This document shows, piece by piece, positions 1 through 64,000 of a stretch of DNA of 64,000 nt. Numbering within the stretch: the first letter of the stretch is position 1; the number at the start of each line of letters is the position of its first letter. The position numbers and the translations under genes are program-made. The stretch comes from Deltaproteobacteria bacterium (GTDB lineage: Bacteria; Desulfobacterota; Desulfuromonadia; Desulfuromonadales; Geopsychrobacteraceae): contig JAJRQI010000012.1 of the NCBI GenBank assembly GCA_024280335.1, forward strand, positions 1-64,000, written 5' to 3'. The notes below the pieces were generated by a model, which did not search any database, had not been told where the DNA came from, and saw nothing but the letters and a program-made list of their open reading frames with translations.

Positions 1-2
1 CG

Positions 3-281
3 ATTGTCAAAAAATCCAGTAATGAGTTAAAGCAAGACACAAAGTTAGTCAGCCTATTGCGTAATGCCGTGCAGTCGTCCTCCGATGAAAGTGGTTGGGC
101 CCATCTTGGGTCTGTTGGCAGCAATATTGCGAAACAAGCCCCTGAGTTTGACCCACGCAACTACGGGTATGGAAAGCTTGGCGAGTTGGTGTCTGCAACA
201 AACCTTTTTGACATAGAAGAAAGGCATGGGGGTACCACCAACTCAAAAGTCCTTTATGTACGTGATAAGCGAAAAAAGTAG
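3..281 (+). CDS. C-terminal part of a NYN/LOTUS (OST-HTH) domain protein, 5' end outside the window
   Basis: The frame is open from the window edge to the TAG at 279-281, with no convincing start or ribosome-binding site inside, so the gene begins upstream. The 92 visible residues resemble the winged-helix OST-HTH/LOTUS module that ends many bacterial NYN-domain (PIN-like nuclease) proteins: a 'SDESGWAHLGSVGSNI' stretch, then 'FDPRNYGYGKLGELV', an 'LFDIEER' strand and a final 'VLYVRDKRKK' strand with a basic tail. LOTUS modules bind RNA, and the missing N-terminal part would be expected to carry the NYN nuclease fold. That expectation is family knowledge, not something visible here. It faces the DUF4350 gene convergently. 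Confidence 0.75.
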   Translation: MVKKSSNELKQDTKLVSLLRNAVQSSSDESGWAHLGSVGSNIAKQAPEFDPRNYGYGKLGELVSATNLFDIEERHGGTTNSKVLYVRDKRKK

Positions 282-367
282 ATTAAAACTTCTAACCCTT
301 ATCAGGCCCCCGGTCAACCTGTCCGAATTTTCAGAAGGCACCTGTGGATTTAAAGGAAGCTGGAATA

Positions 368-1138
368 TCAGATTTCTACTTGAGGTTCCAGAACCGTCGC
401 CAGCCAGCGAGCGAGGTTTTCTGCCAACGCCTTATTTCCTCCATGCAGAAACTTATTCTGGAAGATAGCGTCATCGGCAAAAACGACAAAGCTGCCGCGG
501 CCGTAATCACCGGAGATCATCACCGCGAAAGGGTTGATCAGATCACCTGTGGACAACTGCTGATCCTGATTCATATCGACCCAGGAATCTGGGCTGCTCG
601 TGGCAAGCACTTGCCCCTGCTGTTCAAAAACCTGCAGCGGCCAGCCACCGTAAATGGAGAACTGCTGCAAATCTTTGGTCAGTGGATGTGGCTTGAAACT
701 GGTGACGGTAAAGTCGATGTTTTTACCGTTCAGCTGGTTCTGCTTTTCGTTAATGACTCTGTTGCCGACATCGACGCCCAGTTTGTGCAACAGCGGCAGC
801 AGCGGTTGACCGATATGCACCATCACCGCCAGTTTTCCGCCTCGATTCAAGAATTCGAGGATCGCATCAATTTCTGCTTCACTGTGTGGGGCAAATGCCC
901 CCGAAATAACCAAAGCAGCAAAATTTGCCAGTGAGCTGCGGGTCAACTGGTCTGTGGATACCGCAACGTTGATGTTTTGACGTTGAAAGGTTGCAGCCAG
1001 TTCACTCAGCTGTAGGGGGCCAGAGTCTTCGGCCAGAAAGGCTTGGCGATGGCTTTGATCGAACAGCAGGTTCGGCGAACCAGCCAGGGCGGCAATGGGC
1101 AACAGCAACAACAGACAGAACAGAGTAATCAAGCGCAT
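368..1138 (-). CDS. DUF4350-type secreted protein
   Basis: A 256-residue protein with a clear signal peptide (MRLITLFCLLLLLPIAALA, cleavage predicted after ALA). The rest looks like the DUF4350 / GATase-like fold: 'LLFDQSHRQAF' near the mature N-terminus, 'LVISGAF' and 'LNRGGKLAVMVHIG' for the central sheet, and a C-terminal 'SGDYGRGSFVVFADDAIFQN' segment. The family is of unknown enzymatic function and often sits beside MoxR/transglutaminase genes, which are absent here. A longer frame reaches back to 1198, but GGAGA lies just upstream of the ATG at 1138 and the signal peptide starts there, so I chose 1138. The mature protein should be periplasmic. It may be co-transcribed with the upstream ilvA on the same strand. 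Confidence 0.7.
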   Translation of the reverse strand: MRLITLFCLLLLLPIAALAGSPNLLFDQSHRQAFLAEDSGPLQLSELAATFQRQNINVAVSTDQLTRSSLANFAALVISGAFAPHSEAEIDAILEFLNRGGKLAVMVHIGQPLLPLLHKLGVDVGNRVINEKQNQLNGKNIDFTVTSFKPHPLTKDLQQFSIYGGWPLQVFEQQGQVLATSSPDSWVDMNQDQQLSTGDLINPFAVMISGDYGRGSFVVFADDAIFQNKFLHGGNKALAENLARWLATVLEPQVEI

Positions 1139-1255
1139 GGTATTCTCCATATTAATGACGAATATGGTTATCTTTGTGGAGAACGATTGATTAGTCAAGA
1201 AGATTCTCTTCAGAGGTCCCGTGCATTGTCAGCAGGTTTCACCGCATTATTCACC

Positions 1256-2467
1256 TCAGCGCAACACCTCCGGCCGGTAGCCCTCCTCCTCCAGAACCAA
1301 TAGAATTTTCTGAATATGTCCGGGGCCACGGGTTTCCAGCTCCAGGATTACTTCTGCCTCGCCGAGCGGCCACGACGATTTATGCCGGTCGTGATTGACC
1401 TGAAAGATGTTCGCGCCGATCTGGCTGAGCACTCCGGTCAATTTGGCCAGCGCTCCCGGCATGTCGATCATCTCCAGGCGTAACTTGAGATAGCGCCCTT
1501 CGGCCAGCATGCCCCGCTCAACCACCCGTGACATGGTCTGCACATCCAGATTGCCGCCGGAGAGCAGACAGACGGTATGCCCCTGGTGAATCGGTTTCAT
1601 TCCATAGAGCAGCGCCGCCAAGCCGACTGCGCCCGCCCCTTCGACCACCAGCTTGCTCTTTTCCATCAGACTGACGATCGCCATGGCGATCGCTTCTTCT
1701 TCGACACTGATAATCTCGTCGACCAGCGCTTCGATAATCGGAAAGGTCAACTCGCCGACCTGCTTGACGGCGATACCGTCGGCCAGCGAATGGCAGCGGC
1801 TCGCTACCATGACCGGTCCCCCATTACGTCGTGCCAATTGGGCGCTGGCGATGCAGGCGGCTTCAACACCGATAATTCTCACCGCCGGTTTTTCGGCTTT
1901 GACTGCTGTGGCGATCCCGGCGATCAGTCCGCCGCCGCCGATCGGTACGATCAGGGTCTGCAACTCGGGCAGATCGGCAAGGATTTCCAGACCGATGCTC
2001 CCCTGCCCGGCCATAATCAGTTCGTCATCAAAGGCGGGAACGTAGAGCAATTCTTCACTCTCGGCCAACTGTCTGGCCCGGTCGACGGCTTCATCGAAGC
2101 TGTTGCCGTACAGCTCAACCTCGGCGCCATATTCGATCGTCGCCAGCTCTTTGGCCAGCGGTGTACCGACCGGCATGACCACCCGACAGGGGCAGTCGAG
2201 CAGGGCGGCAGCACTGGCCAGCCCCTGGGCATGATTGCCGGCCGAGGCGGTAATCACTCCGGCGGCCAAGCGTTGCGGTGACTGCTGAGAAAGAAAATGA
2301 TAGGCGCCACGCACCTTGAACGAGCCGGTGTACTGCAGATTTTCACATTTAAAATAGAGCGGCGCGCCGAGATGCTCGGAGAAATAGGGGGAATGGATCA
2401 GTTCCGTCCTGCGGATCGTGCCTTTCAGGTTTTCAGCCGCAAACTCGATCTGCCGGGGTGTCAGCAT
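1256..2467 (-). CDS. ilvA: Threonine ammonia-lyase with C-terminal ACT domain
   Basis: A 403-residue PLP enzyme of the threonine dehydratase family (threonine to 2-oxobutanoate plus ammonia), the first step of isoleucine synthesis or of threonine catabolism. The PLP lysine is K51 in 'SFKVRGAY'; the phosphate-binding glycine loop 'GGGGLIAG' is near residue 178. Residues from about 327 form a single ACT domain ('LRLEMIDMPGALAKLTGVL'), the short allosteric form rather than the long IlvA with two ACT-like repeats. The ATG at 2467 has a good GGAGG site upstream. Without the rest of the isoleucine pathway nearby, biosynthetic and catabolic roles cannot be separated. Confidence 0.92.
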   Translation of the reverse strand: MLTPRQIEFAAENLKGTIRRTELIHSPYFSEHLGAPLYFKCENLQYTGSFKVRGAYHFLSQQSPQRLAAGVITASAGNHAQGLASAAALLDCPCRVVMPVGTPLAKELATIEYGAEVELYGNSFDEAVDRARQLAESEELLYVPAFDDELIMAGQGSIGLEILADLPELQTLIVPIGGGGLIAGIATAVKAEKPAVRIIGVEAACIASAQLARRNGGPVMVASRCHSLADGIAVKQVGELTFPIIEALVDEIISVEEEAIAMAIVSLMEKSKLVVEGAGAVGLAALLYGMKPIHQGHTVCLLSGGNLDVQTMSRVVERGMLAEGRYLKLRLEMIDMPGALAKLTGVLSQIGANIFQVNHDRHKSSWPLGEAEVILELETRGPGHIQKILLVLEEEGYRPEVLR

Positions 2468-2560
2468 CGCTCGCCTCCAAAGGTGCGGTAACGGTTTGAA
2501 AATCGTAACTGAAAATCAAAGCTTAGCATAAGGTTTTTTTTCCGCATTCTCTGGTGGGGT

Positions 2561-2569
2561 TGCTATAGT
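2561..2569 (+). promoter_or_regulatory. Extended -10 promoter element for the rsmE-eamA unit
   Basis: TGCTATAGT has the TGn extension plus a TATAGT hexamer, about 38 bases before the first short reading frame at 2607. No convincing -35 box is visible upstream, as expected for an extended -10 promoter. Confidence 0.35.
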
Positions 2570-2606
2570 CAAACCGACCCTGGCAAATCAATAAGGAGAA
2601 CGGCTG

Positions 2607-2654
2607 ATGATTGAATTACAAGAAGAACCGCTCACCCCCCGCCTACAGCTCTGA
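2607..2654 (+). CDS. Possible 15-codon leader ORF ahead of rsmE
   Basis: ATG at 2607 is preceded by AAGGAG at good spacing and opens a 15-codon frame (MIELQEEPLTPRLQL) ending in TGA at 2652-2654, 17 bases before the rsmE start. The strong ribosome-binding site on such a short frame suggests a translated leader or a coupled peptide. It could also be the decayed start of a gene once located here. It is not in frame with rsmE and has no attenuator-like runs of one codon. Confidence 0.3.
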   Translation: MIELQEEPLTPRLQL

Positions 2655-2671
2655 TCCGGCGGAATCCACAG

Positions 2672-3397
2672 ATGAATCTGATTCTATTGCACAGCGATGA
2701 TTTTATTGCTGACAGCCGGGTATGGTTGCGCGGCAGGCGCCTGGAGCATGTTGTTTCGACGCATCGCGCCGCCATCGGCGACCAGCTGCGGGTCGGCAAG
2801 CTGGGTGGCTTAATCGGCACGGGAAAAGTCCTCGCCCTGGATCGCGAAAAACTGGAACTGGAGATCCACCTCGATCGGCAACCGCCGCCGCCCCTGCCGA
2901 TCACCCTGCTGCTGGCGCTGCCGCGCCCGAAGATGCTCAAGCGAGTGCTGCAAGCGGTCGCCTCCCTCGGCGTCAAGCAGATCTACCTGATCAACAGTTA
3001 CCGGGTTGAGAAGAGCTTCTGGGGCAGTCCGCTGCTGCAAACAGAAAAGTTACAGGAGCAACTGCTACTCGGCCTGGAGCAGGCCCGCGACACAATTCTG
3101 CCACAGATTTATCTGCGGCAACGTTTCAAACCGTTCGTTGAAGATGAACTGCCGCAACTTACCGCCGGAACCGCTGCCTATGTTGCTCACCCGCCCGCCG
3201 CCAGCGCTTGTCCGTTCGGCAGCAACCGACCGACCACCCTGGCGATCGGCCCGGAAGGCGGCTTCATCCCCTACGAAGTGGAAAAGCTGCAGGACTGTGA
3301 TTTTACCCCGGTCAGCCTTGGCGAGCGGATCCTGCGGGTAGAAACCGCGGTGCCGGTCCTGCTGAGTCGCCTTAGCGATAATTGCGGCAAACCATGA
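2672..3397 (+). CDS. rsmE: 16S rRNA (uracil1498-N3)-methyltransferase RsmE
   Basis: A 241-residue SPOUT-class methyltransferase that modifies U1498 of 16S rRNA. The N-terminal PUA-like domain contains 'RLEHVVSTHRAAIGDQL'. The C-terminal trefoil-knot domain shows the family signatures 'LPRPKMLKRVLQAVASLGV', 'LAIGPEGGF' and the SAM-binding end 'SLGERILRVETAVPVLLSRL'. The length is normal for the family (about 240-250). The stop overlaps the next start as ATGA, so the EamA transporter gene is translationally coupled. In Geobacter relatives I recall prmA commonly upstream of rsmE; it is not found here. Confidence 0.93.
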   Translation: MNLILLHSDDFIADSRVWLRGRRLEHVVSTHRAAIGDQLRVGKLGGLIGTGKVLALDREKLELEIHLDRQPPPPLPITLLLALPRPKMLKRVLQAVASLGVKQIYLINSYRVEKSFWGSPLLQTEKLQEQLLLGLEQARDTILPQIYLRQRFKPFVEDELPQLTAGTAAYVAHPPAASACPFGSNRPTTLAIGPEGGFIPYEVEKLQDCDFTPVSLGERILRVETAVPVLLSRLSDNCGKP

Positions 3398-4296
3398 GCC
3401 ATCATTCTCGCGGAATCTACCTTCTTTTACTGCTGCCACCCCTGTTCTGGGCCGGGAATTCAGTCCTGGCCCGCGGCATCGCCGAACTGATTCCACCGAT
3501 CGCTCTGTCGTTCTGGCGTTGGAGCATCGCCCTCGCCGTCCTTCTGCCATTTACCTGGCGCCAGACCCGCCGCGACTGGCCGCAGATCAAATCCGGCTGG
3601 AAATCGATCCTTCTGCTCGGCCTGCTCGGTATCGCCTTTTTCAATACCCTGCTCTACACCGCTGCTCACAGCACCACCGCGCTCAATATCACCCTGACCC
3701 AATCAGTAACACCGGCGCTGATCGTCCTGATCAGCTTTGTCCTGTTCCACGAAAAGGTCAGTCGCCTGCAACTGGTTGCGGTGCTGCTCTGCATTCTCGG
3801 CGCGGCCTATATTGTCATGCGCGGCGACTGGCAACGGCTGCAACAACTCAGCTTTGTCGAGGGCGATCTGCTCATGCTGCTGGCGGTTTTTTTCTACGGG
3901 CTCTATACGGTTCTGCTGCGCAAGCGGCCGCCGATCCACCCGCTGAGTTTTCTCACCAGCACCTTCAGCGTGGGCGTGCTCGCCCTGCTGCCGCTCTACC
4001 TCTGGGAACTGGGACAGAGTGCCCCGCTGGTCCTCAATCGACCGGTGCTCCTTGCTCTCGGCTATGTCGGCTTGTTCCCGTCGATCGTTGCCTACCTTTG
4101 TTGGAACCGCGGCATCGAACAGATCGGTGCCAACCGTGCCGGGTTGTTCATCAATCTGATCCCGCTGTTTGCTGCGCTGATGGCGGTGATCTTTCTCGGC
4201 GAACAATTTCAGGATTATCATCTGGTCGGGATGCTGTTTATCTTCAGCGGCCTGGCACTCTTCAACTGGCCGGCCCGATCTCGTCCTGCAGCTTGA
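3394..4296 (+). CDS. EamA/DMT family transporter
   Basis: A 300-residue integral membrane protein with about ten hydrophobic segments arranged as two EamA repeats (roughly residues 8-140 and 155-290). Motifs such as 'PPLFWAGNSVLARGI' and 'FWRWSIALAVLLPF' are typical of the first repeat, and 'GYVGLFPSIVAYLCWNRGI' and 'GLFINLIPLFAALMAVIFLGE' of the second. Members export metabolites or amino acids across the inner membrane; the substrate cannot be read from sequence. The reading frame extends 4 codons further, but the ATG at 3394 overlaps the rsmE stop (ATGA), which is the likely coupled start. Confidence 0.88.
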   Translation: MSHHSRGIYLLLLLPPLFWAGNSVLARGIAELIPPIALSFWRWSIALAVLLPFTWRQTRRDWPQIKSGWKSILLLGLLGIAFFNTLLYTAAHSTTALNITLTQSVTPALIVLISFVLFHEKVSRLQLVAVLLCILGAAYIVMRGDWQRLQQLSFVEGDLLMLLAVFFYGLYTVLLRKRPPIHPLSFLTSTFSVGVLALLPLYLWELGQSAPLVLNRPVLLALGYVGLFPSIVAYLCWNRGIEQIGANRAGLFINLIPLFAALMAVIFLGEQFQDYHLVGMLFIFSGLALFNWPARSRPAA

Positions 4297-4369
4297 CAAC
4301 GCGGTAACGGCAACGCAGGATAGGGGCGATTAATTCATTGCCTGCCTTCTCTGCCGCGGATCAACCATC

Positions 4370-5851
4370 ATGCGTCTGACCTTGAAAATTACCATTGCCG
4401 TTCTGCTCGGTGTAGCGCTGATTTTTTCCGCTTACAGCTACCTGTCGATTCAGCGCGAGCGGGAACAGCTGAAAAAAAACCTCAGCCGTGAAGCCAGATA
4501 TCTGGGGGAAAGCCTGCGGGTTATGGTGATTGAAATCTGGTCGGAGCGCGGTGAGCAGGCGGCGATCAATTTTCTGCAACGGGTTAATAAGGTGCACCCG
4601 GAGATTCTGGTACGCTGGATCTGGGTTGATGACGACGCACCACAAATTTACCAACCGCGAGTTTCCGCAGAACGGTTAACCGCCCTGGACAATGAAGAAA
4701 CGCTGGCGCTGCTGGCCGGTTCTCCTGACGGCCACGACTACCTGCTCACCTATCTGCCGCTGTTGATCGATGGTGGGCAGCGGGTCGGCGCGATCGAACT
4801 CTCTGAATCGATGGACGAAATGCACGATTATGTCGAGGAGAGTCTGCGGCGTTCCGCTTGGGTGGTCAGCGGCATGGTGGTTTCGAGCCTGTTGCTGATG
4901 ACCGTGCTCGGCAGTTTCTGGATCAACCGGCCGATGCGGCGATTGCGCGCCCAGGCAGAACGGATCGGCAGCGGCGATTTCAGTACCAGCCTCGACATCC
5001 CCGGCAGCGGTGAATTAGCCGAACTGGCCGGCACCATCGAACGGATGCGCGGTCAGCTGGCCGATGCACGGCAGGCGGAAGAACTGGCCAGTCAGGAAAG
5101 AATCGATACCCTGGAAAAGCTACGCCACACCGAACGACTGGCCACTTTGGGGCGCTTATCGGCCGGGATGGCCCACGAGCTGGGCACCCCGCTTAACGTC
5201 ATCGCCGGCCGCGCCAAGTTGATCGGCAGCGCCGATCTGTCCGCAGAAGATACCAAACGTTCGGCAAAAATCATCGGTGAGCAGGCTGAGCGGATGACCG
5301 GCATCATGCAACAACTGCTCAGCTTTGCCCGCCGCGGCAAAGCCCGTAAACAACCGGTCGACCTGAACAGTGTCCTGCGTGCCGTGGTGCCGCTGATCGA
5401 ACCCTTGATCCACACCCAACAGATTGAGTTGCAACTGCAGGACAGTAATCGACCGCTGCAGGTCAGTGCCGATCCCGGACAGTTGCAGCAGGTGCTGCTC
5501 AACCTGAGCCTTAACGGTATCCAGGCGATGCCGGACGGCGGCAACCTGGAGCTGTCCTGCGCAGCGGTCGAAGCGATCCAGATCCCCGAAACGATCGAAG
5601 CGTCAACGGGTCGCTGGCTGCAATTACAGGTCCGCGATCAGGGACGCGGAATCGAGCCGGAAGACCTGCAGCATATCTTCGATCCCTTCTTCACCACCAA
5701 GGAGATCGGCCAGGGCACCGGCCTCGGGCTGTCGATCACCTACGGGATTATCGAAGAACATGGCGGCTGGATTGAGGTTGACAGCACACCGAATCAGGGC
5801 AGTTGCTTCAGCGTTTATCTGCCGGAAATCGAGAATGGAGTTCACTCATGA
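4370..5851 (+). CDS. Membrane sensor histidine kinase (HAMP-HisKA-HATPase)
   Basis: A 493-residue kinase. TM1 is at about residues 5-23, a periplasmic sensor region at about 24-163, TM2 at about 164-185, then a HAMP linker (about 186-240). The phosphoacceptor is H269 in 'SAGMAHELGTPLNV'. The ATPase domain shows the N box 'LLNLSLNGIQAM', the G1 box 'VRDQGRGIEPED', 'FDPFFTTKEIGQGTGLGLS' and a terminal 'GSCFSVYLPE'. It overlaps the next gene by ATGA, so kinase and regulator form a cognate pair. The HELGTPLN form of the H box is typical of NtrB-like partners of sigma-54 activators. The ligand is unknown. Confidence 0.92.
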   Translation: MRLTLKITIAVLLGVALIFSAYSYLSIQREREQLKKNLSREARYLGESLRVMVIEIWSERGEQAAINFLQRVNKVHPEILVRWIWVDDDAPQIYQPRVSAERLTALDNEETLALLAGSPDGHDYLLTYLPLLIDGGQRVGAIELSESMDEMHDYVEESLRRSAWVVSGMVVSSLLLMTVLGSFWINRPMRRLRAQAERIGSGDFSTSLDIPGSGELAELAGTIERMRGQLADARQAEELASQERIDTLEKLRHTERLATLGRLSAGMAHELGTPLNVIAGRAKLIGSADLSAEDTKRSAKIIGEQAERMTGIMQQLLSFARRGKARKQPVDLNSVLRAVVPLIEPLIHTQQIELQLQDSNRPLQVSADPGQLQQVLLNLSLNGIQAMPDGGNLELSCAAVEAIQIPETIEASTGRWLQLQVRDQGRGIEPEDLQHIFDPFFTTKEIGQGTGLGLSITYGIIEEHGGWIEVDSTPNQGSCFSVYLPEIENGVHS

Positions 5852-7215
5852 GCAGCACACAACAGACTGGGCGAATTCTGGTTGTCGATGATGATCAAGC
5901 CCTGTGCGAACTGCTGGAGGAGGATCTGAGCCGCCGCGGCCATCAGGTCTGGAGCGCCCGCGCGGTCAACCCGGCACGTGAGCTGCTGCATCAGCAGGAG
6001 GTCGATCTGGTGTTGACCGACCTGAATATGCCGGGCAGCAGCGGGATCGATTTCTGCGCCGAACTGCACGGCAATCGTCCCGACCTGCCGGTGGTGATCA
6101 TGACCGCCTTCGGCAGTCTGGAAACTGCGATCGCCGCCCTGCGCGCCGGGGCCTACGATTTTGTCACCAAACCGGTCGATCTTGACCTGCTCAATATCAC
6201 TTTGGGTCGCGCCCTGCAGCATCGGCACTTGCAGGAAAAGGTCCGGCTGCTCAAGGCACAGGTCCGGCGCCAGCAACCGGACGATGAGATGCTCGGTGAA
6301 AGTACCGCACTGCAGCAGATCAAACAGCAGATCGGGCGGATCGCCGACCTGGATACTTCGGTACTGATCAGCGGCGAAAGCGGCACCGGCAAGGAGTTGG
6401 TCGCCCGCGCCCTGCACCAACAGAGCAGTCGTCGTGAAGGCCCCTTTGTGGCGATCAACTGTGCGGCACTGCCGGGAAACCTGTTGGAAAGCGAGCTGTT
6501 CGGTCACGTCCGCGGGGCCTTTACCGACGCCCGGGAAAACCGTAACGGACTGTTTGTTGAAGCTTCCGGCGGCACCCTGCTGCTCGATGAGATCGCCGAA
6601 CTGCCGCTGGCACTGCAACCAAAACTGCTGCGGGTCCTGGAGGACCATAAAGTCCGCCCGCTCGGGAGCAGCAACGAAATCGCCTGCGATGTTCGCGTCC
6701 TGGCCGCCAGCCATCGTGACCTGAACGCCGCCGTCAACAGCGGCAGTTTTCGCAGCGATCTCTACTACCGGCTCAACGTCATCCAGCTGGACCTGCCGCC
6801 GCTGCGAGCCCGCGGCAATGACATCCTGTTGCTGGCCCAGACCTTCATCGAGCAGCTCGGCAAACGGTTCGGAAAATCGATCAGCGGTCTGGCGCAACCG
6901 GCCGCCGCCTGTCTGCTCGCCTATACGTGGCCGGGGAACATCCGCGAACTGCGCAATGTCATCGAGCGCGCCTTGGCGCTCTCCTGTCACGATCTGATCA
7001 CCCTGGAAGATCTGCCGGAACAGATTCGCCATCCCAACGGCGAGACGCCGCTGCCGACCGGTCTGGTCGAACCGGGGACCATCCTGCCCCTTGAGGAGAT
7101 GGAACGCCGCTACATTCATCAGGTTCTGGAGCAGCTGGAGGGCAACCGGACCTTAGCCGCCCGGCTGCTGGGTGTTGACCGGAAGACGCTTTATCGCAAG
7201 CTGAAGGAACATTGA
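5848..7215 (+). CDS. NtrC-family sigma-54-dependent response regulator
   Basis: A 455-residue activator made of REC (phosphoacceptor D58 in 'LVLTDLNMP'), AAA+ and a Fis-type HTH. Walker A is 'GESGTGKELVARALH', Walker B 'GGTLLLDEIAEL', arginine-finger region 'YYRLNVIQLDLPPLRAR', and the C-terminal helix-turn-helix 'NRTLAARLLGVDRKTLYRKL'. The sigma-54 contact loop reads GAFTDA instead of the canonical GAFTGA. The frame can start 15 codons earlier inside the kinase gene, but ATG 5848 overlaps the kinase stop and begins the REC domain normally. A sigma-54-type promoter lies about 100 bp downstream, in front of the receiver/protease pair, and is the obvious target. Confidence 0.93.
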   Translation: MSSTQQTGRILVVDDDQALCELLEEDLSRRGHQVWSARAVNPARELLHQQEVDLVLTDLNMPGSSGIDFCAELHGNRPDLPVVIMTAFGSLETAIAALRAGAYDFVTKPVDLDLLNITLGRALQHRHLQEKVRLLKAQVRRQQPDDEMLGESTALQQIKQQIGRIADLDTSVLISGESGTGKELVARALHQQSSRREGPFVAINCAALPGNLLESELFGHVRGAFTDARENRNGLFVEASGGTLLLDEIAELPLALQPKLLRVLEDHKVRPLGSSNEIACDVRVLAASHRDLNAAVNSGSFRSDLYYRLNVIQLDLPPLRARGNDILLLAQTFIEQLGKRFGKSISGLAQPAAACLLAYTWPGNIRELRNVIERALALSCHDLITLEDLPEQIRHPNGETPLPTGLVEPGTILPLEEMERRYIHQVLEQLEGNRTLAARLLGVDRKTLYRKLKEH

Positions 7216-7233
7216 GCACAGCCTCCCTGAAAC

Positions 7234-7266
7234 GGGGCATTTTGCCCCGGCGGGGCGCAATGCCCC
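7234..7266. repeat. Two adjacent short hairpins rich in GGGGC/GCCCC
   Basis: GGGGCA-TTT-TGCCCC (7234-7248) is followed after three bases by GGGGC-GCAA-TGCCCC (7252-7266). The pair starts 18 bases after the regulator stop codon and ends about 45 bases before the sigma-54-like promoter. No U-run follows. They may terminate upstream transcription or act as an upstream activator site. Confidence 0.5.
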
Positions 7267-7310
7267 ACCCCCTACTCGATCTAAGTTACCGTTTTAAAAC
7301 AGTTTCGACT

Positions 7311-7326
7311 TGGCATACTGGTTGCG
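7311..7326 (+). promoter_or_regulatory. Sigma-54 (-24/-12) promoter before the receiver-degP pair
   Basis: TGGCATACTGGTTGCG matches the -24/-12 consensus TGGCACG-N4-TTGC at GG, CA and TTGC with exact spacing; only the C and G of CACG differ. A start near 7337 would give a leader of about 28 bases before the ATG at 7365. The neighbouring NtrC-type activator makes this biologically coherent. A small palindrome GTTTTAAAAC (7291-7300) lies just upstream. Confidence 0.65.
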
Positions 7327-7364
7327 ATAGTCAGCTATCATAACCATTAACCTGGAGCTGTCGG

Positions 7365-7784
7365 ATGGAAGCCATCTGCCTTGAAACACAACCCCATATT
7401 CTGCTTGCAGAAGATGATTTTGATCTGCGCGAGCTGTTGAATTTCAGTCTGGCGAGAGCCGGTTACCGGGTTACCAGCTGTGATAACGGTCTTGACCTGC
7501 TGGAACACCTCCACCGGCCCGGGGATTATGATCTGATTATCAGTGACCTGCGGATGCCGGCTCTCACTGGACTGGAAGTACTTGAGTTCCTGTATGACCT
7601 GCCGCACCCACCCTTTATCTGCATGACCGCCTTCGGCGATCTGCAGACCCATGAAGATGCAAAACGGCTGGGCGCGACGGCGATCATCGATAAGCCATTC
7701 GATCTCGACGAGCTGATCAGACTGGTGCAGAAAACCTGGCTCCCAAACAACGACCAGGCGACTATTTCAGGAGTTGAATCATGA
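7365..7784 (+). CDS. Single-domain response regulator (receiver only)
   Basis: A 139-residue protein consisting of a CheY-like receiver: acidic pair in 'LLAEDDFDLRELL', phosphoacceptor D61 in 'LIISDLRMPALTG', signalling threonine in 'ICMTAFGD' and lysine in 'IDKPFDLDEL'. There is no output domain. The stop overlaps the protease start (ATGA), so the two proteins are made together. It may act as a phosphate sink for, or a feedback on, the kinase upstream, or bind a protein target; the sequence does not decide. Confidence 0.9.
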   Translation: MEAICLETQPHILLAEDDFDLRELLNFSLARAGYRVTSCDNGLDLLEHLHRPGDYDLIISDLRMPALTGLEVLEFLYDLPHPPFICMTAFGDLQTHEDAKRLGATAIIDKPFDLDELIRLVQKTWLPNNDQATISGVES

Positions 7785-9256
7785 ACATCCACAAAACACT
7801 ACTCTCCGTATTCACCCTGTTTCTGCTGATTACGACAGGATTTCTCTCCGCAGCCAGCGCCCAGGACGCCGGGCTGGAAAGTCTGCGTGAAACCGGCAGA
7901 GCCTTCCGCAGCGTCGCCAAACAGGTTTCTCCGGCGGTGGTCTTTATCCAGGTAGAAAAATCGGTCGAGCAGCAGGGCCGTGCCAACCCCTTCGGCAACA
8001 ACCCCTTCGGCAACAACCCCTTCGGCAACAACCCCTTCGGCGATGAATTTTTCCGCCGCTTCTTCGGTCAACCACCCCAACAACAGCAACCACAAAAGGC
8101 GCCTAAACGGCGCTCCAGCGGCCAGGGTTCAGGCTTTATCATCTCGACCGATGGTTACATCATGACCAACAACCATGTGGTCGGTGATGCCGACAAGGTG
8201 ACGGTGCAGCTGCTTGACGGACGTGAGTTCAGTGCCGAAATCGTCGGCACCGATCCGCCGACCGATATCGCGATCATCAAAATAGATGCGGACGAAAAAC
8301 TCCCGCTCCTGAAGCTGGGCGATTCTGATCGGCTTGAAGTCGGTGACTGGGTGCTGGCCTTCGGCAACCCCTTCGGCCTGTCACACACCCTGACTGCAGG
8401 AATCGTCAGCGCCAAAGGGCGCAGCGGGATGGGTCTGAACGATTACGAGAACTTTATCCAGACCGATGCAGCGATCAATCCCGGCAACTCGGGGGGTCCG
8501 CTGATCAACCTCGATGCCGAGGTAATCGGCATGAACACCGCCATTTTCAGCCGTAGCGGCGGCTACATGGGGATCGGCTTTGCGATCCCGGTCAATATGA
8601 TCAAAACCATCCGCGAGCAACTGGTGGAGCACGGCTCTGTAACCCGCGGGCGGTTGGGTGTCTATATCCAGGATCTGACCCGGGAGCTGGCCGAATCGTT
8701 CGACCTTGACCAAAGCAAGGGGATTCTGGTCGCGCAAGTGATCGAGGATTCCCCGGCAGCGGCAGCTGGCCTGCAGCAAGGCGATGTCATCACTGAGCTG
8801 AACGGCGAGCCGGTAAATAAGGTTGCCAACTTTCGCAACCGGATCTCGCTGACCCGCCCCGGCACCAAGATTAAGCTGACGATCCTGCACAAAGGCAAAG
8901 AGCAGACCATCAAAGTAAAGATCGGCGCGATGGAAACCGCCGGCAAGGGAGCATCGGTTGAAAGCAGCAAAGTCCCGAAACTGGGCATGAGTTTGCAAAA
9001 ACTGACCCCGGAACTGGCGGAGCGCTTCGGCTACGGTGACGCACAAGGGGTTCTGGTCACCGCTGTCGAGGCCGACTCCCTGGCAGCGCGGGCCGGAATC
9101 AAGCAGGGCGACCTGATCGAAGAGATCAACCGCAAATCGGTGAGCACGCCGGAACAGGTAAAGCAACTGGTCAAGGAGAGTAACAAGAAATCGCTGCTGC
9201 TGCTGGTACGGCAGGGTGATGCCAGCCGCTACCTGGCTCTGAAGCTGAAAAACTGA
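7781..9256 (+). CDS. degP: Periplasmic Do/DegP-type serine protease with two PDZ domains
   Basis: A 491-residue HtrA-family protease/chaperone for misfolded envelope proteins. A signal peptide covers residues 1-27 (ends AASA). The catalytic triad is H132 ('MTNNHVVGDA'), D162 ('PPTDIAIIKID') and S237 ('NPGNSGGPL'). PDZ1 lies at about 280-370 and PDZ2 at about 400-488. The region before the protease core has an expanded low-complexity loop: NPFGN repeated (residues 69-87), then a Gln/Pro-rich stretch (about 97-108). This matches the position of the flexible LA-type loop of DegP. It is coupled to the receiver gene upstream and likely driven by the sigma-54-like promoter. Confidence 0.93.
   Translation: MNIHKTLLSVFTLFLLITTGFLSAASAQDAGLESLRETGRAFRSVAKQVSPAVVFIQVEKSVEQQGRANPFGNNPFGNNPFGNNPFGDEFFRRFFGQPPQQQQPQKAPKRRSSGQGSGFIISTDGYIMTNNHVVGDADKVTVQLLDGREFSAEIVGTDPPTDIAIIKIDADEKLPLLKLGDSDRLEVGDWVLAFGNPFGLSHTLTAGIVSAKGRSGMGLNDYENFIQTDAAINPGNSGGPLINLDAEVIGMNTAIFSRSGGYMGIGFAIPVNMIKTIREQLVEHGSVTRGRLGVYIQDLTRELAESFDLDQSKGILVAQVIEDSPAAAAGLQQGDVITELNGEPVNKVANFRNRISLTRPGTKIKLTILHKGKEQTIKVKIGAMETAGKGASVESSKVPKLGMSLQKLTPELAERFGYGDAQGVLVTAVEADSLAARAGIKQGDLIEEINRKSVSTPEQVKQLVKESNKKSLLLLVRQGDASRYLALKLKN
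7985..8041 (+). repeat. 15-bp tandem repeat inside degP encoding NPFGN units
   Basis: AACCCCTTCGGCAAC is repeated with base-level identity three times (7985-8029), followed by a fourth partial copy (8030-8041). Units are in frame, so copy-number change would lengthen or shorten the protease loop by five residues without a frameshift. The exact identity suggests recent slippage. Confidence 0.9.
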
Positions 9257-9262
9257 TTCAAA

Positions 9263-9296
9263 GACCGGTTGCTGCTCTGCTCAGCGGCAGCTGGTC
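9263..9296 (+). terminator. Imperfect hairpin just after degP
   Basis: GACCGGTTGCTGCT pairs with AGCGGCAGCTGGTC (11 of 14 positions) around a 6-base loop, starting 7 bases after the degP stop. No clean U-run follows, so it is a weak terminator candidate or an RNA-stabilising structure. Confidence 0.35.
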
Positions 9297-9336
9297 GTTC
9301 AACATTTTATGGATGTGGCCTCCTACATCCACTCTC

Positions 9337-9365
9337 GGGGAATCAGCAGGGTTCCCCTTTTTTTT
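9337..9365 (+). terminator. Rho-independent terminator downstream of degP
   Basis: GGGGAA (9337-9342) pairs with TTCCCC (9352-9357), followed directly by eight T residues. This is the clear end of the receiver-degP unit. The rest of the spacer to 9568 (about 200 bases) holds no gene I can support. Confidence 0.75.
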
Positions 9366-9568
9366 GCCTTTTTTCGGCCGGGCGACGACCACTGTCGCTC
9401 CGCCTTTGAATTTGACAGTACCGCCCGGCTTGACGTATACAGACGGCTTATAAAATTAATCTCGATACGTCTCGGCAGGTTCCTACCCCGCGAAACACCC
9501 CTTTTTGCCGTCGTTCCCTGTCAGATACAACCTGTCCGGTCTGGATTTTTACGGAAAGCGAGTTTGTC

Positions 9569-10450
9569 ATGATGAATCTGAAGCCTGAAGTCGTCGCTCA
9601 GCTAGAGCGGGTGCTGAGTTCTGTCGAAATGCTGCTGCCGAAAGCGACCAAACCGATCGACTGGGCGACCTGCCATGCCGCCAACTGGCGTCGCCACTCC
9701 TTCTCCGGCTGCCTCGAACCGGTCAAAGTGACCGACACCACCCGGCTGGAGGAACTGCTCGGCGTCGACAAGCAGAAAGAGATCATGATCAACAACACCC
9801 GCCAGTTTCTGCAGGGGCTGCCGGCCAACAACTCTCTTCTCTGGGGTTCGCGCGGCACCGGAAAATCATCGATCGTCAAAGCGCTGCTCAACGAGTACGG
9901 TGACCAGGGCTTGCGCGTCATCCAGGTGGAAAAAGAGGATCTGATCTATATTTCGGAGATTTTCACTGCGGTCGAAGATCTGCCCTACCGCTTCATCATG
10001 CTCTGTGATGACCTGACCTTTGAGATGGGCGAGCTGTCCTACAAGATGCTCAAAAGCGCGCTGGACGGCTCGGTCTACTCGGCCCCCGAGAACGTGCTGA
10101 TCTATGTAACCTCCAACCGCCGCTACTTGCTCCCCGAATACGAAGGCGATCACCTCGGCGGTAAATACGTCAAGGGCGAACTACAACAGAGCGAAATTCA
10201 GGAGGAGAAAAGCTCCCTCTCCGACCGCTTCGGTCTCTGGGTGCCCTTCCACGTTTTCTCTCAGGATCGCTACCTGGAAGCGGTAAAACTGTGCATCGAC
10301 CGCTGGAGCAAACAGCTCAACCGCGAGATCCCCTGGAGTAAAGAACTGGAGCTGGCCGCCATCAAGTGGACCCACGAGAAGAGCAAGCGTTGCGGCCGTA
10401 CCGCCTATCAGTTCTCGAAAAACTGGGTGGGGAAATATCTGTTGAAATAG
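9569..10450 (+). CDS. DUF815 family AAA+ ATPase
   Basis: A 293-residue P-loop ATPase of the DUF815 family. Walker A is 'GSRGTGKSSIVKALL' (about residues 93-107), Walker B 'FIMLCDDLTF' (about 143-152), and a sensor-like 'VLIYVTSNRRYLLPEY' follows. The N-terminal 'RRHSFSGCLEPVKVTDTTRLEELLGVDKQKE' region is characteristic of the family. The cellular role is unknown. Two adjacent ATGs (9569 and 9572) are possible starts. It is a single gene, convergent with argO 9 bases downstream, and separated from degP by a terminator. Confidence 0.88.
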   Translation: MMNLKPEVVAQLERVLSSVEMLLPKATKPIDWATCHAANWRRHSFSGCLEPVKVTDTTRLEELLGVDKQKEIMINNTRQFLQGLPANNSLLWGSRGTGKSSIVKALLNEYGDQGLRVIQVEKEDLIYISEIFTAVEDLPYRFIMLCDDLTFEMGELSYKMLKSALDGSVYSAPENVLIYVTSNRRYLLPEYEGDHLGGKYVKGELQQSEIQEEKSSLSDRFGLWVPFHVFSQDRYLEAVKLCIDRWSKQLNREIPWSKELELAAIKWTHEKSKRCGRTAYQFSKNWVGKYLLK

Positions 10451-10459
10451 ACGTCGGGC

Positions 10460-11077
10460 TCAGAAGAACCGCTGCAACTCCGGCCAGAGCAGCGTCAGGG
10501 CGATTCCCCACATGGTCAGCGCAACAAAGAGATCGAGGCAGCGCCATGCTGCGGGCTTGCGAAACAGCGGTGCAAGAAATCCTGCACCGAGGCTTAAGCT
10601 GAAAAACCAGAGGATCGAGGCCGTGATGGCTCCAGCTCCGAACAGGTAGCGCTCGGACTGAGCCAGTTGGCCACTGATGCCACCGATAAGAACCACGGTA
10701 TCAAGGTAAACATGCGGATTGAGGAAGGTCAGCGCCAGGGTTGCCAGCAGCAGTTTGCGGCGCGACGGAATGATGGCGGCCGCCGCTTCGAGAGTACTGC
10801 CTTTGAGTGCCAAGCGAAACGAGCGGGCGCCGTAGCAGAGCAGAAACAGCGCTCCGAGCCAGCTGGCCAGTTGACACAACAGCGGATTACCGGCGACCAG
10901 AGCACCGACGCCACTGATCCCGATCAGAATCAGACTGGCATCACAAAGGCTGCAGACCAACGCGGTCTGCAGTGGAAAATTACGCCGCACCCCCTGCGAC
11001 AATACGAAGGCATTCTGCGCACCGATAGCGATAATCAGTCCTCCACCAACACCGATCCCCTGAAAAAATGCCAACAT
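10460..11077 (-). CDS. argO: ArgO/LysE-family amino acid exporter
   Basis: A 205-residue, six-helix LysE-type exporter. The N-terminal 'GGGLIIAIGAQNAFVLSQGVRRNF' signature and 'CSLCDASLILIGISGVG' match the ArgO branch, which exports arginine and its toxic analogues from the cytoplasm. The start has an AGAGGAG ribosome-binding site. It is transcribed divergently from an ArgP-type regulator, the classical arrangement for argO control by lysine/arginine, supporting the specific name. On this strand TTTACT-N17-TACTTT can serve as promoter. Confidence 0.9.
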   Translation of the reverse strand: MLAFFQGIGVGGGLIIAIGAQNAFVLSQGVRRNFPLQTALVCSLCDASLILIGISGVGALVAGNPLLCQLASWLGALFLLCYGARSFRLALKGSTLEAAAAIIPSRRKLLLATLALTFLNPHVYLDTVVLIGGISGQLAQSERYLFGAGAITASILWFFSLSLGAGFLAPLFRKPAAWRCLDLFVALTMWGIALTLLWPELQRFF

Positions 11078-11132
11078 TGAAACTCCTCTTGGAATGAAAC
11101 CTTCCCGAGCAAAGTAATGCCCGCGCTATCAA

Positions 11133-11146
11133 AAGTAAAATTACTT
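11133..11146. promoter_or_regulatory. Palindrome in the argO-argP divergent promoter
   Basis: AAGTAA-AA-TTACTT is a perfect 6+6 palindrome in the 105-bp divergent spacer, overlapping the -35 region proposed for argO and next to a TTTACA box facing argP. An ArgP (LysR-type) operator is the natural reading, but the usual T-N11-A pattern is not clear-cut. Confidence 0.4.
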
Positions 11147-11182
11147 CTTTTACAAAGTCATTAGAATGTCTAATATAAGTCC

Positions 11183-12073
11183 ATGCTTGATTACAAACTG
11201 ATTGAAGCGTTGGCCAAGGTGATTGAATGTGGTGGTTTTGAGCGCGCCGCACGAGTGCTCTGTATTACCCAGTCGGCGGTTTCGCAGCGGATTCGGCACC
11301 TTGAGGAAGGCAGTGGCCAGATTCTGCTGTCGCGAACAACCCCGCCGCAACCAACCACTGCCGGGCGCAGCCTGCTGAAACATTACCAACAGGTCAAACT
11401 GCTGGAAGAGGGGCTGGCGACCGAGTTGAGCAGCGAGTCGAAAGCGGGGTCGACGACACTGGCGATCGGCATTAATGCCGACAGCTTGGCCAGCTGGTTT
11501 TTAAATGCGATCCAGCCGCTGCTGGGGGGTGCCGAACTGCTGATCGATTTGCGGATCGATGATCAGGAACAGACCCACAGATATCTGCGCGAGGGAGAGG
11601 TGGTCGGTTGCATCAGTACCGAAGCGACTGCCATGCAGGGCTGTCGGGTAGAAATTCTCGGCCGGATGAATTATCGCTTGCTGGCGACGCCCGACTTTAT
11701 CGCTCGCTGGTTCCCGGATGGGCTTCAGCTTGCTGCTGCGGAGTCTGCTCCGGCAGTCATCTTTAATCACCAGGACCGATTGCAGCAGCACTTTTTTGCA
11801 CAGGCCATCGGCAGCTTTCCGCGCCGCTGGCCGGCCCACTATATCCCTGCTCCAGAACAATTTCTGCAAATAATTACCAACGGCGATGCCTACGGGATGG
11901 TGCCTGACTGGCAAAGCGCAACTCAGCGGCAGAATAACGAACTGAGCGAACTGATACCGGGCCGGGAATTCCCGATTGAACTTTATTGGCACTGCTGGAA
12001 TCTGGACTCAACCCCCTTGCGGCGGTTTTCGCAGCAGTTGGTGACTACGGCCCGGCGCTTGCTCGTCGCCTGA
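11183..12073 (+). CDS. argP: LysR-family regulator of the ArgP/IciA type
   Basis: A 296-residue LysR-type regulator. The N-terminal winged helix reads 'LDYKLIEALAKVIECGGFERAARVLCITQSAVSQRIRHLEE', close to ArgP/IciA; the rest (about 90-296) is a periplasmic-binding-like effector domain. ArgP proteins sense lysine and arginine and activate argO. Divergent placement 105 bases from the exporter supports this role. The start is the ATG at 11183, with no strong Shine-Dalgarno, which is common for LysR genes. Confidence 0.9.
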   Translation: MLDYKLIEALAKVIECGGFERAARVLCITQSAVSQRIRHLEEGSGQILLSRTTPPQPTTAGRSLLKHYQQVKLLEEGLATELSSESKAGSTTLAIGINADSLASWFLNAIQPLLGGAELLIDLRIDDQEQTHRYLREGEVVGCISTEATAMQGCRVEILGRMNYRLLATPDFIARWFPDGLQLAAAESAPAVIFNHQDRLQQHFFAQAIGSFPRRWPAHYIPAPEQFLQIITNGDAYGMVPDWQSATQRQNNELSELIPGREFPIELYWHCWNLDSTPLRRFSQQLVTTARRLLVA

Positions 12074-12147
12074 GGGGCTGTTGTGCCGAAGCCGATTCGC
12101 GATAAACTAGAATCAGGTGGTACGGCAACTGACGAAAGGGGGTCAAA

Positions 12148-12318
12148 ATGATGCAGCTGGAGTTGAATGAGGTAGAAGAAAAAGTTTTGGCGGATACCCT
12201 GGAATCGAGCCTCAGCAGGCTGGGCGATGAAATTTCCCATACCGATTCCCACGATTACCGGGAGTTTCTCAAGGATCGCAAACAGATCCTGGCCAAGCTG
12301 CGCGAGAAACTTCACTAA
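12148..12318 (+). CDS. Small conserved-looking acidic/basic helical protein, 56 aa
   Basis: ATG at 12148 (a second ATG follows immediately) preceded by a purine-rich AAAGGGGG site opens a 56-codon frame ending TAA at 12316-12318. The peptide begins MMQLELNEVEEKVL and contains 'DYREFLKDRKQILAKLREKL'. Its charged, alpha-helical composition and codon use are protein-like. I recall similar short proteins of unknown function in other Desulfuromonadales, unverified. It is a stand-alone gene between argP and the DUF4015 gene. Confidence 0.65.
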   Translation: MMQLELNEVEEKVLADTLESSLSRLGDEISHTDSHDYREFLKDRKQILAKLREKLH

Positions 12319-12440
12319 CCTTCCGTTGGATCATTTCCTGTACATTGCAGCCTTGTCGTCCGGCGAGGCTGTTTCTTTTGCCTCCTCCCCCAGCGCAAAA
12401 AACCAGAAAATGAAAAACCTCTAAAGAAAAACCCCGCTTC

Positions 12441-12477
12441 TGCCGACAAGTAGTCATAGCCGACCGCCTTGTCGGCA
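12441..12477. repeat. 10-bp inverted repeat between the small ORF and the DUF4015 gene
   Basis: TGCCGACAAG (12441-12450) and CTTGTCGGCA (12468-12477) are perfectly complementary around a 17-base loop. On the plus strand it is followed by A residues, not T, so it is not a standard terminator for the upstream gene. It may be a regulatory stem or operator for the downstream gene. Confidence 0.5.
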
Positions 12478-12559
12478 AAAAACCAATCCTTGTTTGATTT
12501 CCTATGTTCTACATTCGTTAAGGTGGGCCGTTTCTCTCACAATCGCAAAGGAGAGGCCT

Positions 12560-13909
12560 ATGAAAATCGGCTGCTCGACTCTGCTTGCCGTCATCCTGCT
12601 TTTCAGTCCCCTGTCCGCCAAGGCTGAGGAGAAGCTATTGTCCGGTTCGGTGCAAGATGCCGAGACCGGTCAAGTGCTGGAGAATGTTTCGCTGTGGACT
12701 GCGAACAGGCAGGTTTTCAGCGATGCCGCAGGCCGCTTTGAACTGACCGGCAGCACTGCGCCATTGATCGTTAAAGCTCCCGGCTATCGGCCGCTAGAAA
12801 TCACCGCTGCGGCAAGCCGACAGATCAAGCTGCAGGCGTTCTCCCCCAAAGCCCTCTACCTGTCATTCTGGGCTGCCGACAGCCGCTTGAAACGGAGTCA
12901 GTTCGAACAGTTACTCGATCAGACCGAAGCCAACGCGCTGGTCATCGATATCAAATCTTCTCGTGGTCATCTCGCCTATCGCAGCAAGATCCCCCTGGCC
13001 AGAGAGATCGGCGCGCAGCGAGTACGGCCGCTCAAGGATCTGCCAGAATATCTGGCCAGACTGAAGAGCAGGGGGATTTATACCATCGGCCGCATCGTGG
13101 TGTTCAAGGATGATCTGCTGGCGAAGCATCGGCCGGAGCTAGCCGCCCACACCCGGGAGGGTACGCTCTGGCAGGATCGGGAAAAATTGCGCTGGAGCGA
13201 TCCATTCAACCAGCAGGTACGCGATTATAATCTGGCGGTTGCTGAAGAGGCGGCCCAGCTCGGTTTTGATGAAGTGCAGTTCGACTACATCCGTTTTCCC
13301 TCGAAATCGGATCTGGTTTTCTCGCAGCCGACCGACGATCTCAGTCGGGTGACAGCAATCAACAGCTTTCTTGAGCAGGCCAAACAGCGCTTAGCCCCCT
13401 ATCCGACCTTCATCTCGGCAAATATTTTCGGCTATATTTGCTGGAAACCTAAAGACGGCAAAATCGGCCAACGATTGGTCGACTTGGCCGAGCGGGTCGA
13501 TTATCTGTCGCCGATGCTTTACCCCTCTGGCTTTCCCCAAGGGATTCCCGGTTACAGCAGACCGCTGGATACCCCCTATCAGGTGATCGCTCGGTCATTG
13601 CAAGTGGCACAGGAACTCGGCGGCATAGCACCGATCCGTTTCCGCCCTTGGTTGCAGGCGTTTCGCGATTATGCCTTTGACAAGCGCAGCTTCAAAGCCG
13701 AAGAAATCCAGGCGCAGATCAATGCCAGTGACGCCAACGGCAGCAACGGCTGGATGCTGTGGAACGCCGCAAGCCGTTTCAGCCTGGCCGGATTGCAGCA
13801 GAAAATCCCGTTTGGTGAGCGAAAACTTGTCGACATCGCCCCCAAACTGGTCGAACCGGCCATGTTGACCCGGACAGAGAACTCAGAGCTGATTCCGCCG
13901 GCAATGTAG
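12560..13909 (+). CDS. DUF4015 putative glycoside hydrolase with N-terminal regulatory-like Ig fold
   Basis: A 449-residue secreted protein. The signal peptide is MKIGCSTLLAVILLFSPLSAKA. Residues about 25-95 form a carboxypeptidase-regulatory-like beta domain ('GSVQDAETGQVLENVSL', 'FSDAAGRFELTG'). From about residue 98 it matches the DUF4015 TIM-barrel family related to glycoside hydrolases: 'LYLSFWAADS', 'ALVIDIKSSRGHLAY', 'GIYTIGRIVVFKD', 'GFDEVQFDYIRFPS' and 'VDYLSPMLYPSGF'. The acidic residues in QFDYIRFP are likely catalytic or binding. The substrate is unknown. A longer frame starts at 12494, but GGAGAGG precedes ATG 12560 and the signal peptide begins there. Confidence 0.85.
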   Translation: MKIGCSTLLAVILLFSPLSAKAEEKLLSGSVQDAETGQVLENVSLWTANRQVFSDAAGRFELTGSTAPLIVKAPGYRPLEITAAASRQIKLQAFSPKALYLSFWAADSRLKRSQFEQLLDQTEANALVIDIKSSRGHLAYRSKIPLAREIGAQRVRPLKDLPEYLARLKSRGIYTIGRIVVFKDDLLAKHRPELAAHTREGTLWQDREKLRWSDPFNQQVRDYNLAVAEEAAQLGFDEVQFDYIRFPSKSDLVFSQPTDDLSRVTAINSFLEQAKQRLAPYPTFISANIFGYICWKPKDGKIGQRLVDLAERVDYLSPMLYPSGFPQGIPGYSRPLDTPYQVIARSLQVAQELGGIAPIRFRPWLQAFRDYAFDKRSFKAEEIQAQINASDANGSNGWMLWNAASRFSLAGLQQKIPFGERKLVDIAPKLVEPAMLTRTENSELIPPAM

Positions 13910-14382
13910 ACCCAATGCCCGGGTAGCTGCAAAAGGGTTAACCTTCCCCCAGCGTTGCAGAACAACTCTCAGGAACGGCCAAACTCGGAAGATCCGGTTG
14001 GTGTCTCTTTATTCTGGAAATCGTGATTTGCTGGACCGTCCGCCCACTCCTCAAAAACCCTTTGGATCTATGCAGAATGCATTTTGACAGAACTTTTCAA
14101 AAGTCGCTGCTTTATGACGGGATATTCCGTATTTCCAAATGTCCGGAACCAGGGCGACCAGAAAACCCACTCCCTTATGACAGGATTTTTGCGAAGATCC
14201 TGTCCAGAGAGAAATGATTTCAGGTGGTTAGGTGGGTCGATGTAACGGGTCTGGCCATTTCAAATATCCTGTCACTACTTTTGAGCCTCAAAACGGTCCA
14301 AAACGGCCTGCCTGAGTGCTAAGATGTGACAATAACCCGAAAGCGGTAGCGTCCTAGCTGCCAGAAGCGGTGGCACTCAATG
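13910..14382. other. 473-bp spacer without a supported gene
   Basis: Convergent gap between the DUF4015 gene and the M81 peptidase gene. A 64-codon frame at 14023-14217 has no ribosome-binding site or protein-like pattern. Near 14110, 14175 and 14265 there are related words around ATGACRGGAT/ATCCTGTC. The only clear structure is the hairpin listed at 14179. Base composition is lower in GC than in the flanking genes. Confidence 0.6.
14179..14204. terminator. Hairpin in the 13.9-14.4 kb spacer
   Basis: GACAGGAT (14179-14186) pairs perfectly with ATCCTGTC (14197-14204). Four T residues lie in the loop rather than after the stem. It may end transcription from the M81 gene or be the remnant of a mobile sequence. 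Confidence 0.35.
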
Positions 14383-15861
14383 TTATAACGGGTCTAAAGG
14401 GAAGATCGGCCTTGGCACGTTGCGATATGGCAGCCGGTCGTAACGTGTGGTGCAAAGTGCGCCGCTGTCACAGACGATTATTTCCCCTGCAATCGGTTCG
14501 AAGTCAGCACGAAAGTGTTGCATCGATTTGAGTGCCACGACATCTTTGCCCCGCGGGTCAATACCAAAGGCTTTGAATTGTTGTAAATCGAGGATTTGTC
14601 GCGGGATAGTGACGACCAATATCTCAATATCGCCGACACGGATGACGGCACTGGGACCGAAGCTGCCGTGGAGCCCGTGGATCATTGGACCATCGCCAAT
14701 GAAATGCCCGTCACTGAGAGAGATAAGCTCAGCCTCCACCGCAAGCGGTCCACCTCCAAAGTCTGGGTCGGTCCTGCCACCGAGGGTTATTTTGATATGT
14801 TGACCAACAACCGCAGTTTGCAGCGCCTGTACGGCCGTGCCATCCACCATGGGGGCAAAACAGGCATTGCTCACGCCCGCATCGAGCAATGCGCGCAGCA
14901 ACTCGGTTGAATCACCATAACCGCCGGCGCCCGGATTATCTGCGTAATCGGCAATCACCAGTGGCCCCTTGGCTGGCTCGTAAGTTGCGGCAATCTCTGC
15001 TGTTTCGTCAACGCTGAGATAATCGTTGAGCACCTCAAAGCGGCGATCCCAAATATCATCAGCGATCGTTTCGGCGAAAGCAGTGTGCGCCGCAAAATCC
15101 CCCTGTCCGGTCACCAATACCGTTGGGCCAACCTCCCTGACATCGGCACTGGCAAACCCGGCATTGATGCTCACAGCGAAGACATCAGCCTGCTCCTCGT
15201 AAGTTCGCGCTGCGGCAATGCGCTCGATCATTGGGCCGATGTCGGTGCGGCCACCATTGACTTCTTCAAGCATGGGTCGGCTGACGCGGATGGTGCGCGG
15301 CGTGATTTCACCGGCCATGGTTCTTTGGAGAATATCTCCAGCCTGGCGACCGATGTCACGCATATCGATGTGCGGGTAGGTTTTGAACGAAACAATAATA
15401 TCCGCCAATTCACACATCCGCCTGCTTACATTTGCATGGGGATCAAGAGTGATGGCTATCGGCATTTCGTTGCCGACCAGGCTGCGGATGCGCCGCAGCA
15501 ATTCACCTTCACCATCTTCACGAAAATCGAGCCCCATCGCACCATGTAGGCCGAGCAGCAGTCCGTCGAAGGGATGCTTTTCTAGGTTGGCAAGGATCGG
15601 CTCACAGAGCCAGTCAAACGCCTTGCGCCTGACTTTACCGCTCGGCCCGGCAGCGGCACTAAGAGCATGGGTGATTCGCCAGTCATGCGTACGACCGGCA
15701 TCAAGGAACCCGGCGAGTTCTGTATTCTCGGCACCACGCTCTTTGATAGCCGCCGCGCCCAGCAGAGCATAGCGAGCCATGAAGGCTTGTTTGCCGGTTT
15801 TGTGCAGGCTGAAATAATTGGTTTCATGGGAAATTTCAGCAGTCAGTACATTGAAACTCAT
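14383..15861 (-). CDS. M81 family metallopeptidase (MlrC/microcystinase C type)
   Basis: A 492-residue protein matching the M81/MlrC family, zinc peptidases named after the enzyme that degrades linearised microcystin. N-terminal 'AEISHETNYFSLHKTG' is the family opening, followed by 'DGLLLGLHGAMG', 'ITLDPHANVSRRM' and 'FKTYPHIDMRDIG', which carry the expected metal-binding histidines. The C-terminal MlrC_C part includes 'LVIADYADNPGAGGYGDSTELLRALLDAG' and 'DPRGKDVVALKSMQHFRADFEPIAGE'. No signal peptide, so cytoplasmic. The only neighbours are the divergent DUF1611-racemase pair, which suggests a shared pathway with peptides or amides of unusual amino acids. Long spacers on both sides hint at an acquired module. 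Confidence 0.88.
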   Translation of the reverse strand: MSFNVLTAEISHETNYFSLHKTGKQAFMARYALLGAAAIKERGAENTELAGFLDAGRTHDWRITHALSAAAGPSGKVRRKAFDWLCEPILANLEKHPFDGLLLGLHGAMGLDFREDGEGELLRRIRSLVGNEMPIAITLDPHANVSRRMCELADIIVSFKTYPHIDMRDIGRQAGDILQRTMAGEITPRTIRVSRPMLEEVNGGRTDIGPMIERIAAARTYEEQADVFAVSINAGFASADVREVGPTVLVTGQGDFAAHTAFAETIADDIWDRRFEVLNDYLSVDETAEIAATYEPAKGPLVIADYADNPGAGGYGDSTELLRALLDAGVSNACFAPMVDGTAVQALQTAVVGQHIKITLGGRTDPDFGGGPLAVEAELISLSDGHFIGDGPMIHGLHGSFGPSAVIRVGDIEILVVTIPRQILDLQQFKAFGIDPRGKDVVALKSMQHFRADFEPIAGEIIVCDSGALCTTRYDRLPYRNVPRPIFPLDPL

Positions 15862-16273
15862 GGTGAAATCCTGATCGGAAAGAGAAAAAACAAATGAAAA
15901 TTAAAGCTTAAGTGGAATCTACTGACGTTTTCGAAAATCGTTTGTCACTCATCAGGACCCGGCGAAGTTCATCATATATCACATACCATCCAGGGAATTG
16001 CGATCTTTTACCTTTCCTCTTTGGCGCACAAAACTGGCTTCATGCAGCATATGCAATGTGACAGTTTCACGATTAGCTGCCTTGATTGTCTATTTTCGTA
16101 TATTTCTCAACAGTTTATGGCGCATCGTGGTATAGTTTCACATTAAGCTCATCCAGTGGGAAATTATTTCCACAACATCCAACCTTAGTTGGGACTACTC
16201 GTTGACAATCGGCCAATCCTGGTCGGCACGATCCCGTCGCCTCCTCTGAGATTTTATACTCAAAGGAGTAGCT
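15862..16273. promoter_or_regulatory. 412-bp divergent promoter region between the M81 and DUF1611 genes
   Basis: AT-rich spacer with no supported gene. It must hold the promoters of both transcription units. Visible elements are the GGAAAT-T-ATTTCC palindrome (16159-16171) and a GTTTCAC word occurring twice (about 16065 and 16133). The DUF1611 gene has a good AAAGGAG site just before its ATG. No regulator gene is adjacent. Confidence 0.5.
16159..16171. promoter_or_regulatory. Candidate operator GGAAAT-T-ATTTCC
   Basis: Perfect 6+6 palindrome with a one-base centre in the shared divergent promoter region of the M81/DUF1611 module. The binding protein is unknown. Confidence 0.35.
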
Positions 16274-17455
16274 ATGTTTATCACACCGTCCGTCGTGTCT
16301 TTGAACGCACCTGAAAGACCTCTCAAGTCTGCCAAAAACAAATCAACCTTGCCCGGATCATCTGTCCAGCCACGTGCTGCCACCGCAATTGTCTATTGTG
16401 AAGCTAATTTTGGTGAGATAGACGGCAAAACGGCCAATGGCCTGATCAGACGCTCAGAGAAGTATAAAATTCTTTCGGTTATCGACAGTAAAAAAGCTGG
16501 CCTTGATACTGGTATGGTCCTCGATAATAAGCCGAATGCGATTCCCATCTGTCGCGATCTCGCTGACTCACTGGCACAGGCTGGCTCTGTCCCTGATTTC
16601 TTCATTTTCGGCATGGCTCCATCGAGCGGCATGCTCTCGAAGCACGAGCGTGGTCTGATGCTTGAGGCGATGAGCCACGGGATGAACATCGTCAACGGTC
16701 TGCATGAATTTCTCAACGATGACCCGGTCTTTGCTGCCGCGTGTCTCGCCAGCAAAGTGGAAATTATCGACGTCCGCAAACCCCGCGACAAGAAAGATCT
16801 GAACATGTTCAGCGGACGGATCGCCGAAGTCACCTGTCCGGTTATCGCTGTGCTCGGGACTGACTGCGCTATCGGCAAACGCACCACCGCCAACATAATC
16901 ACCAGCGCCCTCAATGAAGCGGGCATCAAAACGGTGATGATCGGTACCGGACAGACCGGGTTGATGCAGGGGGGCCGCTACGGGGTTGCGCTCGACGCGG
17001 TACCCTCACAATTCTGCGCTGGCGAGCTGGAAGCGACTGTCGTCAAGGCGTTCGAAATCGAGAGTCCCGATGTCATCGTTGTCGAAGGACAAGGCGCACT
17101 GAGTCATCCCGCCTTCTCCACCACGTCTTTTATCCTCCGCGGCTGTTGCCCTAACGGCGTTGTGTTACAGCATGCGCCACGGCGTAGCGAGCGCTGTGAT
17201 TTTGAAAAAATGCCGATGCCGACGCCAGCCAGTGAAATCAATCTTATCGAGACCTTTTCCGATACCAAAATCATCGGCCTGACGATCAACCATGAGAACA
17301 TGAGTGACGCTGAGGTGAGCGCGGCAATCACCCGCTACGAGCAGGAACTCAAGATTCCGGTCACAGATGCGCTGACCCGTCCGTCTGAGCGTTTGGTGGA
17401 AATGGTGTTTGCAGCCTTCCCTCTTCTCAAGGGAAAACAGGCCGCTAACGCATGA
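16274..17455 (+). CDS. DUF1611 P-loop protein (DgcN-like)
   Basis: A 393-residue member of DUF1611 (COG3367). The N-terminal half (about 40-180) is a Rossmann-like DUF1611_N domain ('AIVYCEANFGEIDGKTANGLIRR', broken here by family variation). The second half starts with a P-loop 'VLGTDCAIGKRTTANII' (about residues 193-209) and includes 'VIVVEGQGALSHPAF', with 'GQGALSHP' typical of the family. From memory, DUF1611 includes DgcN, reported as a D-glutamate N-acetyltransferase acting before an N-acetyl-D-Glu racemase (DgcA). Here the partner is a PLP racemase-family gene instead, coupled by a start-stop overlap. AAAGGAG precedes the ATG. Confidence 0.85.
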   Translation: MFITPSVVSLNAPERPLKSAKNKSTLPGSSVQPRAATAIVYCEANFGEIDGKTANGLIRRSEKYKILSVIDSKKAGLDTGMVLDNKPNAIPICRDLADSLAQAGSVPDFFIFGMAPSSGMLSKHERGLMLEAMSHGMNIVNGLHEFLNDDPVFAAACLASKVEIIDVRKPRDKKDLNMFSGRIAEVTCPVIAVLGTDCAIGKRTTANIITSALNEAGIKTVMIGTGQTGLMQGGRYGVALDAVPSQFCAGELEATVVKAFEIESPDVIVVEGQGALSHPAFSTTSFILRGCCPNGVVLQHAPRRSERCDFEKMPMPTPASEINLIETFSDTKIIGLTINHENMSDAEVSAAITRYEQELKIPVTDALTRPSERLVEMVFAAFPLLKGKQAANA

Positions 17456-18519
17456 TGGCCGCACCGAGGCTGGAGATCGATCTCAACAAAATCGGCCATA
17501 ACGCCCGTACTCTGGTTGAGCGCTTAGGCAAGCGTGGTATCTCGGTGACCGGCGTGACGAAGGCAACCCTCGGTTCCGCTGAGATTGCCGCCACGCTACT
17601 GCGAGCTGGGGTAAATGCCTTAGGTGACTCACGCATCGAAAATATCGAATCAATGCGTATTGGGCAGCAGTCAGCACCAATGACACTGATCCGTTCACCG
17701 ATGCTGAGTCAGGCGCAACGGGTTGTCAGGTATGCCAACCTAAGCTTTAATACTGAAATCGAGGTTATCAGAAGGCTCTCGATAGAAGCACAACAGGCAG
17801 AATGTAACCACGGGGTTGTGCTTATGGTCGAACTGGGAGATCTCCGTGAAGGGATCATGCCTGATGACCTGTTGGACTGCGTCCGCGAGACACTCAGCCT
17901 GCCACATATCGACTTCAAAGGGATCGGCACCAATCTCGCTTGCCGCAGCGGGGTCGCACCTGACGCCCGAAACATGGCAATGCTAACCGAGCTTGTGGAG
18001 CAGATCGAGACAACATTCGACTTGAGGATAGAGACCGTATCGGGTGGCAATTCTGCCAACCTGCAGTGGGCGCTCAGTGGTGCGGAGATTGGCCGGATCA
18101 ACGATCTGCGCTTGGGTGAAGCAATCCTGCTCGGCTGCGAAACCCTCCATCGGCAACCGCTCGACGGATTATACACCGATGCAATCGCGCTGATTGCTGA
18201 AGTGATCGAAGCGAAGGTCAAGCCAACTCTGCCATCAGGCCAAATCGCCCAAAATGCGTTCGGAGAGATACCAACCGTTGCTGACCGGGGTCAGGTCACC
18301 CAAGCCATCCTGGCGATAGGAAGGCAAGATACAGACCCGTGCGGCCTGCAAGCACCTGCCGGAATCGAAGTCATGGGGGCCAGCAGTGACCACCTCATTG
18401 TGGAATCAGACGGCGACAACCTCTCTGTCGGCACAGAAGTGGTCTTCCAACTGAACTACAGCGCGCTGGTCCGCTCGATGACATCCCCCTTTGTCACCAA
18501 GAACATGAAGCCAGCATGA
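17452..18519 (+). CDS. Alanine/ornithine racemase family PLP enzyme
   Basis: A 355-residue fold-type III PLP enzyme close to ornithine racemase (OrR) and YhfX-like proteins. The probable PLP lysine is K37 in 'GVTKATLG'. Other family marks are 'LGDSRIENI', 'VELGDLREGIMPDDL', 'GIGTNLACRSGV', 'VSGGNSANLQWAL', 'INDLRLGEAILLG', 'AILAIGRQDTDP' and 'MGASSDHLIVE'. Expected activity is interconversion of L- and D-amino acids (ornithine, alanine or similar). The ATG overlaps the TGA of the DUF1611 gene, so both proteins are made in step. The actual substrate is not known. Confidence 0.88.
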   Translation: MMAAPRLEIDLNKIGHNARTLVERLGKRGISVTGVTKATLGSAEIAATLLRAGVNALGDSRIENIESMRIGQQSAPMTLIRSPMLSQAQRVVRYANLSFNTEIEVIRRLSIEAQQAECNHGVVLMVELGDLREGIMPDDLLDCVRETLSLPHIDFKGIGTNLACRSGVAPDARNMAMLTELVEQIETTFDLRIETVSGGNSANLQWALSGAEIGRINDLRLGEAILLGCETLHRQPLDGLYTDAIALIAEVIEAKVKPTLPSGQIAQNAFGEIPTVADRGQVTQAILAIGRQDTDPCGLQAPAGIEVMGASSDHLIVESDGDNLSVGTEVVFQLNYSALVRSMTSPFVTKNMKPA

Positions 18520-18833
18520 CGCGTTACAACTTTTCAGGCTGTTTGCGCTGATACCCATATCCTATGACCAGTGTTCGCAAGACAAATTCGGCTTGTCAAA
18601 AATCAAGCTTTTACTTTTGAAAACGAGTTTCGGAACTATCCACCGACATTGCAAAAGTAGTAAGTTTTGACATGTCCCCGCCCCAATGCCTTCCTAGACA
18701 TCTTTGATTTAGTTCCGCATTGTTTGCAAAGTCAAAAATTTGGGAAAATCTAAAAATGATAGGCAACCCCGATAAAGAGGGGAAAGCCCACCCGGTTGCC
18801 GGATGGACTTTCCTGTGCCTGACTGACCCTTAT
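18520..18833. other. 314-bp convergent spacer
   Basis: AT-rich spacer between the racemase and nitroreductase genes with no supported gene. A weak GACAA/TTGTC stem lies at 18581-18597. The last 50 bases hold overlapping inverted repeats: CCCC...GGGG, GGCAACC...GGTTGCC and the long hairpin listed separately. Confidence 0.5.
18781..18813 (-). terminator. Long hairpin downstream of the nitroreductase gene
   Basis: GGAAAGCCCACCCGG (18781-18795) pairs with CCGGATGGACTTTCC (18799-18813) with two G-U type mismatches and a 3-base loop. It lies 20 bases past the nitroreductase stop and could terminate transcripts from both sides; U-runs are poor. Confidence 0.5.
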
Positions 18834-19397
18834 TTACTGTTCTGACCATTTTTCCCGGAAAACAATTTTTTCGAGCGGTTTCCGCGGCGGACCCTCTTTC
18901 GGTTCGGACAGTGGATAGCCAAGGGGAAACAGGCCGACGATGCGAATCTGTGCGGGGATGCCGAGCAGTTCGCGTAGTCGGGGTTCATCAAAAACACCGA
19001 CGAAAACCGTACCCAACCCTTGCGCATGTGCTGCCAGCATCAGATTCTGAGTGGCGATTCCCAGATCGGCCAGGTAGTAATTCTGTCCCCACAATTCACC
19101 CGAACGTTCCGGATCGGCGCAGGCGACGATGACCACCGGCGCCTGAGCAAGGGCTTTCTGTGCCGGGTTGGCTTGGTAACCCTTGGGCGCGAAATACTCA
19201 TCAACATAGGACAGTTCACTGATCTGTTCCCTGACCTTCCGGTTCTGTATCACAACAAAGCGCCAGCACTGCATGTTGGCCCATGAGGGCGCTTGACGGG
19301 CAGCTTCAAGCACCTGGTTGAGCTGTTCTTCAGTCACCGGTCGATCGGAAAATTTGCGAACACTTCTTCTGGTTCTAATTGCTTCAAGCGTCTCCAT
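18834..19397 (-). CDS. Nitroreductase family FMN oxidoreductase
   Basis: A 187-residue protein of the nitroreductase fold: '[20 protein letters not shown]' (FMN phosphate-binding Arg/Ser), '[20 protein letters not shown]', '[25 protein letters not shown]' and C-terminal '[27 protein letters not shown]'. Such enzymes reduce nitro groups, quinones or other electrophiles with NAD(P)H; some act as iodotyrosine or BluB-like enzymes, but nothing here narrows the substrate. ATG 19397 follows a GAGAGG site. It is a single gene. Confidence 0.88.
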
Positions 19398-19526
19398 TTT
19401 TTTAACCTCTCGTCTGTTTTCAGAATGCTTGCCGCTGGATCCCGGAAAATATCCGAATCTGTTATTAATACCGCTCTGCCAGAGACTGAAGTGGGATATC
19501 AGCTGTTTCGGTGTTTTTACGACACA

Positions 19527-20225
19527 TCAATTAAAGCACAAAAATACCAGCAGGGTGACGGCTGAGCCGAGCACCGCACCGAACCAGACCTCTTTCGAGC
19601 TGTGGATTTTCATCAGCAGGCGACTGCGGCTGACCAGAATCGCCAGCAGCAGCACCATCATGCTGATCAGCAGGCCGCTGCCGGAAAACATCACCGAGAC
19701 AGCGACCGAAAAGGCGATCGCCGAGTGACCGCTCGGCATACCGCCATGCAACGGCGTACCACGATTGTAGCGGGCCTTGAGCAGCACCACCAGGATGACC
19801 ACCACCAGCAGCGCGCCGATCGGTACCGTGCCCTGCGGTTCGCGGACCAGGGTCGGCTCGCTGTCGAACAGCGTAAAGAGATAGCCGGAGAGCACCAGAT
19901 AGCCAAGGATCGCAGCGCCGATACTGGTCACCAGGACCGCCCCGGCGGCGATATCCTTGGTTCGCTTGGCCAGCTCGTGGTACTCGTCGGTGACCAGATC
20001 GACCAGCGTCTCGATAGCAGTGTTGATCAGTTCGGCGAAGATCACCAACAGTGCCGCCAGCACCAGCAGAAAAAATTCCAACGCTGTCACGCGAAAAAAC
20101 AGCGCCAACAAAAGGACCGCAAGGGCGGCAACAAAATGATAGCGCAGGTGGCGCTCACTCTTTACCGCCCAGAGAATCCCCTCGATCGCACAATTCAGGC
20201 TTTCTACCCAGTTTTCCGGTTTCAT
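19527..20225 (-). CDS. Fusion of DgkA-type lipid kinase with a PAP2 phosphatase domain
   Basis: A 232-residue membrane protein. The first about 120 residues are a diacylglycerol/undecaprenol kinase: 'CAIEGILWAVKSERHLRYHF', 'FAELINTAIETLVDLVTDEYHELAKRTKDIAAGAVL' motifs with the catalytic glutamates. The second half resembles PAP2 phosphatases: 'KARYNRGTPLHGG', 'MPSGHSAIAFSVAVS' and 'SRSRLLMKIHSSKEVWFG', the three PAP2 motifs, with motif 1 and 3 diverged. The enzyme may both phosphorylate undecaprenol (or diacylglycerol) and dephosphorylate a lipid phosphate, recycling the cell-wall carrier lipid. The two activities run in opposite directions, so one half may serve regulation or a different lipid. 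Confidence 0.88.
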   Translation of the reverse strand: MKPENWVESLNCAIEGILWAVKSERHLRYHFVAALAVLLLALFFRVTALEFFLLVLAALLVIFAELINTAIETLVDLVTDEYHELAKRTKDIAAGAVLVTSIGAAILGYLVLSGYLFTLFDSEPTLVREPQGTVPIGALLVVVILVVLLKARYNRGTPLHGGMPSGHSAIAFSVAVSVMFSGSGLLISMMVLLLAILVSRSRLLMKIHSSKEVWFGAVLGSAVTLLVFLCFN

Positions 20226-20375
20226 TCCTCTCCCTCAAGCTATTTCAGGCAGTTACCGATAACGATAGCAGCTGACGACAAAAGCACAATATCATTTACT
20301 TCGGTTTACTCGCCGGAGAAAACCGGGTAGGCTCTATACTTTCCACAATTTAATTCAACCAAAAGGGACAGCAGT

Positions 20376-21590
20376 ATGAGCAATGACCGGTTTGACGACG
20401 AAGAGCTGAATGAGGATGAGGAGGGTTTTGCCGAACTGTTCGAGGCCAGCCTGACCGAGGTCGGGCAACCGCTGGAGCGGGGCAAGAAGATCGAAGCGAC
20501 CCTCCTGCAGATCGGTACCGAATGGAGCTTTCTCGATGTCGGCCAGAAGGGTGAAGGGCTGCTGCTGACCAGCGAACTACTGGATGCCGAGGGTGAATTG
20601 CAGTTTACCGCCGGTGATAAACTCGGCGCCTACTTCCTCTCCCGTGACGGCGGCGAGCTGCGTTTCACCACCAAAATCGGCGGCAGTGGTTCCGGCACCG
20701 AGCAGCTCGAAGAGGCCTATCAGAGCGGAATTCCAGTCGAAGGGACGATCGAAAAAGAGATCAAAGGTGGTTTTGAGGTCAAGCTGCCGGGCAATACCCG
20801 CGCTTTTTGTCCATTTTCACAGACCGGCCTGCGCCAGGTTGAACCGGCGGAGTTGATCGGTCAGAGCCTGTCGTTCAAGATCAGTCAGTTCAGCGAGCGC
20901 GGTCGCAACATTGTCGTTTCCCACCGGGCGATTCTGGATGAAGAGCGCGCCCTGCAGCGCGAAAGTCTGCGCGAGACCCTCAAAGAGGGGATGGTGGTCA
21001 AAGGCACGGTCACCAATATTCGTGAGTTCGGTGCCTTTGTCGATATCGGCGGCATCGAAGGGCTGCTACCGATATCCGAAATCAGTTACGGTCGGATCGA
21101 GGAGATCAACGACTACCTGCACAACGGGCAGGAGCTGGAGGTCGCCATCAAGCGCATCGACTGGGAGAACAACAAATTCTCCTTCAGCCTGCGTGATACC
21201 TTGTCTGATCCCTGGAGTAAGGTCGGGACGATCTATAAAGCGGGCGGCAAGCACAGCGGCACCGTCAGTCGACTGGCTCAATTCGGTGCCTTTGTTACGC
21301 TGGAAGAAGGGGTCGACGGGCTGCTGCATATCTCCAAATTGGGAGAAGGTCAGCGGATCCGCCACCCGCAGGATGTCGTCAAGGTCGGTCAGACGTTGCA
21401 GGTGCTGATCGAAAAGATCGATCAGCAGGAGCGGCGCATTTCACTGGCGCTGGTCGGTCAGGAGGAGGAGCCCGGGGAGACCAGTTATAGTGATGCGCTG
21501 GCGACCTCTGCCGCCGGGTTCGGCAGTCTGGGAGATCTGCTCAAGGCCGGTCAGCAGAAGAAAGAGCGCAAGAGTAAAAAGCGCAGATGA
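20376..21590 (+). CDS. S1 RNA-binding repeat protein (ribosomal protein S1-like)
   Basis: A 404-residue protein with an acidic N-terminus (DDEELNEDEEGF) and four S1/OB-fold repeats, at about 35-105, 118-182, 205-273 and 288-360. Repeats 3 and 4 are the best kept ('VVKGTVTNIREFGAFVDIGGIEGLLPISEIS', 'HSGTVSRLAQFGAFVTLEEGVDGLLHISKL'), shown here only in part by name. It is shorter than canonical six-repeat RpsA, so it is a paralogue likely modulating RNA or translation. The C-terminus is lysine-rich (KKERKSKKRR). The stop overlaps the MFS start (ATGA). Confidence 0.85.
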   Translation: MSNDRFDDEELNEDEEGFAELFEASLTEVGQPLERGKKIEATLLQIGTEWSFLDVGQKGEGLLLTSELLDAEGELQFTAGDKLGAYFLSRDGGELRFTTKIGGSGSGTEQLEEAYQSGIPVEGTIEKEIKGGFEVKLPGNTRAFCPFSQTGLRQVEPAELIGQSLSFKISQFSERGRNIVVSHRAILDEERALQRESLRETLKEGMVVKGTVTNIREFGAFVDIGGIEGLLPISEISYGRIEEINDYLHNGQELEVAIKRIDWENNKFSFSLRDTLSDPWSKVGTIYKAGGKHSGTVSRLAQFGAFVTLEEGVDGLLHISKLGEGQRIRHPQDVVKVGQTLQVLIEKIDQQERRISLALVGQEEEPGETSYSDALATSAAGFGSLGDLLKAGQQKKERKSKKRR

Positions 21591-22978
21591 GTCAACCCTC
21601 CTCCCGCGGCGCGATTCTGTTTGCCGTCTGCATGGCACACTTTCTGATGCCGTTCATGATGTCGGCGGTCGGAGTCGCCCTGCCCGATATGGGGCGTGAA
21701 TTTTCCGCCAGCGCCATGCAGCTCGGGCTGGTCGAAACCAGCTACGTACTCTCAGCGTCGATCTTCCTGCTGGCAATGGGGCGTTTCGGCGATATCCACG
21801 GTCGACGAAAAATTTTCCAGTGGGGAATCCTCGCCTTTACCACCGTCGGCGGATTGATCTCCCAGGTCGGTTCGATCGAAATGCTGATCGGCCTGCGCTT
21901 TCTGCAGGGGCTGGGCGGAGCGATGGTGATGGCGACCACCTTCGCCATCGTCGTTGCGGTATTTCCAGCCAACGAGCGGGGCAAAGCATTGGGGATTGCG
22001 GTTGCCAGTGTCTATGCCGGAATCTCCTGCGGCCCCTTTTTCGGCGGTATGCTGGTCGCGGCCTTCGGCTGGCGAGCGATTTTTTATCTGGTCATTCCGC
22101 TCGGGCTGCTGACTTGGCTGATTACCCGGCTGAAGATGCACCAAGAGTGGGCTGAAGCGGCCGGTGAACCGTTCGACTGGCGCGGCCTGCTGGTTTACGG
22201 TCCATCCATCCTGCTGTTGCTGCTGGGTGCTTCCAACCTGAGTAAAGGCTGGTGGGCCTGGGGGCTGCTGCTGGCGTCGAATCTCGGCATCGGCCTGTTT
22301 TTCTGGCTGGAATCCCGCACCGAATACCCGCTGCTCAATGTCGAACTGCTGCGCAATAACCGGGTCTTTGCCTTAAGCAATCTGGCCGCACTGTTCAATT
22401 ACGCCGCGACCTTCGGCGTCACCTTCTTCTTGAGTCTCTACCTGCAATATGTCAAGGGAATGGGGCCGCATCAGGCCGGCACGGTATTGATTGTCCAGCC
22501 GCTGGTGCAGGCGCTCTTCTCCCCCTTTTGCGGTCGCCTCTCCGATCGAGTACCGGCCGGACTGATCGCCACCGGCGGTATGACCCTCTGCGCCGTCGGG
22601 CTGGCGGTTGCGGCGACCCTATCGGCCGATTCGTCATTGCTGAAGGTGGTTCTGCTGTTATTACTGCTGGGGGCCGGGTTCGCACTCTTCTCCTCACCGA
22701 ACGTCAACATCATCATGAGCAGTGTCGAACCGCGCTACCTCGGTATCGCTTCCGGTCTGAATTCGAGCGTACGCACCCTGGGGATGATGACCAGCATGGT
22801 GATCATCACCCTGATCTTTTCCTACCTGATGCAGGGGCAGCCAGTCACGCTGGAAACCCAAGCCGACTTTCTGGCCAGCATGCGTTTGGCGTTGTTGGTC
22901 TTCAGCGGACTCTGTGTTATCGGGATCGGCTGTTCGCTCGGCCGGGTCAAACATAGTGATTCGGCAGCGTTGCGCTGA
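21587..22978 (+). CDS. MFS drug/metabolite exporter (DHA2-like)
   Basis: A 463-residue major facilitator with about 14 membrane helices, the DHA2 pattern. Motif A-type 'AMGRFGDIHGRRKIFQWG' follows TM2, 'LIGLRFLQGLGGAMVMATTFAIV' follows it, and motif C-like 'GIAVASVYAGISCGPFFGGML' is in TM5. It probably exports toxic small molecules by proton antiport. The gene is translationally coupled to the S1-repeat gene, an unusual pairing, and ends 4 bases before the convergent hybrid kinase. Confidence 0.88.
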   Translation: MSQPSSRGAILFAVCMAHFLMPFMMSAVGVALPDMGREFSASAMQLGLVETSYVLSASIFLLAMGRFGDIHGRRKIFQWGILAFTTVGGLISQVGSIEMLIGLRFLQGLGGAMVMATTFAIVVAVFPANERGKALGIAVASVYAGISCGPFFGGMLVAAFGWRAIFYLVIPLGLLTWLITRLKMHQEWAEAAGEPFDWRGLLVYGPSILLLLLGASNLSKGWWAWGLLLASNLGIGLFFWLESRTEYPLLNVELLRNNRVFALSNLAALFNYAATFGVTFFLSLYLQYVKGMGPHQAGTVLIVQPLVQALFSPFCGRLSDRVPAGLIATGGMTLCAVGLAVAATLSADSSLLKVVLLLLLLGAGFALFSSPNVNIIMSSVEPRYLGIASGLNSSVRTLGMMTSMVIITLIFSYLMQGQPVTLETQADFLASMRLALLVFSGLCVIGIGCSLGRVKHSDSAALR

Positions 22979-22982
22979 CCGG

Positions 22983-25736
22983 TTAGCCGCCAGCAGGTTT
23001 TGTGGGGGATTCTGACGAGGGGGACAGCAGAAGCTGCTTGATGGTCCGGCAAAGGCTGTACAGGGGGTAGGGTTTCTGGATAAAGCCGACGGCCCCGGCA
23101 GCCAGAATCTCCTCGACCCGTGAATCCTGACGAAACCCGGAAGAGAGCAGCACCCTGACTTGCGGGTCGATGGTTTTGAGGGCAGCAAAGGTCTCTTTGC
23201 CCGACATGACCGGCATCACCAGGTCGAGCAACACGATCGCGATATCTCTGTAGTGTTTTTGATAGAGCGCAACCCCCTCCTCACCATTTTTGGCCACCAG
23301 CACCTGATAGCCGCATTCGGTTAAAATTTCGTCGGCGTTATTGCGCACCAGTTCTTCATCATCAACGACCAGAATCAGGCCTTCGCCCGGTTCAAGGGTT
23401 TCATCAACTGGCTCCTCCGCTCTGTCGCCGGTCGCATTTTGACCGACCGGCAGATAGAGCTGAAAGCTACTGCCGCGCCCCGGTTCCGACTGCACTTCGA
23501 TAAACCCCTGATGTTGCTTGATGATGTTATAGGCCATCGCCAGGCCGAGTCCGGAGCTGGTCCCCTTCGGCTTAGAGGTGAAAAAAGGCACGAAAATCTG
23601 TTCCAGAGTCGCCTCATCCATGCCGACTCCGCTGTCATTGATGGAGATTTTCCAGAAATCCCGCCGGTCGGTTTTTCGCTCGGCGGAGACTTTTTCGACC
23701 CTGACAGTCAGGGTTCCGCCCCAGGCTTCCCCCTTCGGACGCATGGAGGTCATGGCATGAGCAGCATTGATACAAAGGTTCAGAAACACCTGCTCCAGAC
23801 TGTTGGCATCGGCATCGACCGGGATACTGCTGTCGATCTGCACTTCGATCCGGATCGACTTGTCGAAGGAATTTTCGGCCATCTGACAGACCTGCTGCAT
23901 GACCTGACGCAGATCGACAGAGGTAAACTGCAGGTCATGTTTTCTGGACAGGGTCAGCAGCTGATTGACAATATCCCTGGCCCGCAGCGCAGTATTCGTG
24001 ACGGTATCCAGATGCTTGAAGAGGGTTTCGTCCGTGATCGTCTGGCCTTTCTCCCGTTTCAGTTTCAACAGCGAGATGGTGCCCAGAATTCCGGCCAGGA
24101 TATCATTGAAATCGTGGGCAATGCCGCCGGCCAGGGTGCCGACCGACTCCATTTTCTGGGCCTGCTGAAGTTCCAGTTCGGCACGGCGGACTTCAGTGAT
24201 GTCACGGGCTTCGGCAAGGATATAGATAATCCGGCGATCATCGTCCAGCACCGGTTTTAACGAGATATCGAAATAAGCCTCGCGGATTTCCGTACTGTAG
24301 ACTTCAAAGCGGGCGGTATTGCCGGTGCGGGCGACCGCAAGGCCCTCTTGCAGTTGCGCGACCAAGGTTGCTGAATGGCTCCACCAGGGGGTCTCCCAGA
24401 AAGGAATCCCGAGAACTTCTGCTTCTGAGAGGTTGCGAAAGTTGAGCGCGGTTTTATTGATTTTACGCAGCAGACCGTCTTGGTCGAGCAGGGCGATAAA
24501 CTGGAACGAGTGGTCAAACAGGGCGTGAAAGGTCTGCTCACTTTTACGCAACGCTTTTTCACCCCGCCTGCGTTCGCTTATTTCCGTGGTCAGCGCCAGA
24601 TGGTGTTCATTCTGTTTGGCGATAAACCGGTTGAGATAGCCGGCCAGCTTGCCGACCTCATCGTCATTGAAGCGGCCGCCGATCGGTTGGACATCGCCGG
24701 GGGCCTGATCCTTGAAATGGGCAATCAGCGATTTCAGCGGATTGGTGATCAGGGTACTGAGCCCGTAGCTAGCCAGCAGAACCAGAATAAAGCAGACAGC
24801 AACGATCAGCAGAAAGGTTCTTTGGATGCTGACCAGCGGGCGATACAGCTCATCCAGATAGGCGGAAGAACCGACCACCCAGCCGTAGTCCGCAAGGTAA
24901 TTGACGATCGAGATCTTTTCTCGGGGGGCCTCTTCACCCCGGTTCTGCCAGCGGTAATAGATGGTGCCCTGTTTGCGATTGATGATTCTTTCAACCGTGG
25001 CGATCGCTTTTTGGGTCAGGCCGGAGTTGTAAAGGTTGCCGGTCAGCTTCGGATGATAGATGTAATCGCCGCTGGTGCTGACGATGAAAGGGTAGCCGGT
25101 GCCGCCGAATTTGACCTGGGCCAGAGATTTGCGGAGATTATCGATATCGATCAGGTGGGAGAATTCACTCTTGTAGGCCGATGCGGAGATGATCCAGTCC
25201 CAGGGTTTGAAATAGGCCATGTAGAGCGCCTTGTCTCTTTTTTTCGGTTCCCCGGGGTTTTTCCAGCGGTATTCCATGTAGCCGGTCTTCAGGCGGACCT
25301 GCTCACGGATAAAACGGAATCCCAGGACATTGCTGCCCTGGACCTGTTTGTCCCGGTGAACCGGGACATTGCCCTGACTGTCGAGACAGTAGAGGTAGCC
25401 GGAACTGCCGATATCCTGCCGCAAAAGAAGTCTGGCCGCCAACTGTTTTGCTTCGGCCTCCGAATAGCGGCCGCGCAGGTATTCTTCGTAGATCCCGGTG
25501 ACCATCTCCAGCTGGGTTTCTGCGATCGAGCGGAGGTGGTTTTCGATCGAGGTGCTGGCCACCGTCTGGACCAGATTGGCGATCAGCGCGGTAGAATTGT
25601 TCAGTTCGCTGTGAATTGTCGCTGTCAGCGCCGTTTCGGTGTTTGTGTAAAAGGTAAAAAAACTGGTCGACAGGGCGATCAGAATCAGTAGAGAAAACGA
25701 GAGATACAGTTTATTGCGTATCGAGAGTGGTTGCAT
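22983..25736 (-). CDS. Cache-PAS hybrid histidine kinase with C-terminal receiver
   Basis: A 917-residue membrane hybrid kinase. TM1 (about 10-30) is followed by a double Cache extracellular sensor (about 35-310: 'GSSGYLYCLDSQGNVPVH', 'GGTGYPFIVSTSGDYIYHPK'), TM2 (about 312-335), HAMP, a PAS domain ('FHALFDHSFQFIALLDQDG'), a HisKA domain with 'GGIAHDFNDILAGILG', an HATPase with 'LGLAMAYNIIKQHQG' and a receiver with 'AIVLLDLVMPVMSGKETF'. The frame extends 37 codons upstream of the chosen ATG, but membrane topology begins cleanly at MQPLSIRNKLYL. No dedicated output protein is adjacent; the receiver may pass phosphate to an unlinked partner. Ligand probably a small organic acid or similar, not shown. 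Confidence 0.9.
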   Translation of the reverse strand: MQPLSIRNKLYLSFSLLILIALSTSFFTFYTNTETALTATIHSELNNSTALIANLVQTVASTSIENHLRSIAETQLEMVTGIYEEYLRGRYSEAEAKQLAARLLLRQDIGSSGYLYCLDSQGNVPVHRDKQVQGSNVLGFRFIREQVRLKTGYMEYRWKNPGEPKKRDKALYMAYFKPWDWIISASAYKSEFSHLIDIDNLRKSLAQVKFGGTGYPFIVSTSGDYIYHPKLTGNLYNSGLTQKAIATVERIINRKQGTIYYRWQNRGEEAPREKISIVNYLADYGWVVGSSAYLDELYRPLVSIQRTFLLIVAVCFILVLLASYGLSTLITNPLKSLIAHFKDQAPGDVQPIGGRFNDDEVGKLAGYLNRFIAKQNEHHLALTTEISERRRGEKALRKSEQTFHALFDHSFQFIALLDQDGLLRKINKTALNFRNLSEAEVLGIPFWETPWWSHSATLVAQLQEGLAVARTGNTARFEVYSTEIREAYFDISLKPVLDDDRRIIYILAEARDITEVRRAELELQQAQKMESVGTLAGGIAHDFNDILAGILGTISLLKLKREKGQTITDETLFKHLDTVTNTALRARDIVNQLLTLSRKHDLQFTSVDLRQVMQQVCQMAENSFDKSIRIEVQIDSSIPVDADANSLEQVFLNLCINAAHAMTSMRPKGEAWGGTLTVRVEKVSAERKTDRRDFWKISINDSGVGMDEATLEQIFVPFFTSKPKGTSSGLGLAMAYNIIKQHQGFIEVQSEPGRGSSFQLYLPVGQNATGDRAEEPVDETLEPGEGLILVVDDEELVRNNADEILTECGYQVLVAKNGEEGVALYQKHYRDIAIVLLDLVMPVMSGKETFAALKTIDPQVRVLLSSGFRQDSRVEEILAAGAVGFIQKPYPLYSLCRTIKQLLLSPSSESPTKPAGG

Positions 25737-25894
25737 ATAGTCTTTATTCCCCGTGGACCGTAAAATGTCAAGTGACGGAAAAACTTTCTTCGTCGCTGAG
25801 CGGCATTTAGTAAAGTAATATTCGACAGTTTGGGCCGAACACAGCAAGTCTGGTCAAGATTATCAAGGATGTTGAACCTGACGGAGGCAAGTGA

Positions 25895-26356
25895 ATGAAC
25901 TACTGGTTGATGAAATCGGAACCGAACGCTTTCAGTATCGACGATCTGCAGCAGATGCCGCAACAAACCGAGCATTGGGACGGGGTCCGCAACTATCAGG
26001 CGCGCAACATGATGCGTGATGAAATGCGGGTTGGTGATCTGCTGTTTTTTTACCACTCCAACTGCAAGGTACCGGGGATCGTCGGCCTGATGGAGGTGGT
26101 GCACGAAAGCTATCCCGACCACACCGCCTTCGATCCTCAGGACAAGCATTTCGATCCGAAAAGTGATCCGGCAAAACCGCGCTGGTTTATGGTTGACGTC
26201 AAGTATCTCCGTCACACCCGACGACTGATTTCGCTGGCGGAGTTGAAAGAGCAGGACGAGTTGGAAAGTATGCCGCTGCTGCGTAAGGGCAACCGCTTAT
26301 CGATCATGCCGGTTCGTCAGGAAGAATGGCAATATATTCTGCGGATTGAGGGCTAG
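25895..26356 (+). CDS. EVE domain protein
   Basis: A 153-residue single EVE domain: 'MNYWLMKSEPNAFSIDDL', 'TEHWDGVRNYQARNMMRDEMRVGDLLFFYHSN' features, 'GIVGLMEV', 'FDPKSDPAKPRWFMVDV' and 'MPLLRKGNRLSIMPV'. EVE domains are PUA-related and are thought to read modified bases in nucleic acids; thymocyte nuclear protein 1 is the eukaryotic relative. The length is that of stand-alone EVE proteins. It is divergent from the hybrid kinase and shares a 158-bp spacer. GGAGG precedes the ATG. Confidence 0.9.
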   Translation: MNYWLMKSEPNAFSIDDLQQMPQQTEHWDGVRNYQARNMMRDEMRVGDLLFFYHSNCKVPGIVGLMEVVHESYPDHTAFDPQDKHFDPKSDPAKPRWFMVDVKYLRHTRRLISLAELKEQDELESMPLLRKGNRLSIMPVRQEEWQYILRIEG

Positions 26357-26417
26357 CTACGGTTATTTTTATAGCGACACGCCAAGCTGTAGCCTATTGA
26401 AAATATGTAAATTTAAC

Positions 26418-26449
26418 CCGACATCCGGTCGTATTCACACCGATGTCGG
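26418..26449 (+). repeat. Hairpin CCGACATC...GATGTCGG after the EVE gene
   Basis: CCGACATCCGGT (26418-26429) pairs with ACCGATGTCGG (26439-26449) leaving one bulged C and a 9-base loop. It stands 62 bases past the EVE stop and about 90 bases before the small secreted protein. No U-run follows, so terminator or regulatory stem. Confidence 0.45.
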
Positions 26450-26537
26450 ATGAAACGGTCGTTTGAATTCGCTAGAGTGTAATCAACCGCAGGCCCGACC
26501 TGCTGTTGTTCCAGCCACCCGAACGAAGGAGGACGAC

Positions 26538-26849
26538 ATGAAAACCCTATCGGCATTACTGCTCGCCGGCCTGTTGCTGTTAACAGCCCCAAGTTTCACT
26601 CTAGCGCACGACAGAGCGCATCGCTCGGCCCCGCCGCAGAACTATGGGTGGGTGGGTGATCGCCACGAGCAAGGCAATTATTACCGTCACGATCGCAAGC
26701 CTCGCTGGGAACGCCGGGCAAAAAAGCATATCCGGCGACACCATCGCCGGCAGCGACAGTTTGCTCGGCGGCATTACCGGCCGCATTACATATCAGCTCC
26801 AGCAGTTGTCTACCCGGTTTCGCAGATCGTCTTTCAGCTCGGCTGGTAA
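26538..26849 (+). CDS. Small secreted His/Arg-rich protein
   Basis: A 103-residue protein with signal peptide MKTLSALLLAGLLLLTAPSF...LA, strong AAGGAGG site before the ATG, and a mature part very rich in His, Arg and Tyr ('HRSAPPQNYGWVGDRHEQG', 'RRAKKHIRRHHRRQRQFARR') ending in a short hydrophobic 'VVYPVSQIVFQLGW' tail. The composition suggests binding of metal, polyanion or heme at the cell surface, but no family was recognised. A longer frame from 26463 lacks the signal peptide start. Confidence 0.7.
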   Translation: MKTLSALLLAGLLLLTAPSFTLAHDRAHRSAPPQNYGWVGDRHEQGNYYRHDRKPRWERRAKKHIRRHHRRQRQFARRHYRPHYISAPAVVYPVSQIVFQLGW

Positions 26850-26882
26850 ACGATTTATTGTTCTATCACGCGGTAAAAACTA

Positions 26883-26896
26883 TGGACTTTAGTCCA
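26883..26896. repeat. Short hairpin TGGACT-TT-AGTCCA
   Basis: Perfect 6+6 inverted repeat 30 bases after the small secreted protein. It is one of a series of stem-loops between 26.88 and 27.11 kb that share an ACTTTCAGT-like centre. Confidence 0.45.
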
Positions 26897-26921
26897 AGCC
26901 TTTCAGGTGCTACTCATATTT

Positions 26922-26992
26922 CGTCATTCCCGCGAAGGCGGGAATCCAGTGGCTTTATGAGGCGTGGATCCCCGCATTCGCGAGGATGACGA
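26922..26992. repeat. Dispersed-type palindromic element (CGTCATTCCCGCG... type)
   Basis: Begins CGTCATTCCCGCGAAGGCGGG and ends GCGAGGATGACG, so the outer ends are inverted repeats and an inner CCCGC/GCGGG hairpin is present. From memory this sequence type recurs as an intergenic repeat in many bacterial genomes and is often mistranslated as MDPRIREDDD. It is about 71 bp and non-coding. Confidence 0.65.
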
Positions 26993-27032
26993 TCTTCGCT
27001 TCGCTTTAAGGGACTTTCAGTCCTCTCCGAAC

Positions 27033-27055
27033 ACTATGCACTTTCAGTGCATAGT
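27033..27055. repeat. Hairpin ACTATGCACT-TTC-AGTGCATAGT
   Basis: Perfect 10-bp stem with a 3-base loop followed by TTGTT. It could act as a terminator for plus-strand transcripts, or it is part of the local hairpin cluster. Confidence 0.55.
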
Positions 27056-27073
27056 TTGTTCAGTTCAAGTTGG

Positions 27074-27111
27074 TTTCAAGGGGCTATCCACACAGGAACA
27101 GTCCCTTGAAA
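27074..27111 (-). terminator. Hairpin downstream of the glutaredoxin gene
   Basis: TTTCAAGGGGCT pairs with AGTCCCTTGAAA (one G-T mismatch) around a 14-base loop, ending 5 bases from the stop of the glutaredoxin gene. Probable transcript end for that gene; the U-run is poor. Confidence 0.5.
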
Positions 27112-27115
27112 CCCT

Positions 27116-27718
27116 TCAGGGAGAGAGCGAACACTGCCCCCGTTCCGGGTTCGGCTCTACCTGTTCCTTAACCTGTTTTTGCAGCTCGTCCGCACCGCCG
27201 ATATACTGTCCGGCCAGCCAGATCTGCGGCACGGTGATCGGGGTCTTCGGTCCGACAATCGGTTTGATCCGAGCGAGCATTTCATAGAGCGCGCGCGGGC
27301 TTTCAACCACGTCATGATAAGTAAAATCGATGTCGGCGTGCTGCAGATAGACTTTTGCCCGCTGACAGTGCGGACAGTTCTGCTTGCCGAACAGCTGGTT
27401 CCCTTCGAGACCGGTTCGCTCGGCATGCGCGGCAATCACCGCCTGGGTCAACAGGCCGCGATTGAGCGCTTGCCCCTGACTGATCACCTTCCCCTCAACC
27501 AGCACAATCGGCGCATGCCAGCCACCCCTCTGCAGCGGCTGCCACCAGCAGCTCAGCCAGTCCTTGACCTCAAAATCGACGCTGACCCCCTGCAATTCAT
27601 TGGCAAAGGTATCCTTTAAAACATCCCGGGTCAGTGAGCATTCGCCGCAGGGGACCTTGATCCTGAGCGGTCCCCAAGCTCCGGCCCAGCGAAAGAGTTG
27701 TATTTTTACCGGTGGCAT
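27116..27718 (-). CDS. Glutaredoxin-domain protein with an additional N-terminal CxxC domain
   Basis: A 200-residue protein. The C-terminal part (about 105-190) is a glutaredoxin: 'LFGKQNCPHCQRAKVYLQHADIDFTYHDV' contains CPHC, 'TVPQIWLAGQYIGGADELQ' contains the cis-Pro and GG motifs, shown only in fragments. The N-terminal part (1-95) contains 'PCGECSLTRDVL' with a CGEC pair, and 'APIVLVEGKVISQGQALN' that resembles a thioredoxin-like sheet end. Two redox motifs suggest intramolecular disulfide relay. Start: ATG 27718 has AAGGAG; a longer frame to 27781 does not. It is divergent from prkA. Confidence 0.8.
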   Translation of the reverse strand: MPPVKIQLFRWAGAWGPLRIKVPCGECSLTRDVLKDTFANELQGVSVDFEVKDWLSCWWQPLQRGGWHAPIVLVEGKVISQGQALNRGLLTQAVIAAHAERTGLEGNQLFGKQNCPHCQRAKVYLQHADIDFTYHDVVESPRALYEMLARIKPIVGPKTPITVPQIWLAGQYIGGADELQKQVKEQVEPNPERGQCSLSP

Positions 27719-27867
27719 AGTCAACTCCTTTGTAAGTACCTGCGTAAACGATTCAGCTTCAGTATAACAAGCCGACGTCAAAAGAATTTTCCCTTAGCGG
27801 CGAGCTGGAGATTACAAAATTTTTATGGAATATTCCGGCCCGGTACGGAAAAATGTAAAATTCCCGT

Positions 27868-27873
27868 TATAAT
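27868..27873 (+). promoter_or_regulatory. Candidate -10 box of the prkA operon
   Basis: TATAAT, a perfect -10 hexamer, about 50 bases ahead of the prkA ATG. The -35 region at 27845-27850 (ACGGAA) is poor, as could suit a stationary-phase (RpoS) or activated promoter. A GGAATATTCC palindrome (27828-27837) lies about 30 bases upstream. Confidence 0.35.
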
Positions 27874-27923
27874 TTTTGAACGCTCCGACAAATTCTGAAA
27901 ATCACCCACGGGAAGGTTGAGCC

Positions 27924-29996
27924 ATGGCACAAACGCGAAACAGAAAAGAGGACTTATCGCTAAAAGCGCACCTGTTGGCAGTTAAACAAGGCAAGCGCTG
28001 TTTTGAAAATGCATTTCAAGCGGTGGCGCGGATGATTCTGGCGCAGCCGATCAACAAAGTGGTGGTCAACGGCCGCCCGACCTACGATTTTGAGATTTTC
28101 CGCAGCGGCGCAAAACATGCCATCGGCATGTATGAAGAGATCAACAGTTTCGTCTCCTTTGTCAAGGATGCCGCCGAAGGCGGCTCGTCAAAGGAGATGG
28201 CCTACGTGCTGGTCGGCGAACCGGGCAATGGCAAAACATTTTTTGTCGAATATCTCTGTGCCAAATACCGTGATTTTCTCACTCAGCCGGAAAATCGTAA
28301 ATACACTTTCCGTTTTATCGGCATGGATCAACTCGGCAGTTATGGACGGATCGCCACCATCGAGTCGCAGACCTATGAAGACCCGTTGATTCTGGCGATG
28401 AACCTGGGCGAAACCAAGGCGCAAAGTCAGGAGCTGCTGGCAAAAAATTATGTTTTCAAGGATGCGCAGATCGAGAAGTTTTACGAGAATTATCGACCGC
28501 TCGGTGCCTGCAGTGCCTACATGTTGGACGACCTGCGTAAGTTCACCGGCGGCAAACTGGAGGATGTCCTCAAACATATCGAGATCATTTCGGTGCCGCT
28601 GACCGAGAGCCTGGGCACGGTCACCGGCAAGTACGCGGCCAAGGACAAGATCACCTCAAGCGCCGTCGATCTGCTCGGCGAAGAGTCGATCCAGCGGCTG
28701 CTGCACATCACCGACACCAACAATCCCTACCGCTTCGATCTGCGCCGCGGCGCCCTGGCACGGGTGGCCGGCGGCGGAATTCACTTCTCCGACGAGATTT
28801 ACAAGAACAAGAAGGATCTTGTCCAGGTCTATCTGGGGGTCATTCAGAACCGCCTGATCGAGACCGACGGCTACAAGTGGCCGATCGACACCCTGATCAT
28901 CGCCACCAGCAACAATGCCGAGTTCAACCGTTTTCTGGCGGAAAAAGAGGAAGCACCGATCATCGACCGCTGCCGGATCTGCTATTTCTCGCACAACACC
29001 AACTACCTGATGCAGAAGGAGCTGACCGATTACGCCATCGGCAGCGAAACCAAAACCACCCTGACCGGGCAGACGCTGCACCAGGATCCCAATCTCAACT
29101 ACGCCGCCAGTGTCGCAGTAACCTTGACCCGTCTGCCGCGCAGCGAAAAGCTGACCCCGATCGAAACCATGAAGCTGGCTGCCGGGGAGGTGGCGGGAGA
29201 AAAGAGTATCAAGACCCTGGCCGAAGTGATCGATATTCTCAACCAGGAACCGGATATCACCAAGCGTTTCGGCCAGAAAGGGCTTGGTCACCGGAATCTG
29301 GGGCGGGCGGTGCAGTTGATCGTCGAAGGGACCGAGACCAACGAAGGCCAGTGTATGTTCGCCTACGACATCTTCAAGGCCGTGGAACGGGTGATTCTTG
29401 ATTATGTGTCCGACAATAACAGTCGTGCCAAGTATCTGGATGATTTGGAACTGTCGAAGGGGCTGTACCGCGAACGGATTATGACCGAGATGTTCAACGC
29501 CTATATGGACGAGCCGCAGGCGATCCGCAAAGACGTGATGAATTATGTCAACATGGTCATCGGCATCGACGCAGAGAATCTCGGCCCGGACAAGATGTGG
29601 AAATACCGCGATCCGCAAACCGGCGAGCTGCGAGCGTTAAAGATCGATCAGCGCTTCATTCAGAGCGTTGAAGAGCGGCTGGGGTTGAAAACCGAGGAGC
29701 AGCGCGACACCTTCCGCACCGCAATCCGTAAAATCTATGGCCAGAAAATCTCTGTTGACGCCGAGTACGATTTCATGGACAACCTCGAACTGGTCAAGGC
29801 GGTCACCGATGTCCGTTTGAAGAGCGACATCGCCGGGGCCGGTTCGCTGGTCGGGGCGCTGGCCAACCGCACCAACGAAGAGAATCAGAAACTCTACGAC
29901 CGGATGATCGACACCATGCTCGGTCAACTCGGTTATTGCCGCACCTGTGCGCAGAAAACCATCGAGTATTTCTGCACCCAGGAAGATGATGGCTGA
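27924..29996 (+). CDS. prkA: PrkA-family AAA+/serine protein kinase (YeaG-like)
   Basis: A 690-residue protein of the PrkA family. The AAA+ core has Walker A 'VGEPGNGKTFFVEYL' (about 96-110), and later 'HFSDEIYKNKKDLVQVYLGVIQNRLIET' and 'IATSNNAEFNRFL' motifs of the sensor region. The C-terminal PrkA domain (about 430-690) ends in 'YCRTCAQKTIEYFCTQ', a cysteine cluster that could bind metal. PrkA/YeaG proteins act with YeaH and SpoVR in starvation or stress responses; kinase and ATP-dependent protease activities have both been proposed. First gene of a four-gene operon. Confidence 0.92.
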   Translation: MAQTRNRKEDLSLKAHLLAVKQGKRCFENAFQAVARMILAQPINKVVVNGRPTYDFEIFRSGAKHAIGMYEEINSFVSFVKDAAEGGSSKEMAYVLVGEPGNGKTFFVEYLCAKYRDFLTQPENRKYTFRFIGMDQLGSYGRIATIESQTYEDPLILAMNLGETKAQSQELLAKNYVFKDAQIEKFYENYRPLGACSAYMLDDLRKFTGGKLEDVLKHIEIISVPLTESLGTVTGKYAAKDKITSSAVDLLGEESIQRLLHITDTNNPYRFDLRRGALARVAGGGIHFSDEIYKNKKDLVQVYLGVIQNRLIETDGYKWPIDTLIIATSNNAEFNRFLAEKEEAPIIDRCRICYFSHNTNYLMQKELTDYAIGSETKTTLTGQTLHQDPNLNYAASVAVTLTRLPRSEKLTPIETMKLAAGEVAGEKSIKTLAEVIDILNQEPDITKRFGQKGLGHRNLGRAVQLIVEGTETNEGQCMFAYDIFKAVERVILDYVSDNNSRAKYLDDLELSKGLYRERIMTEMFNAYMDEPQAIRKDVMNYVNMVIGIDAENLGPDKMWKYRDPQTGELRALKIDQRFIQSVEERLGLKTEEQRDTFRTAIRKIYGQKISVDAEYDFMDNLELVKAVTDVRLKSDIAGAGSLVGALANRTNEENQKLYDRMIDTMLGQLGYCRTCAQKTIEYFCTQEDDG

Positions 29997-30004
29997 AAGC
30001 AACT

Positions 30005-31387
30005 ATGAGTCGTGAGCGCAGGGAGACATATTTTCGCCAGTTACAGCAGCAAGGACGGCTGACCGGGCAGCTTGAAGCAGCCCGCCAAGAGCTGCAGGAC
30101 GAACGTCTGCATCTGCCGGCCGAACCGAAATGTGACCATAAACTGCTGCCGCTGGCCGACCTGTACAGCAGCAACGATTTCGCCATGCTGCAGAATCTGG
30201 AGCCGGGCAAGGGACCGCTGCTCAGCAGCATCCGCAGTATCGATGACCTGCTCGAACGGGATCGGCTGCGTGAACAGGATGGTTTTCCGCGCAAAATCAA
30301 GGTCGGCAAGCTGGTCAAGCCGGGGCGCGGTTCTCAGGACAAAGTGGTGGTGGTACCGACCACCGTCGAGGAAAAGTTCATCCACGACAACCGTTTTCTC
30401 CAGCAGGAAGAGAGCGGCGGCGGGGGCGGCGGCCACGGCGAGGGTGAGGAAGGCGAAGTGATCGGCGAACAACCGGTCCACCAGGAAGGCGAGGGTGAAG
30501 GCAGCGGAGCTGGGCAGGGCGAGGGCGGTTCCCATGAGATGGATGCCACCGCCTACGATCTGGGCCGCATCCTGACCGAAAAATTCCAGCTGCCGAACCT
30601 CAAAGAAAAGGGCAAGAAGCGTTCCCTGACCCGTTACGTCTATGATCTGACCGACAAGAATCGCGGCTTCGGTCAAGTCCTCGACAAAAAAGCCACCTTG
30701 CGGCAGATCGTCAAAACCAATATCGCACTGGATAACCTGCCCGACGTCAGCGATATAGATCCGACCCGCTTTTTGATAGCGCCCCGGGACAAGATCTACC
30801 GCATCCTCTCGCGCGAGAAGGACTACGAATCACAGGCGCTGGTTTTCTTCATCCGCGATTACTCAGGTTCAATGGCCGGCAAGGCCACCGAACTGGTGGT
30901 CACCCAGCATATTCTTATCTACAGCTGGCTGCTCTACCAGTACGGCGGCCAGGTCGAAACCCGCTTTTTGCTGCATGACACCGAAGCGACCGAGGTCAAG
31001 GATTTTTACACCTACTACAATTCGCGGGTGGCCGGCGGAACCCAGGTCGCGGCAGGCTATCGTCTGATCAACAAGATTGTCGAAGAAGAGAGTCTGGCCG
31101 CCGACTACAACATCTACGTCTTCCACGGCACCGACGGCGACGACTGGGATCGCGAAGGGCGCGAAACGCTGCCGGAGCTGAAAAAGATGCTCGACTATGC
31201 CAGCCGGATCGGCATCACCATCGCCGAGCACAACTACGCCAGTCCCGGCGGCACCGAGGTAGAAAACTACCTGAAGCGCTCCGGGCTGCTGGAACAAGCC
31301 GAGGATCTGCTGCGTCTCGACAGTATGAAAGAGGATGTGCCGGAAGAGCGATTGATCGAAGGAATCCGCAAACTGGTGTCCGAATAG
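30005..31387 (+). CDS. YeaH/YhbH-type DUF444 protein
   Basis: A 460-residue DUF444 protein, the usual partner of PrkA. Central region 'ALVFFIRDYSGSMAGKATELVV' is a von Willebrand A-like MIDAS motif (DxSxS: DYSGS). Before it lies a Gly/Glu-rich linker (about residues 137-175: 'ESGGGGGGHGEGEEGEV', 'QEGEGEGSGAGQGEGG'). The tail has 'YNIYVFHGTDGDDWDREG'. It starts 8 bases after prkA and is followed by spoVR after 18 bases. Function is known only by association with PrkA-dependent stress signalling. Confidence 0.92.
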   Translation: MSRERRETYFRQLQQQGRLTGQLEAARQELQDERLHLPAEPKCDHKLLPLADLYSSNDFAMLQNLEPGKGPLLSSIRSIDDLLERDRLREQDGFPRKIKVGKLVKPGRGSQDKVVVVPTTVEEKFIHDNRFLQQEESGGGGGGHGEGEEGEVIGEQPVHQEGEGEGSGAGQGEGGSHEMDATAYDLGRILTEKFQLPNLKEKGKKRSLTRYVYDLTDKNRGFGQVLDKKATLRQIVKTNIALDNLPDVSDIDPTRFLIAPRDKIYRILSREKDYESQALVFFIRDYSGSMAGKATELVVTQHILIYSWLLYQYGGQVETRFLLHDTEATEVKDFYTYYNSRVAGGTQVAAGYRLINKIVEEESLAADYNIYVFHGTDGDDWDREGRETLPELKKMLDYASRIGITIAEHNYASPGGTEVENYLKRSGLLEQAEDLLRLDSMKEDVPEERLIEGIRKLVSE

Positions 31388-31405
31388 GCCCGGAAAAGGT
31401 CATTT

Positions 31406-33019
31406 ATGCAACTTATCGACCAGAAAACCAAACGGATCATGGAGGGCTGCAAGGAGCGCGCACGGGATCAGGGCCTCTCCTTCGAAGATGAAACCCTCGA
31501 ATATGTGGTCAGCAACCGTGACATGATCGAATTGATGCCGAAAAATATGATCCCGACCCTCTACGATTACTGGGTGCATGATGTCGAGGTGTTGCGGGAA
31601 CAGGGCAAGTATGAACTCTACCCGAGCAACCCTTACGAAACGGTGATCAACACCCGACCGGCGATCTCTTTCTACAACGACAACAACCCCGACTGGCTCA
31701 ACGTGATGATCTTTTATCACGTCATCGGCCATATCGATTTTTTCCAGAACAACCTCTATTTTCGGCATACCTGGGACGATGATCTGACCGGGCAGGCGCT
31801 GGCCGACAAACGGCTGATCGCACGTCTGCGCTCCGAGCACGGTCGCTGGGTCGATTACGTGATCGAGTTTGCCCGCGGGATCGACAATCTGGTCGGATAT
31901 TTCAGCGAACTCGGCAAACTCAACCGCACCGAAAGCGGCTGTTCGGCCCGCGTCGATTACTATTTCGACTATTTTCTGCAGGCCGTCAAACAGCTGAAAA
32001 TCAGTGATTACGTCAAGCAGATTGAAGAATTCAACCAGGCCTTGAAAGAGGACCGCGAGCGCGGGGAGCAGAACTTCTTTGCCGAAGTGATCAAGAAATC
32101 CCCTGAATTTGCAGCGGCATTTGAAAAGTATCGGCAGAAATACCAGGCGCCGAGTGTCGATCTGCTGCAATACCTGATTGATCAGTCAGTGTTTCTCAAT
32201 CGTGAAGAAAACAAATGGATGCAATCGGTCATCGAGATCGTCCGCAGCACCTCGATCTACTTTCAGCCACAGATCCGCACCAAAATCATGAACGAGGGCT
32301 GGGCCAGCTACTGGCACGAGACGCTGTTCTTGCAGGATGACCGGATCCGGGGTCACGAGGTTGATTTTGCCCGGGTCAATGCGGCGGTCACGTCGATGCC
32401 GCGGGTCGGCCTGAACCCCTACGCGCTGGGGATGCGATTATTTTACGGGTTGGAGGAGAATGCCGAGCGCGGCTGCTACAGCTACGATTTCGACCGGCTG
32501 CACGACATCGAAGCGCGCAAGAAATACCATCGAAACACCGCTGCCGGGCGCGATTTTATCTTCAAAGTACGGGAAAATTTCAGCGATTTCACCTTTATCA
32601 ACAGCTTTGTCGATCAGGACTTTGTCGATCGAAATAAGCTCTTTGTTGCCGATCGACGGCTCAACAAAGAGCGGATGGTCTGGGAGTATTACGTCAAGAG
32701 CCGCAAAAGTGAAGATTATCGGCAGATGCTGTTCGCTTCCCTCTATCATCCACCCCGGATCGAGGTGGTCCCGGAGCAGTCGACCGACGGCATTCTCTAT
32801 CTGAACCACCGGCAAGAAGGGAAGCCGCTGGTGAAAGAGTATCTGGCCAATACCCTGCTCGGCATTGAATATCTATGGGGAGCGCCGGTCGCGCTGGAAA
32901 CCAGTGACGCGGAGGTCAAACCAGCCAGTGAAACGGAGGAGGAGACCGAACCGCAGGTCAGTTGGAGTCGAGTTCGCTACCACATGAAGAAGCGTCGCCT
33001 CAGCAGGGAAAAGGTCTAG
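31406..33019 (+). CDS. spoVR: SpoVR family protein
   Basis: A 537-residue member of the SpoVR family, normally encoded next to prkA and DUF444 genes. Recognisable segments are 'FYHVIGHIDFFQNNLYF', 'KIMNEGWASYWHE' (a His/Glu-rich motif typical of the family), 'VGLNPYALGMRLF' and the C-terminal 'LEVVPEQ...LYLNHRQEGKPLVKEY' region. Named for a role in Bacillus spore cortex formation, but the family is common in non-sporulating Proteobacteria. It lies 18 bases after DUF444 and is followed by prkA-2 after 5 bases. Confidence 0.92.
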   Translation: MQLIDQKTKRIMEGCKERARDQGLSFEDETLEYVVSNRDMIELMPKNMIPTLYDYWVHDVEVLREQGKYELYPSNPYETVINTRPAISFYNDNNPDWLNVMIFYHVIGHIDFFQNNLYFRHTWDDDLTGQALADKRLIARLRSEHGRWVDYVIEFARGIDNLVGYFSELGKLNRTESGCSARVDYYFDYFLQAVKQLKISDYVKQIEEFNQALKEDRERGEQNFFAEVIKKSPEFAAAFEKYRQKYQAPSVDLLQYLIDQSVFLNREENKWMQSVIEIVRSTSIYFQPQIRTKIMNEGWASYWHETLFLQDDRIRGHEVDFARVNAAVTSMPRVGLNPYALGMRLFYGLEENAERGCYSYDFDRLHDIEARKKYHRNTAAGRDFIFKVRENFSDFTFINSFVDQDFVDRNKLFVADRRLNKERMVWEYYVKSRKSEDYRQMLFASLYHPPRIEVVPEQSTDGILYLNHRQEGKPLVKEYLANTLLGIEYLWGAPVALETSDAEVKPASETEEETEPQVSWSRVRYHMKKRRLSREKV

Positions 33020-33024
33020 ACACT

Positions 33025-35352
33025 ATGGCCGATGATCTGAAAAAAAACATAGAGCCGAAATCGAACATCGATACCGCGATGGAACGTTTCGTTCACATCC
33101 AGCAGGATCACGACCCCGGCGGATCTTTGCGCTTCGAAGACTACCTGAAACGGGTGACCGCCGATCCGACCATGGCGATCCGCAATATCTTTCAAGTTTT
33201 TCACGATCTGATCAAGGACTATGTCGAGCCGGGGATCGACGAGCATCAGGATGACCCCGAATCGATCAATTTTGCCGACTATGATACCAGCCGTCTGTTT
33301 GTCGAGGATGCCGACAACCCCTTCTTTGCCGACCGACTGTTCTCCAACCGCCTGGTCAAGCTGGCGGAAAATTTTCGCCACAGTTCGCAGCAGAACAAAA
33401 TTTACATCTTCAAGGGTCCGCACGGCTGCGGTAAAAGTACCTTTCTCGACAACCTGCTGCGCAAGTTCGAGCAGTATGTCAACAGTTCGCAAGGTTGTAC
33501 CTTTGAGGCGGTCTGGCGGCTGGATCGGCAGGTTCTCGGCAATTTCAACGAAAAGGAGAGCAACCGCTTCCTCGACAAACTGTCCGGCCTGCTCGACCAG
33601 TACGAACTGCGCCAGAGCGATCTGATCGAAGCGCAGCAGGCAGCCTATCAGGGGGATGCCTTTATTGAGGTTCCCTGTCCCAGTCACGACAGCCCGATTC
33701 TGATGATTCCGCGTGAATACCGGCGCTCCTTTTTTGACGATCTGTTCAAGAACGACGAGATCAAGTGGAAACTCTTTACCGAAAAACAGTATGAGTGGGT
33801 GTTTCGCGACACCCCTTGCACCATCTGCACCTCGATCTACGAAGCACTGCTCAGCCATCTGCGGGACCCGATGCTGGTGCTGCAGATGTTATTCGCCCGC
33901 CATTACCGTTTCAACCGCCGACTCGGCGAGGGGATCAGCGTCTACAGCCCCGGCGACCGTGAACTTAAGCAGAATGTTCTCGGCAATCAGATGCTGCAGG
34001 CACGGATCAACGGCCTGCTGCGCGATAGTAACCAGGTGCAGTACCTGTTCTCCAACTTTGCCAAAACCAACAACGGCATCTACGCGCTGATGGATGTCAA
34101 GGGGCACAACGTCGATCGCTTACTGGAGCTGCATAACATCATCAGTGAAGGGGTGCATAAGGTTGAGTATATCGAGGAGAAGGTCAATTCCCTGTTTCTG
34201 GCCTTGATGAATCCCGAGGATGAAGAAAGTATCAAGGATCTGCCGTCGCTCTCCGACCGGATCGAGTACATCAAAATCCCCTATGTTCTCGATCTGCGCA
34301 CCGGGGTGGAGATCTACCGTAACACCTTCGGCCGGCATATCGATCAACACTTCCTGCCGCGGGTGCTGCACAATTTTGCCCGGGTGATCATCACCACCCG
34401 ACTGGGGATCAACTCGGCGGCGATGATCGAATGGATCGGCCACCCCTCCCGCTACAGCAGCTACTGTGATGAAAACCTGCAACTGCTGAAGATGGAAATC
34501 TATACCGGAAATATCCCCGAATGGCTCAATCTAACTGATCGCAAGGGACTCACGGCCCGGCGGCGCAAGCGGATCATTGCCGAATCCGAACATGAAGGGG
34601 TTGCCGGTTTTTCCGGACGCGATTCGATCCGCATCTTCAGTGAACTCCATGCGGCACATGCCAAAGAGGGGGCGATGATCGACATGGCCACCCTCTACAG
34701 TTTTTTCAGCAAGAACAGCGAATGGATGAAGCTGATCCCCACCGGGTTTCTCGACTCATTACTGCACATGTACAACTACACCATCATGCAGGAGATCAAG
34801 GAATCACTCTATTATTACAACGAGGAACAGATTACCCACGACCTGCAGAATTACATGTTTGCCGTGAACTTTGAAATCGACACCAGGGTTACCTGTATTT
34901 ACACCGGCGACAAACTGAAGATCAGTGAAGAGTTCTTTGCCCCGATCGAGAGCCGCTTGCTGACCAACGGCGCCGATCGGGAGAAAACTGCACTGTTCCG
35001 CAAGGGGATCCAGAAGGAATACACCACCCGGACCCTGACCCAGGAGCTACGGCTGGAAGGAAAGCAGGTGACTGAAACCAGGCTCTACCAGAGCCTTTAC
35101 GAACGTTATGTTCACCATCTCAAAGAAAAAGTCCTGGAACCTTTTCTCTCCAACGAAAACTTTCGCCGGGCGATCAAGGCGTTCGGCAGCGAGGAGTTCA
35201 AGACCTACGATGATCGGGTGCGCAATGATGTCGGTTTTCTGATGAACAACTTGTGTGAAAAGTTTGATTACTCGAAATTGGGGGCCAAAGAGGTCTGTAT
35301 CTACTTGATCGATAACGAACTGGCGCAGAAATTTTCGAAAAAGGAGGATTGA
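33025..35352 (+). CDS. Second PrkA-type AAA+/serine kinase paralogue
   Basis: A 775-residue protein with the PrkA plan but distinct sequence. The P-loop is 'FKGPHGCGKSTFLDNLL' (about 129-145). The insertion after it is larger than in prkA-1, with a Cys pair in 'TPCTICTSIYEALLSHL' (about 273). The C-terminal third (about 500-775) is PrkA-like, containing 'GFSGRDSIRIFSELHAAH' and 'GVEIYRNTFGRHIDQHFLPRVL'. A frame extending upstream to 32962 overlaps spoVR, but ATG 33025, 5 bases after the spoVR stop, gives a normal N-terminus. Two PrkA paralogues bracketing DUF444-SpoVR in one operon suggest a heteromeric machine or alternative kinase subunits. Confidence 0.88.
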   Translation: MADDLKKNIEPKSNIDTAMERFVHIQQDHDPGGSLRFEDYLKRVTADPTMAIRNIFQVFHDLIKDYVEPGIDEHQDDPESINFADYDTSRLFVEDADNPFFADRLFSNRLVKLAENFRHSSQQNKIYIFKGPHGCGKSTFLDNLLRKFEQYVNSSQGCTFEAVWRLDRQVLGNFNEKESNRFLDKLSGLLDQYELRQSDLIEAQQAAYQGDAFIEVPCPSHDSPILMIPREYRRSFFDDLFKNDEIKWKLFTEKQYEWVFRDTPCTICTSIYEALLSHLRDPMLVLQMLFARHYRFNRRLGEGISVYSPGDRELKQNVLGNQMLQARINGLLRDSNQVQYLFSNFAKTNNGIYALMDVKGHNVDRLLELHNIISEGVHKVEYIEEKVNSLFLALMNPEDEESIKDLPSLSDRIEYIKIPYVLDLRTGVEIYRNTFGRHIDQHFLPRVLHNFARVIITTRLGINSAAMIEWIGHPSRYSSYCDENLQLLKMEIYTGNIPEWLNLTDRKGLTARRRKRIIAESEHEGVAGFSGRDSIRIFSELHAAHAKEGAMIDMATLYSFFSKNSEWMKLIPTGFLDSLLHMYNYTIMQEIKESLYYYNEEQITHDLQNYMFAVNFEIDTRVTCIYTGDKLKISEEFFAPIESRLLTNGADREKTALFRKGIQKEYTTRTLTQELRLEGKQVTETRLYQSLYERYVHHLKEKVLEPFLSNENFRRAIKAFGSEEFKTYDDRVRNDVGFLMNNLCEKFDYSKLGAKEVCIYLIDNELAQKFSKKED

Positions 35353-35373
35353 TCTGTTTCTCTCTACCGCCGA

Positions 35374-35967
35374 TCAGCTTTTTCTCGCTTCGAATTTATT
35401 CATTCCCGCCAGCAGTAATCCCAGTGTGATAAAGGCACCCGGCGGCAGAATCATCAACAGCATCGGCTGATAACTGGCGCCGAAAATCGAGAAGCCGAGG
35501 ATCGCACCGGAACCGAACAGTTCGCGCACCGCGCCGAGGATAAACAGTGACAGCGTAAAACCGAGCCCCATGCCGCTGCCGTCGACGGCGGCAGCAACGA
35601 CCGGATTTTTCGAGGCGAAAGCTTCGGCACGACCCAGAATCAGGCAGTTGACGACGATCAACGGAATGAAGATCCCCAGCGCCTGGTAAAGATCGTAAAC
35701 CCAGGCCTCCATACACAACTGCACCACGGTAACGAAGGAGGCGATGATGATGATGAAGGCTGGAATCCGCACCCCGGAAGGGATCAGTTTGCGCAGCAGA
35801 GCGACGACGATATTCGAGTAGACCAGCACGAAGGTGGTCGCCAGTCCCATCCCCAAGCCGTTTTCGGCGCTGGTGGTGACAGCGAGCACCGGGCACATCC
35901 CCAGCAGCAGCTTGAAGACTGCGTTCTCTTTCCAGATCCCCTTACTGAATTCTTTGGCCAAACTCAT
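35374..35967 (-). CDS. rnfE: Rnf/Rsx electron transport complex subunit E
   Basis: A 197-residue integral membrane protein with about six helices, homologous to RnfE/NqrD. 'KENAVFKLLLGMCPVLAVTTSAENGLGMG' (in parts) and 'ALGIFIPLIVVNCLILGRAEAFA' are conserved subunit motifs; half-helices near 25 and 110 are thought to hold the membrane FeS centre shared with RnfA. It is the last gene of the rnfABCDGE unit, overlapping rnfG by ATGA. Confidence 0.95.
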   Translation of the reverse strand: MSLAKEFSKGIWKENAVFKLLLGMCPVLAVTTSAENGLGMGLATTFVLVYSNIVVALLRKLIPSGVRIPAFIIIIASFVTVVQLCMEAWVYDLYQALGIFIPLIVVNCLILGRAEAFASKNPVVAAAVDGSGMGLGFTLSLFILGAVRELFGSGAILGFSIFGASYQPMLLMILPPGAFITLGLLLAGMNKFEARKS

Positions 35968-36569
35968 TGCTGACCTCCTTCGGCCAGGATTTTCCGCTGA
36001 TTCTTACGATAGAATTGCAGACCTTTTTTCACCGCACCGACGATCGCCCGCGGTGAGATCGTGGCACCGGTAATCTGGTCGAACTCCCCGCCATCCTTTT
36101 TCACCCGCCAGTCGGCGTTGTCCAGTCCCTTGCCTTTGAAGATATCCTTGAACTTGGCATCGGTAATTTTGCTGCCGAGCCCCGGGGTTTCCGCGTGGGC
36201 AAGGATTTCGACGGCGTTCAGTTTTTCGTCCGGTTTAACCCCGATCATCACTTCGATGTTACCGCTGTAGCCGTCGGGAGCCACCACCTTAAAGGCGGTG
36301 CCGACCAGTTGCGCAGCTTTGCGGCCCCGATAAAAGGTAACTTCAACCGGGTTGCCCTTCTTATCGACGCCGTTTTCCAGGGTGACGATATCGCTGTCCG
36401 GGCTGTTGTCGAACTCCGGCAGGACAGCGCTTAATGCCTTGAGCATCTGCAGCCGCCGCTGCTCCTTGATCGGCTCGCGGGTAGAGCTTTCGACCAACGA
36501 CAGAATCAGACCGGCACAGGCAGCAATCAGGGTCAGGGTAATCAACAGGCGGCTCATCTCTTTTAACAT
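35964..36569 (-). CDS. rnfG: Rnf/Rsx electron transport complex subunit G
   Basis: A 201-residue subunit with one N-terminal membrane helix ('LLITLTLIAACAGLILSLV') and an extracytoplasmic FMN-binding domain. The covalent FMN threonine is in 'DQITGATISPRAIVGAVKKGL' (about residue 175, TGAT). 'AHAETPGLGSKITDAKF' is the other family mark. It passes electrons between RnfD and RnfE/A in the Rnf complex, which couples NADH and ferredoxin oxidoreduction to ion transport. It overlaps rnfE. Confidence 0.95.
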   Translation of the reverse strand: MLKEMSRLLITLTLIAACAGLILSLVESSTREPIKEQRRLQMLKALSAVLPEFDNSPDSDIVTLENGVDKKGNPVEVTFYRGRKAAQLVGTAFKVVAPDGYSGNIEVMIGVKPDEKLNAVEILAHAETPGLGSKITDAKFKDIFKGKGLDNADWRVKKDGGEFDQITGATISPRAIVGAVKKGLQFYRKNQRKILAEGGQQ

Positions 36570-36581
36570 AAATCCTCCGCC

Positions 36582-37571
36582 TTAAGCTTGCGGCTCAACC
36601 TGCCCGTAGATCTTCGGGCGGGTGTAGCGATCGATGAGGGGAGTGCAGGCATTCATCAGCAGGATGGCGAACGATACCCCTTCGGGGTAGCCGCCGAACA
36701 GCCGGATCAGCACGGTCAACAGGCCGCAGCCGCAACCGAAGAGCAGCATCCCCTTGCAGGTGACCGGTGAAGTGACCATATCGGTGGCCATAAAGAAGGC
36801 CCCGAGCAGCAGGCCGCCGGTAAGCAGATGAAAAATCGGGTTCGGGTATCTGCCCGCATCGACCAGCCAGAAGATCCCGCCGAGCACCAGCACCGTACCG
36901 ATAAAACTGACCGGGATATGCCAGCTGATGATCTTCTTGAACAGCAGAAATAGCCCGCCGAGCAACAGCGCAAGCGCCGAGACTTCCCCTACGCTACCGG
37001 CCATGTGGCCTAACAAGTAATCGGTGTAGCCGCTAATTGCCAGCTCCGGCAGTTTGCCGGTCAGCATCACCGCAGTTTGCATCTCCCCCAACGGGGTGGC
37101 GGCGGTCACCGCATCGATCCCGGACCCTAAGGGCGCCGGAGTAGTCCAACTGGTCATCTGTACGGGAAAGGAGATCAGCAAGACTACCCGTGCGACCAGC
37201 GCCGGGTTAAAGGGGTTGTAGCCGAGGCCGCCGTAGACCTGCTTGCCAATCAGAATCGCAATCGCCGCACCCAACAGTGAGAGCCACCAAGGGGTGGATG
37301 GCGGCAGGTTGAGTGCCAGCAGAATACCGGTCAGCGCCGCCGAACCGTCACTCAGGGTCAGCGGTTGTTTCAGCAGTTTGCAACTGAGAGCTTCAAAGGC
37401 CAGGCAACCGAGGGTACAGATCAGCAGTACGCTCAGGGCTGGCAAGCCGAAAAAATAGATCGACAGCAGAGTCGCCGGCAGCAGAGCATAAATCACCAGC
37501 CGCATCACTTTGTCGGTGGTTTCGCCGCTGTGGATATGGGGCGAAGATGACAGATAAAGCTGATTGTCCAC
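36582..37571 (-). CDS. rnfD: Rnf/Rsx electron transport complex subunit D
   Basis: A 329-residue membrane protein of the NqrB/RnfD family. It begins VDNQLYLSSSPHIHSGETTDKVMRL (given in part): a GTG at 37571 codes the first residue and sits one base after the rnfC stop, with GGAAG upstream. A longer ATG frame from 37772 would overlap rnfC by 200 bases and has no RnfD-like sequence. FMN attachment is expected at the threonine in 'SGIDAVTAATPLG'. Ten or so membrane helices. Confidence 0.93.
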   Translation of the reverse strand: MDNQLYLSSSPHIHSGETTDKVMRLVIYALLPATLLSIYFFGLPALSVLLICTLGCLAFEALSCKLLKQPLTLSDGSAALTGILLALNLPPSTPWWLSLLGAAIAILIGKQVYGGLGYNPFNPALVARVVLLISFPVQMTSWTTPAPLGSGIDAVTAATPLGEMQTAVMLTGKLPELAISGYTDYLLGHMAGSVGEVSALALLLGGLFLLFKKIISWHIPVSFIGTVLVLGGIFWLVDAGRYPNPIFHLLTGGLLLGAFFMATDMVTSPVTCKGMLLFGCGCGLLTVLIRLFGGYPEGVSFAILLMNACTPLIDRYTRPKIYGQVEPQA

Positions 37572-37572
37572 G

Positions 37573-38898
37573 TCAGAGCTTCCTTCTCTTGGCCAGAATG
37601 CCGCCCTTGATATGGCGGATCGACTGCACCAGCGGCAGAGTCGCCGGGCAGATGTAGGTACAGCAACCACACTCGATACAGTCGAGAGCATGATAGTCTG
37701 CCGCCTCGTCAACCAACTCCAGCCGGGCATAGGCGGCGATGGTGGTCGGCTGCAGGTGGATCGGACAAACACTGATACAACGACCGCAACGGATACAGGG
37801 TCCGGCCTTCATCTGCGGAAGATCTTCCTCGCGGAAAATCAGCAATCCCGAAGTGCCGCGGATGGCCGGCACCTCCAGCGACAGCTGGGTCTGCCCCATC
37901 ATCGGTCCGCCCATGATGATCTTGGCCGGTTCGCCGTTCAGCCCGCCGCACTGAGCAACCAGATGGCTCAGCGGCGTGCCGATAGCGATCAGCAGGTTTT
38001 TCGCTTCGACGACAGCGGGGCCGGTAATGGTGGTAATCCGCTCCACCAGGGGCCGACCCAAGCGGATCGCATCGCTGATCGCCGCCGCAGTGCCGACATT
38101 CTGCACAACGATGCCGCAATCCATCGGCAGTCCGCCGGAGGGCACCTGACGACCGGTGCAGGCATCGATCAACTGCTTTTCAGCCCCTTGCGGATACTGA
38201 ACCTTGAGCGACTGGACCTGAATCTGGTGCGGCGCGCATTCTTTACGCAGATATTCGATGGCGTCAGGCTTGTTCGCTTCAATGCCGATAATCGCCTTAT
38301 CGACCGCCAGAACTTTGCAGAGAATCTTGATGCCGTCGATGATCCGCTCGGCTTCTTCCAACATCAGCCGGTGGTCAGCGGTCAGGAAGGGCTCACATTC
38401 GACGCCGTTAAGGATCAGGGTGTCGATCGCTTTGTCTTGCGGTGGCGACAGTTTAACGTGGGCCGGAAAGGTCGCCCCGCCCAGGCCGACAATCCCGGCA
38501 TCGCGGATCAGGTTCTTCAGGGTGGCGGCATCCAGTTGCTCAGGATCGTTCCCCTTGAGGGTTTCATCCCACTGATCGGCGCCGTCCGGCTTGATCACCA
38601 CCGAGGGCAACGGCCGACCCATCGGGTGCAGGCGCGGCTCGACGGCGATCACTTCCCCGGAAGTCGAAGCGTGAATCGGCACCGAAACGAATCCCTTGGC
38701 GACGGCGATAACCTGACCTTTTTTCACTCGCTCGCCGACCGCGACACAGATCTCGGCCGGAGCACCGATATGCTGGGCCGCCGGGATGATCAACTCGTCC
38801 GGCAACGGACAACGTTCGATCGGTTTATGGGCGGAATATTTTTTACTGTCGGGTGGATGCAGACCGCCAGCGAAAGTTTTTTGCTTCATGGTTGTCAT
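37573..38898 (-). CDS. rnfC: Rnf/Rsx electron transport complex subunit C
   Basis: A 441-residue soluble, membrane-attached subunit with the NADH/FMN Rossmann-type domain related to NuoF ('GVECEPFLTADHRLMLEEAERII') and an SLBB-like region. Two [4Fe-4S] motifs lie near the C-terminus: 'CIRCGRCISVCP' and 'CIECGCCTYICP'. The N-terminal 'TFAGGLHPPDSK' is standard. ATG 38898 and ATG 38889 are both possible; GAGAGGA lies 3 or 12 bases upstream respectively. It is the NADH-oxidising entry of the complex. Confidence 0.95.
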   Translation of the reverse strand: MTTMKQKTFAGGLHPPDSKKYSAHKPIERCPLPDELIIPAAQHIGAPAEICVAVGERVKKGQVIAVAKGFVSVPIHASTSGEVIAVEPRLHPMGRPLPSVVIKPDGADQWDETLKGNDPEQLDAATLKNLIRDAGIVGLGGATFPAHVKLSPPQDKAIDTLILNGVECEPFLTADHRLMLEEAERIIDGIKILCKVLAVDKAIIGIEANKPDAIEYLRKECAPHQIQVQSLKVQYPQGAEKQLIDACTGRQVPSGGLPMDCGIVVQNVGTAAAISDAIRLGRPLVERITTITGPAVVEAKNLLIAIGTPLSHLVAQCGGLNGEPAKIIMGGPMMGQTQLSLEVPAIRGTSGLLIFREEDLPQMKAGPCIRCGRCISVCPIHLQPTTIAAYARLELVDEAADYHALDCIECGCCTYICPATLPLVQSIRHIKGGILAKRRKL

Positions 38899-38906
38899 CA
38901 ATCCTC

Positions 38907-39755
38907 TCAGGCGGCTGAATCCCGGTTGACCGGGACGCTCGGTGCGGGATAACTGCTCCCTTGCGGATAGCCGGTGCTGAAATCACGGATACACTTGGTC
39001 GGGCATTTTCCGATCGCCGCGGCAGCTTCGAGGTGATGCTCATACTCGACAATGGCGAGGAAGTTTTCCACCTTATAGGCTTCGGGCGCGGTCTTTTTGC
39101 AGATATGACAGGCGATGCAGCCGATCTGGCAGTATTTACGCACCGCAGCGCCCTTGTCATGGCTGTTGCAGAGCACGTGGGTCATCGCATCAAGCGGCGC
39201 CATGCTGATCACCTGACGCGGGCAGGCAGCGACACATTTTTCGCAGCCGGTGCATTTTTCACGACTGATCACCGCCAAGCCTTCAGGGGTCATTTCGATC
39301 GCCCCGAACGGGCAGGCCCGCTCGCAGGAGCCGAGTCCCAGACAGCCGCCGGGGCAGGCTTTGGGACCATCAGCGATCTTCTGTGCGGCATTGCAGTCGT
39401 CCAGGCCGAGATAGCGATACTTGGCGGTCGCCTTCTGATTGTCGCCCTGACAGAGGACCACAGCCACCTTCGGGTCCGCAGTAACCGCCTCGATGCCGAG
39501 GATATGGGCAATCTGTTCGACGCTCTCGGCACCGCCGGGGGTACAGAGATTGGCGGCGATGGTTCCTTCGACCACCCCTTTGGCGTAGCCGGCGCAGCCG
39601 GGCAGGCCGCAGGCGCCGCAGTTGGCGCCGGGCAAAACCTCCAGCACCGCAAGTTCGCGCGGATCAACTTCGACGGCGAACTTCTTCGCGGCGATCCCCA
39701 AAGCTACGGCCGCGACCAGACCGATACCACCGATAGTCAATACTGCTGCAAGCAT
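38907..39755 (-). CDS. rnfB: Rnf/Rsx electron transport complex subunit B
   Basis: A 282-residue ferredoxin-like subunit. An N-terminal membrane helix is followed by the 'GANCGACGLPGCAGYA' four-cysteine [4Fe-4S] motif (about 43-58), then a DUF-type Fe-S domain and two ferredoxin clusters ('GSCERACPFGAI', 'CTGCEKCVAACP'). An extra C-terminal cysteine run ('YCQIGCIACHICKK') is present, giving a longer protein than E. coli RsxB (about 190). It is the ferredoxin-interacting subunit. Confidence 0.95.
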   Translation of the reverse strand: MLAAVLTIGGIGLVAAVALGIAAKKFAVEVDPRELAVLEVLPGANCGACGLPGCAGYAKGVVEGTIAANLCTPGGAESVEQIAHILGIEAVTADPKVAVVLCQGDNQKATAKYRYLGLDDCNAAQKIADGPKACPGGCLGLGSCERACPFGAIEMTPEGLAVISREKCTGCEKCVAACPRQVISMAPLDAMTHVLCNSHDKGAAVRKYCQIGCIACHICKKTAPEAYKVENFLAIVEYEHHLEAAAAIGKCPTKCIRDFSTGYPQGSSYPAPSVPVNRDSAA

Positions 39756-39759
39756 GATT

Positions 39760-40341
39760 TTAGCCTTTCACCAATCCGGCAAAGCCCATGAATGCCAGCG
39801 ACAGTAATCCGGCGGTGATCAGGGCGATCGCCGTACCGCGAAAGGCTTTCGGCACCGGGCAGAGATCAAGTCGCTCGCGCAGACCGGCAAACAGGACCAT
39901 CGCCAGAGTGAACCCGAGACCGGCACCCAGCGCAAAAACCACTGATTCGAGAAAGCTGTAACTCTTCTGAATACTGAGGACTGCGACACCGAGTACGGCA
40001 CAGTTGGTGGTGATCAGCGGCAGGAAGATGCCCAACGACTGGTAGAGTACCGGGCTGGTTTTCTGAATCACCATCTCGACCAGCTGCACCAGCGAGGCAA
40101 TGACCAGAATAAAGGCGATCGTCTGCAGGTATTCGATGCCGAAGGGGATCAGCACCAGATACTGGATAAACCAGGTGACGACCGAAGCGACGGTCATGAC
40201 AAAGATAACCGCCATGCCCATGCCGAGTGCGGTTTCAACCTTTTTCGAGACGCCCAGAAACGGGCAGATACCGAGAAAGCGCGCCAGTACGAAGTTGTTT
40301 ACAAAAACGGCACTGATCAGGATCAGTAGAAGTTCAACCAT
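39760..40341 (-). CDS. rnfA: Rnf/Rsx electron transport complex subunit A
   Basis: A 193-residue six-helix membrane subunit: '[29 protein letters not shown]' (in parts) and '[18 protein letters not shown]' are conserved and contain the cysteines of the shared membrane [2Fe-2S] site. The frame can be extended by 8 codons, but GGGAG precedes ATG 40341 and the family starts with MVE. First gene of the operon, 4 bases before rnfB. Confidence 0.95.
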
Positions 40342-40380
40342 GGAGCACTCCCAAGATGGATACAAATGGTAAGACCACTT

Positions 40381-40409
40381 GTTTTAATGGAGCTGGGATT
40401 TTTTGTCAA
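40381..40409 (-). promoter_or_regulatory. Sigma-70 promoter of the rnf operon
   Basis: On the minus strand TTGACA (40409-40404) is followed after exactly 17 bases by TAAAAC (40386-40381). The -35 is perfect and the -10 has four of six consensus bases. It lies 40 bases before the rnfA ATG. Confidence 0.65.
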
Positions 40410-40471
40410 ATATTTTATTTTTCAGTGAGATAGGCTGAAATCCTACGAAATATGCTTGCAGAATACGCTTC

Positions 40472-40495
40472 GGGCCGACCCCGAAAGGTCGGCCC
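40472..40495 (-). terminator. Strong GC hairpin between the ETF-SCP2 unit and rnfA
   Basis: GGGCCGACC (40472-40480) pairs perfectly with GGTCGGCCC (40487-40495) around CCGAAA. It lies 40 bases past the SCP2 stop. The stem is strong, though the following bases are not U-rich, so termination may be partial. Confidence 0.55.
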
Positions 40496-40535
40496 ATGAT
40501 ACATGAAATCCTTGTACTTGTGTTGTGCCTTTTGC

Positions 40536-40844
40536 TCAACCCTTACCGCAGGCAGCTAAAAAACTCTGCAGGATCGATGGATTATTTGATTTGATCGCCC
40601 CGGAAAGAAAATCTTTCAGCCCCGGGCGATAGTTCTGATTCCAGACTTGGAGAAAAAAGTCTGCACTGGTTTTGCAAACGCAATCGGCATTTTCCAGCGT
40701 CCGGCCGGCCTCGACCCGGCAGCCTTCCGGAGTGATAAATACCGTCTTTTTGGTGTCGCCGATGGAGAAATATATACTGGCCGACTGCTCGACCGCTGTC
40801 GGATTGTACTGCTGCTCCAGTTGATTGAAAATCTGTTCGATCAT
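40536..40844 (-). CDS. SCP2 sterol-binding domain protein
   Basis: A 102-residue single SCP2 domain: 'SASIYFSIGDTKKTVFITPEGCRVEAGR' (strands) and 'KTSADFFLQVWNQNYRPGLKDFLSGAIK' are typical. SCP2 domains bind hydrophobic ligands such as acyl-CoA or sterols. It follows etfA by 10 bases and reads in the same unit, so an acyl-CoA carrier role beside the electron-transfer flavoprotein is a reasonable inference. GGAGCGG precedes the ATG. Confidence 0.8.
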   Translation of the reverse strand: MIEQIFNQLEQQYNPTAVEQSASIYFSIGDTKKTVFITPEGCRVEAGRTLENADCVCKTSADFFLQVWNQNYRPGLKDFLSGAIKSNNPSILQSFLAACGKG

Positions 40845-40854
40845 TGTGCCGCTC

Positions 40855-41772
40855 CTAAAGTGCGTTCAGTTTCTCGGTCAAAATCGGCACCAGTTGTTTC
40901 AGGTCCGCCACTGCCAGCACATCGGCCACCTCACCGATCGGTGCATCCTTGTCGGTATTGATCGCCAGCACGAATTCCGACTTCTTCATCCCGGCCAAGT
41001 GCTGGATGGCACCGCTGATACCGCAGGCCACGTAGAGTTTCGGCGCAACCGTCTGCCCGGTGGTCCCGACCTGCCGGCTGGATTCTGCCCATTCAGCATC
41101 GACAACCGGTCGACTGGCGCCGAACTCCCCCTTCAGGGCCTTGGCCAGCGCTTCGATCATCACCAGGTTCTCCGGTTTACCGATCCCACGGCCACCACTG
41201 ACGATGACTTCAGCTTTGGTCAGATCAACACCGGTCGCTTCGGCGGCTTCATAGCCGTGGAACTGAATATCACCAGCGGCGGTTGTTGTCAGCTTGACGA
41301 CATTCGGGGTGCCGGACGGTTCTTCACTCGGGGTAAAGGCACCGGCCTGCAAGGTGACGACGCCGACCTCAGTTGTCGGCTTGACTTGGCGCCGCAGCTT
41401 GGAGTTACAGGCCGGAACCAGCAGTTCGCCATCCTTGATTTCGAGAACCTCCGAGATCTGCGCAGCATTCAGGGCGATCGCCAGACGCGGCGCCAGATCC
41501 CAGCCGTAACTGGAATGGGGCAGCACCACCAGCTGCGGCTGTTCCTTTTCGATCACTTCGAGGATCAGCTGTTTATGGCCGCTCGGATTGAATTCGCCCG
41601 CCTGGGCGACATCGGCCAGGTAGAGAGTGCCGCTGTAAGCGGGCAGAGCCGACTCGTTACCGATCAGCAGCATAGCGCTCTCGGCGTTCAGTTGTTGCGC
41701 GAAGGTACTCAGTTCTGCCGCGCTGCCAAGCAGCTTGCCATCTCTATATTCTGCAATCAGTAAAACTTTCAT
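40855..41772 (-). CDS. etfA: Electron transfer flavoprotein subunit alpha
   Basis: A 305-residue protein with the EtfA fold. The C-terminal FAD-binding domain contains 'VIVSGGRGIGKPENL', 'GASRPVVDAEW', 'GTTGQTVAPKLYVACGISGAIQHLAGM' (in parts) and 'AINTDKDAPI', all signature segments. The FAD site reads GTTGQTVAP. It accepts electrons from acyl-CoA dehydrogenase (fadE, 9 kb away) and hands them to the respiratory chain. AAGGAG precedes the ATG. Transcribed with etfB upstream and the SCP2 gene downstream. Confidence 0.95.
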   Translation of the reverse strand: MKVLLIAEYRDGKLLGSAAELSTFAQQLNAESAMLLIGNESALPAYSGTLYLADVAQAGEFNPSGHKQLILEVIEKEQPQLVVLPHSSYGWDLAPRLAIALNAAQISEVLEIKDGELLVPACNSKLRRQVKPTTEVGVVTLQAGAFTPSEEPSGTPNVVKLTTTAAGDIQFHGYEAAEATGVDLTKAEVIVSGGRGIGKPENLVMIEALAKALKGEFGASRPVVDAEWAESSRQVGTTGQTVAPKLYVACGISGAIQHLAGMKKSEFVLAINTDKDAPIGEVADVLAVADLKQLVPILTEKLNAL

Positions 41773-41790
41773 CGCTTCTTCTCCTTGGTA

Positions 41791-42564
41791 CTAAGCCAGG
41801 ACTGTGGTTTTTTCTTTGAGCAGCTGGATCAACCGATCGGCCAATTCGGCCGGATCCCCTTCGAGGATCAGTCCACTCCCTTTTTTCTCCGGCGGCGTCA
41901 TGCTCAAGGTCTGCAGGCGGGCCGCTTGCGGATTGAGGTCGGCGGCCGGAATCGACAGCAGCTCCTTACGCTTTGCCTTCATAATATTCGGCAGGGTCGG
42001 ATAGCGCGGCGTGTTCAGGCCCAGCTGACAAGTGACCAGCGCCGGAGCACTGCAGCTGACCCTGGACCTGGTCCCCCCTTCGAGTTCGCGCTTGCCGCTG
42101 ACATTGCCATCGACGTAGGAAAAATCGACCAGGGTGGTCAAGCTCGGCAGGCTGAGCAGTTCGGCGACCATCCCGCCGACCTGGGCACTACCGCGATCCT
42201 GCGACTGCAGGCCGGTGAAGATCAGCGCAAAATTTTTGTCTTTGGCAAACTCAGCGATCAGTGAGGCGATAGCGTAGGGGTCCTTCTGATAGCTGTCCTC
42301 ATCAAGGATATGCACGCCGCGGTCACAGCCCATCGCCAAGGCCTTCTTCATCGTCTCCTTGACCCGTTCACCACCGATACAGAGCACCGTCAGATCAGCA
42401 CCGGCGACCTGTTCCTTGAGCTGCACCGCCTGCTCAACGGCGTACTCATCATATTCATTCATTCGCCAGGCCAGATCGGCGGTATCGTACCAGTCACCGA
42501 CGGCGTTCACCTTGAACCGCGATTCCATATCCGGAACCTGTTTGATGCAAACCAGGATGTTCAT
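41791..42564 (-). CDS. etfB: Electron transfer flavoprotein subunit beta
   Basis: A 257-residue EtfB: 'MNILVCIKQVPDMESRF' opening, 'NEYDEYAVEQAVQLKEQ', 'DRGVHILDEDSYQKDP', 'LIFTGLQSQDRGSAQVGGMVAELL' and the 'KAKRKELLSIP' AMP-binding loop. The start is ATG 42564 with GGGAGGA upstream; four further codons are open but less likely. First gene of the ETF unit, under the MerR-type divergent promoter. Confidence 0.95.
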   Translation of the reverse strand: MNILVCIKQVPDMESRFKVNAVGDWYDTADLAWRMNEYDEYAVEQAVQLKEQVAGADLTVLCIGGERVKETMKKALAMGCDRGVHILDEDSYQKDPYAIASLIAEFAKDKNFALIFTGLQSQDRGSAQVGGMVAELLSLPSLTTLVDFSYVDGNVSGKRELEGGTRSRVSCSAPALVTCQLGLNTPRYPTLPNIMKAKRKELLSIPAADLNPQAARLQTLSMTPPEKKGSGLILEGDPAELADRLIQLLKEKTTVLA

Positions 42565-42644
42565 TTTTCCTCCCACATGCTTTGACTCGGGTTACGAGGA
42601 GCCGAGAAAATAATTGGCAGTTTGCTACGCTTCTGCTTAGCATC

Positions 42645-42673
42645 TTTATAATAATTGTTTACGTAAACGTCAA
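42645..42673 (-). promoter_or_regulatory. Sigma-70 promoter of etfB with LiuR-like operator in the spacer
   Basis: On the minus strand TTGACG (42673-42668), 17-base spacer, TATAAA (42650-42645). The 17-base spacer holds TTTACGTAAAC, and the operator TTTACGTAAACGTCAA (plus strand 42658-42673) covers the -35 and half the spacer, as MerR-type operators do. Confidence 0.75.
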
Positions 42674-42686
42674 GATAATTTATAAC
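42658..42686 (+). promoter_or_regulatory. Divergent sigma-70 promoter of the MerR gene sharing the operator
   Basis: TTTACG (42658-42663), 17-base spacer, TATAAC (42681-42686) facing the MerR gene, about 50 bases from its start. The shared palindromic GTTTACGTAAAC core (42657-42668) suggests that the regulator controls both itself and etfBA. Confidence 0.65.
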
Positions 42687-42737
42687 GTTATTATGTACTC
42701 TTCTTCCGAAGAAAAACTTACCTACAAGGCTATTTTT

Positions 42738-43148
42738 ATGACAACGGCGACTGACAAGCCGGTGCAAATCGGCGAGCTGGCAAAAAAACTGGGAATTACC
42801 ACCCGAACCATCCGTTACTACGAGGAGATCGGTCTGATGGGATCGTCAGAACGGCAGGCGGGCGGCGCACGAATGTACAGTCGGGACGATATCCTGCGGC
42901 TTAAATTCATCCTGAAATTGAAGGAGTTGGGCATCTCGCTGAAAGAAATGCACGAGCTGGCGGAAAATTTTGACATCAATAACCAGAATTTCGGCCCGCT
43001 CACGCCGAAGTTGCTGGAAATTCTGGACCAGCACATCGGCAAGGTCGATCAGAAGATCGCTAACCTCTCCTCTCTGCGCAAAGAGATTGTTGCCTACCGC
43101 ACCCGGATCGACGATATCCTGCAGGGTCGTCAACCCTTGGTTAAATAG
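42738..43148 (+). CDS. MerR-family regulator, LiuR-like
   Basis: A 136-residue MerR protein. The helix-turn-helix reads 'VQIGELAKKLGITTRTIRYYEEIGLM', followed by wing 'GGARMYSRDDILRLKFILKLKELGISLKEMHEL' (in parts) and a C-terminal coiled coil ('LLEILDQHIGKVDQKIANLSSLRKEIVAY'), with no metal-binding cysteines. The pattern matches MerR members of the LiuR type, which regulate branched-chain amino acid and fatty acid oxidation in Proteobacteria. The frame is open upstream from 42582, but the ATG at 42738 with AAGG upstream begins the HTH normally. Targets are inferred from the shared operator. Confidence 0.85.
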   Translation: MTTATDKPVQIGELAKKLGITTRTIRYYEEIGLMGSSERQAGGARMYSRDDILRLKFILKLKELGISLKEMHELAENFDINNQNFGPLTPKLLEILDQHIGKVDQKIANLSSLRKEIVAYRTRIDDILQGRQPLVK

Positions 43149-43157
43149 GGGGAGAAG

Positions 43158-43571
43158 ATGGACACGTTCGATTTTTCAACGACCATTGAAATTCGCTTCG
43201 CTGACCTGGACGCCTATGGGCACGTGAATAATGCGGTGGTTTTTTCCTACCTGGAAACTGCGCGGGTCAAATTGTTCCAGGAGCATTTTTGCGATTTTCT
43301 GAGTAGCGGACTGCTGTTTCTGGTGGTGCGTGCCGAATGCGATTACCGCAAGCCGATCGAGCTCAGTGATCAGCTGTACGTCAGCATCAGGGTCGAAAAG
43401 GTCGGCCGTTCCAGCTTTGAGATGCTCTATCGCCTGCATGATCAGCAGGACAAGCTGTTTGCCGATGCCAGAACGGTGATGGTCTGTTTCAAGCAGAGTC
43501 AGGGGCGGCCGGTCGCCATCCCGGAGGAGTTGCGCAGGGCTCTGCAACCACAGTCGATGACTGGCAAATAG
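43158..43571 (+). CDS. Acyl-CoA thioesterase (4HBT hot-dog fold)
   Basis: A 137-residue hot-dog protein with the 4-hydroxybenzoyl-CoA thioesterase signature 'RFADLDAYGHVNNAVVFSYLETARVKLF' (in parts), where D17-equivalent and the HVNN segment form the active site. It probably hydrolyses acyl-CoA. GGGGAG precedes the ATG and it starts 9 bases after the MerR gene, so both are in one operon and the enzyme is likely under the same control. Confidence 0.88.
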   Translation: MDTFDFSTTIEIRFADLDAYGHVNNAVVFSYLETARVKLFQEHFCDFLSSGLLFLVVRAECDYRKPIELSDQLYVSIRVEKVGRSSFEMLYRLHDQQDKLFADARTVMVCFKQSQGRPVAIPEELRRALQPQSMTGK

Positions 43572-43575
43572 CGCT

Positions 43576-44229
43576 TTACCCCGCGTTCTTCTTTATCAAA
43601 ATTACGTCCTGGCCGACAATTTCCACCTCCGCCCCCCAGAAATCTCCCAGCCAGGTAAAGGTCTGCCGGGAAAAAAAACAGAGATGGCTGCTGTCATTCT
43701 TATAGTGCCAGTCGGTAAACGCCGCCCGGTCGGTGACCAGCTTGGTCATGAGCCCAAGAGTCCCACCTGCCTTCAGCAGACGGTAGAGGCGCTGCAACTC
43801 CTGTCGCGGCTGGCGCAGATGCTCTACCACCTCGCTGGCAGTGATAAAAGCATACTCCTGCTGTAACAACTGTGGGTTATCCGCGTAAAATTTGTCGTAG
43901 ATTTCAACAGAGAAACCCAGTTCCTGAAACATCAGTGACAGCGTCGGTCCCGGACCGCTGCCGAAATCGAGACCGACGGCCCCGGCCGACAGGCGTTTAC
44001 TCAGCGGATCGAACAGCCGGGAGAGGAAGTTCCGATAGCCCGCATCCCGTGGATCGTTGCAGTGCAGATCGTAGACCGCCTTTTCCTGCTGCTCCGACAA
44101 GTGAAACTGCGGTGGCACAAAGACCAGCGAACAATCTCCGCAGTGAAAATACTCCCTGAAGGCATCACGGTAGTACGCTGCGCTGTCGTGTCCCAGGCAG
44201 AGGGGGCATTGCGAGGAGGAGTTCGGCAC
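43576..44229 (-). CDS. Class I SAM-dependent methyltransferase with N-terminal zinc ribbon
   Basis: A 217-residue protein. The N-terminal zinc ribbon-like region reads 'QCPLCLGHDSAAYY' and 'FHCGDCSLVFV'. The methyltransferase core has motif I 'VGLDFGSGPGPTLSLMF' and 'ASEVVEHLRQP' (motif II) and 'LLKAGGTLGLMTKLV'. The substrate is unknown; family members modify hypotheticals near cell-wall or lipid genes. It begins with GTG, coupled to the YciI gene (stop and start one base apart). Confidence 0.8.
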   Translation of the reverse strand: MPNSSSQCPLCLGHDSAAYYRDAFREYFHCGDCSLVFVPPQFHLSEQQEKAVYDLHCNDPRDAGYRNFLSRLFDPLSKRLSAGAVGLDFGSGPGPTLSLMFQELGFSVEIYDKFYADNPQLLQQEYAFITASEVVEHLRQPRQELQRLYRLLKAGGTLGLMTKLVTDRAAFTDWHYKNDSSHLCFFSRQTFTWLGDFWGAEVEIVGQDVILIKKNAG

Positions 44230-44230
44230 C

Positions 44231-44506
44231 TTAGGGCAGCACCTTTTTCCACGGCTGGATGGTTACGGTTGCAAACAACCCGGCTTTGGCGTAGGGATCG
44301 TCGGCGGCAAAGGCTTCCGCTTCGCTGATATTTTCCAGATCTAGGATCACCAGCGAGCCGTTCATCTTTTCATCGGCGTCGAGGGTCGGTCCAGCGGCAT
44401 GCAGTTTATCGCCGAAACTTTTCAGGTAGTCGACGTGGGCCGGACGGTTATCCGTACGCAGCTGCAAACAATTCTTTTTGTCGAAACAGTGGATCACGTA
44501 AAACAT
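44231..44506 (-). CDS. YciI-like protein
   Basis: A 91-residue YciI-family protein: 'MFYVIHCFDKKNCLQLRTDNRPAHVDYLKSF' (in parts), 'GSLVILDLENISEAEAFAADDPYAKAGLF'. The family has a ferredoxin-like fold with a conserved His-Asp pair (H in RPAHVDYL, DDPYAKAG) and unknown activity. A longer frame reaches 44785, but GGGAG precedes ATG 44506. Divergent from the GntR gene. Confidence 0.88.
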   Translation of the reverse strand: MFYVIHCFDKKNCLQLRTDNRPAHVDYLKSFGDKLHAAGPTLDADEKMNGSLVILDLENISEAEAFAADDPYAKAGLFATVTIQPWKKVLP

Positions 44507-44661
44507 CTTCATCTCCCTTTTTCCGGCTGCGGCATAACTCTGTACAGCCTCATCTCTGTTATCGATGGTTTTCCGGCGTCCCCGCAGGATACATTTTTTG
44601 CGCCATTTACCAGTGCCGCCGCAAGTTTTTCCTGCTTGACTTCCGGCTTGATGCTGTTCAA

Positions 44662-44669
44662 TGTCGACA
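44662..44669. promoter_or_regulatory. Candidate GntR operator TGTCGACA
   Basis: An 8-bp palindrome 26 bases before the GntR gene start, in the divergent YciI-GntR spacer. GntR/FCD operators often have a GT-N-AC core; this site fits that outline. Weak evidence. Confidence 0.25.
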
Positions 44670-44695
44670 ATCGACGCGGAAAGGATAAGGATTTT

Positions 44696-45340
44696 ATGCC
44701 GATTGTCAAAACTACCTACAAAGATCAGGTCGTTGACCATGTCTATCAACTTTTGTTGCAAGGGGAGCTGGGTCCGGGCGACCAATTAAAAGAGAGTCTG
44801 CTGGCAAAACAGATGGGGATCAGCCGGGCGCCGATCCGCGAGGCGATGAAAGAGCTGATCATGAACGGTCTGGTCGATTATCGTCCCCAGGTCGGCAACT
44901 TTATTCCCGTTCTGTCACCCAAGCAGATCATCGACAGCTACACCACCCGCGGCGTCCTTGAGGGGTACGCGATCATGGCAACCTGCGAGCAATTTTCAGC
45001 GGAGGAAGTTGACAAACTGGAAAATCTGACCGCGCAGATGGGAAGCTATGCCGAGAAAAAGAACCATAAAATGGTGGTCGAAACCGGAGGAGAGTTTCAC
45101 GATCTGTTGATCAGCAAGAACGACAATGTCCAACTGCTGGAATACACCGATCGCCTCAGCCTGAAGCTGCACATTCTGTTTTTTAAATATTGGGGCAAGC
45201 TCTACAGTCCGGCGGAAATCGGCCGACGACATCGGGAAATTGTCGACAGCATCAAATCCGGGGATCGGAACCTGATTGAGAAGGTGGTTCGTCAGCATTA
45301 TCACGAAACGGGGTCAAAAATAGCAACTCTGGAAATTTAG
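44696..45340 (+). CDS. GntR/FCD-family transcriptional regulator
   Basis: A 214-residue FadR-type GntR regulator. The winged helix (1-70) reads 'DHVYQLLLQGELGPGDQLKESLLAKQMGISRAPIREAMKELIMNGLVDYRPQVGNFI' (in parts); the FCD effector domain (about 80-210) has 'RGVLEGYAIMATCE', 'EFHDLLISKNDNVQLLEYTDRL' and 'RHREIVDSIKSGDRNLIEKVVRQHYHETG'. The His/Asp metal-binding residues of the FCD fold appear in FHDLL and REIVD. The ligand is probably a carboxylate. The longer frame upstream to 44399 lacks a ribosome-binding site; AAGG precedes ATG 44696. Confidence 0.9.
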   Translation: MPIVKTTYKDQVVDHVYQLLLQGELGPGDQLKESLLAKQMGISRAPIREAMKELIMNGLVDYRPQVGNFIPVLSPKQIIDSYTTRGVLEGYAIMATCEQFSAEEVDKLENLTAQMGSYAEKKNHKMVVETGGEFHDLLISKNDNVQLLEYTDRLSLKLHILFFKYWGKLYSPAEIGRRHREIVDSIKSGDRNLIEKVVRQHYHETGSKIATLEI

Positions 45341-45404
45341 GACAAAAGTAGGACAGGCTTTTCAAGGGATTTTTCAACTTCTTCAGTTCGGTGGCCTCGG
45401 GGTG

Positions 45405-45470
45405 CCCATTTCAAGGGTGTCTGGCGCCAGGATGGCGTCAGTCAAGCCCCAGGGATGGGTTCATGCGGCC
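45405..45470. repeat. Possible dispersed repeat (GGCGCCAGGATGGCG...CCCCAGGGATGGGTT)
   Basis: Contains GGCGCCAGGATGGCGTCAG and CCCCAGGGATGGGTTCATG with inner short inverted words, in the convergent spacer between the GntR and FeS genes. I recall similar sequence scattered in Desulfuromonadales intergenic regions, unverified. A frame running through it (from 45402) is not a credible gene. Confidence 0.3.
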
Positions 45471-45514
45471 CTTGATATGGGCAGCGTGAGGCCATTTGCC
45501 GAAGCGCTGAATAG

Positions 45515-46702
45515 TTATGGAATCTTCATCTCTCTTGCCGATTTTATCACCAGCTTTTTCAGTTTTTTCTTCATCCCGCTGATCACAAACGGGGTCGCTC
45601 GACCCCGCTCAAGCAGGCGCTTTTTCATCAATTCAGTTCGATTTTTCAGCGGTCGATGCTGCTGTTTTCGTTCAACCAGGATTAAGGCGTCCTGTTTGCA
45701 GACCGGCAGACAGGCGGCGCAACCGAGGCAGAGCTGTTCATCGACCCGCACCACCTGATTCTCCCCCCCGGCCTGTAACGCCGCGACATTGCAGGCAGCA
45801 ATGCAGCGACCGCAGCCATTACAGCGTTCCGGGTCCAATTGCAGCAGAAAAGGGCTTTTGCCGATCCCATCCCGATAGCCCATTTTCACCCCGGTCAACA
45901 GCTCGCAGCAGCAGGAGCAGCAGTTGCAGATGAAGGCCGGTTTTTCGCGGATATTGTCGGTAATCTGGGTCAAGCCAAGTTGGCGAGAGCGGTCGATGAT
46001 TGCCAGCAGCTGCTCGGTACTCTGCTGCTCGGCGAAACCGCGGCGGACCAGAAATTTGGCCGCGCTACCGAGCGAAATGCAGGTTCCCTCCATCGGCGCA
46101 CCTTTTTCACAGGGCTGCTGCAGGTGCTGTTTCTTATGCCGACAGTAGCAGATGCCGACCGCGCCGTAGCCGGCCTGCTCGACAATCGACCGGGCATTTT
46201 CGTAACTGGTAACGGTAGAACTGACCGGAACCTGATCATCGTAGACCAGGGTCCGGGTCAGCGGGATTTTGCTGTCGAAAAATTCCTTGGCCATACCGCC
46301 CTGCGGGTTTGCATACAGGTACTCATGCATCAGTCGGGCAAGCTCCGCCTGCGGCAGATCGTCGCGAACCTTCATAAAGCTGAACTCAAAAAAACCGATC
46401 AGCCCCGGCATCAGCAGGTAGTAGGTCTGCCCCTGGTAACAGAGGTCGATCAGCAAGCCTTTCTCCGCCATCTGTTCCAGTTGCGGCTGCAGCTCGGCCG
46501 CGACAATTCGGGTCGCTTTGGCAAGCTCTGCCAGGGTTGCTTCCTGCAGCGGAAAACGCGAGGCGATGTAAGCCTCAGCTTCACTGAACAGCAATGCAAG
46601 AATCTGCCGCAACTTCTCGCTGTCGGGCAGACCGACCGGGTATTTGTTCAAGCGGTCGATCAGCGGGATGATGCTGCTTTTACTGCCGACATGATGGCCC
46701 AT
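45515..46702 (-). CDS. 4Fe-4S ferredoxin-type protein at the end of the fad operon
   Basis: A 395-residue protein. The N-terminal 130 residues resemble a winged-helix-like fold ('ATLAELAKATRIVAAELQPQLEQMAEKGLL'). The middle has 'GVGICYCRHKK'-type cysteines (ICYCRHKKQ) and 'FICNCCSCCCELL', then two ferredoxin clusters: 'CNGCGRCIAACNV' and 'CLGCAACLPVCKQ'. The C-terminus is basic (KKKLKKLVIKSAREMK). It may carry electrons for the dienoyl-CoA reductase-like or ETF enzymes; its exact role is unknown. ATG 46702 has GGAG. Confidence 0.8.
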   Translation of the reverse strand: MGHHVGSKSSIIPLIDRLNKYPVGLPDSEKLRQILALLFSEAEAYIASRFPLQEATLAELAKATRIVAAELQPQLEQMAEKGLLIDLCYQGQTYYLLMPGLIGFFEFSFMKVRDDLPQAELARLMHEYLYANPQGGMAKEFFDSKIPLTRTLVYDDQVPVSSTVTSYENARSIVEQAGYGAVGICYCRHKKQHLQQPCEKGAPMEGTCISLGSAAKFLVRRGFAEQQSTEQLLAIIDRSRQLGLTQITDNIREKPAFICNCCSCCCELLTGVKMGYRDGIGKSPFLLQLDPERCNGCGRCIAACNVAALQAGGENQVVRVDEQLCLGCAACLPVCKQDALILVERKQQHRPLKNRTELMKKRLLERGRATPFVISGMKKKLKKLVIKSAREMKIP

Positions 46703-46761
46703 GATGGCTCCTGCGAAATGAAAGTTATCCGTTGTTCGGTCGCCATCCTGACTTCTTCCGC

Positions 46762-47559
46762 TCATCTGAAGCGGGAAAAATCGGCGGGTCGGCCCTGCAA
46801 AAAGGCACCGATGGCCTCCTGAGCTTCCGGCTTTTGCAACAGCTGCAGAAACAGCTCCCCCTCTTTGCTCATCACTTCGGCGACCTGTCGGGCCTGCCCC
46901 TGTTTGAGCAGCGACTTGGTCAGGCGGACCGCCGCCGGTGGTTTTTGGGCCAATTGCTGGGCTAGGAAGATGGCGCGCTGAAACAGTTTCGACGCGGGAT
47001 AGATCCGATTGACCAGACCGAGCTGCTCCGCCCGGCGGGCATCGATCGGCTCGCCCAGCAGCAGCAGTTCAGAGGCTTGTAGGTGACCGACCAGTTGTGG
47101 CAGCAGATAGCTCGAGGCGGCCTCCGGGCAGAGGCCCAGGTTGACGAACGGCAGCTGGAAGCGAGCCTCCTCCCCGGCGAGAACCAGATCGCAGTGCAGC
47201 AGCAGGGTCGTGCCGATGCCGACTGCCGGTCCGTTGACCACGGCGATGATCGGCTTCTGCGCCCGGCTGATGGCGCGCAGGAAGCGGAACACCGGGCTCT
47301 CTTCACCGCCGGGTGGATTGTCGGCAAAATCGCGCAGATCGTTGCCGCTGGTGAAGCAGTCGGCGGTACCGTGCAGCAGCAGGACTCTGACTCGGTCATC
47401 CTGCTCTGCCAGCTCGATTGCCGCCGTCAGTTCCTGGTACATCTGCTGCGTCAGGGCGTTCTTCTTCTTCGGGCGACAGATACCGATGCGCAACACACCG
47501 CCCTGCAGGCAGGTTTCGATCGGCTGGTCACCATCATTAAGTGTCATCATTGGGTCCAT
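46762..47559 (-). CDS. Enoyl-CoA hydratase/isomerase family protein
   Basis: A 265-residue crotonase-fold protein: 'RIGICRPKKKNALTQQMYQELTAAI' (in parts), 'TSGNDLRDFADNPP', oxyanion-hole 'AVVNGPAVGIGTTLLLHCDLVLAGEEARFQLPFVNLGLCPEAASSYLLPQ' (in parts). The catalytic Glu usually in 'GLVNEV' region is not obvious: 'EQLGLVNRIYPASKL', so isomerase or hydratase activity must be tested. It sits just after the fadH-like gene. Several ATGs near 47559-47547 are possible. Confidence 0.85.
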   Translation of the reverse strand: MDPMMTLNDGDQPIETCLQGGVLRIGICRPKKKNALTQQMYQELTAAIELAEQDDRVRVLLLHGTADCFTSGNDLRDFADNPPGGEESPVFRFLRAISRAQKPIIAVVNGPAVGIGTTLLLHCDLVLAGEEARFQLPFVNLGLCPEAASSYLLPQLVGHLQASELLLLGEPIDARRAEQLGLVNRIYPASKLFQRAIFLAQQLAQKPPAAVRLTKSLLKQGQARQVAEVMSKEGELFLQLLQKPEAQEAIGAFLQGRPADFSRFR

Positions 47560-47566
47560 CCAAGCA

Positions 47567-49570
47567 CTAAGTAATCTCCCGACCGGCAGCGAAGCCCTGA
47601 TGGATAGCATCAAAGACCATCGCCGGCTGCTGTGCATCGCCGACCAGCTGACAGGGGATCTGCAATTCGGCGGCGATCTTCTGCAGCGGATTGTAGGCGC
47701 TGGTACCGACCGCCAATACCACAGTGTCGGCGGCGACCTCGGACTGCTGCCCGTCCTGCTCGATCCGTACCCCGGTCGGGGTGATCTCCAGCACCTTCGC
47801 CTCGGTCCGCGGCTCGACGGCGTAACGTTTGATATCCTGCAGCATCCCCCAGCGGGTCGAGCGACCGAAGTTGCTGCCGAGCTTGTCGATCATCTCGATC
47901 AGGGTGATCTGCTTACTGCCGCAGGTCGCCAACCGGTAGAGTTCTTCGGGCTTTTCCGCCTGATGAACCAGCAGAAACTTCAATTCTTCAGCGGACAGGG
48001 TTCCCTGTTCGGCAAGCAGCAGTGCGGTTTCAACGCCGACCGCACCGCCGCCGATGATTGCCACCTGCTGCCCCGCAGAAGCGGTTCCGGCCAGCAGCTC
48101 CCAGGCCTGCACGACATGCGGTAGATCGACCCCGGGGATCGGCGGCGTAACCGGCTGGCCGCCGGTTGCCAGAATCAGCCGGTCGGGCTTGAGCTGCTGC
48201 AGCAAGGCGCCATCGACCTCGACGTTGAGCAGGGTCTTGACCTGATGAGCAGCCAACTGTCGGCACAGATCTTCGGCCAGAACGCTGAATTCTTCGCGGC
48301 CGGGAGGAGCTCCGGCAAGCGGCAGCTGACCGCCGAGCTGGCCGCTGCGTTCGTAGAGCGTCACCACATGCCCCTGTTCAGCGGCAGCAATCGCCGCACT
48401 CATGCCGGCGGCGCCGCCACCGACCACCAGCAGCTGTTGCGGCGTAGCGGTCGGTTTAACCGGCGTTTTTGCTTCACGGCCGACGCGTGGATTGCAGAGG
48501 CATTCGACCGCTTTCATCTTGAACAGGTTGTCGAAGCAGCCCTGGGCGCAGGCGATGCAGTGAACAATCTCGGCCTCGCGCCCTTCGCGTGCCTTGTTCG
48601 GCAGTTGCGGGTCGGCGATCAGCGCCCGCCCCATGGCGACCAGATCACAAAACCCTTCCGCCAGCAGTTGCCGGGCAATCGTTGGATCATTAATCCGGTG
48701 ACTGGCGATCACCGGGACGGCAACCTGTTTGCGGATGTCGCGGGCCAGATAAGCGAAGACGCCGCGCGGCACCTTGGTGACAATCTGCGGAATCTGCGCC
48801 TCGTGCCAGCCGACATTGATGCAGAGAGCATCGGCCCCGGCAGCGACCAGCTTTTCAGCAAAAATCTGCAACTCTTCACGACCGATCCCGCCCGGCATGA
48901 AATCGTTGCCGTTGATCCGCAGCAACAGCGGATAATCTTTGCCAGTCGCCTGCTTGACCGCCGCGACCACTTCCAGGCCGAAACGCATCCGGTTCTCCAG
49001 TGAGCCGCCGTAAGCGTCCTGGCGCTGGTTGGTCAGCGGCGAAAGAAACTCGCTGATCAGGTAACCGGTGCCGGCCAGCAGTTCGACAGCATCGAAACCG
49101 GCCTGCTGAACCCGCCGGGCGGCAGCGGCAAAATGCTCGATAACCTGGGCGATCTCAGTTTCTTCCAGTTCCCGCGGGATTTCCTTGGTCAAGCGGGAAG
49201 GGAGCGGTGAGGGAGCCACCGGTTTTTTGCCGCCGAGAAAGAAGGAATGGTTGTAACGGCCGGCATGGTTAAGCTGCACGCAGGTCGCCGCACCGCCGGT
49301 TTTGATCGTTTCAGCCAACCGGGTCAGGCCGGGGAGAAAACGGTCATCATGGGCGCCGATATTGCCCGGCTGACCGGAAAGTTCATCAACCGTGGCATAG
49401 CCGACGCTGATCAGCCCGGCCCCGCCCCGCGCCCGTTCAGCGTAAAACTCTGCCAGCTGGTCGGTGACGATAAAATTGCGACACATGTTCATATGCATCG
49501 CCGGCATCAAAATACGGTTTTTCAATGATAATTTGCCGATTTTCACCGGGGTAAATAGCGGATCATGCAT
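47567..49570 (-). CDS. fadH: 2,4-dienoyl-CoA reductase-like NADH:flavin oxidoreductase
   Basis: A 667-residue protein of the FadH/old-yellow-enzyme plus disulfide-oxidoreductase family. The N-terminal TIM barrel (about 1-340) contains 'LKNRILMPAMHMNMC', 'AAARRVQQAGFDAVELLAG' and 'GYLISEFLSPLTNQRQD'. A [4Fe-4S] region follows: 'CIACAQGCFDN...CLCNPRVG'. The C-terminal FAD/NAD part starts with 'LLVVGGGAAGMSAAIAAAEQG'. It reduces 2,4-dienoyl-CoA from unsaturated fatty acids. GTG 49582 and ATG 49570 are both possible starts; GAGTGAG lies before the latter. Confidence 0.88.
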   Translation of the reverse strand: MHDPLFTPVKIGKLSLKNRILMPAMHMNMCRNFIVTDQLAEFYAERARGGAGLISVGYATVDELSGQPGNIGAHDDRFLPGLTRLAETIKTGGAATCVQLNHAGRYNHSFFLGGKKPVAPSPLPSRLTKEIPRELEETEIAQVIEHFAAAARRVQQAGFDAVELLAGTGYLISEFLSPLTNQRQDAYGGSLENRMRFGLEVVAAVKQATGKDYPLLLRINGNDFMPGGIGREELQIFAEKLVAAGADALCINVGWHEAQIPQIVTKVPRGVFAYLARDIRKQVAVPVIASHRINDPTIARQLLAEGFCDLVAMGRALIADPQLPNKAREGREAEIVHCIACAQGCFDNLFKMKAVECLCNPRVGREAKTPVKPTATPQQLLVVGGGAAGMSAAIAAAEQGHVVTLYERSGQLGGQLPLAGAPPGREEFSVLAEDLCRQLAAHQVKTLLNVEVDGALLQQLKPDRLILATGGQPVTPPIPGVDLPHVVQAWELLAGTASAGQQVAIIGGGAVGVETALLLAEQGTLSAEELKFLLVHQAEKPEELYRLATCGSKQITLIEMIDKLGSNFGRSTRWGMLQDIKRYAVEPRTEAKVLEITPTGVRIEQDGQQSEVAADTVVLAVGTSAYNPLQKIAAELQIPCQLVGDAQQPAMVFDAIHQGFAAGREIT

Positions 49571-49582
49571 AAAGAAACTCAC

Positions 49583-50530
49583 TCAGACAGGTTGCAACGC
49601 CCCGTTGTACAGTTCGGCGACCTGCGGGAACAGGCCGATCTTTTCCAGCGATTGCCGCAGCTGTAGCGGCTGATCGAGAAAATCGCGGATAAAGACCAGC
49701 TCGGAAGCTTTCAGATAGACCATAAACGGATGGACCTGGTTGTCAGCAAACAGTTCAAAGGCGACCTCGGCAACCGGGCGAGCAGGGTCGATCCGTTTGA
49801 TTCGGGTCGCCCGTTCAAGCAGCTTGGTGACGTAGAAAAGGATATTGGCGTCGACACTTTCGATCGAATGACGATGCCCGGGAAGGATCTGTTTGCTGCG
49901 CAGACCGGCCAGCTGAATGATGGTGGCGCAGTAGGCATCATAATTACGAAAACGTTCCTTGCTGCACAGATCGACATCGAGCAACGGTGACTGAAAGATA
50001 CCGCGCAACATCACGTCACCGGTCACCGCCCAGTCGGCCCCGGCCAGCACCAGATCGCTCTGCGAGTGGCCGGGACAAGGCAACACTTCAAGTCCCAACT
50101 GTTCCGGCAAGCCCTCTTCAATGATCCGGTAGCATTCCGGCAGGGGCGGAAAGACCGTGCCGTCCTCCATGATCGCTTTGAACTGATCAAGGAATTCCGG
50201 CGTGAAACCGAGCTGCAGCAGCAGTCCGTACATCCGTTCCAGCCGCTCCTCATGACGGACAATCTTCAAACTGTCGCGAAACGGCAGGTAGACGGTTGCG
50301 TCGCTCTGCTCTTGCAGCCAGCGGGCAAGGCCGTAGTGATCGATGTGGCAGTGGGTGAGGATCACATGCTGCAAGCGGCTCAGGTCGAGGTGCTCGCGCA
50401 GGTAGCCCTGCGCCTCCGGCGTCGGCGGTCCGGTATCGAACAGCACCAGCTCCCCGGCCAGCTCGGTGCTGTAACAGTGCACCGGGCCGACCGGGTAGGG
50501 GGTTTCCAGAGTATGTTGCCGCGGGATCAA
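49583..50530 (-). CDS. MBL-fold metallo-hydrolase
   Basis: A 315-residue metallo-beta-lactamase-fold protein. The HxHxDH motif is 'ILTHCHIDHYGLARWL' (about residues 60-65), with 'LVFDTGPPTPEA' before and 'PGHSQSDLVL', 'GDVMLRG', 'ILPGHRHSI' after, giving a complete metal-binding set. It may be a thioesterase or lactonase-like hydrolase helping acyl-CoA oxidation. The gene starts with TTG overlapping the fadE stop (TTGA), so it is translationally coupled. Confidence 0.85.
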   Translation of the reverse strand: MIPRQHTLETPYPVGPVHCYSTELAGELVLFDTGPPTPEAQGYLREHLDLSRLQHVILTHCHIDHYGLARWLQEQSDATVYLPFRDSLKIVRHEERLERMYGLLLQLGFTPEFLDQFKAIMEDGTVFPPLPECYRIIEEGLPEQLGLEVLPCPGHSQSDLVLAGADWAVTGDVMLRGIFQSPLLDVDLCSKERFRNYDAYCATIIQLAGLRSKQILPGHRHSIESVDANILFYVTKLLERATRIKRIDPARPVAEVAFELFADNQVHPFMVYLKASELVFIRDFLDQPLQLRQSLEKIGLFPQVAELYNGALQPV

Positions 50531-52305
50531 AACAGGTACTTCTCTGCCTCAAGTGCCGCTTCCGCCAAAGTCCGCTTGGCTTGCAACAGTCCGGAGGCAT
50601 CGTATTTGGTAAAGCGCCGTACGCCGGAGAGGATCATCGTCAGGGTGTCCCCCTCCTCGACATAGTAGGCACCTTTACGCGCGGCAGTGCCCGCTCGTTC
50701 ACTGGCGTTGAAACAGAAGACCTTAACCGTGGCTTGCAGCTGCTGCTGTCGGGCGTCACTCAGTTGCGGCAGTATTTTTTCGGCGCGCAGCACGGTGCTT
50801 TCGATGGCAAAAATCTGGATCGCCAGATCTGCTGCGGCCAGCAGGATCTCCTGCTCATCGGCCAGCTTGTCCATATATTTCTGCACCCCGGTCCCGGAGA
50901 GGATCAGGAACAGGGTTTTCAGGTTCTGCATCAGGGTCTTTTCGGCGATAAACGGGATCTCCTCGTCAAGCTCTTCGAAGGATGGCGTCATCAGCGCCTC
51001 AAAGGCCTTCATCGCTTCTGCCTGCAACGGCAGCTCGCCCTTCATCGCTTTGCGCAGGATCATCCCGGTAATCAGCAAACGGTTGATCTCGTTGGTGCCT
51101 TCGAAAATCCGGTTGATCCGTTCGTCACGATAAAAACGCTCGGCCGGATACTCGCTGACAAAACCGTAACCGCCGTGGATCTGCACCACCTCGTCAACCG
51201 TGCTGGCCAGCACATCGCTGCAGAAAACTTTGGAAATGGCACACTCGATGGAGTAGTCTTCGATCCCTTTCTGGTACTCCTCGTAGTAGTTATCGATCCC
51301 CTTATCGATGGTCGCCAGCTTGTCATCGAGCAAACCTGCCAGCCGGTAGACCAGTGACTCGGAGGCGAAAATCTCGGCGCTGAGGTCGGCGATCTTCTCC
51401 TGAATGGCGCCGAAGCTGCCGATGGTTTTTCCGAACTGCTTGCGTTCGTTAGCGTACTTGATGCCGACCTGCAGGGCCATTTTGGCCGCTCCGGTCACCC
51501 CGGCACCAAGTTTGAATCGTCCGACATTAAGGACGTTGAAGGCGATCTTATGCCCCTTGCCGATCTCGCCGAGCAGGTTTTCAACCGGCACCTTGCAGTT
51601 ATCGAGAATGATCTGGGTGGTCGAGGAGCCCTTGATGCCCAGTTTCTTCTCCTCAGCGCCGACCACCAGACCTTCGGTATCACGTTCGATCAGAAAGGCG
51701 GTGAAGTGCTCCTTGTCGATTTTGGCGAAGACCGTGTAAAGCTTGGCGAAACTGCCGTTGGTGATGAATTGTTTGGTGCCGTTCAGAATGTAATGTTTGC
51801 CATCTTCAGAAAGGATCGCGCTGGTCTGCGCGCCGAGGGCATCAGAACCGGAGCCGGGCTCGGTCAGGCAGTAGGCGGCACACCATTCTCCGGTAATGAT
51901 CTTTTCCAGATATCGCTGCTTCTGCTCGTCGGTACCGTAGTAGACCAGCGGCAGAGTGCCGATGCCGGAATGCGCAGCGAAGGCGACAGAGAAAGAACCG
52001 GCCGACGCGATCTTCTCGCCGACCAGCATGCTGGTTGCCTTATCGAGTTCCAGGCCGCCATACTCTTCCGGTGCATCCATCATCAGCAGGCCGAGTTCTC
52101 CGGCCTTGGCCATCCCTTCAACCACCAGGTCAAAGTTGCCGTTCTCGATCTCCTCAAAATACGGCGCGATCTCGTTGGTCACAAACTGTTCCGTGGTCTC
52201 GCCGATCTGCTTCTGCTCATCGGTGAAATCTTCCGGGGTAAAAACGTTCTCGAAAAGGGTTTCGGCGATCAGGTATTCCCCGCCTTTCAGAATTTTCTTA
52301 CTCAT
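50527..52305 (-). CDS. fadE: Acyl-CoA dehydrogenase (FadE/YusJ type)
   Basis: A 592-residue enzyme longer than the classical 380-residue ACADs, with the extended C-terminal domain of Bacillus FadE (YusJ, about 594). Motifs: 'WCAAYCLTEPGSGSDALGAQTSA' (FAD-binding), 'KQFITNGSFAKLYTVFA', 'AIQEKIADLSAEIF', catalytic-region 'GGYGFVSEYPAERFYRDERINRIFEGTNEINRLLI' (in parts). Oxidises acyl-CoA to 2-enoyl-CoA and delivers electrons to EtfBA. Preceded by fadA and followed by the coupled MBL gene. Confidence 0.92.
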   Translation of the reverse strand: MSKKILKGGEYLIAETLFENVFTPEDFTDEQKQIGETTEQFVTNEIAPYFEEIENGNFDLVVEGMAKAGELGLLMMDAPEEYGGLELDKATSMLVGEKIASAGSFSVAFAAHSGIGTLPLVYYGTDEQKQRYLEKIITGEWCAAYCLTEPGSGSDALGAQTSAILSEDGKHYILNGTKQFITNGSFAKLYTVFAKIDKEHFTAFLIERDTEGLVVGAEEKKLGIKGSSTTQIILDNCKVPVENLLGEIGKGHKIAFNVLNVGRFKLGAGVTGAAKMALQVGIKYANERKQFGKTIGSFGAIQEKIADLSAEIFASESLVYRLAGLLDDKLATIDKGIDNYYEEYQKGIEDYSIECAISKVFCSDVLASTVDEVVQIHGGYGFVSEYPAERFYRDERINRIFEGTNEINRLLITGMILRKAMKGELPLQAEAMKAFEALMTPSFEELDEEIPFIAEKTLMQNLKTLFLILSGTGVQKYMDKLADEQEILLAAADLAIQIFAIESTVLRAEKILPQLSDARQQQLQATVKVFCFNASERAGTAARKGAYYVEEGDTLTMILSGVRRFTKYDASGLLQAKRTLAEAALEAEKYLF

Positions 52306-52331
52306 ATCGGTTCCTTCTAGCTAAAATTTAA

Positions 52332-52380
52332 GTAGGGGCGACCCGCAGGTCGCCCGGAGCGAGGCTCACCTCGCCCGGAC
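52332..52380. repeat. Double-hairpin intergenic repeat (copy 1)
   Basis: GTAGGGGCGACC-CGCA-GGTCGCCC followed by GCGAGGCTCACCTCGCC: two adjacent hairpins with the same plan as the better-preserved copy at 53588. It lies between fadA and fadE in the operon. Confidence 0.65.
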
Positions 52381-52392
52381 ACAACCGTCCGG

Positions 52393-53565
52393 TTACAGTT
52401 TTTCGAAAATCCCCGCAGCACCCATACCGCCGCCGATACACATCGAAACCATGCCGTACTTGCTGTCACGGCGCTGCATCTCATGCAGCAGGGTAGCGGT
52501 CAGCTTGGCACCAGTGCAGCCCAGGGGATGCCCCAGGGCGATAGCGCCGCCATTGACGTTGATAATCTCCGGGTTCAGTTCGAGATCCTTGATCACCGCC
52601 AGCGACTGGGCAGCGAAAGCCTCGTTCAGTTCGATCAGGCCAAGGTCACTCTGCTTGAGGCCAGCCATCTTCAGCGCGGCCGGAATCGCCTCGATCGGGC
52701 CGATCCCCATGATCTCCGGCGGGACCCCTTTGACGGCAAAGGAGACAAAGCGGGCCAGCGGTTCGCCGCCAATCTCCTTCAGGAACTCTTCGGAAACCAC
52801 CAGTGCTGCCGCCGCGCCATCGGTCATCTGCGAGCTGGTGGCGGCGGTCACCGTGCCGTTCAGCTTGAAGGCCGGTTTGAGTTTCGCCAACCCTGCTAGG
52901 CTGGAATCGGCACGCACGCCGTCATCGATCTCGATCAGTTTCCGACTCTTCTGCAGTTTGTTCTTGATGATCGCGGTCTCTTCCACCTCGACCGGGATGA
53001 TCTCGTCACTGAATCTGCCGGCGGCGATTGCGGCGGCGGCTTTCTGATGGCTGGCGACAGCGAAGGCATCCTGCTGCTGACGATCGATTCCGTACTTGTC
53101 GGCGACCAGTTCGGCGGTGATCCCCATTGAGGCGAAGCTCTCCGGCCAGTCGGCGGTCAATCCCGGGTTGACACTGTACTTGTTGCCGCCCATCGGCACG
53201 GTGGTCATCGATTCGGCACCGCCGGCGATGATGCAATCGGCAAATCCGGCGATGATCCGCTCGGCAGCGCTGGCGATACTCTGCAGCCCGGAGGAGCAGA
53301 AGCGGTTGATGGTCTGGGCCGGCACCTGGTAGGGCAGACCGGCCTTCATACCGGCGATCCGGGCCAGGTTCATCCCCTGTTCCCCTTCGGGAAAGGCGCA
53401 GCCGATCAGCAGATCGTCGATTCTCAGCGGATCGATGCCGCAGCGTTCGACCAGCCCCTTGATGGCCGCAGCGGCCAGATCGTCGGGGCGCATATCCTTG
53501 AAGCCGCCCTTGTTCGCCCGGCAGCCGGGAGTGCGGTAGGCAGCGAGTATGTAAGCTGTTTTCAT
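52393..53565 (-). CDS. fadA: Acetyl-CoA acyltransferase (3-ketoacyl-CoA thiolase)
   Basis: A 390-residue thiolase. The nucleophilic cysteine is in 'INRFCSSGLQSIASAAE' (about residue 90), the second active site Cys in 'GMVSMCIGGGMGAAGIF', and the histidine in 'GGAIALGHPLGCTGAK'. It performs the last step of beta-oxidation, cleaving 3-ketoacyl-CoA. The length equals Bacillus FadA (391). It lies between fadN and fadE in the same operon, in the Bacillus fadNAE order. Confidence 0.95.
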   Translation of the reverse strand: MKTAYILAAYRTPGCRANKGGFKDMRPDDLAAAAIKGLVERCGIDPLRIDDLLIGCAFPEGEQGMNLARIAGMKAGLPYQVPAQTINRFCSSGLQSIASAAERIIAGFADCIIAGGAESMTTVPMGGNKYSVNPGLTADWPESFASMGITAELVADKYGIDRQQQDAFAVASHQKAAAAIAAGRFSDEIIPVEVEETAIIKNKLQKSRKLIEIDDGVRADSSLAGLAKLKPAFKLNGTVTAATSSQMTDGAAAALVVSEEFLKEIGGEPLARFVSFAVKGVPPEIMGIGPIEAIPAALKMAGLKQSDLGLIELNEAFAAQSLAVIKDLELNPEIINVNGGAIALGHPLGCTGAKLTATLLHEMQRRDSKYGMVSMCIGGGMGAAGIFEKL

Positions 53566-53587
53566 CTTGATAGTCCTCCACCTTTTC

Positions 53588-53637
53588 GTAGGGGCGATCC
53601 TTGTGATCGCCCGGGCGAATACGAGATTCGCCCCTAC
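53588..53637. repeat. Double-hairpin intergenic repeat (copy 2)
   Basis: GTAGGGGCGAT...ATTCGCCCCTAC: outer 10-bp arms enclose two hairpins, GGGCGATC-CTTGT-GATCGCCC and GGGCGAAT-ACGAG-ATTCGCCC. It lies between fadN and fadA. Repeats of this type are found between genes in several bacterial genomes; the two copies here differ in sequence. Confidence 0.75.
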
Positions 53638-53648
53638 AGGGATTCGAG

Positions 53649-56036
53649 TTAATTCCGCAGCGGTTTGCCTTTTTTCAGCATATGCTGGATCCGCTCGGCG
53701 GTCTTCTTGTTGCCGCAGAGTTTGAGGAACGCCTGACGTTCCAGCTGCAGCAGGTACTCCTCCGAAATCGGAGTGCCGGGGGTGACATCACCGCCGCAGA
53801 TGACATCGGCGATAATCCCGCCGACCTCTTTTTCATATTCGGTGACGTAACCACCCATCTGCATATTCCAGAGATTGGTCTTGATACTGGCAGCGATGCT
53901 GCGCCCCGGTGCCGGGATGTTCTCCAACGGTTTCTGCGGCCGATAATTGACCGCCAGGCCGAGCACCTTCTGTTTGGCATCAGCGATCAGTCGATCGAGA
54001 TCCATGCTGATGCTGTCACCGCGGCGCATGTAGTTCAGGCCGTACATTTCGGCGGCGCCCATGGAGACGGATGCCATACCGATCTGTTTGAAATGCTTGA
54101 AGATGAAGGGGGTCGGGTCCACCTCATACTGCTGGGCCAGCTCGACAGCGCGCAGGCACATCTCCTTGGTGCCGCCGCCCGCCGGAATCAGGCCGACGCC
54201 GATTTCGACCAGCCCCATGTAGGTTTCAGCGTAGGCGTTGATGGCATCGGCGTGCAGGGTAAATTCACAGCCACCGCCGAGGGTCATGCCGAAAGGCGCC
54301 GCGACCACCGGTACTTTTGCGTATTTGACGGCCATGGTGGCCTTCTGGAAAGCGCGCACCATCATGTCGATATCCTCATAGGCACCTTCGGCCAGCGCAA
54401 CCGCGAGCAGCATCAGGTTGGCCCCGACCGAAAAGTTGACCCCCTGATTGCCGATCACCAGTCCAACCCCTTCCGTTTCGGCCCGCTTGACCGCCTTGTG
54501 GGTCATCGAGAGGATATCGCCGCTGATCGAATTCATCTTTGAATGGAATTCGAAGCCGAACACCCCGTCACCCAGATCGACCAGCGAGCAATTGGCATTC
54601 TTCTCGACCAGCCCGCCCGATTTTTTCAGGATCTGCAGGTTGACCTGCCCGGCTTTGAGCGGGATGGAGCGGTATTCACCGCTCAGCAGGTCGAAGTACT
54701 CCTGTTGTCCGGCGGCGTTGAAGCGGTAGAAGCACTCGACATTTTTCAGTGCTTCGGGAACGGTCACGCCATCCTTCTCGGCGCGCTTGACGAATTTCGC
54801 CACACCGATCGCATCGAGCATTTCAAAGGGACCGATCTCCCAGTTGAAGCCCCACTTCATGGCATTATCGATATTGAGCACGTCGTCGGCAATCTCGGGA
54901 ATCCGTTTGACGGTGTAGATCAGCGTGTCGCGCAGAGTCTTCCAGGCATACTCGGCAGCCTTGTCCCGACCCTCGACGACCATTTTGACCTTCTGGGCCG
55001 GGTCGTCAACCAGTTTCACCGCAGCGATCGAGGCAAACTTCGGTTTCTCGACCGGCTTGAACTCGCCGCTGTTGTAGTCGAAATAGAGGATCTGCCGTTT
55101 GCCGTCGACCTGCTGTTTTTTGTAGAAGCCGGCCTTGCTTTTGTTGCCGAGCAGGCCGTTTTCGACCATTTTCTGCATAAACTGAGGAACCTTGAAGACT
55201 TCGCGCTCTTCATCTTCGGTCAGCTGCTCATAGGAGTTGTTGCCGACATGGATCAGGGTGTCGATGCCGACCAGATCTGCGGTACGGAATGCGGCCGATT
55301 TGGGACGCGCAGTCGCCGGGCCGGCGATGGCGTCAACCTCCTCGACGGTCATCCCCATCTCGAGCATGTGCTGCATTCCCTTGTAGATGGCGTAGACGCC
55401 GATCCGGTTGGCGATAAAGTTGGGGGTATCCTTGGCGTAGACGATCCCCTTGCCGAGCCGCCGACTGATAAATTCAGCCATGCCGGCCATCACTGCCGGG
55501 TCGGTCTCGTTGCAGGGGACAATTTCCAGCAGGCGCATGTAACGCGGCGGATTGAAAAAGTGGGTGACGATGAAGTTTTTGCGTACCTCAAGCGGCAGCG
55601 CCGCGGCCATCGCGTTGACTGACAGACCGCTGGTGTTGGTTGAAAGCACCGCCCCCGGTTTGAGATGCGGGACGAGCTTCTGAAACAGCTCCAGCTTGAT
55701 CGGCAGATGCTCGATGACCACCTCGACCACCCAGTCACAGTCTTTGAGCTTCGGTAGGTCGTCCTCGAAATTACCGACGCTGATCTGCTCTGCGTACTGC
55801 GGCAGATAGAAGGGGGCCGGTTTCATTTTCCGCAGCCCGGCCAGCCCGTCGGCGGCAATCCGGTTGCGGACCTGCGGACTCTCCAGGGTCAACCCTTCGG
55901 CCTGTTCTTTGTCACTCGGTTGCTTGGGGACGATGTCGAGCAACAGCACTTCGAGCCCGGCGTTCGCCAGATGCGCGGCGATGGTTGCGCCCATGACTCC
56001 GGCGCCAAGTACGGCGACACGATTGATTTGCCTCAT
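53649..56036 (-). CDS. fadN: 3-hydroxyacyl-CoA dehydrogenase/enoyl-CoA hydratase (FadN type)
   Basis: A 795-residue fusion with 3-hydroxyacyl-CoA dehydrogenase first and crotonase domain last, the order of Bacillus FadN (YusL, 789) rather than E. coli FadB. NAD motif 'VAVLGAGVMGATIAAHLANAG' at residues 8-28; active site 'VTHFFNPPRYMRLLEIVP' with its catalytic histidine. Crotonase part from about 505: 'GMTLGGGCEFTLHADAINAYAETYMGLVEIGVGLIPAGGG' (in parts). Carries out the hydration and oxidation steps. Start overlaps the ligase stop (ATGA). Confidence 0.95.
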   Translation of the reverse strand: MRQINRVAVLGAGVMGATIAAHLANAGLEVLLLDIVPKQPSDKEQAEGLTLESPQVRNRIAADGLAGLRKMKPAPFYLPQYAEQISVGNFEDDLPKLKDCDWVVEVVIEHLPIKLELFQKLVPHLKPGAVLSTNTSGLSVNAMAAALPLEVRKNFIVTHFFNPPRYMRLLEIVPCNETDPAVMAGMAEFISRRLGKGIVYAKDTPNFIANRIGVYAIYKGMQHMLEMGMTVEEVDAIAGPATARPKSAAFRTADLVGIDTLIHVGNNSYEQLTEDEEREVFKVPQFMQKMVENGLLGNKSKAGFYKKQQVDGKRQILYFDYNSGEFKPVEKPKFASIAAVKLVDDPAQKVKMVVEGRDKAAEYAWKTLRDTLIYTVKRIPEIADDVLNIDNAMKWGFNWEIGPFEMLDAIGVAKFVKRAEKDGVTVPEALKNVECFYRFNAAGQQEYFDLLSGEYRSIPLKAGQVNLQILKKSGGLVEKNANCSLVDLGDGVFGFEFHSKMNSISGDILSMTHKAVKRAETEGVGLVIGNQGVNFSVGANLMLLAVALAEGAYEDIDMMVRAFQKATMAVKYAKVPVVAAPFGMTLGGGCEFTLHADAINAYAETYMGLVEIGVGLIPAGGGTKEMCLRAVELAQQYEVDPTPFIFKHFKQIGMASVSMGAAEMYGLNYMRRGDSISMDLDRLIADAKQKVLGLAVNYRPQKPLENIPAPGRSIAASIKTNLWNMQMGGYVTEYEKEVGGIIADVICGGDVTPGTPISEEYLLQLERQAFLKLCGNKKTAERIQHMLKKGKPLRN

Positions 56037-57820
56037 TTCTCTCCTCCGTTTGCCAGATAAAGTTGTTCGATCTGGTCCTTGTAGATGGAATAGATCTGTT
56101 TGCGCTTCTGTTTCAGGGTCGGGGTCAGCTCGCCCCCTTCGATCGAAAACTCCCGCGGCAGCAGGGCAAACTTTTTGATCGTCTGATAGGGGGGCTGCGT
56201 CCGGTTGAACAGCTCGATCCGCTCACTGAACAGTTCCAGCACCCGCCGGTTGGCGACCAATTCCTCAACCGCCAGATAATTGAGTTTTTCCTGCTGCCCC
56301 AGTTCGATCAGCCGCTCCAGGTTGGGCGTCAGCAAGGCGACCAGATAGGGTTTGGCGTCGCCGTAGACGAATGCCTGAGAGATAAATTTATCGCGCTTCA
56401 GCTCGTTCTCCAGCGGCTGCGGGGCGATATTCTTGCCGCCGGCGGTGACGATGATCTCTTTTTTGCGGTCGACGATGGTAACGAACCCCTGCTGATCAAT
56501 CGTGGCGATATCGCCGGTCTTAAACCAGCCGTCGACGACCGCTTCGGCTGTCGCCGCGGCATCCTTATAATAGCCCTGCATCACCTGCGGTCCTTTGATC
56601 AGCAGTTCACCATCCTCGGCCAGCTTCAATTCGGTCTCTTCCAGCGCGGTGCCGACCGAACCGAAGCGGACCTGTTGCAGATTGTTCAGGGTGACTGCCG
56701 GGCTGGTCTCGGTCAGGCCGTAGCCTTCGAAAATCGGCAGACCGATGATCCACATGAATTCGATGATGGTTTTATCCAAGGGGGCACCGCCGGAGATGAA
56801 AAAGCGCAAACGGCCACCAAACTTTTCACGAATCTTGCTGAACACCAACCGGTCGTAAAAACGGTATTTAAACGCCAGCAGTCCGAGCGGCTGTTTATCG
56901 ATATAACGCTTCCGGACATATTCACGGCCGACCTCGATCGCTTGATGGAACAGCTTACGCTTCAACGGTGAACTGTGATGGACATTTTCATAAATTCTAG
57001 AATAGATTTTTTCAAACAGTCGCGGCACACTGACCATCGTCGTCGGCCTGATTTCGAGGATATTCTCGATCACCGTGTTAACGTTTTCGGCAAAGGCGAT
57101 GTGGTTACCGAGCATCAGCGCAATGTGGTAGCCTGCAGTACGCTCAAGAACGTGACTCAAAGGGAGAAAGCTGAGAAAAGTTTCGTCCCGTTTCATGCTG
57201 CCAAGGTGCTTATGACCTGCGACGGCATCAAACAGCAGGTTGGCCTGACTCAGCATCACTCCCTTGGGGTCACCGGTGGTTCCTGAAGTATAGATGATGG
57301 TTGCCAGACCTTCAGGCCGGATCGACTCAATAGTCTCCTCAAGCTGTTTTTTCTCCTCTGCCGTGAGTGGATGAGAGATCTCCGAAAGCTGGTAGAGGGT
57401 GTAGACCGGCAGGCTGCGATCACCGAGAAATCGATCAAAGGAGACGACCAGTCCCACCTGCGGGATCAGCTCACGTACGCCGAGCAGTTTTTCATACTGC
57501 AGGCGGCCAGAGACAAAGACGATTTTTGCCACACAGTGATTGATCACATAGGCCGCCTGTGCGCCGGTGTTGGTGGCGTAGATCGGCACACTGGTTCCAC
57601 CTGCCGACTGGATACCGAAATCAGCGATCGCCCAGCCGGCTCGATTTTCAGAGAATATCGCGACATTATCTCCCGACTCGAGTCCCGCTTTGAGCAGTCC
57701 GCGCGCCGCCATCAGCACCCGAGTGTAGAATTGCCGGTAGCTCAAGGTCAGATAGCTGCCGCTGCGCCGGTAACTGAGCGCCGCACTGTCGGCATGTTTC
57801 GCTGCGGACTGGCGCAGCAT
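56033..57820 (-). CDS. fadD: Long-chain acyl-CoA synthetase (FadD type), start uncertain
   Basis: 595 residues from ATG 57820. ANL superfamily: 'TIIYTSGTTGDPKGVMLS' (A3 phosphate loop), 'GYGLTETSPAVTLNN', 'GWFKTGDIATIDQQG', 'IVDRKKEIIVTAGGKNIAPQPLENELKRDKFI' (in parts). It activates long-chain fatty acids to acyl-CoA with AMP release. The ATG at 57820 has no ribosome-binding site. A better start (GGAGGAG then ATG at 57871) opens a frame whose 17th codon is TAG, immediately followed by the 57820 ATG (TAGATG). The 16 upstream residues ending 'YRSLP' look like the true N-terminus. So the gene is either amber-interrupted or re-initiates at 57820. It is the first gene of the fad operon. Confidence 0.93.
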   Translation of the reverse strand: MLRQSAAKHADSAALSYRRSGSYLTLSYRQFYTRVLMAARGLLKAGLESGDNVAIFSENRAGWAIADFGIQSAGGTSVPIYATNTGAQAAYVINHCVAKIVFVSGRLQYEKLLGVRELIPQVGLVVSFDRFLGDRSLPVYTLYQLSEISHPLTAEEKKQLEETIESIRPEGLATIIYTSGTTGDPKGVMLSQANLLFDAVAGHKHLGSMKRDETFLSFLPLSHVLERTAGYHIALMLGNHIAFAENVNTVIENILEIRPTTMVSVPRLFEKIYSRIYENVHHSSPLKRKLFHQAIEVGREYVRKRYIDKQPLGLLAFKYRFYDRLVFSKIREKFGGRLRFFISGGAPLDKTIIEFMWIIGLPIFEGYGLTETSPAVTLNNLQQVRFGSVGTALEETELKLAEDGELLIKGPQVMQGYYKDAAATAEAVVDGWFKTGDIATIDQQGFVTIVDRKKEIIVTAGGKNIAPQPLENELKRDKFISQAFVYGDAKPYLVALLTPNLERLIELGQQEKLNYLAVEELVANRRVLELFSERIELFNRTQPPYQTIKKFALLPREFSIEGGELTPTLKQKRKQIYSIYKDQIEQLYLANGGEK

Positions 57821-57871
57821 CTACGGCAGTGAGCGGTAGGGGAGCTGGTCGTTGCTCTGTTGGCTGGTCAT
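57821..57871 (-). other. Upstream part of the fadD gene ending in an in-frame TAG
   Basis: ATG 57871 follows GGGGGAGGAG (57881-57890), an excellent ribosome-binding site. The 16 codons (MTSQQSNDQLPYRSLP) run in the same frame into TAG (57823-57821) followed by ATG 57820. 'LPYRSLP*MLRQSAAKHADSAALSYR' (shown in parts) reads naturally across the stop, as homologous ligases start with a Leu-Pro-X-Met/Leu-Leu-Arg-type helix. One C to T change from CAG (Gln) would make the TAG. Confidence 0.7.
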
Positions 57872-57893
57872 TGTCTCTGTCTCCTCCCCCATC

Positions 57894-57921
57894 ATCATAT
57901 TAACTTTCACGTTTGCGTCAA
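57894..57921 (-). promoter_or_regulatory. Second promoter of the fad operon with LiuR-like operator
   Basis: Minus strand TTGACG (57921-57916), 16-base spacer, TATGAT (57899-57894). The operator TTCACGTTTGCGTCAA (57906-57921, plus strand) overlaps it. The start point would be about 15 bases upstream of ATG 57871. Confidence 0.55.
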
Positions 57922-57991
57922 GCCGTTGGGTCAGAAAAACTGCCATATTTCGGCAGTCCAGGGTTGCGCTCGTTGTAAAGCGATAGACTTG

Positions 57992-58020
57992 GTTATATCG
58001 TCCCTTTACGTTCACGTCAA
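57992..58020 (-). promoter_or_regulatory. First promoter of the fad operon with LiuR-like operator
   Basis: Minus strand TTGACG (58020-58015), 17-base spacer, TATAAC (57997-57992). The operator TTTACGTTCACGTCAA (58005-58020, plus strand) covers -35 and spacer. It is the same arrangement as in the etfB promoter, differing at only two of 16 bases. Confidence 0.75.
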
Positions 58021-58021
58021 C

Positions 58022-58048
58022 ACAAAATAGAAAAAGGTTCTATTTTGT
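58022..58048 (-). terminator. Perfect 11-bp hairpin at the end of the MMPL gene
   Basis: ACAAAATAGAA (58022-58032) pairs perfectly with TTCTATTTTGT (58038-58048) around AAAGG, overlapping the stop codon of the MMPL gene. The stem is AT-rich and there is no U-run; it may mark the transcript end and separates the envelope cluster from the fad promoter, which starts 2 bases away. Confidence 0.45.
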
Positions 58049-60403
58049 ATTGACGTTTTCAGTGACTCCCGGAATCAGCTTGTTTCCCCGGCTTTTCGGC
58101 AGTAGAAAGCAGGCCAATGCCGGCAGCAGCAGAATCGCGCCGAGCATGTTCACCAGAAACATGAAGGTCAACAGAATGCCCATATCGGCCTGAAACTTGA
58201 GGGGTGAGAAAATCCAGGTCGCTACCCCGATCGCCAGGGTAACGCCGGTAAAAACCACCCCGTTGCCGGTGATAGCCAAGGTATGCAGATAGGCCTGCTG
58301 CAAGGTTTGGCCTTCTTTCATGTAGTGGCGCAAGCGGCTGAAAATGTAGATGCCATAGTCGACACCGACCCCGACCCCCAGCGCCACCACCGGCAGGGTG
58401 GAGACTTTCAGACCGATCTGCAGAATACTCATCAGCGCGTAGGCCAGCAGAGAAACCAGACCGAGCGGAAGAATGATACAGAGGACCGCGCGCGGGGAGC
58501 GGAACTCATACAGACAGAGCAGTATCACCGCGCCGAAAACATAAAGCAGAATCGGGAATTGCGCAGCGGAGACCTCTTCATTGGTTGCCGCCATCACCCC
58601 GACATTGCCGGTTGCCAGTCGGAATTTAATATTTTCACTTCGATGGGTATCCCGATAGCTTTTCACTTCGGAAATAATACTGGCGATGGTTTCCGCCTTG
58701 TGATCCTTGGTGAAGATCATCACCGGCATGACGCTGCAATCGGAGTTCAATAGCCCGCTGCTGGTTGGAACGTAGCCGACCGCCTGCACCATGGTTGACT
58801 GGTTGCGCGGCAGCACCCGCCACTTCAGGCTGCCTTCATTCCAGCCGGAATTGATCACCTTGGCGATACCGGGCAGGCCGATAACCGACTGTACGCCGGC
58901 AACATTGTTCATGTGCCAGGCAAAGCGGTCGATGGCGGTCATGATATCGTAATCGATACAGCCATCCGGCTTGGTTTCAACAATCACCGTGATAATGTCT
59001 ACGCCGATAGAGAAATGTTCAGTAATAACGGCACTGTCCAGGTTGTACCGAGAATCGGCGCGCAGCTCGGGAACCCCGCGATGCATGTCGCCGATCTTGA
59101 TATCGGAGCCTTTCCAGAGGCCGAAGCCGAGCAGGACAACCGCTGCAGCAAGGATAATAACGGCAGATTTCGGTTCAGCGGCCCGTTCAAAGAAACGCCA
59201 GACCGGTCGCAGGATTTTGGTTTGCTCATCAACCCGCCGCTGGTAACGACGGCCGGTTTTTACGTAAGAGAGCAGGATCGGCAACAGAATCAGGTTGGTC
59301 AGAATAATCACTGCGACCCCCAGGCTGGCGGTGATCGCCATCTCCTGAATGACGCGAATTTCGATCAGCTGGATGGTGACAAAACCGATGGTGTCACTGG
59401 CCAGGGCGATAAAACCGGGGATCAGCAGCTGCCGGAAACTTGACTTGGCCGCTGCCAGTCGATCCGCTCCGGCACGGACTTCAGCGGTGTTGGCGGTGAT
59501 CATCTGTACCGCATGGCTGACGCCGATGGCAAAGATCAGAAAGGGGACCAGCAGGCCCATCGGATCGATCCCGTAACCGAGCAGCGGCAGCAAACCGAGT
59601 TGCCAGATGACGGCAATCAACGAACAACCGATCGGAATCAGACTGAGGATCACGGAACGGGTGTAGAGAAAGACCAGCAGCGTGGTAATCAGGAAGGCGA
59701 CAAAGAAAAACAGGATGACTCGTTTGGCACCGTCGGCGATATCGCCGATGACCTTGGCAAAGCCGATGATGTGAACATCGACCTGATCCCCCTGGTATTT
59801 GTCGCGGATCCGCTCCTCCAGCAGGTGCGAAACCTTGATAAAATCGAGTTTTTCACCGCTGCTCGGATCGATCTCCAGCAGTTGGACACTGATCACCGCC
59901 CCGGTGAAATCATTGGCCACCAGTCGGCCGAGGATTCCGGCTTTGAGGATATTCTTACGGACCTTCTCCAACCCTTCCGGGGTCGGTTGAAAGTCTGCCG
60001 GTACGACATTGCCTCCGGCAATACCATCTTCGACCACCTCGGTAAAGCGGACATTGGGGGTAAACAGCGAGGTGACTTGAGCTCGATCGACGCCGGGGAT
60101 AAAGAACACATCGTCGGTAGCTTTTTGCAGCGTGTCAAAAAATTCCGCGGTGAAAATATCGCCCTGTTTTGCCATCAAGGCAATCAGCACCCGGTTGGCA
60201 CCGCCGAATTCCTTCCGGTGTTCAACATAGGTCTGCATATACTCATGCTTGAGCGGCAGCAGTTTGCTGAACCCCGCATCGATCCGCAGGTTACTGACAG
60301 AGTAGGCCATGAACAAGGTCATCAGCACAAAAAAGCTCAGGAATATCCGTCGGTTATTAAAAATGAGCGTTTCTAGTCCGGCGATGAGTGAATTGATTCT
60401 CAT
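58040..60403 (-). CDS. MMPL/RND-family lipid transporter
   Basis: A 787-residue RND-superfamily protein with two MMPL halves, about 12 TM helices. TM1 (about 18-38) is followed by an extracytoplasmic domain (about 40-210), a TM group (about 215-375), a second domain (about 435-600) and a final TM group (about 605-775). 'IFAIGVSHAVQMI' and 'VALGVGVGVDYGIYIFSRLRHYMKEGQTLQQAY' (in parts) are the TM4/TM10 signatures with the charged residue used for proton coupling. It probably moves lipids or hydrophobic metabolites through the envelope. Neighbours are YCF48-like, DUF1329 and DUF1302 genes upstream in the same direction. Confidence 0.9.
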   Translation of the reverse strand: MRINSLIAGLETLIFNNRRIFLSFFVLMTLFMAYSVSNLRIDAGFSKLLPLKHEYMQTYVEHRKEFGGANRVLIALMAKQGDIFTAEFFDTLQKATDDVFFIPGVDRAQVTSLFTPNVRFTEVVEDGIAGGNVVPADFQPTPEGLEKVRKNILKAGILGRLVANDFTGAVISVQLLEIDPSSGEKLDFIKVSHLLEERIRDKYQGDQVDVHIIGFAKVIGDIADGAKRVILFFFVAFLITTLLVFLYTRSVILSLIPIGCSLIAVIWQLGLLPLLGYGIDPMGLLVPFLIFAIGVSHAVQMITANTAEVRAGADRLAAAKSSFRQLLIPGFIALASDTIGFVTIQLIEIRVIQEMAITASLGVAVIILTNLILLPILLSYVKTGRRYQRRVDEQTKILRPVWRFFERAAEPKSAVIILAAAVVLLGFGLWKGSDIKIGDMHRGVPELRADSRYNLDSAVITEHFSIGVDIITVIVETKPDGCIDYDIMTAIDRFAWHMNNVAGVQSVIGLPGIAKVINSGWNEGSLKWRVLPRNQSTMVQAVGYVPTSSGLLNSDCSVMPVMIFTKDHKAETIASIISEVKSYRDTHRSENIKFRLATGNVGVMAATNEEVSAAQFPILLYVFGAVILLCLYEFRSPRAVLCIILPLGLVSLLAYALMSILQIGLKVSTLPVVALGVGVGVDYGIYIFSRLRHYMKEGQTLQQAYLHTLAITGNGVVFTGVTLAIGVATWIFSPLKFQADMGILLTFMFLVNMLGAILLLPALACFLLPKSRGNKLIPGVTENVNTK

Positions 60404-60424
60404 GGAAAGCTCCTGCAGCCCTGC

Positions 60425-61399
60425 TTAATTCTGTGGGGACGACTTGGTTAGTGAAAGGGTTGCAACACCGAAGTCGCCCACGGCGACGATCTTGCCATCC
60501 ACTGATTGCAGCAGGCTGCTGAAGCCTTTGCGATCGGGATCCTGTTGCAGATTGAAGCTGTAGCCGCCATCCTGACTGATCAGCAGTGCCCCGGCCAGAC
60601 CGGCAATCAGCAGGGTGCCGTCCGCTAAACGCAAGCCGTCGGTCAGACTCGCTTCCGTACCCGTATCGATCTGCCGCCAGGTTTCACCGGCATTGTCGGA
60701 ACGGAATAGATTGCCGCGCAGCCCGAACAGCAGCAGACTCTTCTCAGCTAACGGCAAAATACCGAAAAATGACCCCTCATAATCGGGTGACAGTGCGCGC
60801 CATTTTTTCCCACCGTCAGCAGAGCGGTAGACAACCCCGGCCTCAGCGGCGATAAACAGCTGCTCGCCGACCGCGACAATCTGGTTCAGGTGAAAATCAT
60901 CTTCACTGATCCAGCGCCCTTGCCAACTGCTGCCGGAATCAAAAGATTCCAGAAACTGACCATAGGCGCCGATGGCATAGCCATGTTCGGCATCCAGAAA
61001 AAAAACATCCAGTAACGGACTTTCGGCTTCAGGGTTCTCATAAACAAGATCCCAGCTTAGACCGCCATCCCGGGTGCGGAGAATAACCTGGTCATGGCCG
61101 ACCACCCAACCATTCTGACGATCGATGAAGTAGACCCCGGTCAGGGTTGCCCGCGTCGGCACCTGGGCCTGACTCCAGCTGCTGCCGCTATCCTCACTGA
61201 TCAGAATATGGCCGCGCGCACCGACGGCGATCAGGGCATCCCCGACCCGCTGGACATCAAGCAACAACGAACGGCTGGCCAGGGGTGCGATCACCGAGAC
61301 TTCACTGCCGACGGCTGGAGCAGCAAGACAGAGAAGACCCAGCAGAAACACGATGACAAGTGACTTAAAAGGGTCTTTTTTTAGAAAATAGTCATTCAT
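60425..61399 (-). CDS. YCF48/BNR-repeat beta-propeller protein, exported
   Basis: A 324-residue protein with an N-terminal signal segment ('SLVIVFLLGLLCLAAPAVGS', ending about residue 33) and seven or so BNR/YCF48-type repeats: 'DSGSSWSQ', 'DGGLSWDL', 'DSGSSWQG', 'DGGKKWRA', 'NAGETWRQ' and 'DGGYSFNL'. Beta-propeller, probably periplasmic, often encoded next to MMPL transporters and DUF1329/DUF1302 proteins. A start at 61426 would sit in the T-run of an upstream terminator, so I chose ATG 61399. Confidence 0.85.
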   Translation of the reverse strand: MNDYFLKKDPFKSLVIVFLLGLLCLAAPAVGSEVSVIAPLASRSLLLDVQRVGDALIAVGARGHILISEDSGSSWSQAQVPTRATLTGVYFIDRQNGWVVGHDQVILRTRDGGLSWDLVYENPEAESPLLDVFFLDAEHGYAIGAYGQFLESFDSGSSWQGRWISEDDFHLNQIVAVGEQLFIAAEAGVVYRSADGGKKWRALSPDYEGSFFGILPLAEKSLLLFGLRGNLFRSDNAGETWRQIDTGTEASLTDGLRLADGTLLIAGLAGALLISQDGGYSFNLQQDPDRKGFSSLLQSVDGKIVAVGDFGVATLSLTKSSPQN

Positions 61400-61426
61400 A
61401 TTCAGCCATCTTATGGTTGTAGGCAT

Positions 61427-61459
61427 AAAAACGGCCGAGCCGCTGCCGGCCCGGCCGTT
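61427..61459 (-). terminator. Intrinsic terminator between DUF1329 and YCF48 genes
   Basis: On the minus strand AACGGCCG (61459-61452) pairs with CGGCCGTT (61437-61430) around a 14-base loop that can form an additional GCCGGC stem, followed by TTTTT. Because the genes on both sides point the same way, this probably reduces expression of YCF48 and MMPL relative to DUF1329/DUF1302. Confidence 0.75.
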
Positions 61460-61480
61460 GGGTTCAGCAGAGACAATCAG

Positions 61481-62842
61481 TTAACGACGACCAGCCCGGC
61501 GCAGAGCACCCGGTGAAAAATCCTTGTCGGTACGTTTGATACTGAAATCGTACATCGATGACTCATTGTCGAGGCCCAGGGCCAGATAACGTCCGGACTG
61601 CAGGTCGTAGTGGGTTTCCAGGGTGGTCCAGAAGGTCGGCACTTCATAGTAGTTAATGGAGTGACCTTCGGAAACGCGCCAGAGCTGATCGCGGTTGTCA
61701 TAAATATCTGCCGCCATGATCTGCCAGGAATCCTCATCGATATAGAAGGTCCGCTTCTTGTACAGATGACGGGCACCTTCGCGCAGGGTGGCTTCGACAA
61801 CCCAGACACGGTGCAGTTCGTAACGCAGATAATCGGGGTTGAGGTGCAGCGGGGTCAGAATATCTTTGTACTTCAGCTTGTCACTGTGCAGCAGGTAACT
61901 GTTGTAAGGGATGTACATCTCTTTTTTACCGACCAGTTTCCAGTCATAGCGATCTGTAGCGCCATTGAACATATCAAACTGGTCGGAGGTGCGCAGGCTG
62001 TCAGCGGCGGTGCCCGGATTGTCGTAAGCGACATTCGGCGCGCGCCGGACCCGGCGTTGACCCGGATTGTAAACCCAGGCGGCACGGAGTTCTTTGACCT
62101 GATTGAGGGTTTCGTGCACCAGCAGAACATTACCGGCCAGCCGCGCCGGAGAAGTAACCTCTTGGCGGAACAGCAGAATCCGGTTCTTCAACTTTTCTTC
62201 GGTCATGCCTGGCTGGGAATAGATCAGGCTGAATTCATCCTTGAACTTGACCAGGGTGTAATCGCCGCCGCGGGTCATCGGCGCTTGAGCAATTTTGCGT
62301 GAGGCCGTGTCACCACGGTAGCGAAGCATGTGGTTCCAGAGAACTTCAATGCCGCTCTTGGGGATCGGAAAGGGAATCCCGTTGACCGTTCCGCGCACAC
62401 CATCACCGTTATTGACCAGCTCGGCGGTCTGCGCCACCTGTTTGGTCATATCGTAGATCCGCTGCGGTGAGGAGGCACTGCGGTGGGTCGGATAGATGTT
62501 CATTTTGAAGCTGTCATAGGTCTTGAGCAGCGCCTGGTAGCCGGGGGTCAATTTATCCTTGTACTGGTCCATGTTGGCCGCAGTGATGGTGACCTGAATC
62601 TTGTCCGCTGCGTAGGGATCGGGATGGTGCATCCCCTTTTTATAGCCGGCTGGAGGAGTGGTGATACCGCCGTCCCAGACCGGGATGCTGCCGTCAGCGT
62701 TGCCGGCTTTTTCAGCCCCGACCGGTGTCAGATCCTTGCCCAGCCGGGCGGCTTCATCGGCAGAAATAGCAGAAAAAGACTGCCCCGCCAGGCCCGTTAC
62801 CAGCAGGATGGCAATTGTCCAAGTTAATGCGTTTTTCAGCAT
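61481..62842 (-). CDS. DUF1329 family protein (LolA-like fold)
   Basis: A 453-residue exported protein with signal peptide ending 'GLAGQSFSA' (about 1-26). DUF1329 motifs: 'RLGKDLTPVGAEKAGNADGSIPVWDGG', 'YPTHRSASSPQRIYDMTKQ', 'GVRGTVNGIPFPIPKSGIEVLWNH' (in parts), 'RRVRRAPNVAYDNPGT', 'DRYDWKLVGKKEMYIPYNSY', 'YELHRVWVVEATLREGARHLYKKRTFYIDEDSW' (in parts). The family has the LolA-like beta-sheet fold and is thought to carry lipids in the periplasm, usually beside a DUF1302 outer membrane protein. GGGAG precedes the ATG. Confidence 0.9.
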   Translation of the reverse strand: MLKNALTWTIAILLVTGLAGQSFSAISADEAARLGKDLTPVGAEKAGNADGSIPVWDGGITTPPAGYKKGMHHPDPYAADKIQVTITAANMDQYKDKLTPGYQALLKTYDSFKMNIYPTHRSASSPQRIYDMTKQVAQTAELVNNGDGVRGTVNGIPFPIPKSGIEVLWNHMLRYRGDTASRKIAQAPMTRGGDYTLVKFKDEFSLIYSQPGMTEEKLKNRILLFRQEVTSPARLAGNVLLVHETLNQVKELRAAWVYNPGQRRVRRAPNVAYDNPGTAADSLRTSDQFDMFNGATDRYDWKLVGKKEMYIPYNSYLLHSDKLKYKDILTPLHLNPDYLRYELHRVWVVEATLREGARHLYKKRTFYIDEDSWQIMAADIYDNRDQLWRVSEGHSINYYEVPTFWTTLETHYDLQSGRYLALGLDNESSMYDFSIKRTDKDFSPGALRRAGRR

Positions 62843-62859
62843 AATGTTACTCCCTGTAA

Positions 62860-64000
62860 TTAGAATGAATACTTGATATTCATAGCCAGAAAATCACGAT
62901 CGTTGGCCAGATTGTAGCGCCCGGCGCCGAAGAAATCGGTGTAGCTCAGATCGGCGGTCCATGAGTTCAGATAGTTGGCTTCCAGCCCCAAGGTGACGGC
63001 CATGCGATCCTCAATGAAGTTGCCGCCCGGTCCCGGCGTGGTCCCGGAAACATCGTGTGCCCAGGCAACCCGTGGCGACAGGGTTACCGCGCCGACGGCA
63101 TTATTGAAATCCAGCCTGCTGACAATCCGGTAGCCCCAGGAGGTGGCATCGGCAAAAGCGCTGGCAGGCTCAAAATAGCCGGCGGCGGCGCTGCCGTGGA
63201 CACCGGCCGCAGCCAGGGCTTGATTACCGCTGACATAGGTTCCCGGCGCATCCAGGCGTAAATCGTCCTTGTCGGGCATGTCGAGGATATGCGTGATCCC
63301 GACTTCGCCGAGCAACACAAACTGGTCGGCGCCGAAGGTGGGGCCGAACACTTGCGTCGCCGTCAGCTGCGCCTGGGTGACATCCCTGAGGATATAGCCA
63401 CGGATATCGGTTGCGAATTGACCGCTAAAGTTACCGACCTGATTTAAGGCAGCAAGCCCGGGATTGATCGGGCCGAGCGCGGCAAACAGCAGTTCGATAT
63501 CATCAACCTGGAGAGGCGAATCGATCCGATAAGAGACCTCCCCCTGGATGGCGGTTTCGGTGCTTTCGATCTGGGTATTGAAGCTGACGCCGAACAGCTG
63601 GATATCTTCCGGATATTCAGTCTGGTAGCGGGCGGTTCTGGCATAGGCATCGGTAGCGGCTTGTCCTATCGCGTCAGCAACGTTCCCACCTGTAACTGTG
63701 GTCTTCGCTATCAACCCTGCCTGGGTTTGGGTCATGCCCAAGCCCAACCCTGCAATCACACCCGCTGTAATGGCCGCATTCGGGTCGGTCGGATCAGCGG
63801 CAAAGGCAGCGCCAGCAGTACCGGCAACGGTTATGCCTCCACCATTCACAGCGATTGTCTCAAAGCCATCAAACCCCTGCTGGGTACCGGTAACCGCACT
63901 GATAAGCGGCAAGCGGCTATGGTAGTTCATATAGTAGAAACCGAATTCCGTATTATTCAGCGCGGGGGCGAAGACCCGAAAAGCGAGACCGTACTGGCCG
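62860..64000 (-). CDS. DUF1302 outer membrane protein, 5' end cut by the window
   Basis: The frame is open to the right edge, so the N-terminus (signal peptide and plug region) is missing. The 379 visible residues begin with 'QYGLAFRVFAPALNNTEFGFYYMNYHSRLPL' (in parts), a typical DUF1302 strand, and contain alternating beta-strand sequence such as 'FSGQFATDIRGYILRDVTQAQLTATQVFG', 'ADQFVLLGEVGITHI' and 'RIVSRLDFNNAVGAVTLSPRVAWAHD'. The final residues 'LAMNIKYSF' end in Phe, the outer-membrane beta-barrel insertion signal. It may be a lipid or hydrocarbon channel. It is the upstream gene of the DUF1329-YCF48-MMPL cluster. Confidence 0.88.
   Translation of the reverse strand, partial: GQYGLAFRVFAPALNNTEFGFYYMNYHSRLPLISAVTGTQQGFDGFETIAVNGGGITVAGTAGAAFAADPTDPNAAITAGVIAGLGLGMTQTQAGLIAKTTVTGGNVADAIGQAATDAYARTARYQTEYPEDIQLFGVSFNTQIESTETAIQGEVSYRIDSPLQVDDIELLFAALGPINPGLAALNQVGNFSGQFATDIRGYILRDVTQAQLTATQVFGPTFGADQFVLLGEVGITHILDMPDKDDLRLDAPGTYVSGNQALAAAGVHGSAAAGYFEPASAFADATSWGYRIVSRLDFNNAVGAVTLSPRVAWAHDVSGTTPGPGGNFIEDRMAVTLGLEANYLNSWTADLSYTDFFGAGRYNLANDRDFLAMNIKYSF

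Follow-up and report, generated by a model that had tools for sequence, protein, structure and literature searches.

The ligase locus

The ligase gene heads a cluster (ligase-FadB-thiolase-acyl-CoA dehydrogenase) and lies on the minus strand of the window, i.e. the whole stretch of 64,000 nucleotides that was analysed. The next gene of the operon (53649-56036, minus strand) encodes a FadB-type 3-hydroxyacyl-CoA dehydrogenase/enoyl-CoA hydratase with the Pfam domains 3HCDH_N, 3HCDH and ECH_1. It overlaps the ligase stop by 4 bases, and the best NCBIfam match of its product, Staph_FadB, was below the cut-off.

Reading the minus strand from 57890 to 57818, the stretch gggggaggag and the nine nucleotides acagagaca are followed by ATG, the other codons of a 16-codon segment (acc agc caa cag agc aac gac cag ctc ccc tac cgc tca ctg ccg), TAG and a second ATG. 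The Shine-Dalgarno-like GGAGGAG (57887-57881) is thus spaced 9 nt from the first ATG (57871-57869). The segment (57871-57824) encodes MTSQQSNDQLPYRSLP and is severed from the remainder of the gene by the in-frame TAG (57823-57821). The frame translates as MTSQQSNDQLPYRSLP*MLRQSAAKHAD and onwards, being continuous with a 595-codon ligase ORF (57820-56033) that opens at the second ATG (57820-57818). No stretch resembling a ribosome-binding site was found before this ATG, where the sequence is CTCACTGCCGTAG. The residues LPYRSLP before the stop agree with the conserved ligase N-terminus, and therefore the TAG sits within a genuine coding region. A preliminary description of this DNA had reported the GGAGGAG and ATG opening an in-phase frame, the TAG and the following ATG without ribosome-binding site, and had considered the residues before the stop a normal ligase N-terminus; direct reading confirmed the former, and the match of LPYRSLP with the conserved start of the orthologues the latter.

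The frame beyond the TAG is intact. The PF00501 (268.9 bits) and PF23562 (AMP-binding_C_3, 43.5 bits) domains are both complete and lie entirely 3' of Met 57820, and the motifs YTSGTTG and YGLTE were found, as it is expected for an AMP-forming acyl-CoA ligase. No specific NCBIfam family was assigned to the ligase at the cut-off, the best match being FadD11 with 353 of 950 bits. Other AMP-binding ligases are present in the genome, the best of them 43% identical to this one, and they might compensate for its loss.

Two promoter-like sites precede the gene on the minus strand. The proximal one (TTGACG-16-TATGAT, 57921-57894) and the distal one (TTGACG-17-TATAAC, 58020-57992) each overlap a copy of the 16-bp operator-like motif TTGACGTNAACGTAAA, located at 57921-57906 and 58020-58005, respectively. 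This motif was found upstream of 42 of the 45 orthologues (up to 2 mismatches, within 350 bases). In the window it gave 5 matches (three sites, two of them matched on both strands) against 0.3 by chance; the sole further site, at 42658-42673, lies 5' of a MerR-family regulator gene, with a divergent ETF gene opposite. When a stricter exact pattern was used, only two matches remained genome-wide, each of them upstream of the ligase. The conserved control of the fad operon thus looks transcriptional, and the distribution of the motif points to a candidate MerR-type fatty-acid regulon with autoregulation. Since the long call would include the operator-like site, the MerR-family ORF (42582-43148), called from TTG 42582, probably begins further in, at ATG 42693 or 42738.

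An inverted repeat (58014-58056, 84% over 43 bases) covers the end of a gene for an MMPL-family transporter as well as sequence upstream of the ligase operon, and is possibly a terminator. Genes for this transporter, a YCF48-like protein and a DUF1329 protein stand in a row (58040-62842) on the same strand, directly upstream of the fad operon; they possibly form a lipid export or uptake set.

Codon 17 and the N-terminus in relatives

The search for the ligase covered the 40 nearest genomes, 44 of the family, 136 of the order and named GTDB genomes, among which no second genome of the species under study was found. The codon aligned to the TAG was read directly in 51 homologues, in two sets of 42 and 9. 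It was not a stop in any of the 51, of which six are paralogous or distant and two (L045 and L169) are probably one genome counted twice. CAG-ATG was found in all the nearest orthologues, namely those of G007, a member of the same genus and the closest relative (84% protein identity), G014, which is Pelovirga terrestris (78%), G021 (78%) and G059 (74%). More distant orthologues carry CAG, CAA, GAA, GCN, GGN, CAC or other sense codons at this position. A TAA flagged in a paralogue of the genome under study (G000:C57) was found to be the ordinary end of that paralogue.

The start codon lies 8-17 codons 5' of the Met equivalent to 57820 in all orthologues, which share a common LPY-S-P-x-M-L start and whose starts align with the ATG at 57871. 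S14 and P16 do not vary across an alignment of 25 proteins, and M18 is nearly invariant. The stop-to-stop frame measures 595 codons in the genome under study, versus 611-705 in all other strong matches that are not cut by a contig end. Since every orthologue starts 8-17 codons further 5', ATG 57820 is, as judged from the alignment, an old and nearly invariant internal methionine and not a start; its position directly after the TAG is unremarkable, as it codes for a methionine conserved in nearly all relatives.

In order to evaluate the rest of the gene, its substitutions were compared with those of the relatives. Fifteen private residue changes were counted against the outgroup consensus, versus 22 in G007, and none of the 158 sites that are invariant in the other orthologues was changed. 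The NG86 estimates between the ligases of both genomes were dN 0.10 and dS 0.87. No sign of decay beyond the TAG was thus detected by any of these measures, and the substitution pattern indicates that the frame after it is under purifying selection. An intact remainder means either that the change is recent, or that it is a base error, or that the shortened product retains a use.

For the read-through protein, an AlphaFold2 model (mean pLDDT 84) was used because the PDB sequence matches were too distant for judging the N-terminus. Residues 1-8 were modelled as disordered and residues 11-20 as confidently folded, the first helix comprising residues 15-25 and hence codon 17. According to the model, a protein restarted at Met 57820 would be missing the disordered tail and the opening turn of the helix, together with both invariant residues (S14 and P16), while its catalytic core would be whole.

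Origin and consequences of the TAG

The codon column of the relatives argues that the TAG is quite probably a lineage-specific amber nonsense mutation, consisting of one C-to-T change confined to this genome. Its orthologues have a sense codon one base away, and the stop lies within a conserved protein, as it is expected for a nonsense mutation. The preliminary description had named a CAG-to-TAG mutation or an error among its possibilities, to be recognized by CAG in relatives, and CAG is what they carry at exactly codon 17. It had also regarded homologues starting at the 57820 Met as fatal to the observation; no orthologue begins there, and the observation holds.

The ancestral ligase would have started at ATG 57871 with CAG (Gln) as codon 17, which a single C-to-T change would have converted to TAG. 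Ribosomes loaded at the strong GGAGGAG site would then halt after 16 codons, yielding a 16-residue peptide. The codon after the TAG being the conserved internal ATG, a fraction of the ribosomes may resume translation at it and produce a 595-residue ligase without the first 17 residues, at a lower level and perhaps of lower quality; without restart, the gene would be a fresh null. A real base at codon 17, CAG in the ancestor and any re-initiation at all are what we infer: no relative shares more than 84% of the protein sequence, so that CAG in the species' own ancestor is deduced rather than observed.

A base-call or assembly error, in which case the organism truly has CAG and a normal ligase gene, would agree with the CAG of the relatives, one base away from TAG, with a ligase that is otherwise wholly intact and with a draft assembly of 72 contigs. 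This explanation is nevertheless rather unlikely, the assembly giving no sign of low quality (99.5% complete, 0.45% contamination) and showing no further broken genes confirmed by homology in the contig stretch examined. The preliminary description had also considered a 16-residue leader with re-initiation at TAGATG that tunes the first gene of the fad operon. As a selected trait, such a leader would make ribosomes halt at the TAG and re-initiate at ATG 57820, which would determine how much ligase is made and how strongly the fad operon is expressed. The direct contact of TAG and ATG is geometrically compatible with termination-re-initiation (PMC6728339), and the frame downstream is intact. 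However, the proposal did not survive the comparison with relatives: none of those examined has the stop, possesses a leader ORF or begins translation at the 57820 Met; the supposed leader is in fact the conserved enzyme N-terminus with the invariant S14 and P16. Moreover, ATG 57820 has no ribosome-binding site, and a predicted hairpin begins directly after it (z -2.3 for the 61-base stretch). In bacteria, translation is documented to resume at a Met close to a stop inside an ORF; of five E. coli gene pairs tested, three lost 60-90% of their re-initiation when the ribosome-binding site was removed, and one lost it altogether (PMC6728339). A restart at ATG 57820, if any, should therefore be weak, given the hairpin and the missing ribosome-binding site, and may still happen as an accident of the mutation. 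An evolved leader is thus very unlikely. It is likewise highly improbable that the species kept the amber codon for a lower, tuned dose of shortened ligase from the TAG-ATG restart with the downstream fad genes fully expressed.

Read-through of the UAG as an amino acid, by a suppressor tRNA, pyrrolysine or recoding, would give the full 612-residue enzyme and would explain the good ligase sequence on either side of the TAG. This possibility, also raised beforehand, found no support in the decoding apparatus, and its probability is close to negligible. None of the 43 tRNA matches of the genome has a CUA anticodon; the tRNA model could overlook an atypical tRNA-Pyl, which is unlikely to matter without PylS. 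The best match to pyrrolysyl-tRNA synthetase (PylS) in the genome scored 20.6 bits against a cut-off of 178 bits, and similarly weak matches occur in most control genomes. Release factor 1, on the other hand, was found above the cut-off. TAG is not avoided as a stop either: it ends 12 of the 62 genes predicted in an 84-kb contig stretch and, at the sites inspected, divides distinct complete proteins (for instance DUF444/SpoVR and MerR/thioesterase). A statistical coding scan did not discriminate by itself: it ranked the ligase TAG 30th of 640. Other coding-like in-frame TAGs with family matches were real gene ends (an ETF gene, DUF444 before SpoVR and MerR before thioesterase), and the remaining ones in the contig stretch lay in antisense or unassigned frames.

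The feature is real yet ordinary, namely an amber codon that is derived and confined to one genome, or else an erroneous base. Its main value is one of caution, as a stop beside a conserved internal Met mimics a designed stop-start signal, and the comparison with relatives reveals a single base change. Gene callers will place the ligase start at Met 57820 and so conceal the damage. Provided that the TAG is genuine, the organism may have a beta-oxidation operon with a weakened ligase, perhaps with the other ligases of the genome as backup.

Comparison with known systems

The gene resembles other fatty acid-CoA ligases with PF00501 and PF23562 in its full-length domains, their very significant scores and its place at the head of the cluster. 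It differs in having no specific NCBIfam family at the cut-off and in its first 17 codons, which are severed by the TAG. With termination-re-initiation at overlapping gene pairs (TGATG, ATGA) the locus shares the immediate contact of stop and start codons. Unlike in those pairs, what precedes the restart codon is a piece of the very protein that follows; there is no intragenic ribosome-binding site, and the arrangement is not conserved.

A further parallel is given by early bacterial nonsense mutations with restart at a nearby internal Met, such as the early lacI amber mutants. In comparison with these and with the experiments on ORF-internal stops cited in PMC6728339, the stop in the ligase is natural and occurs in one genome, and re-initiation is only putative. 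Both have in common a stop near the 5' end, an in-frame Met close to it and the possibility of a truncated product.
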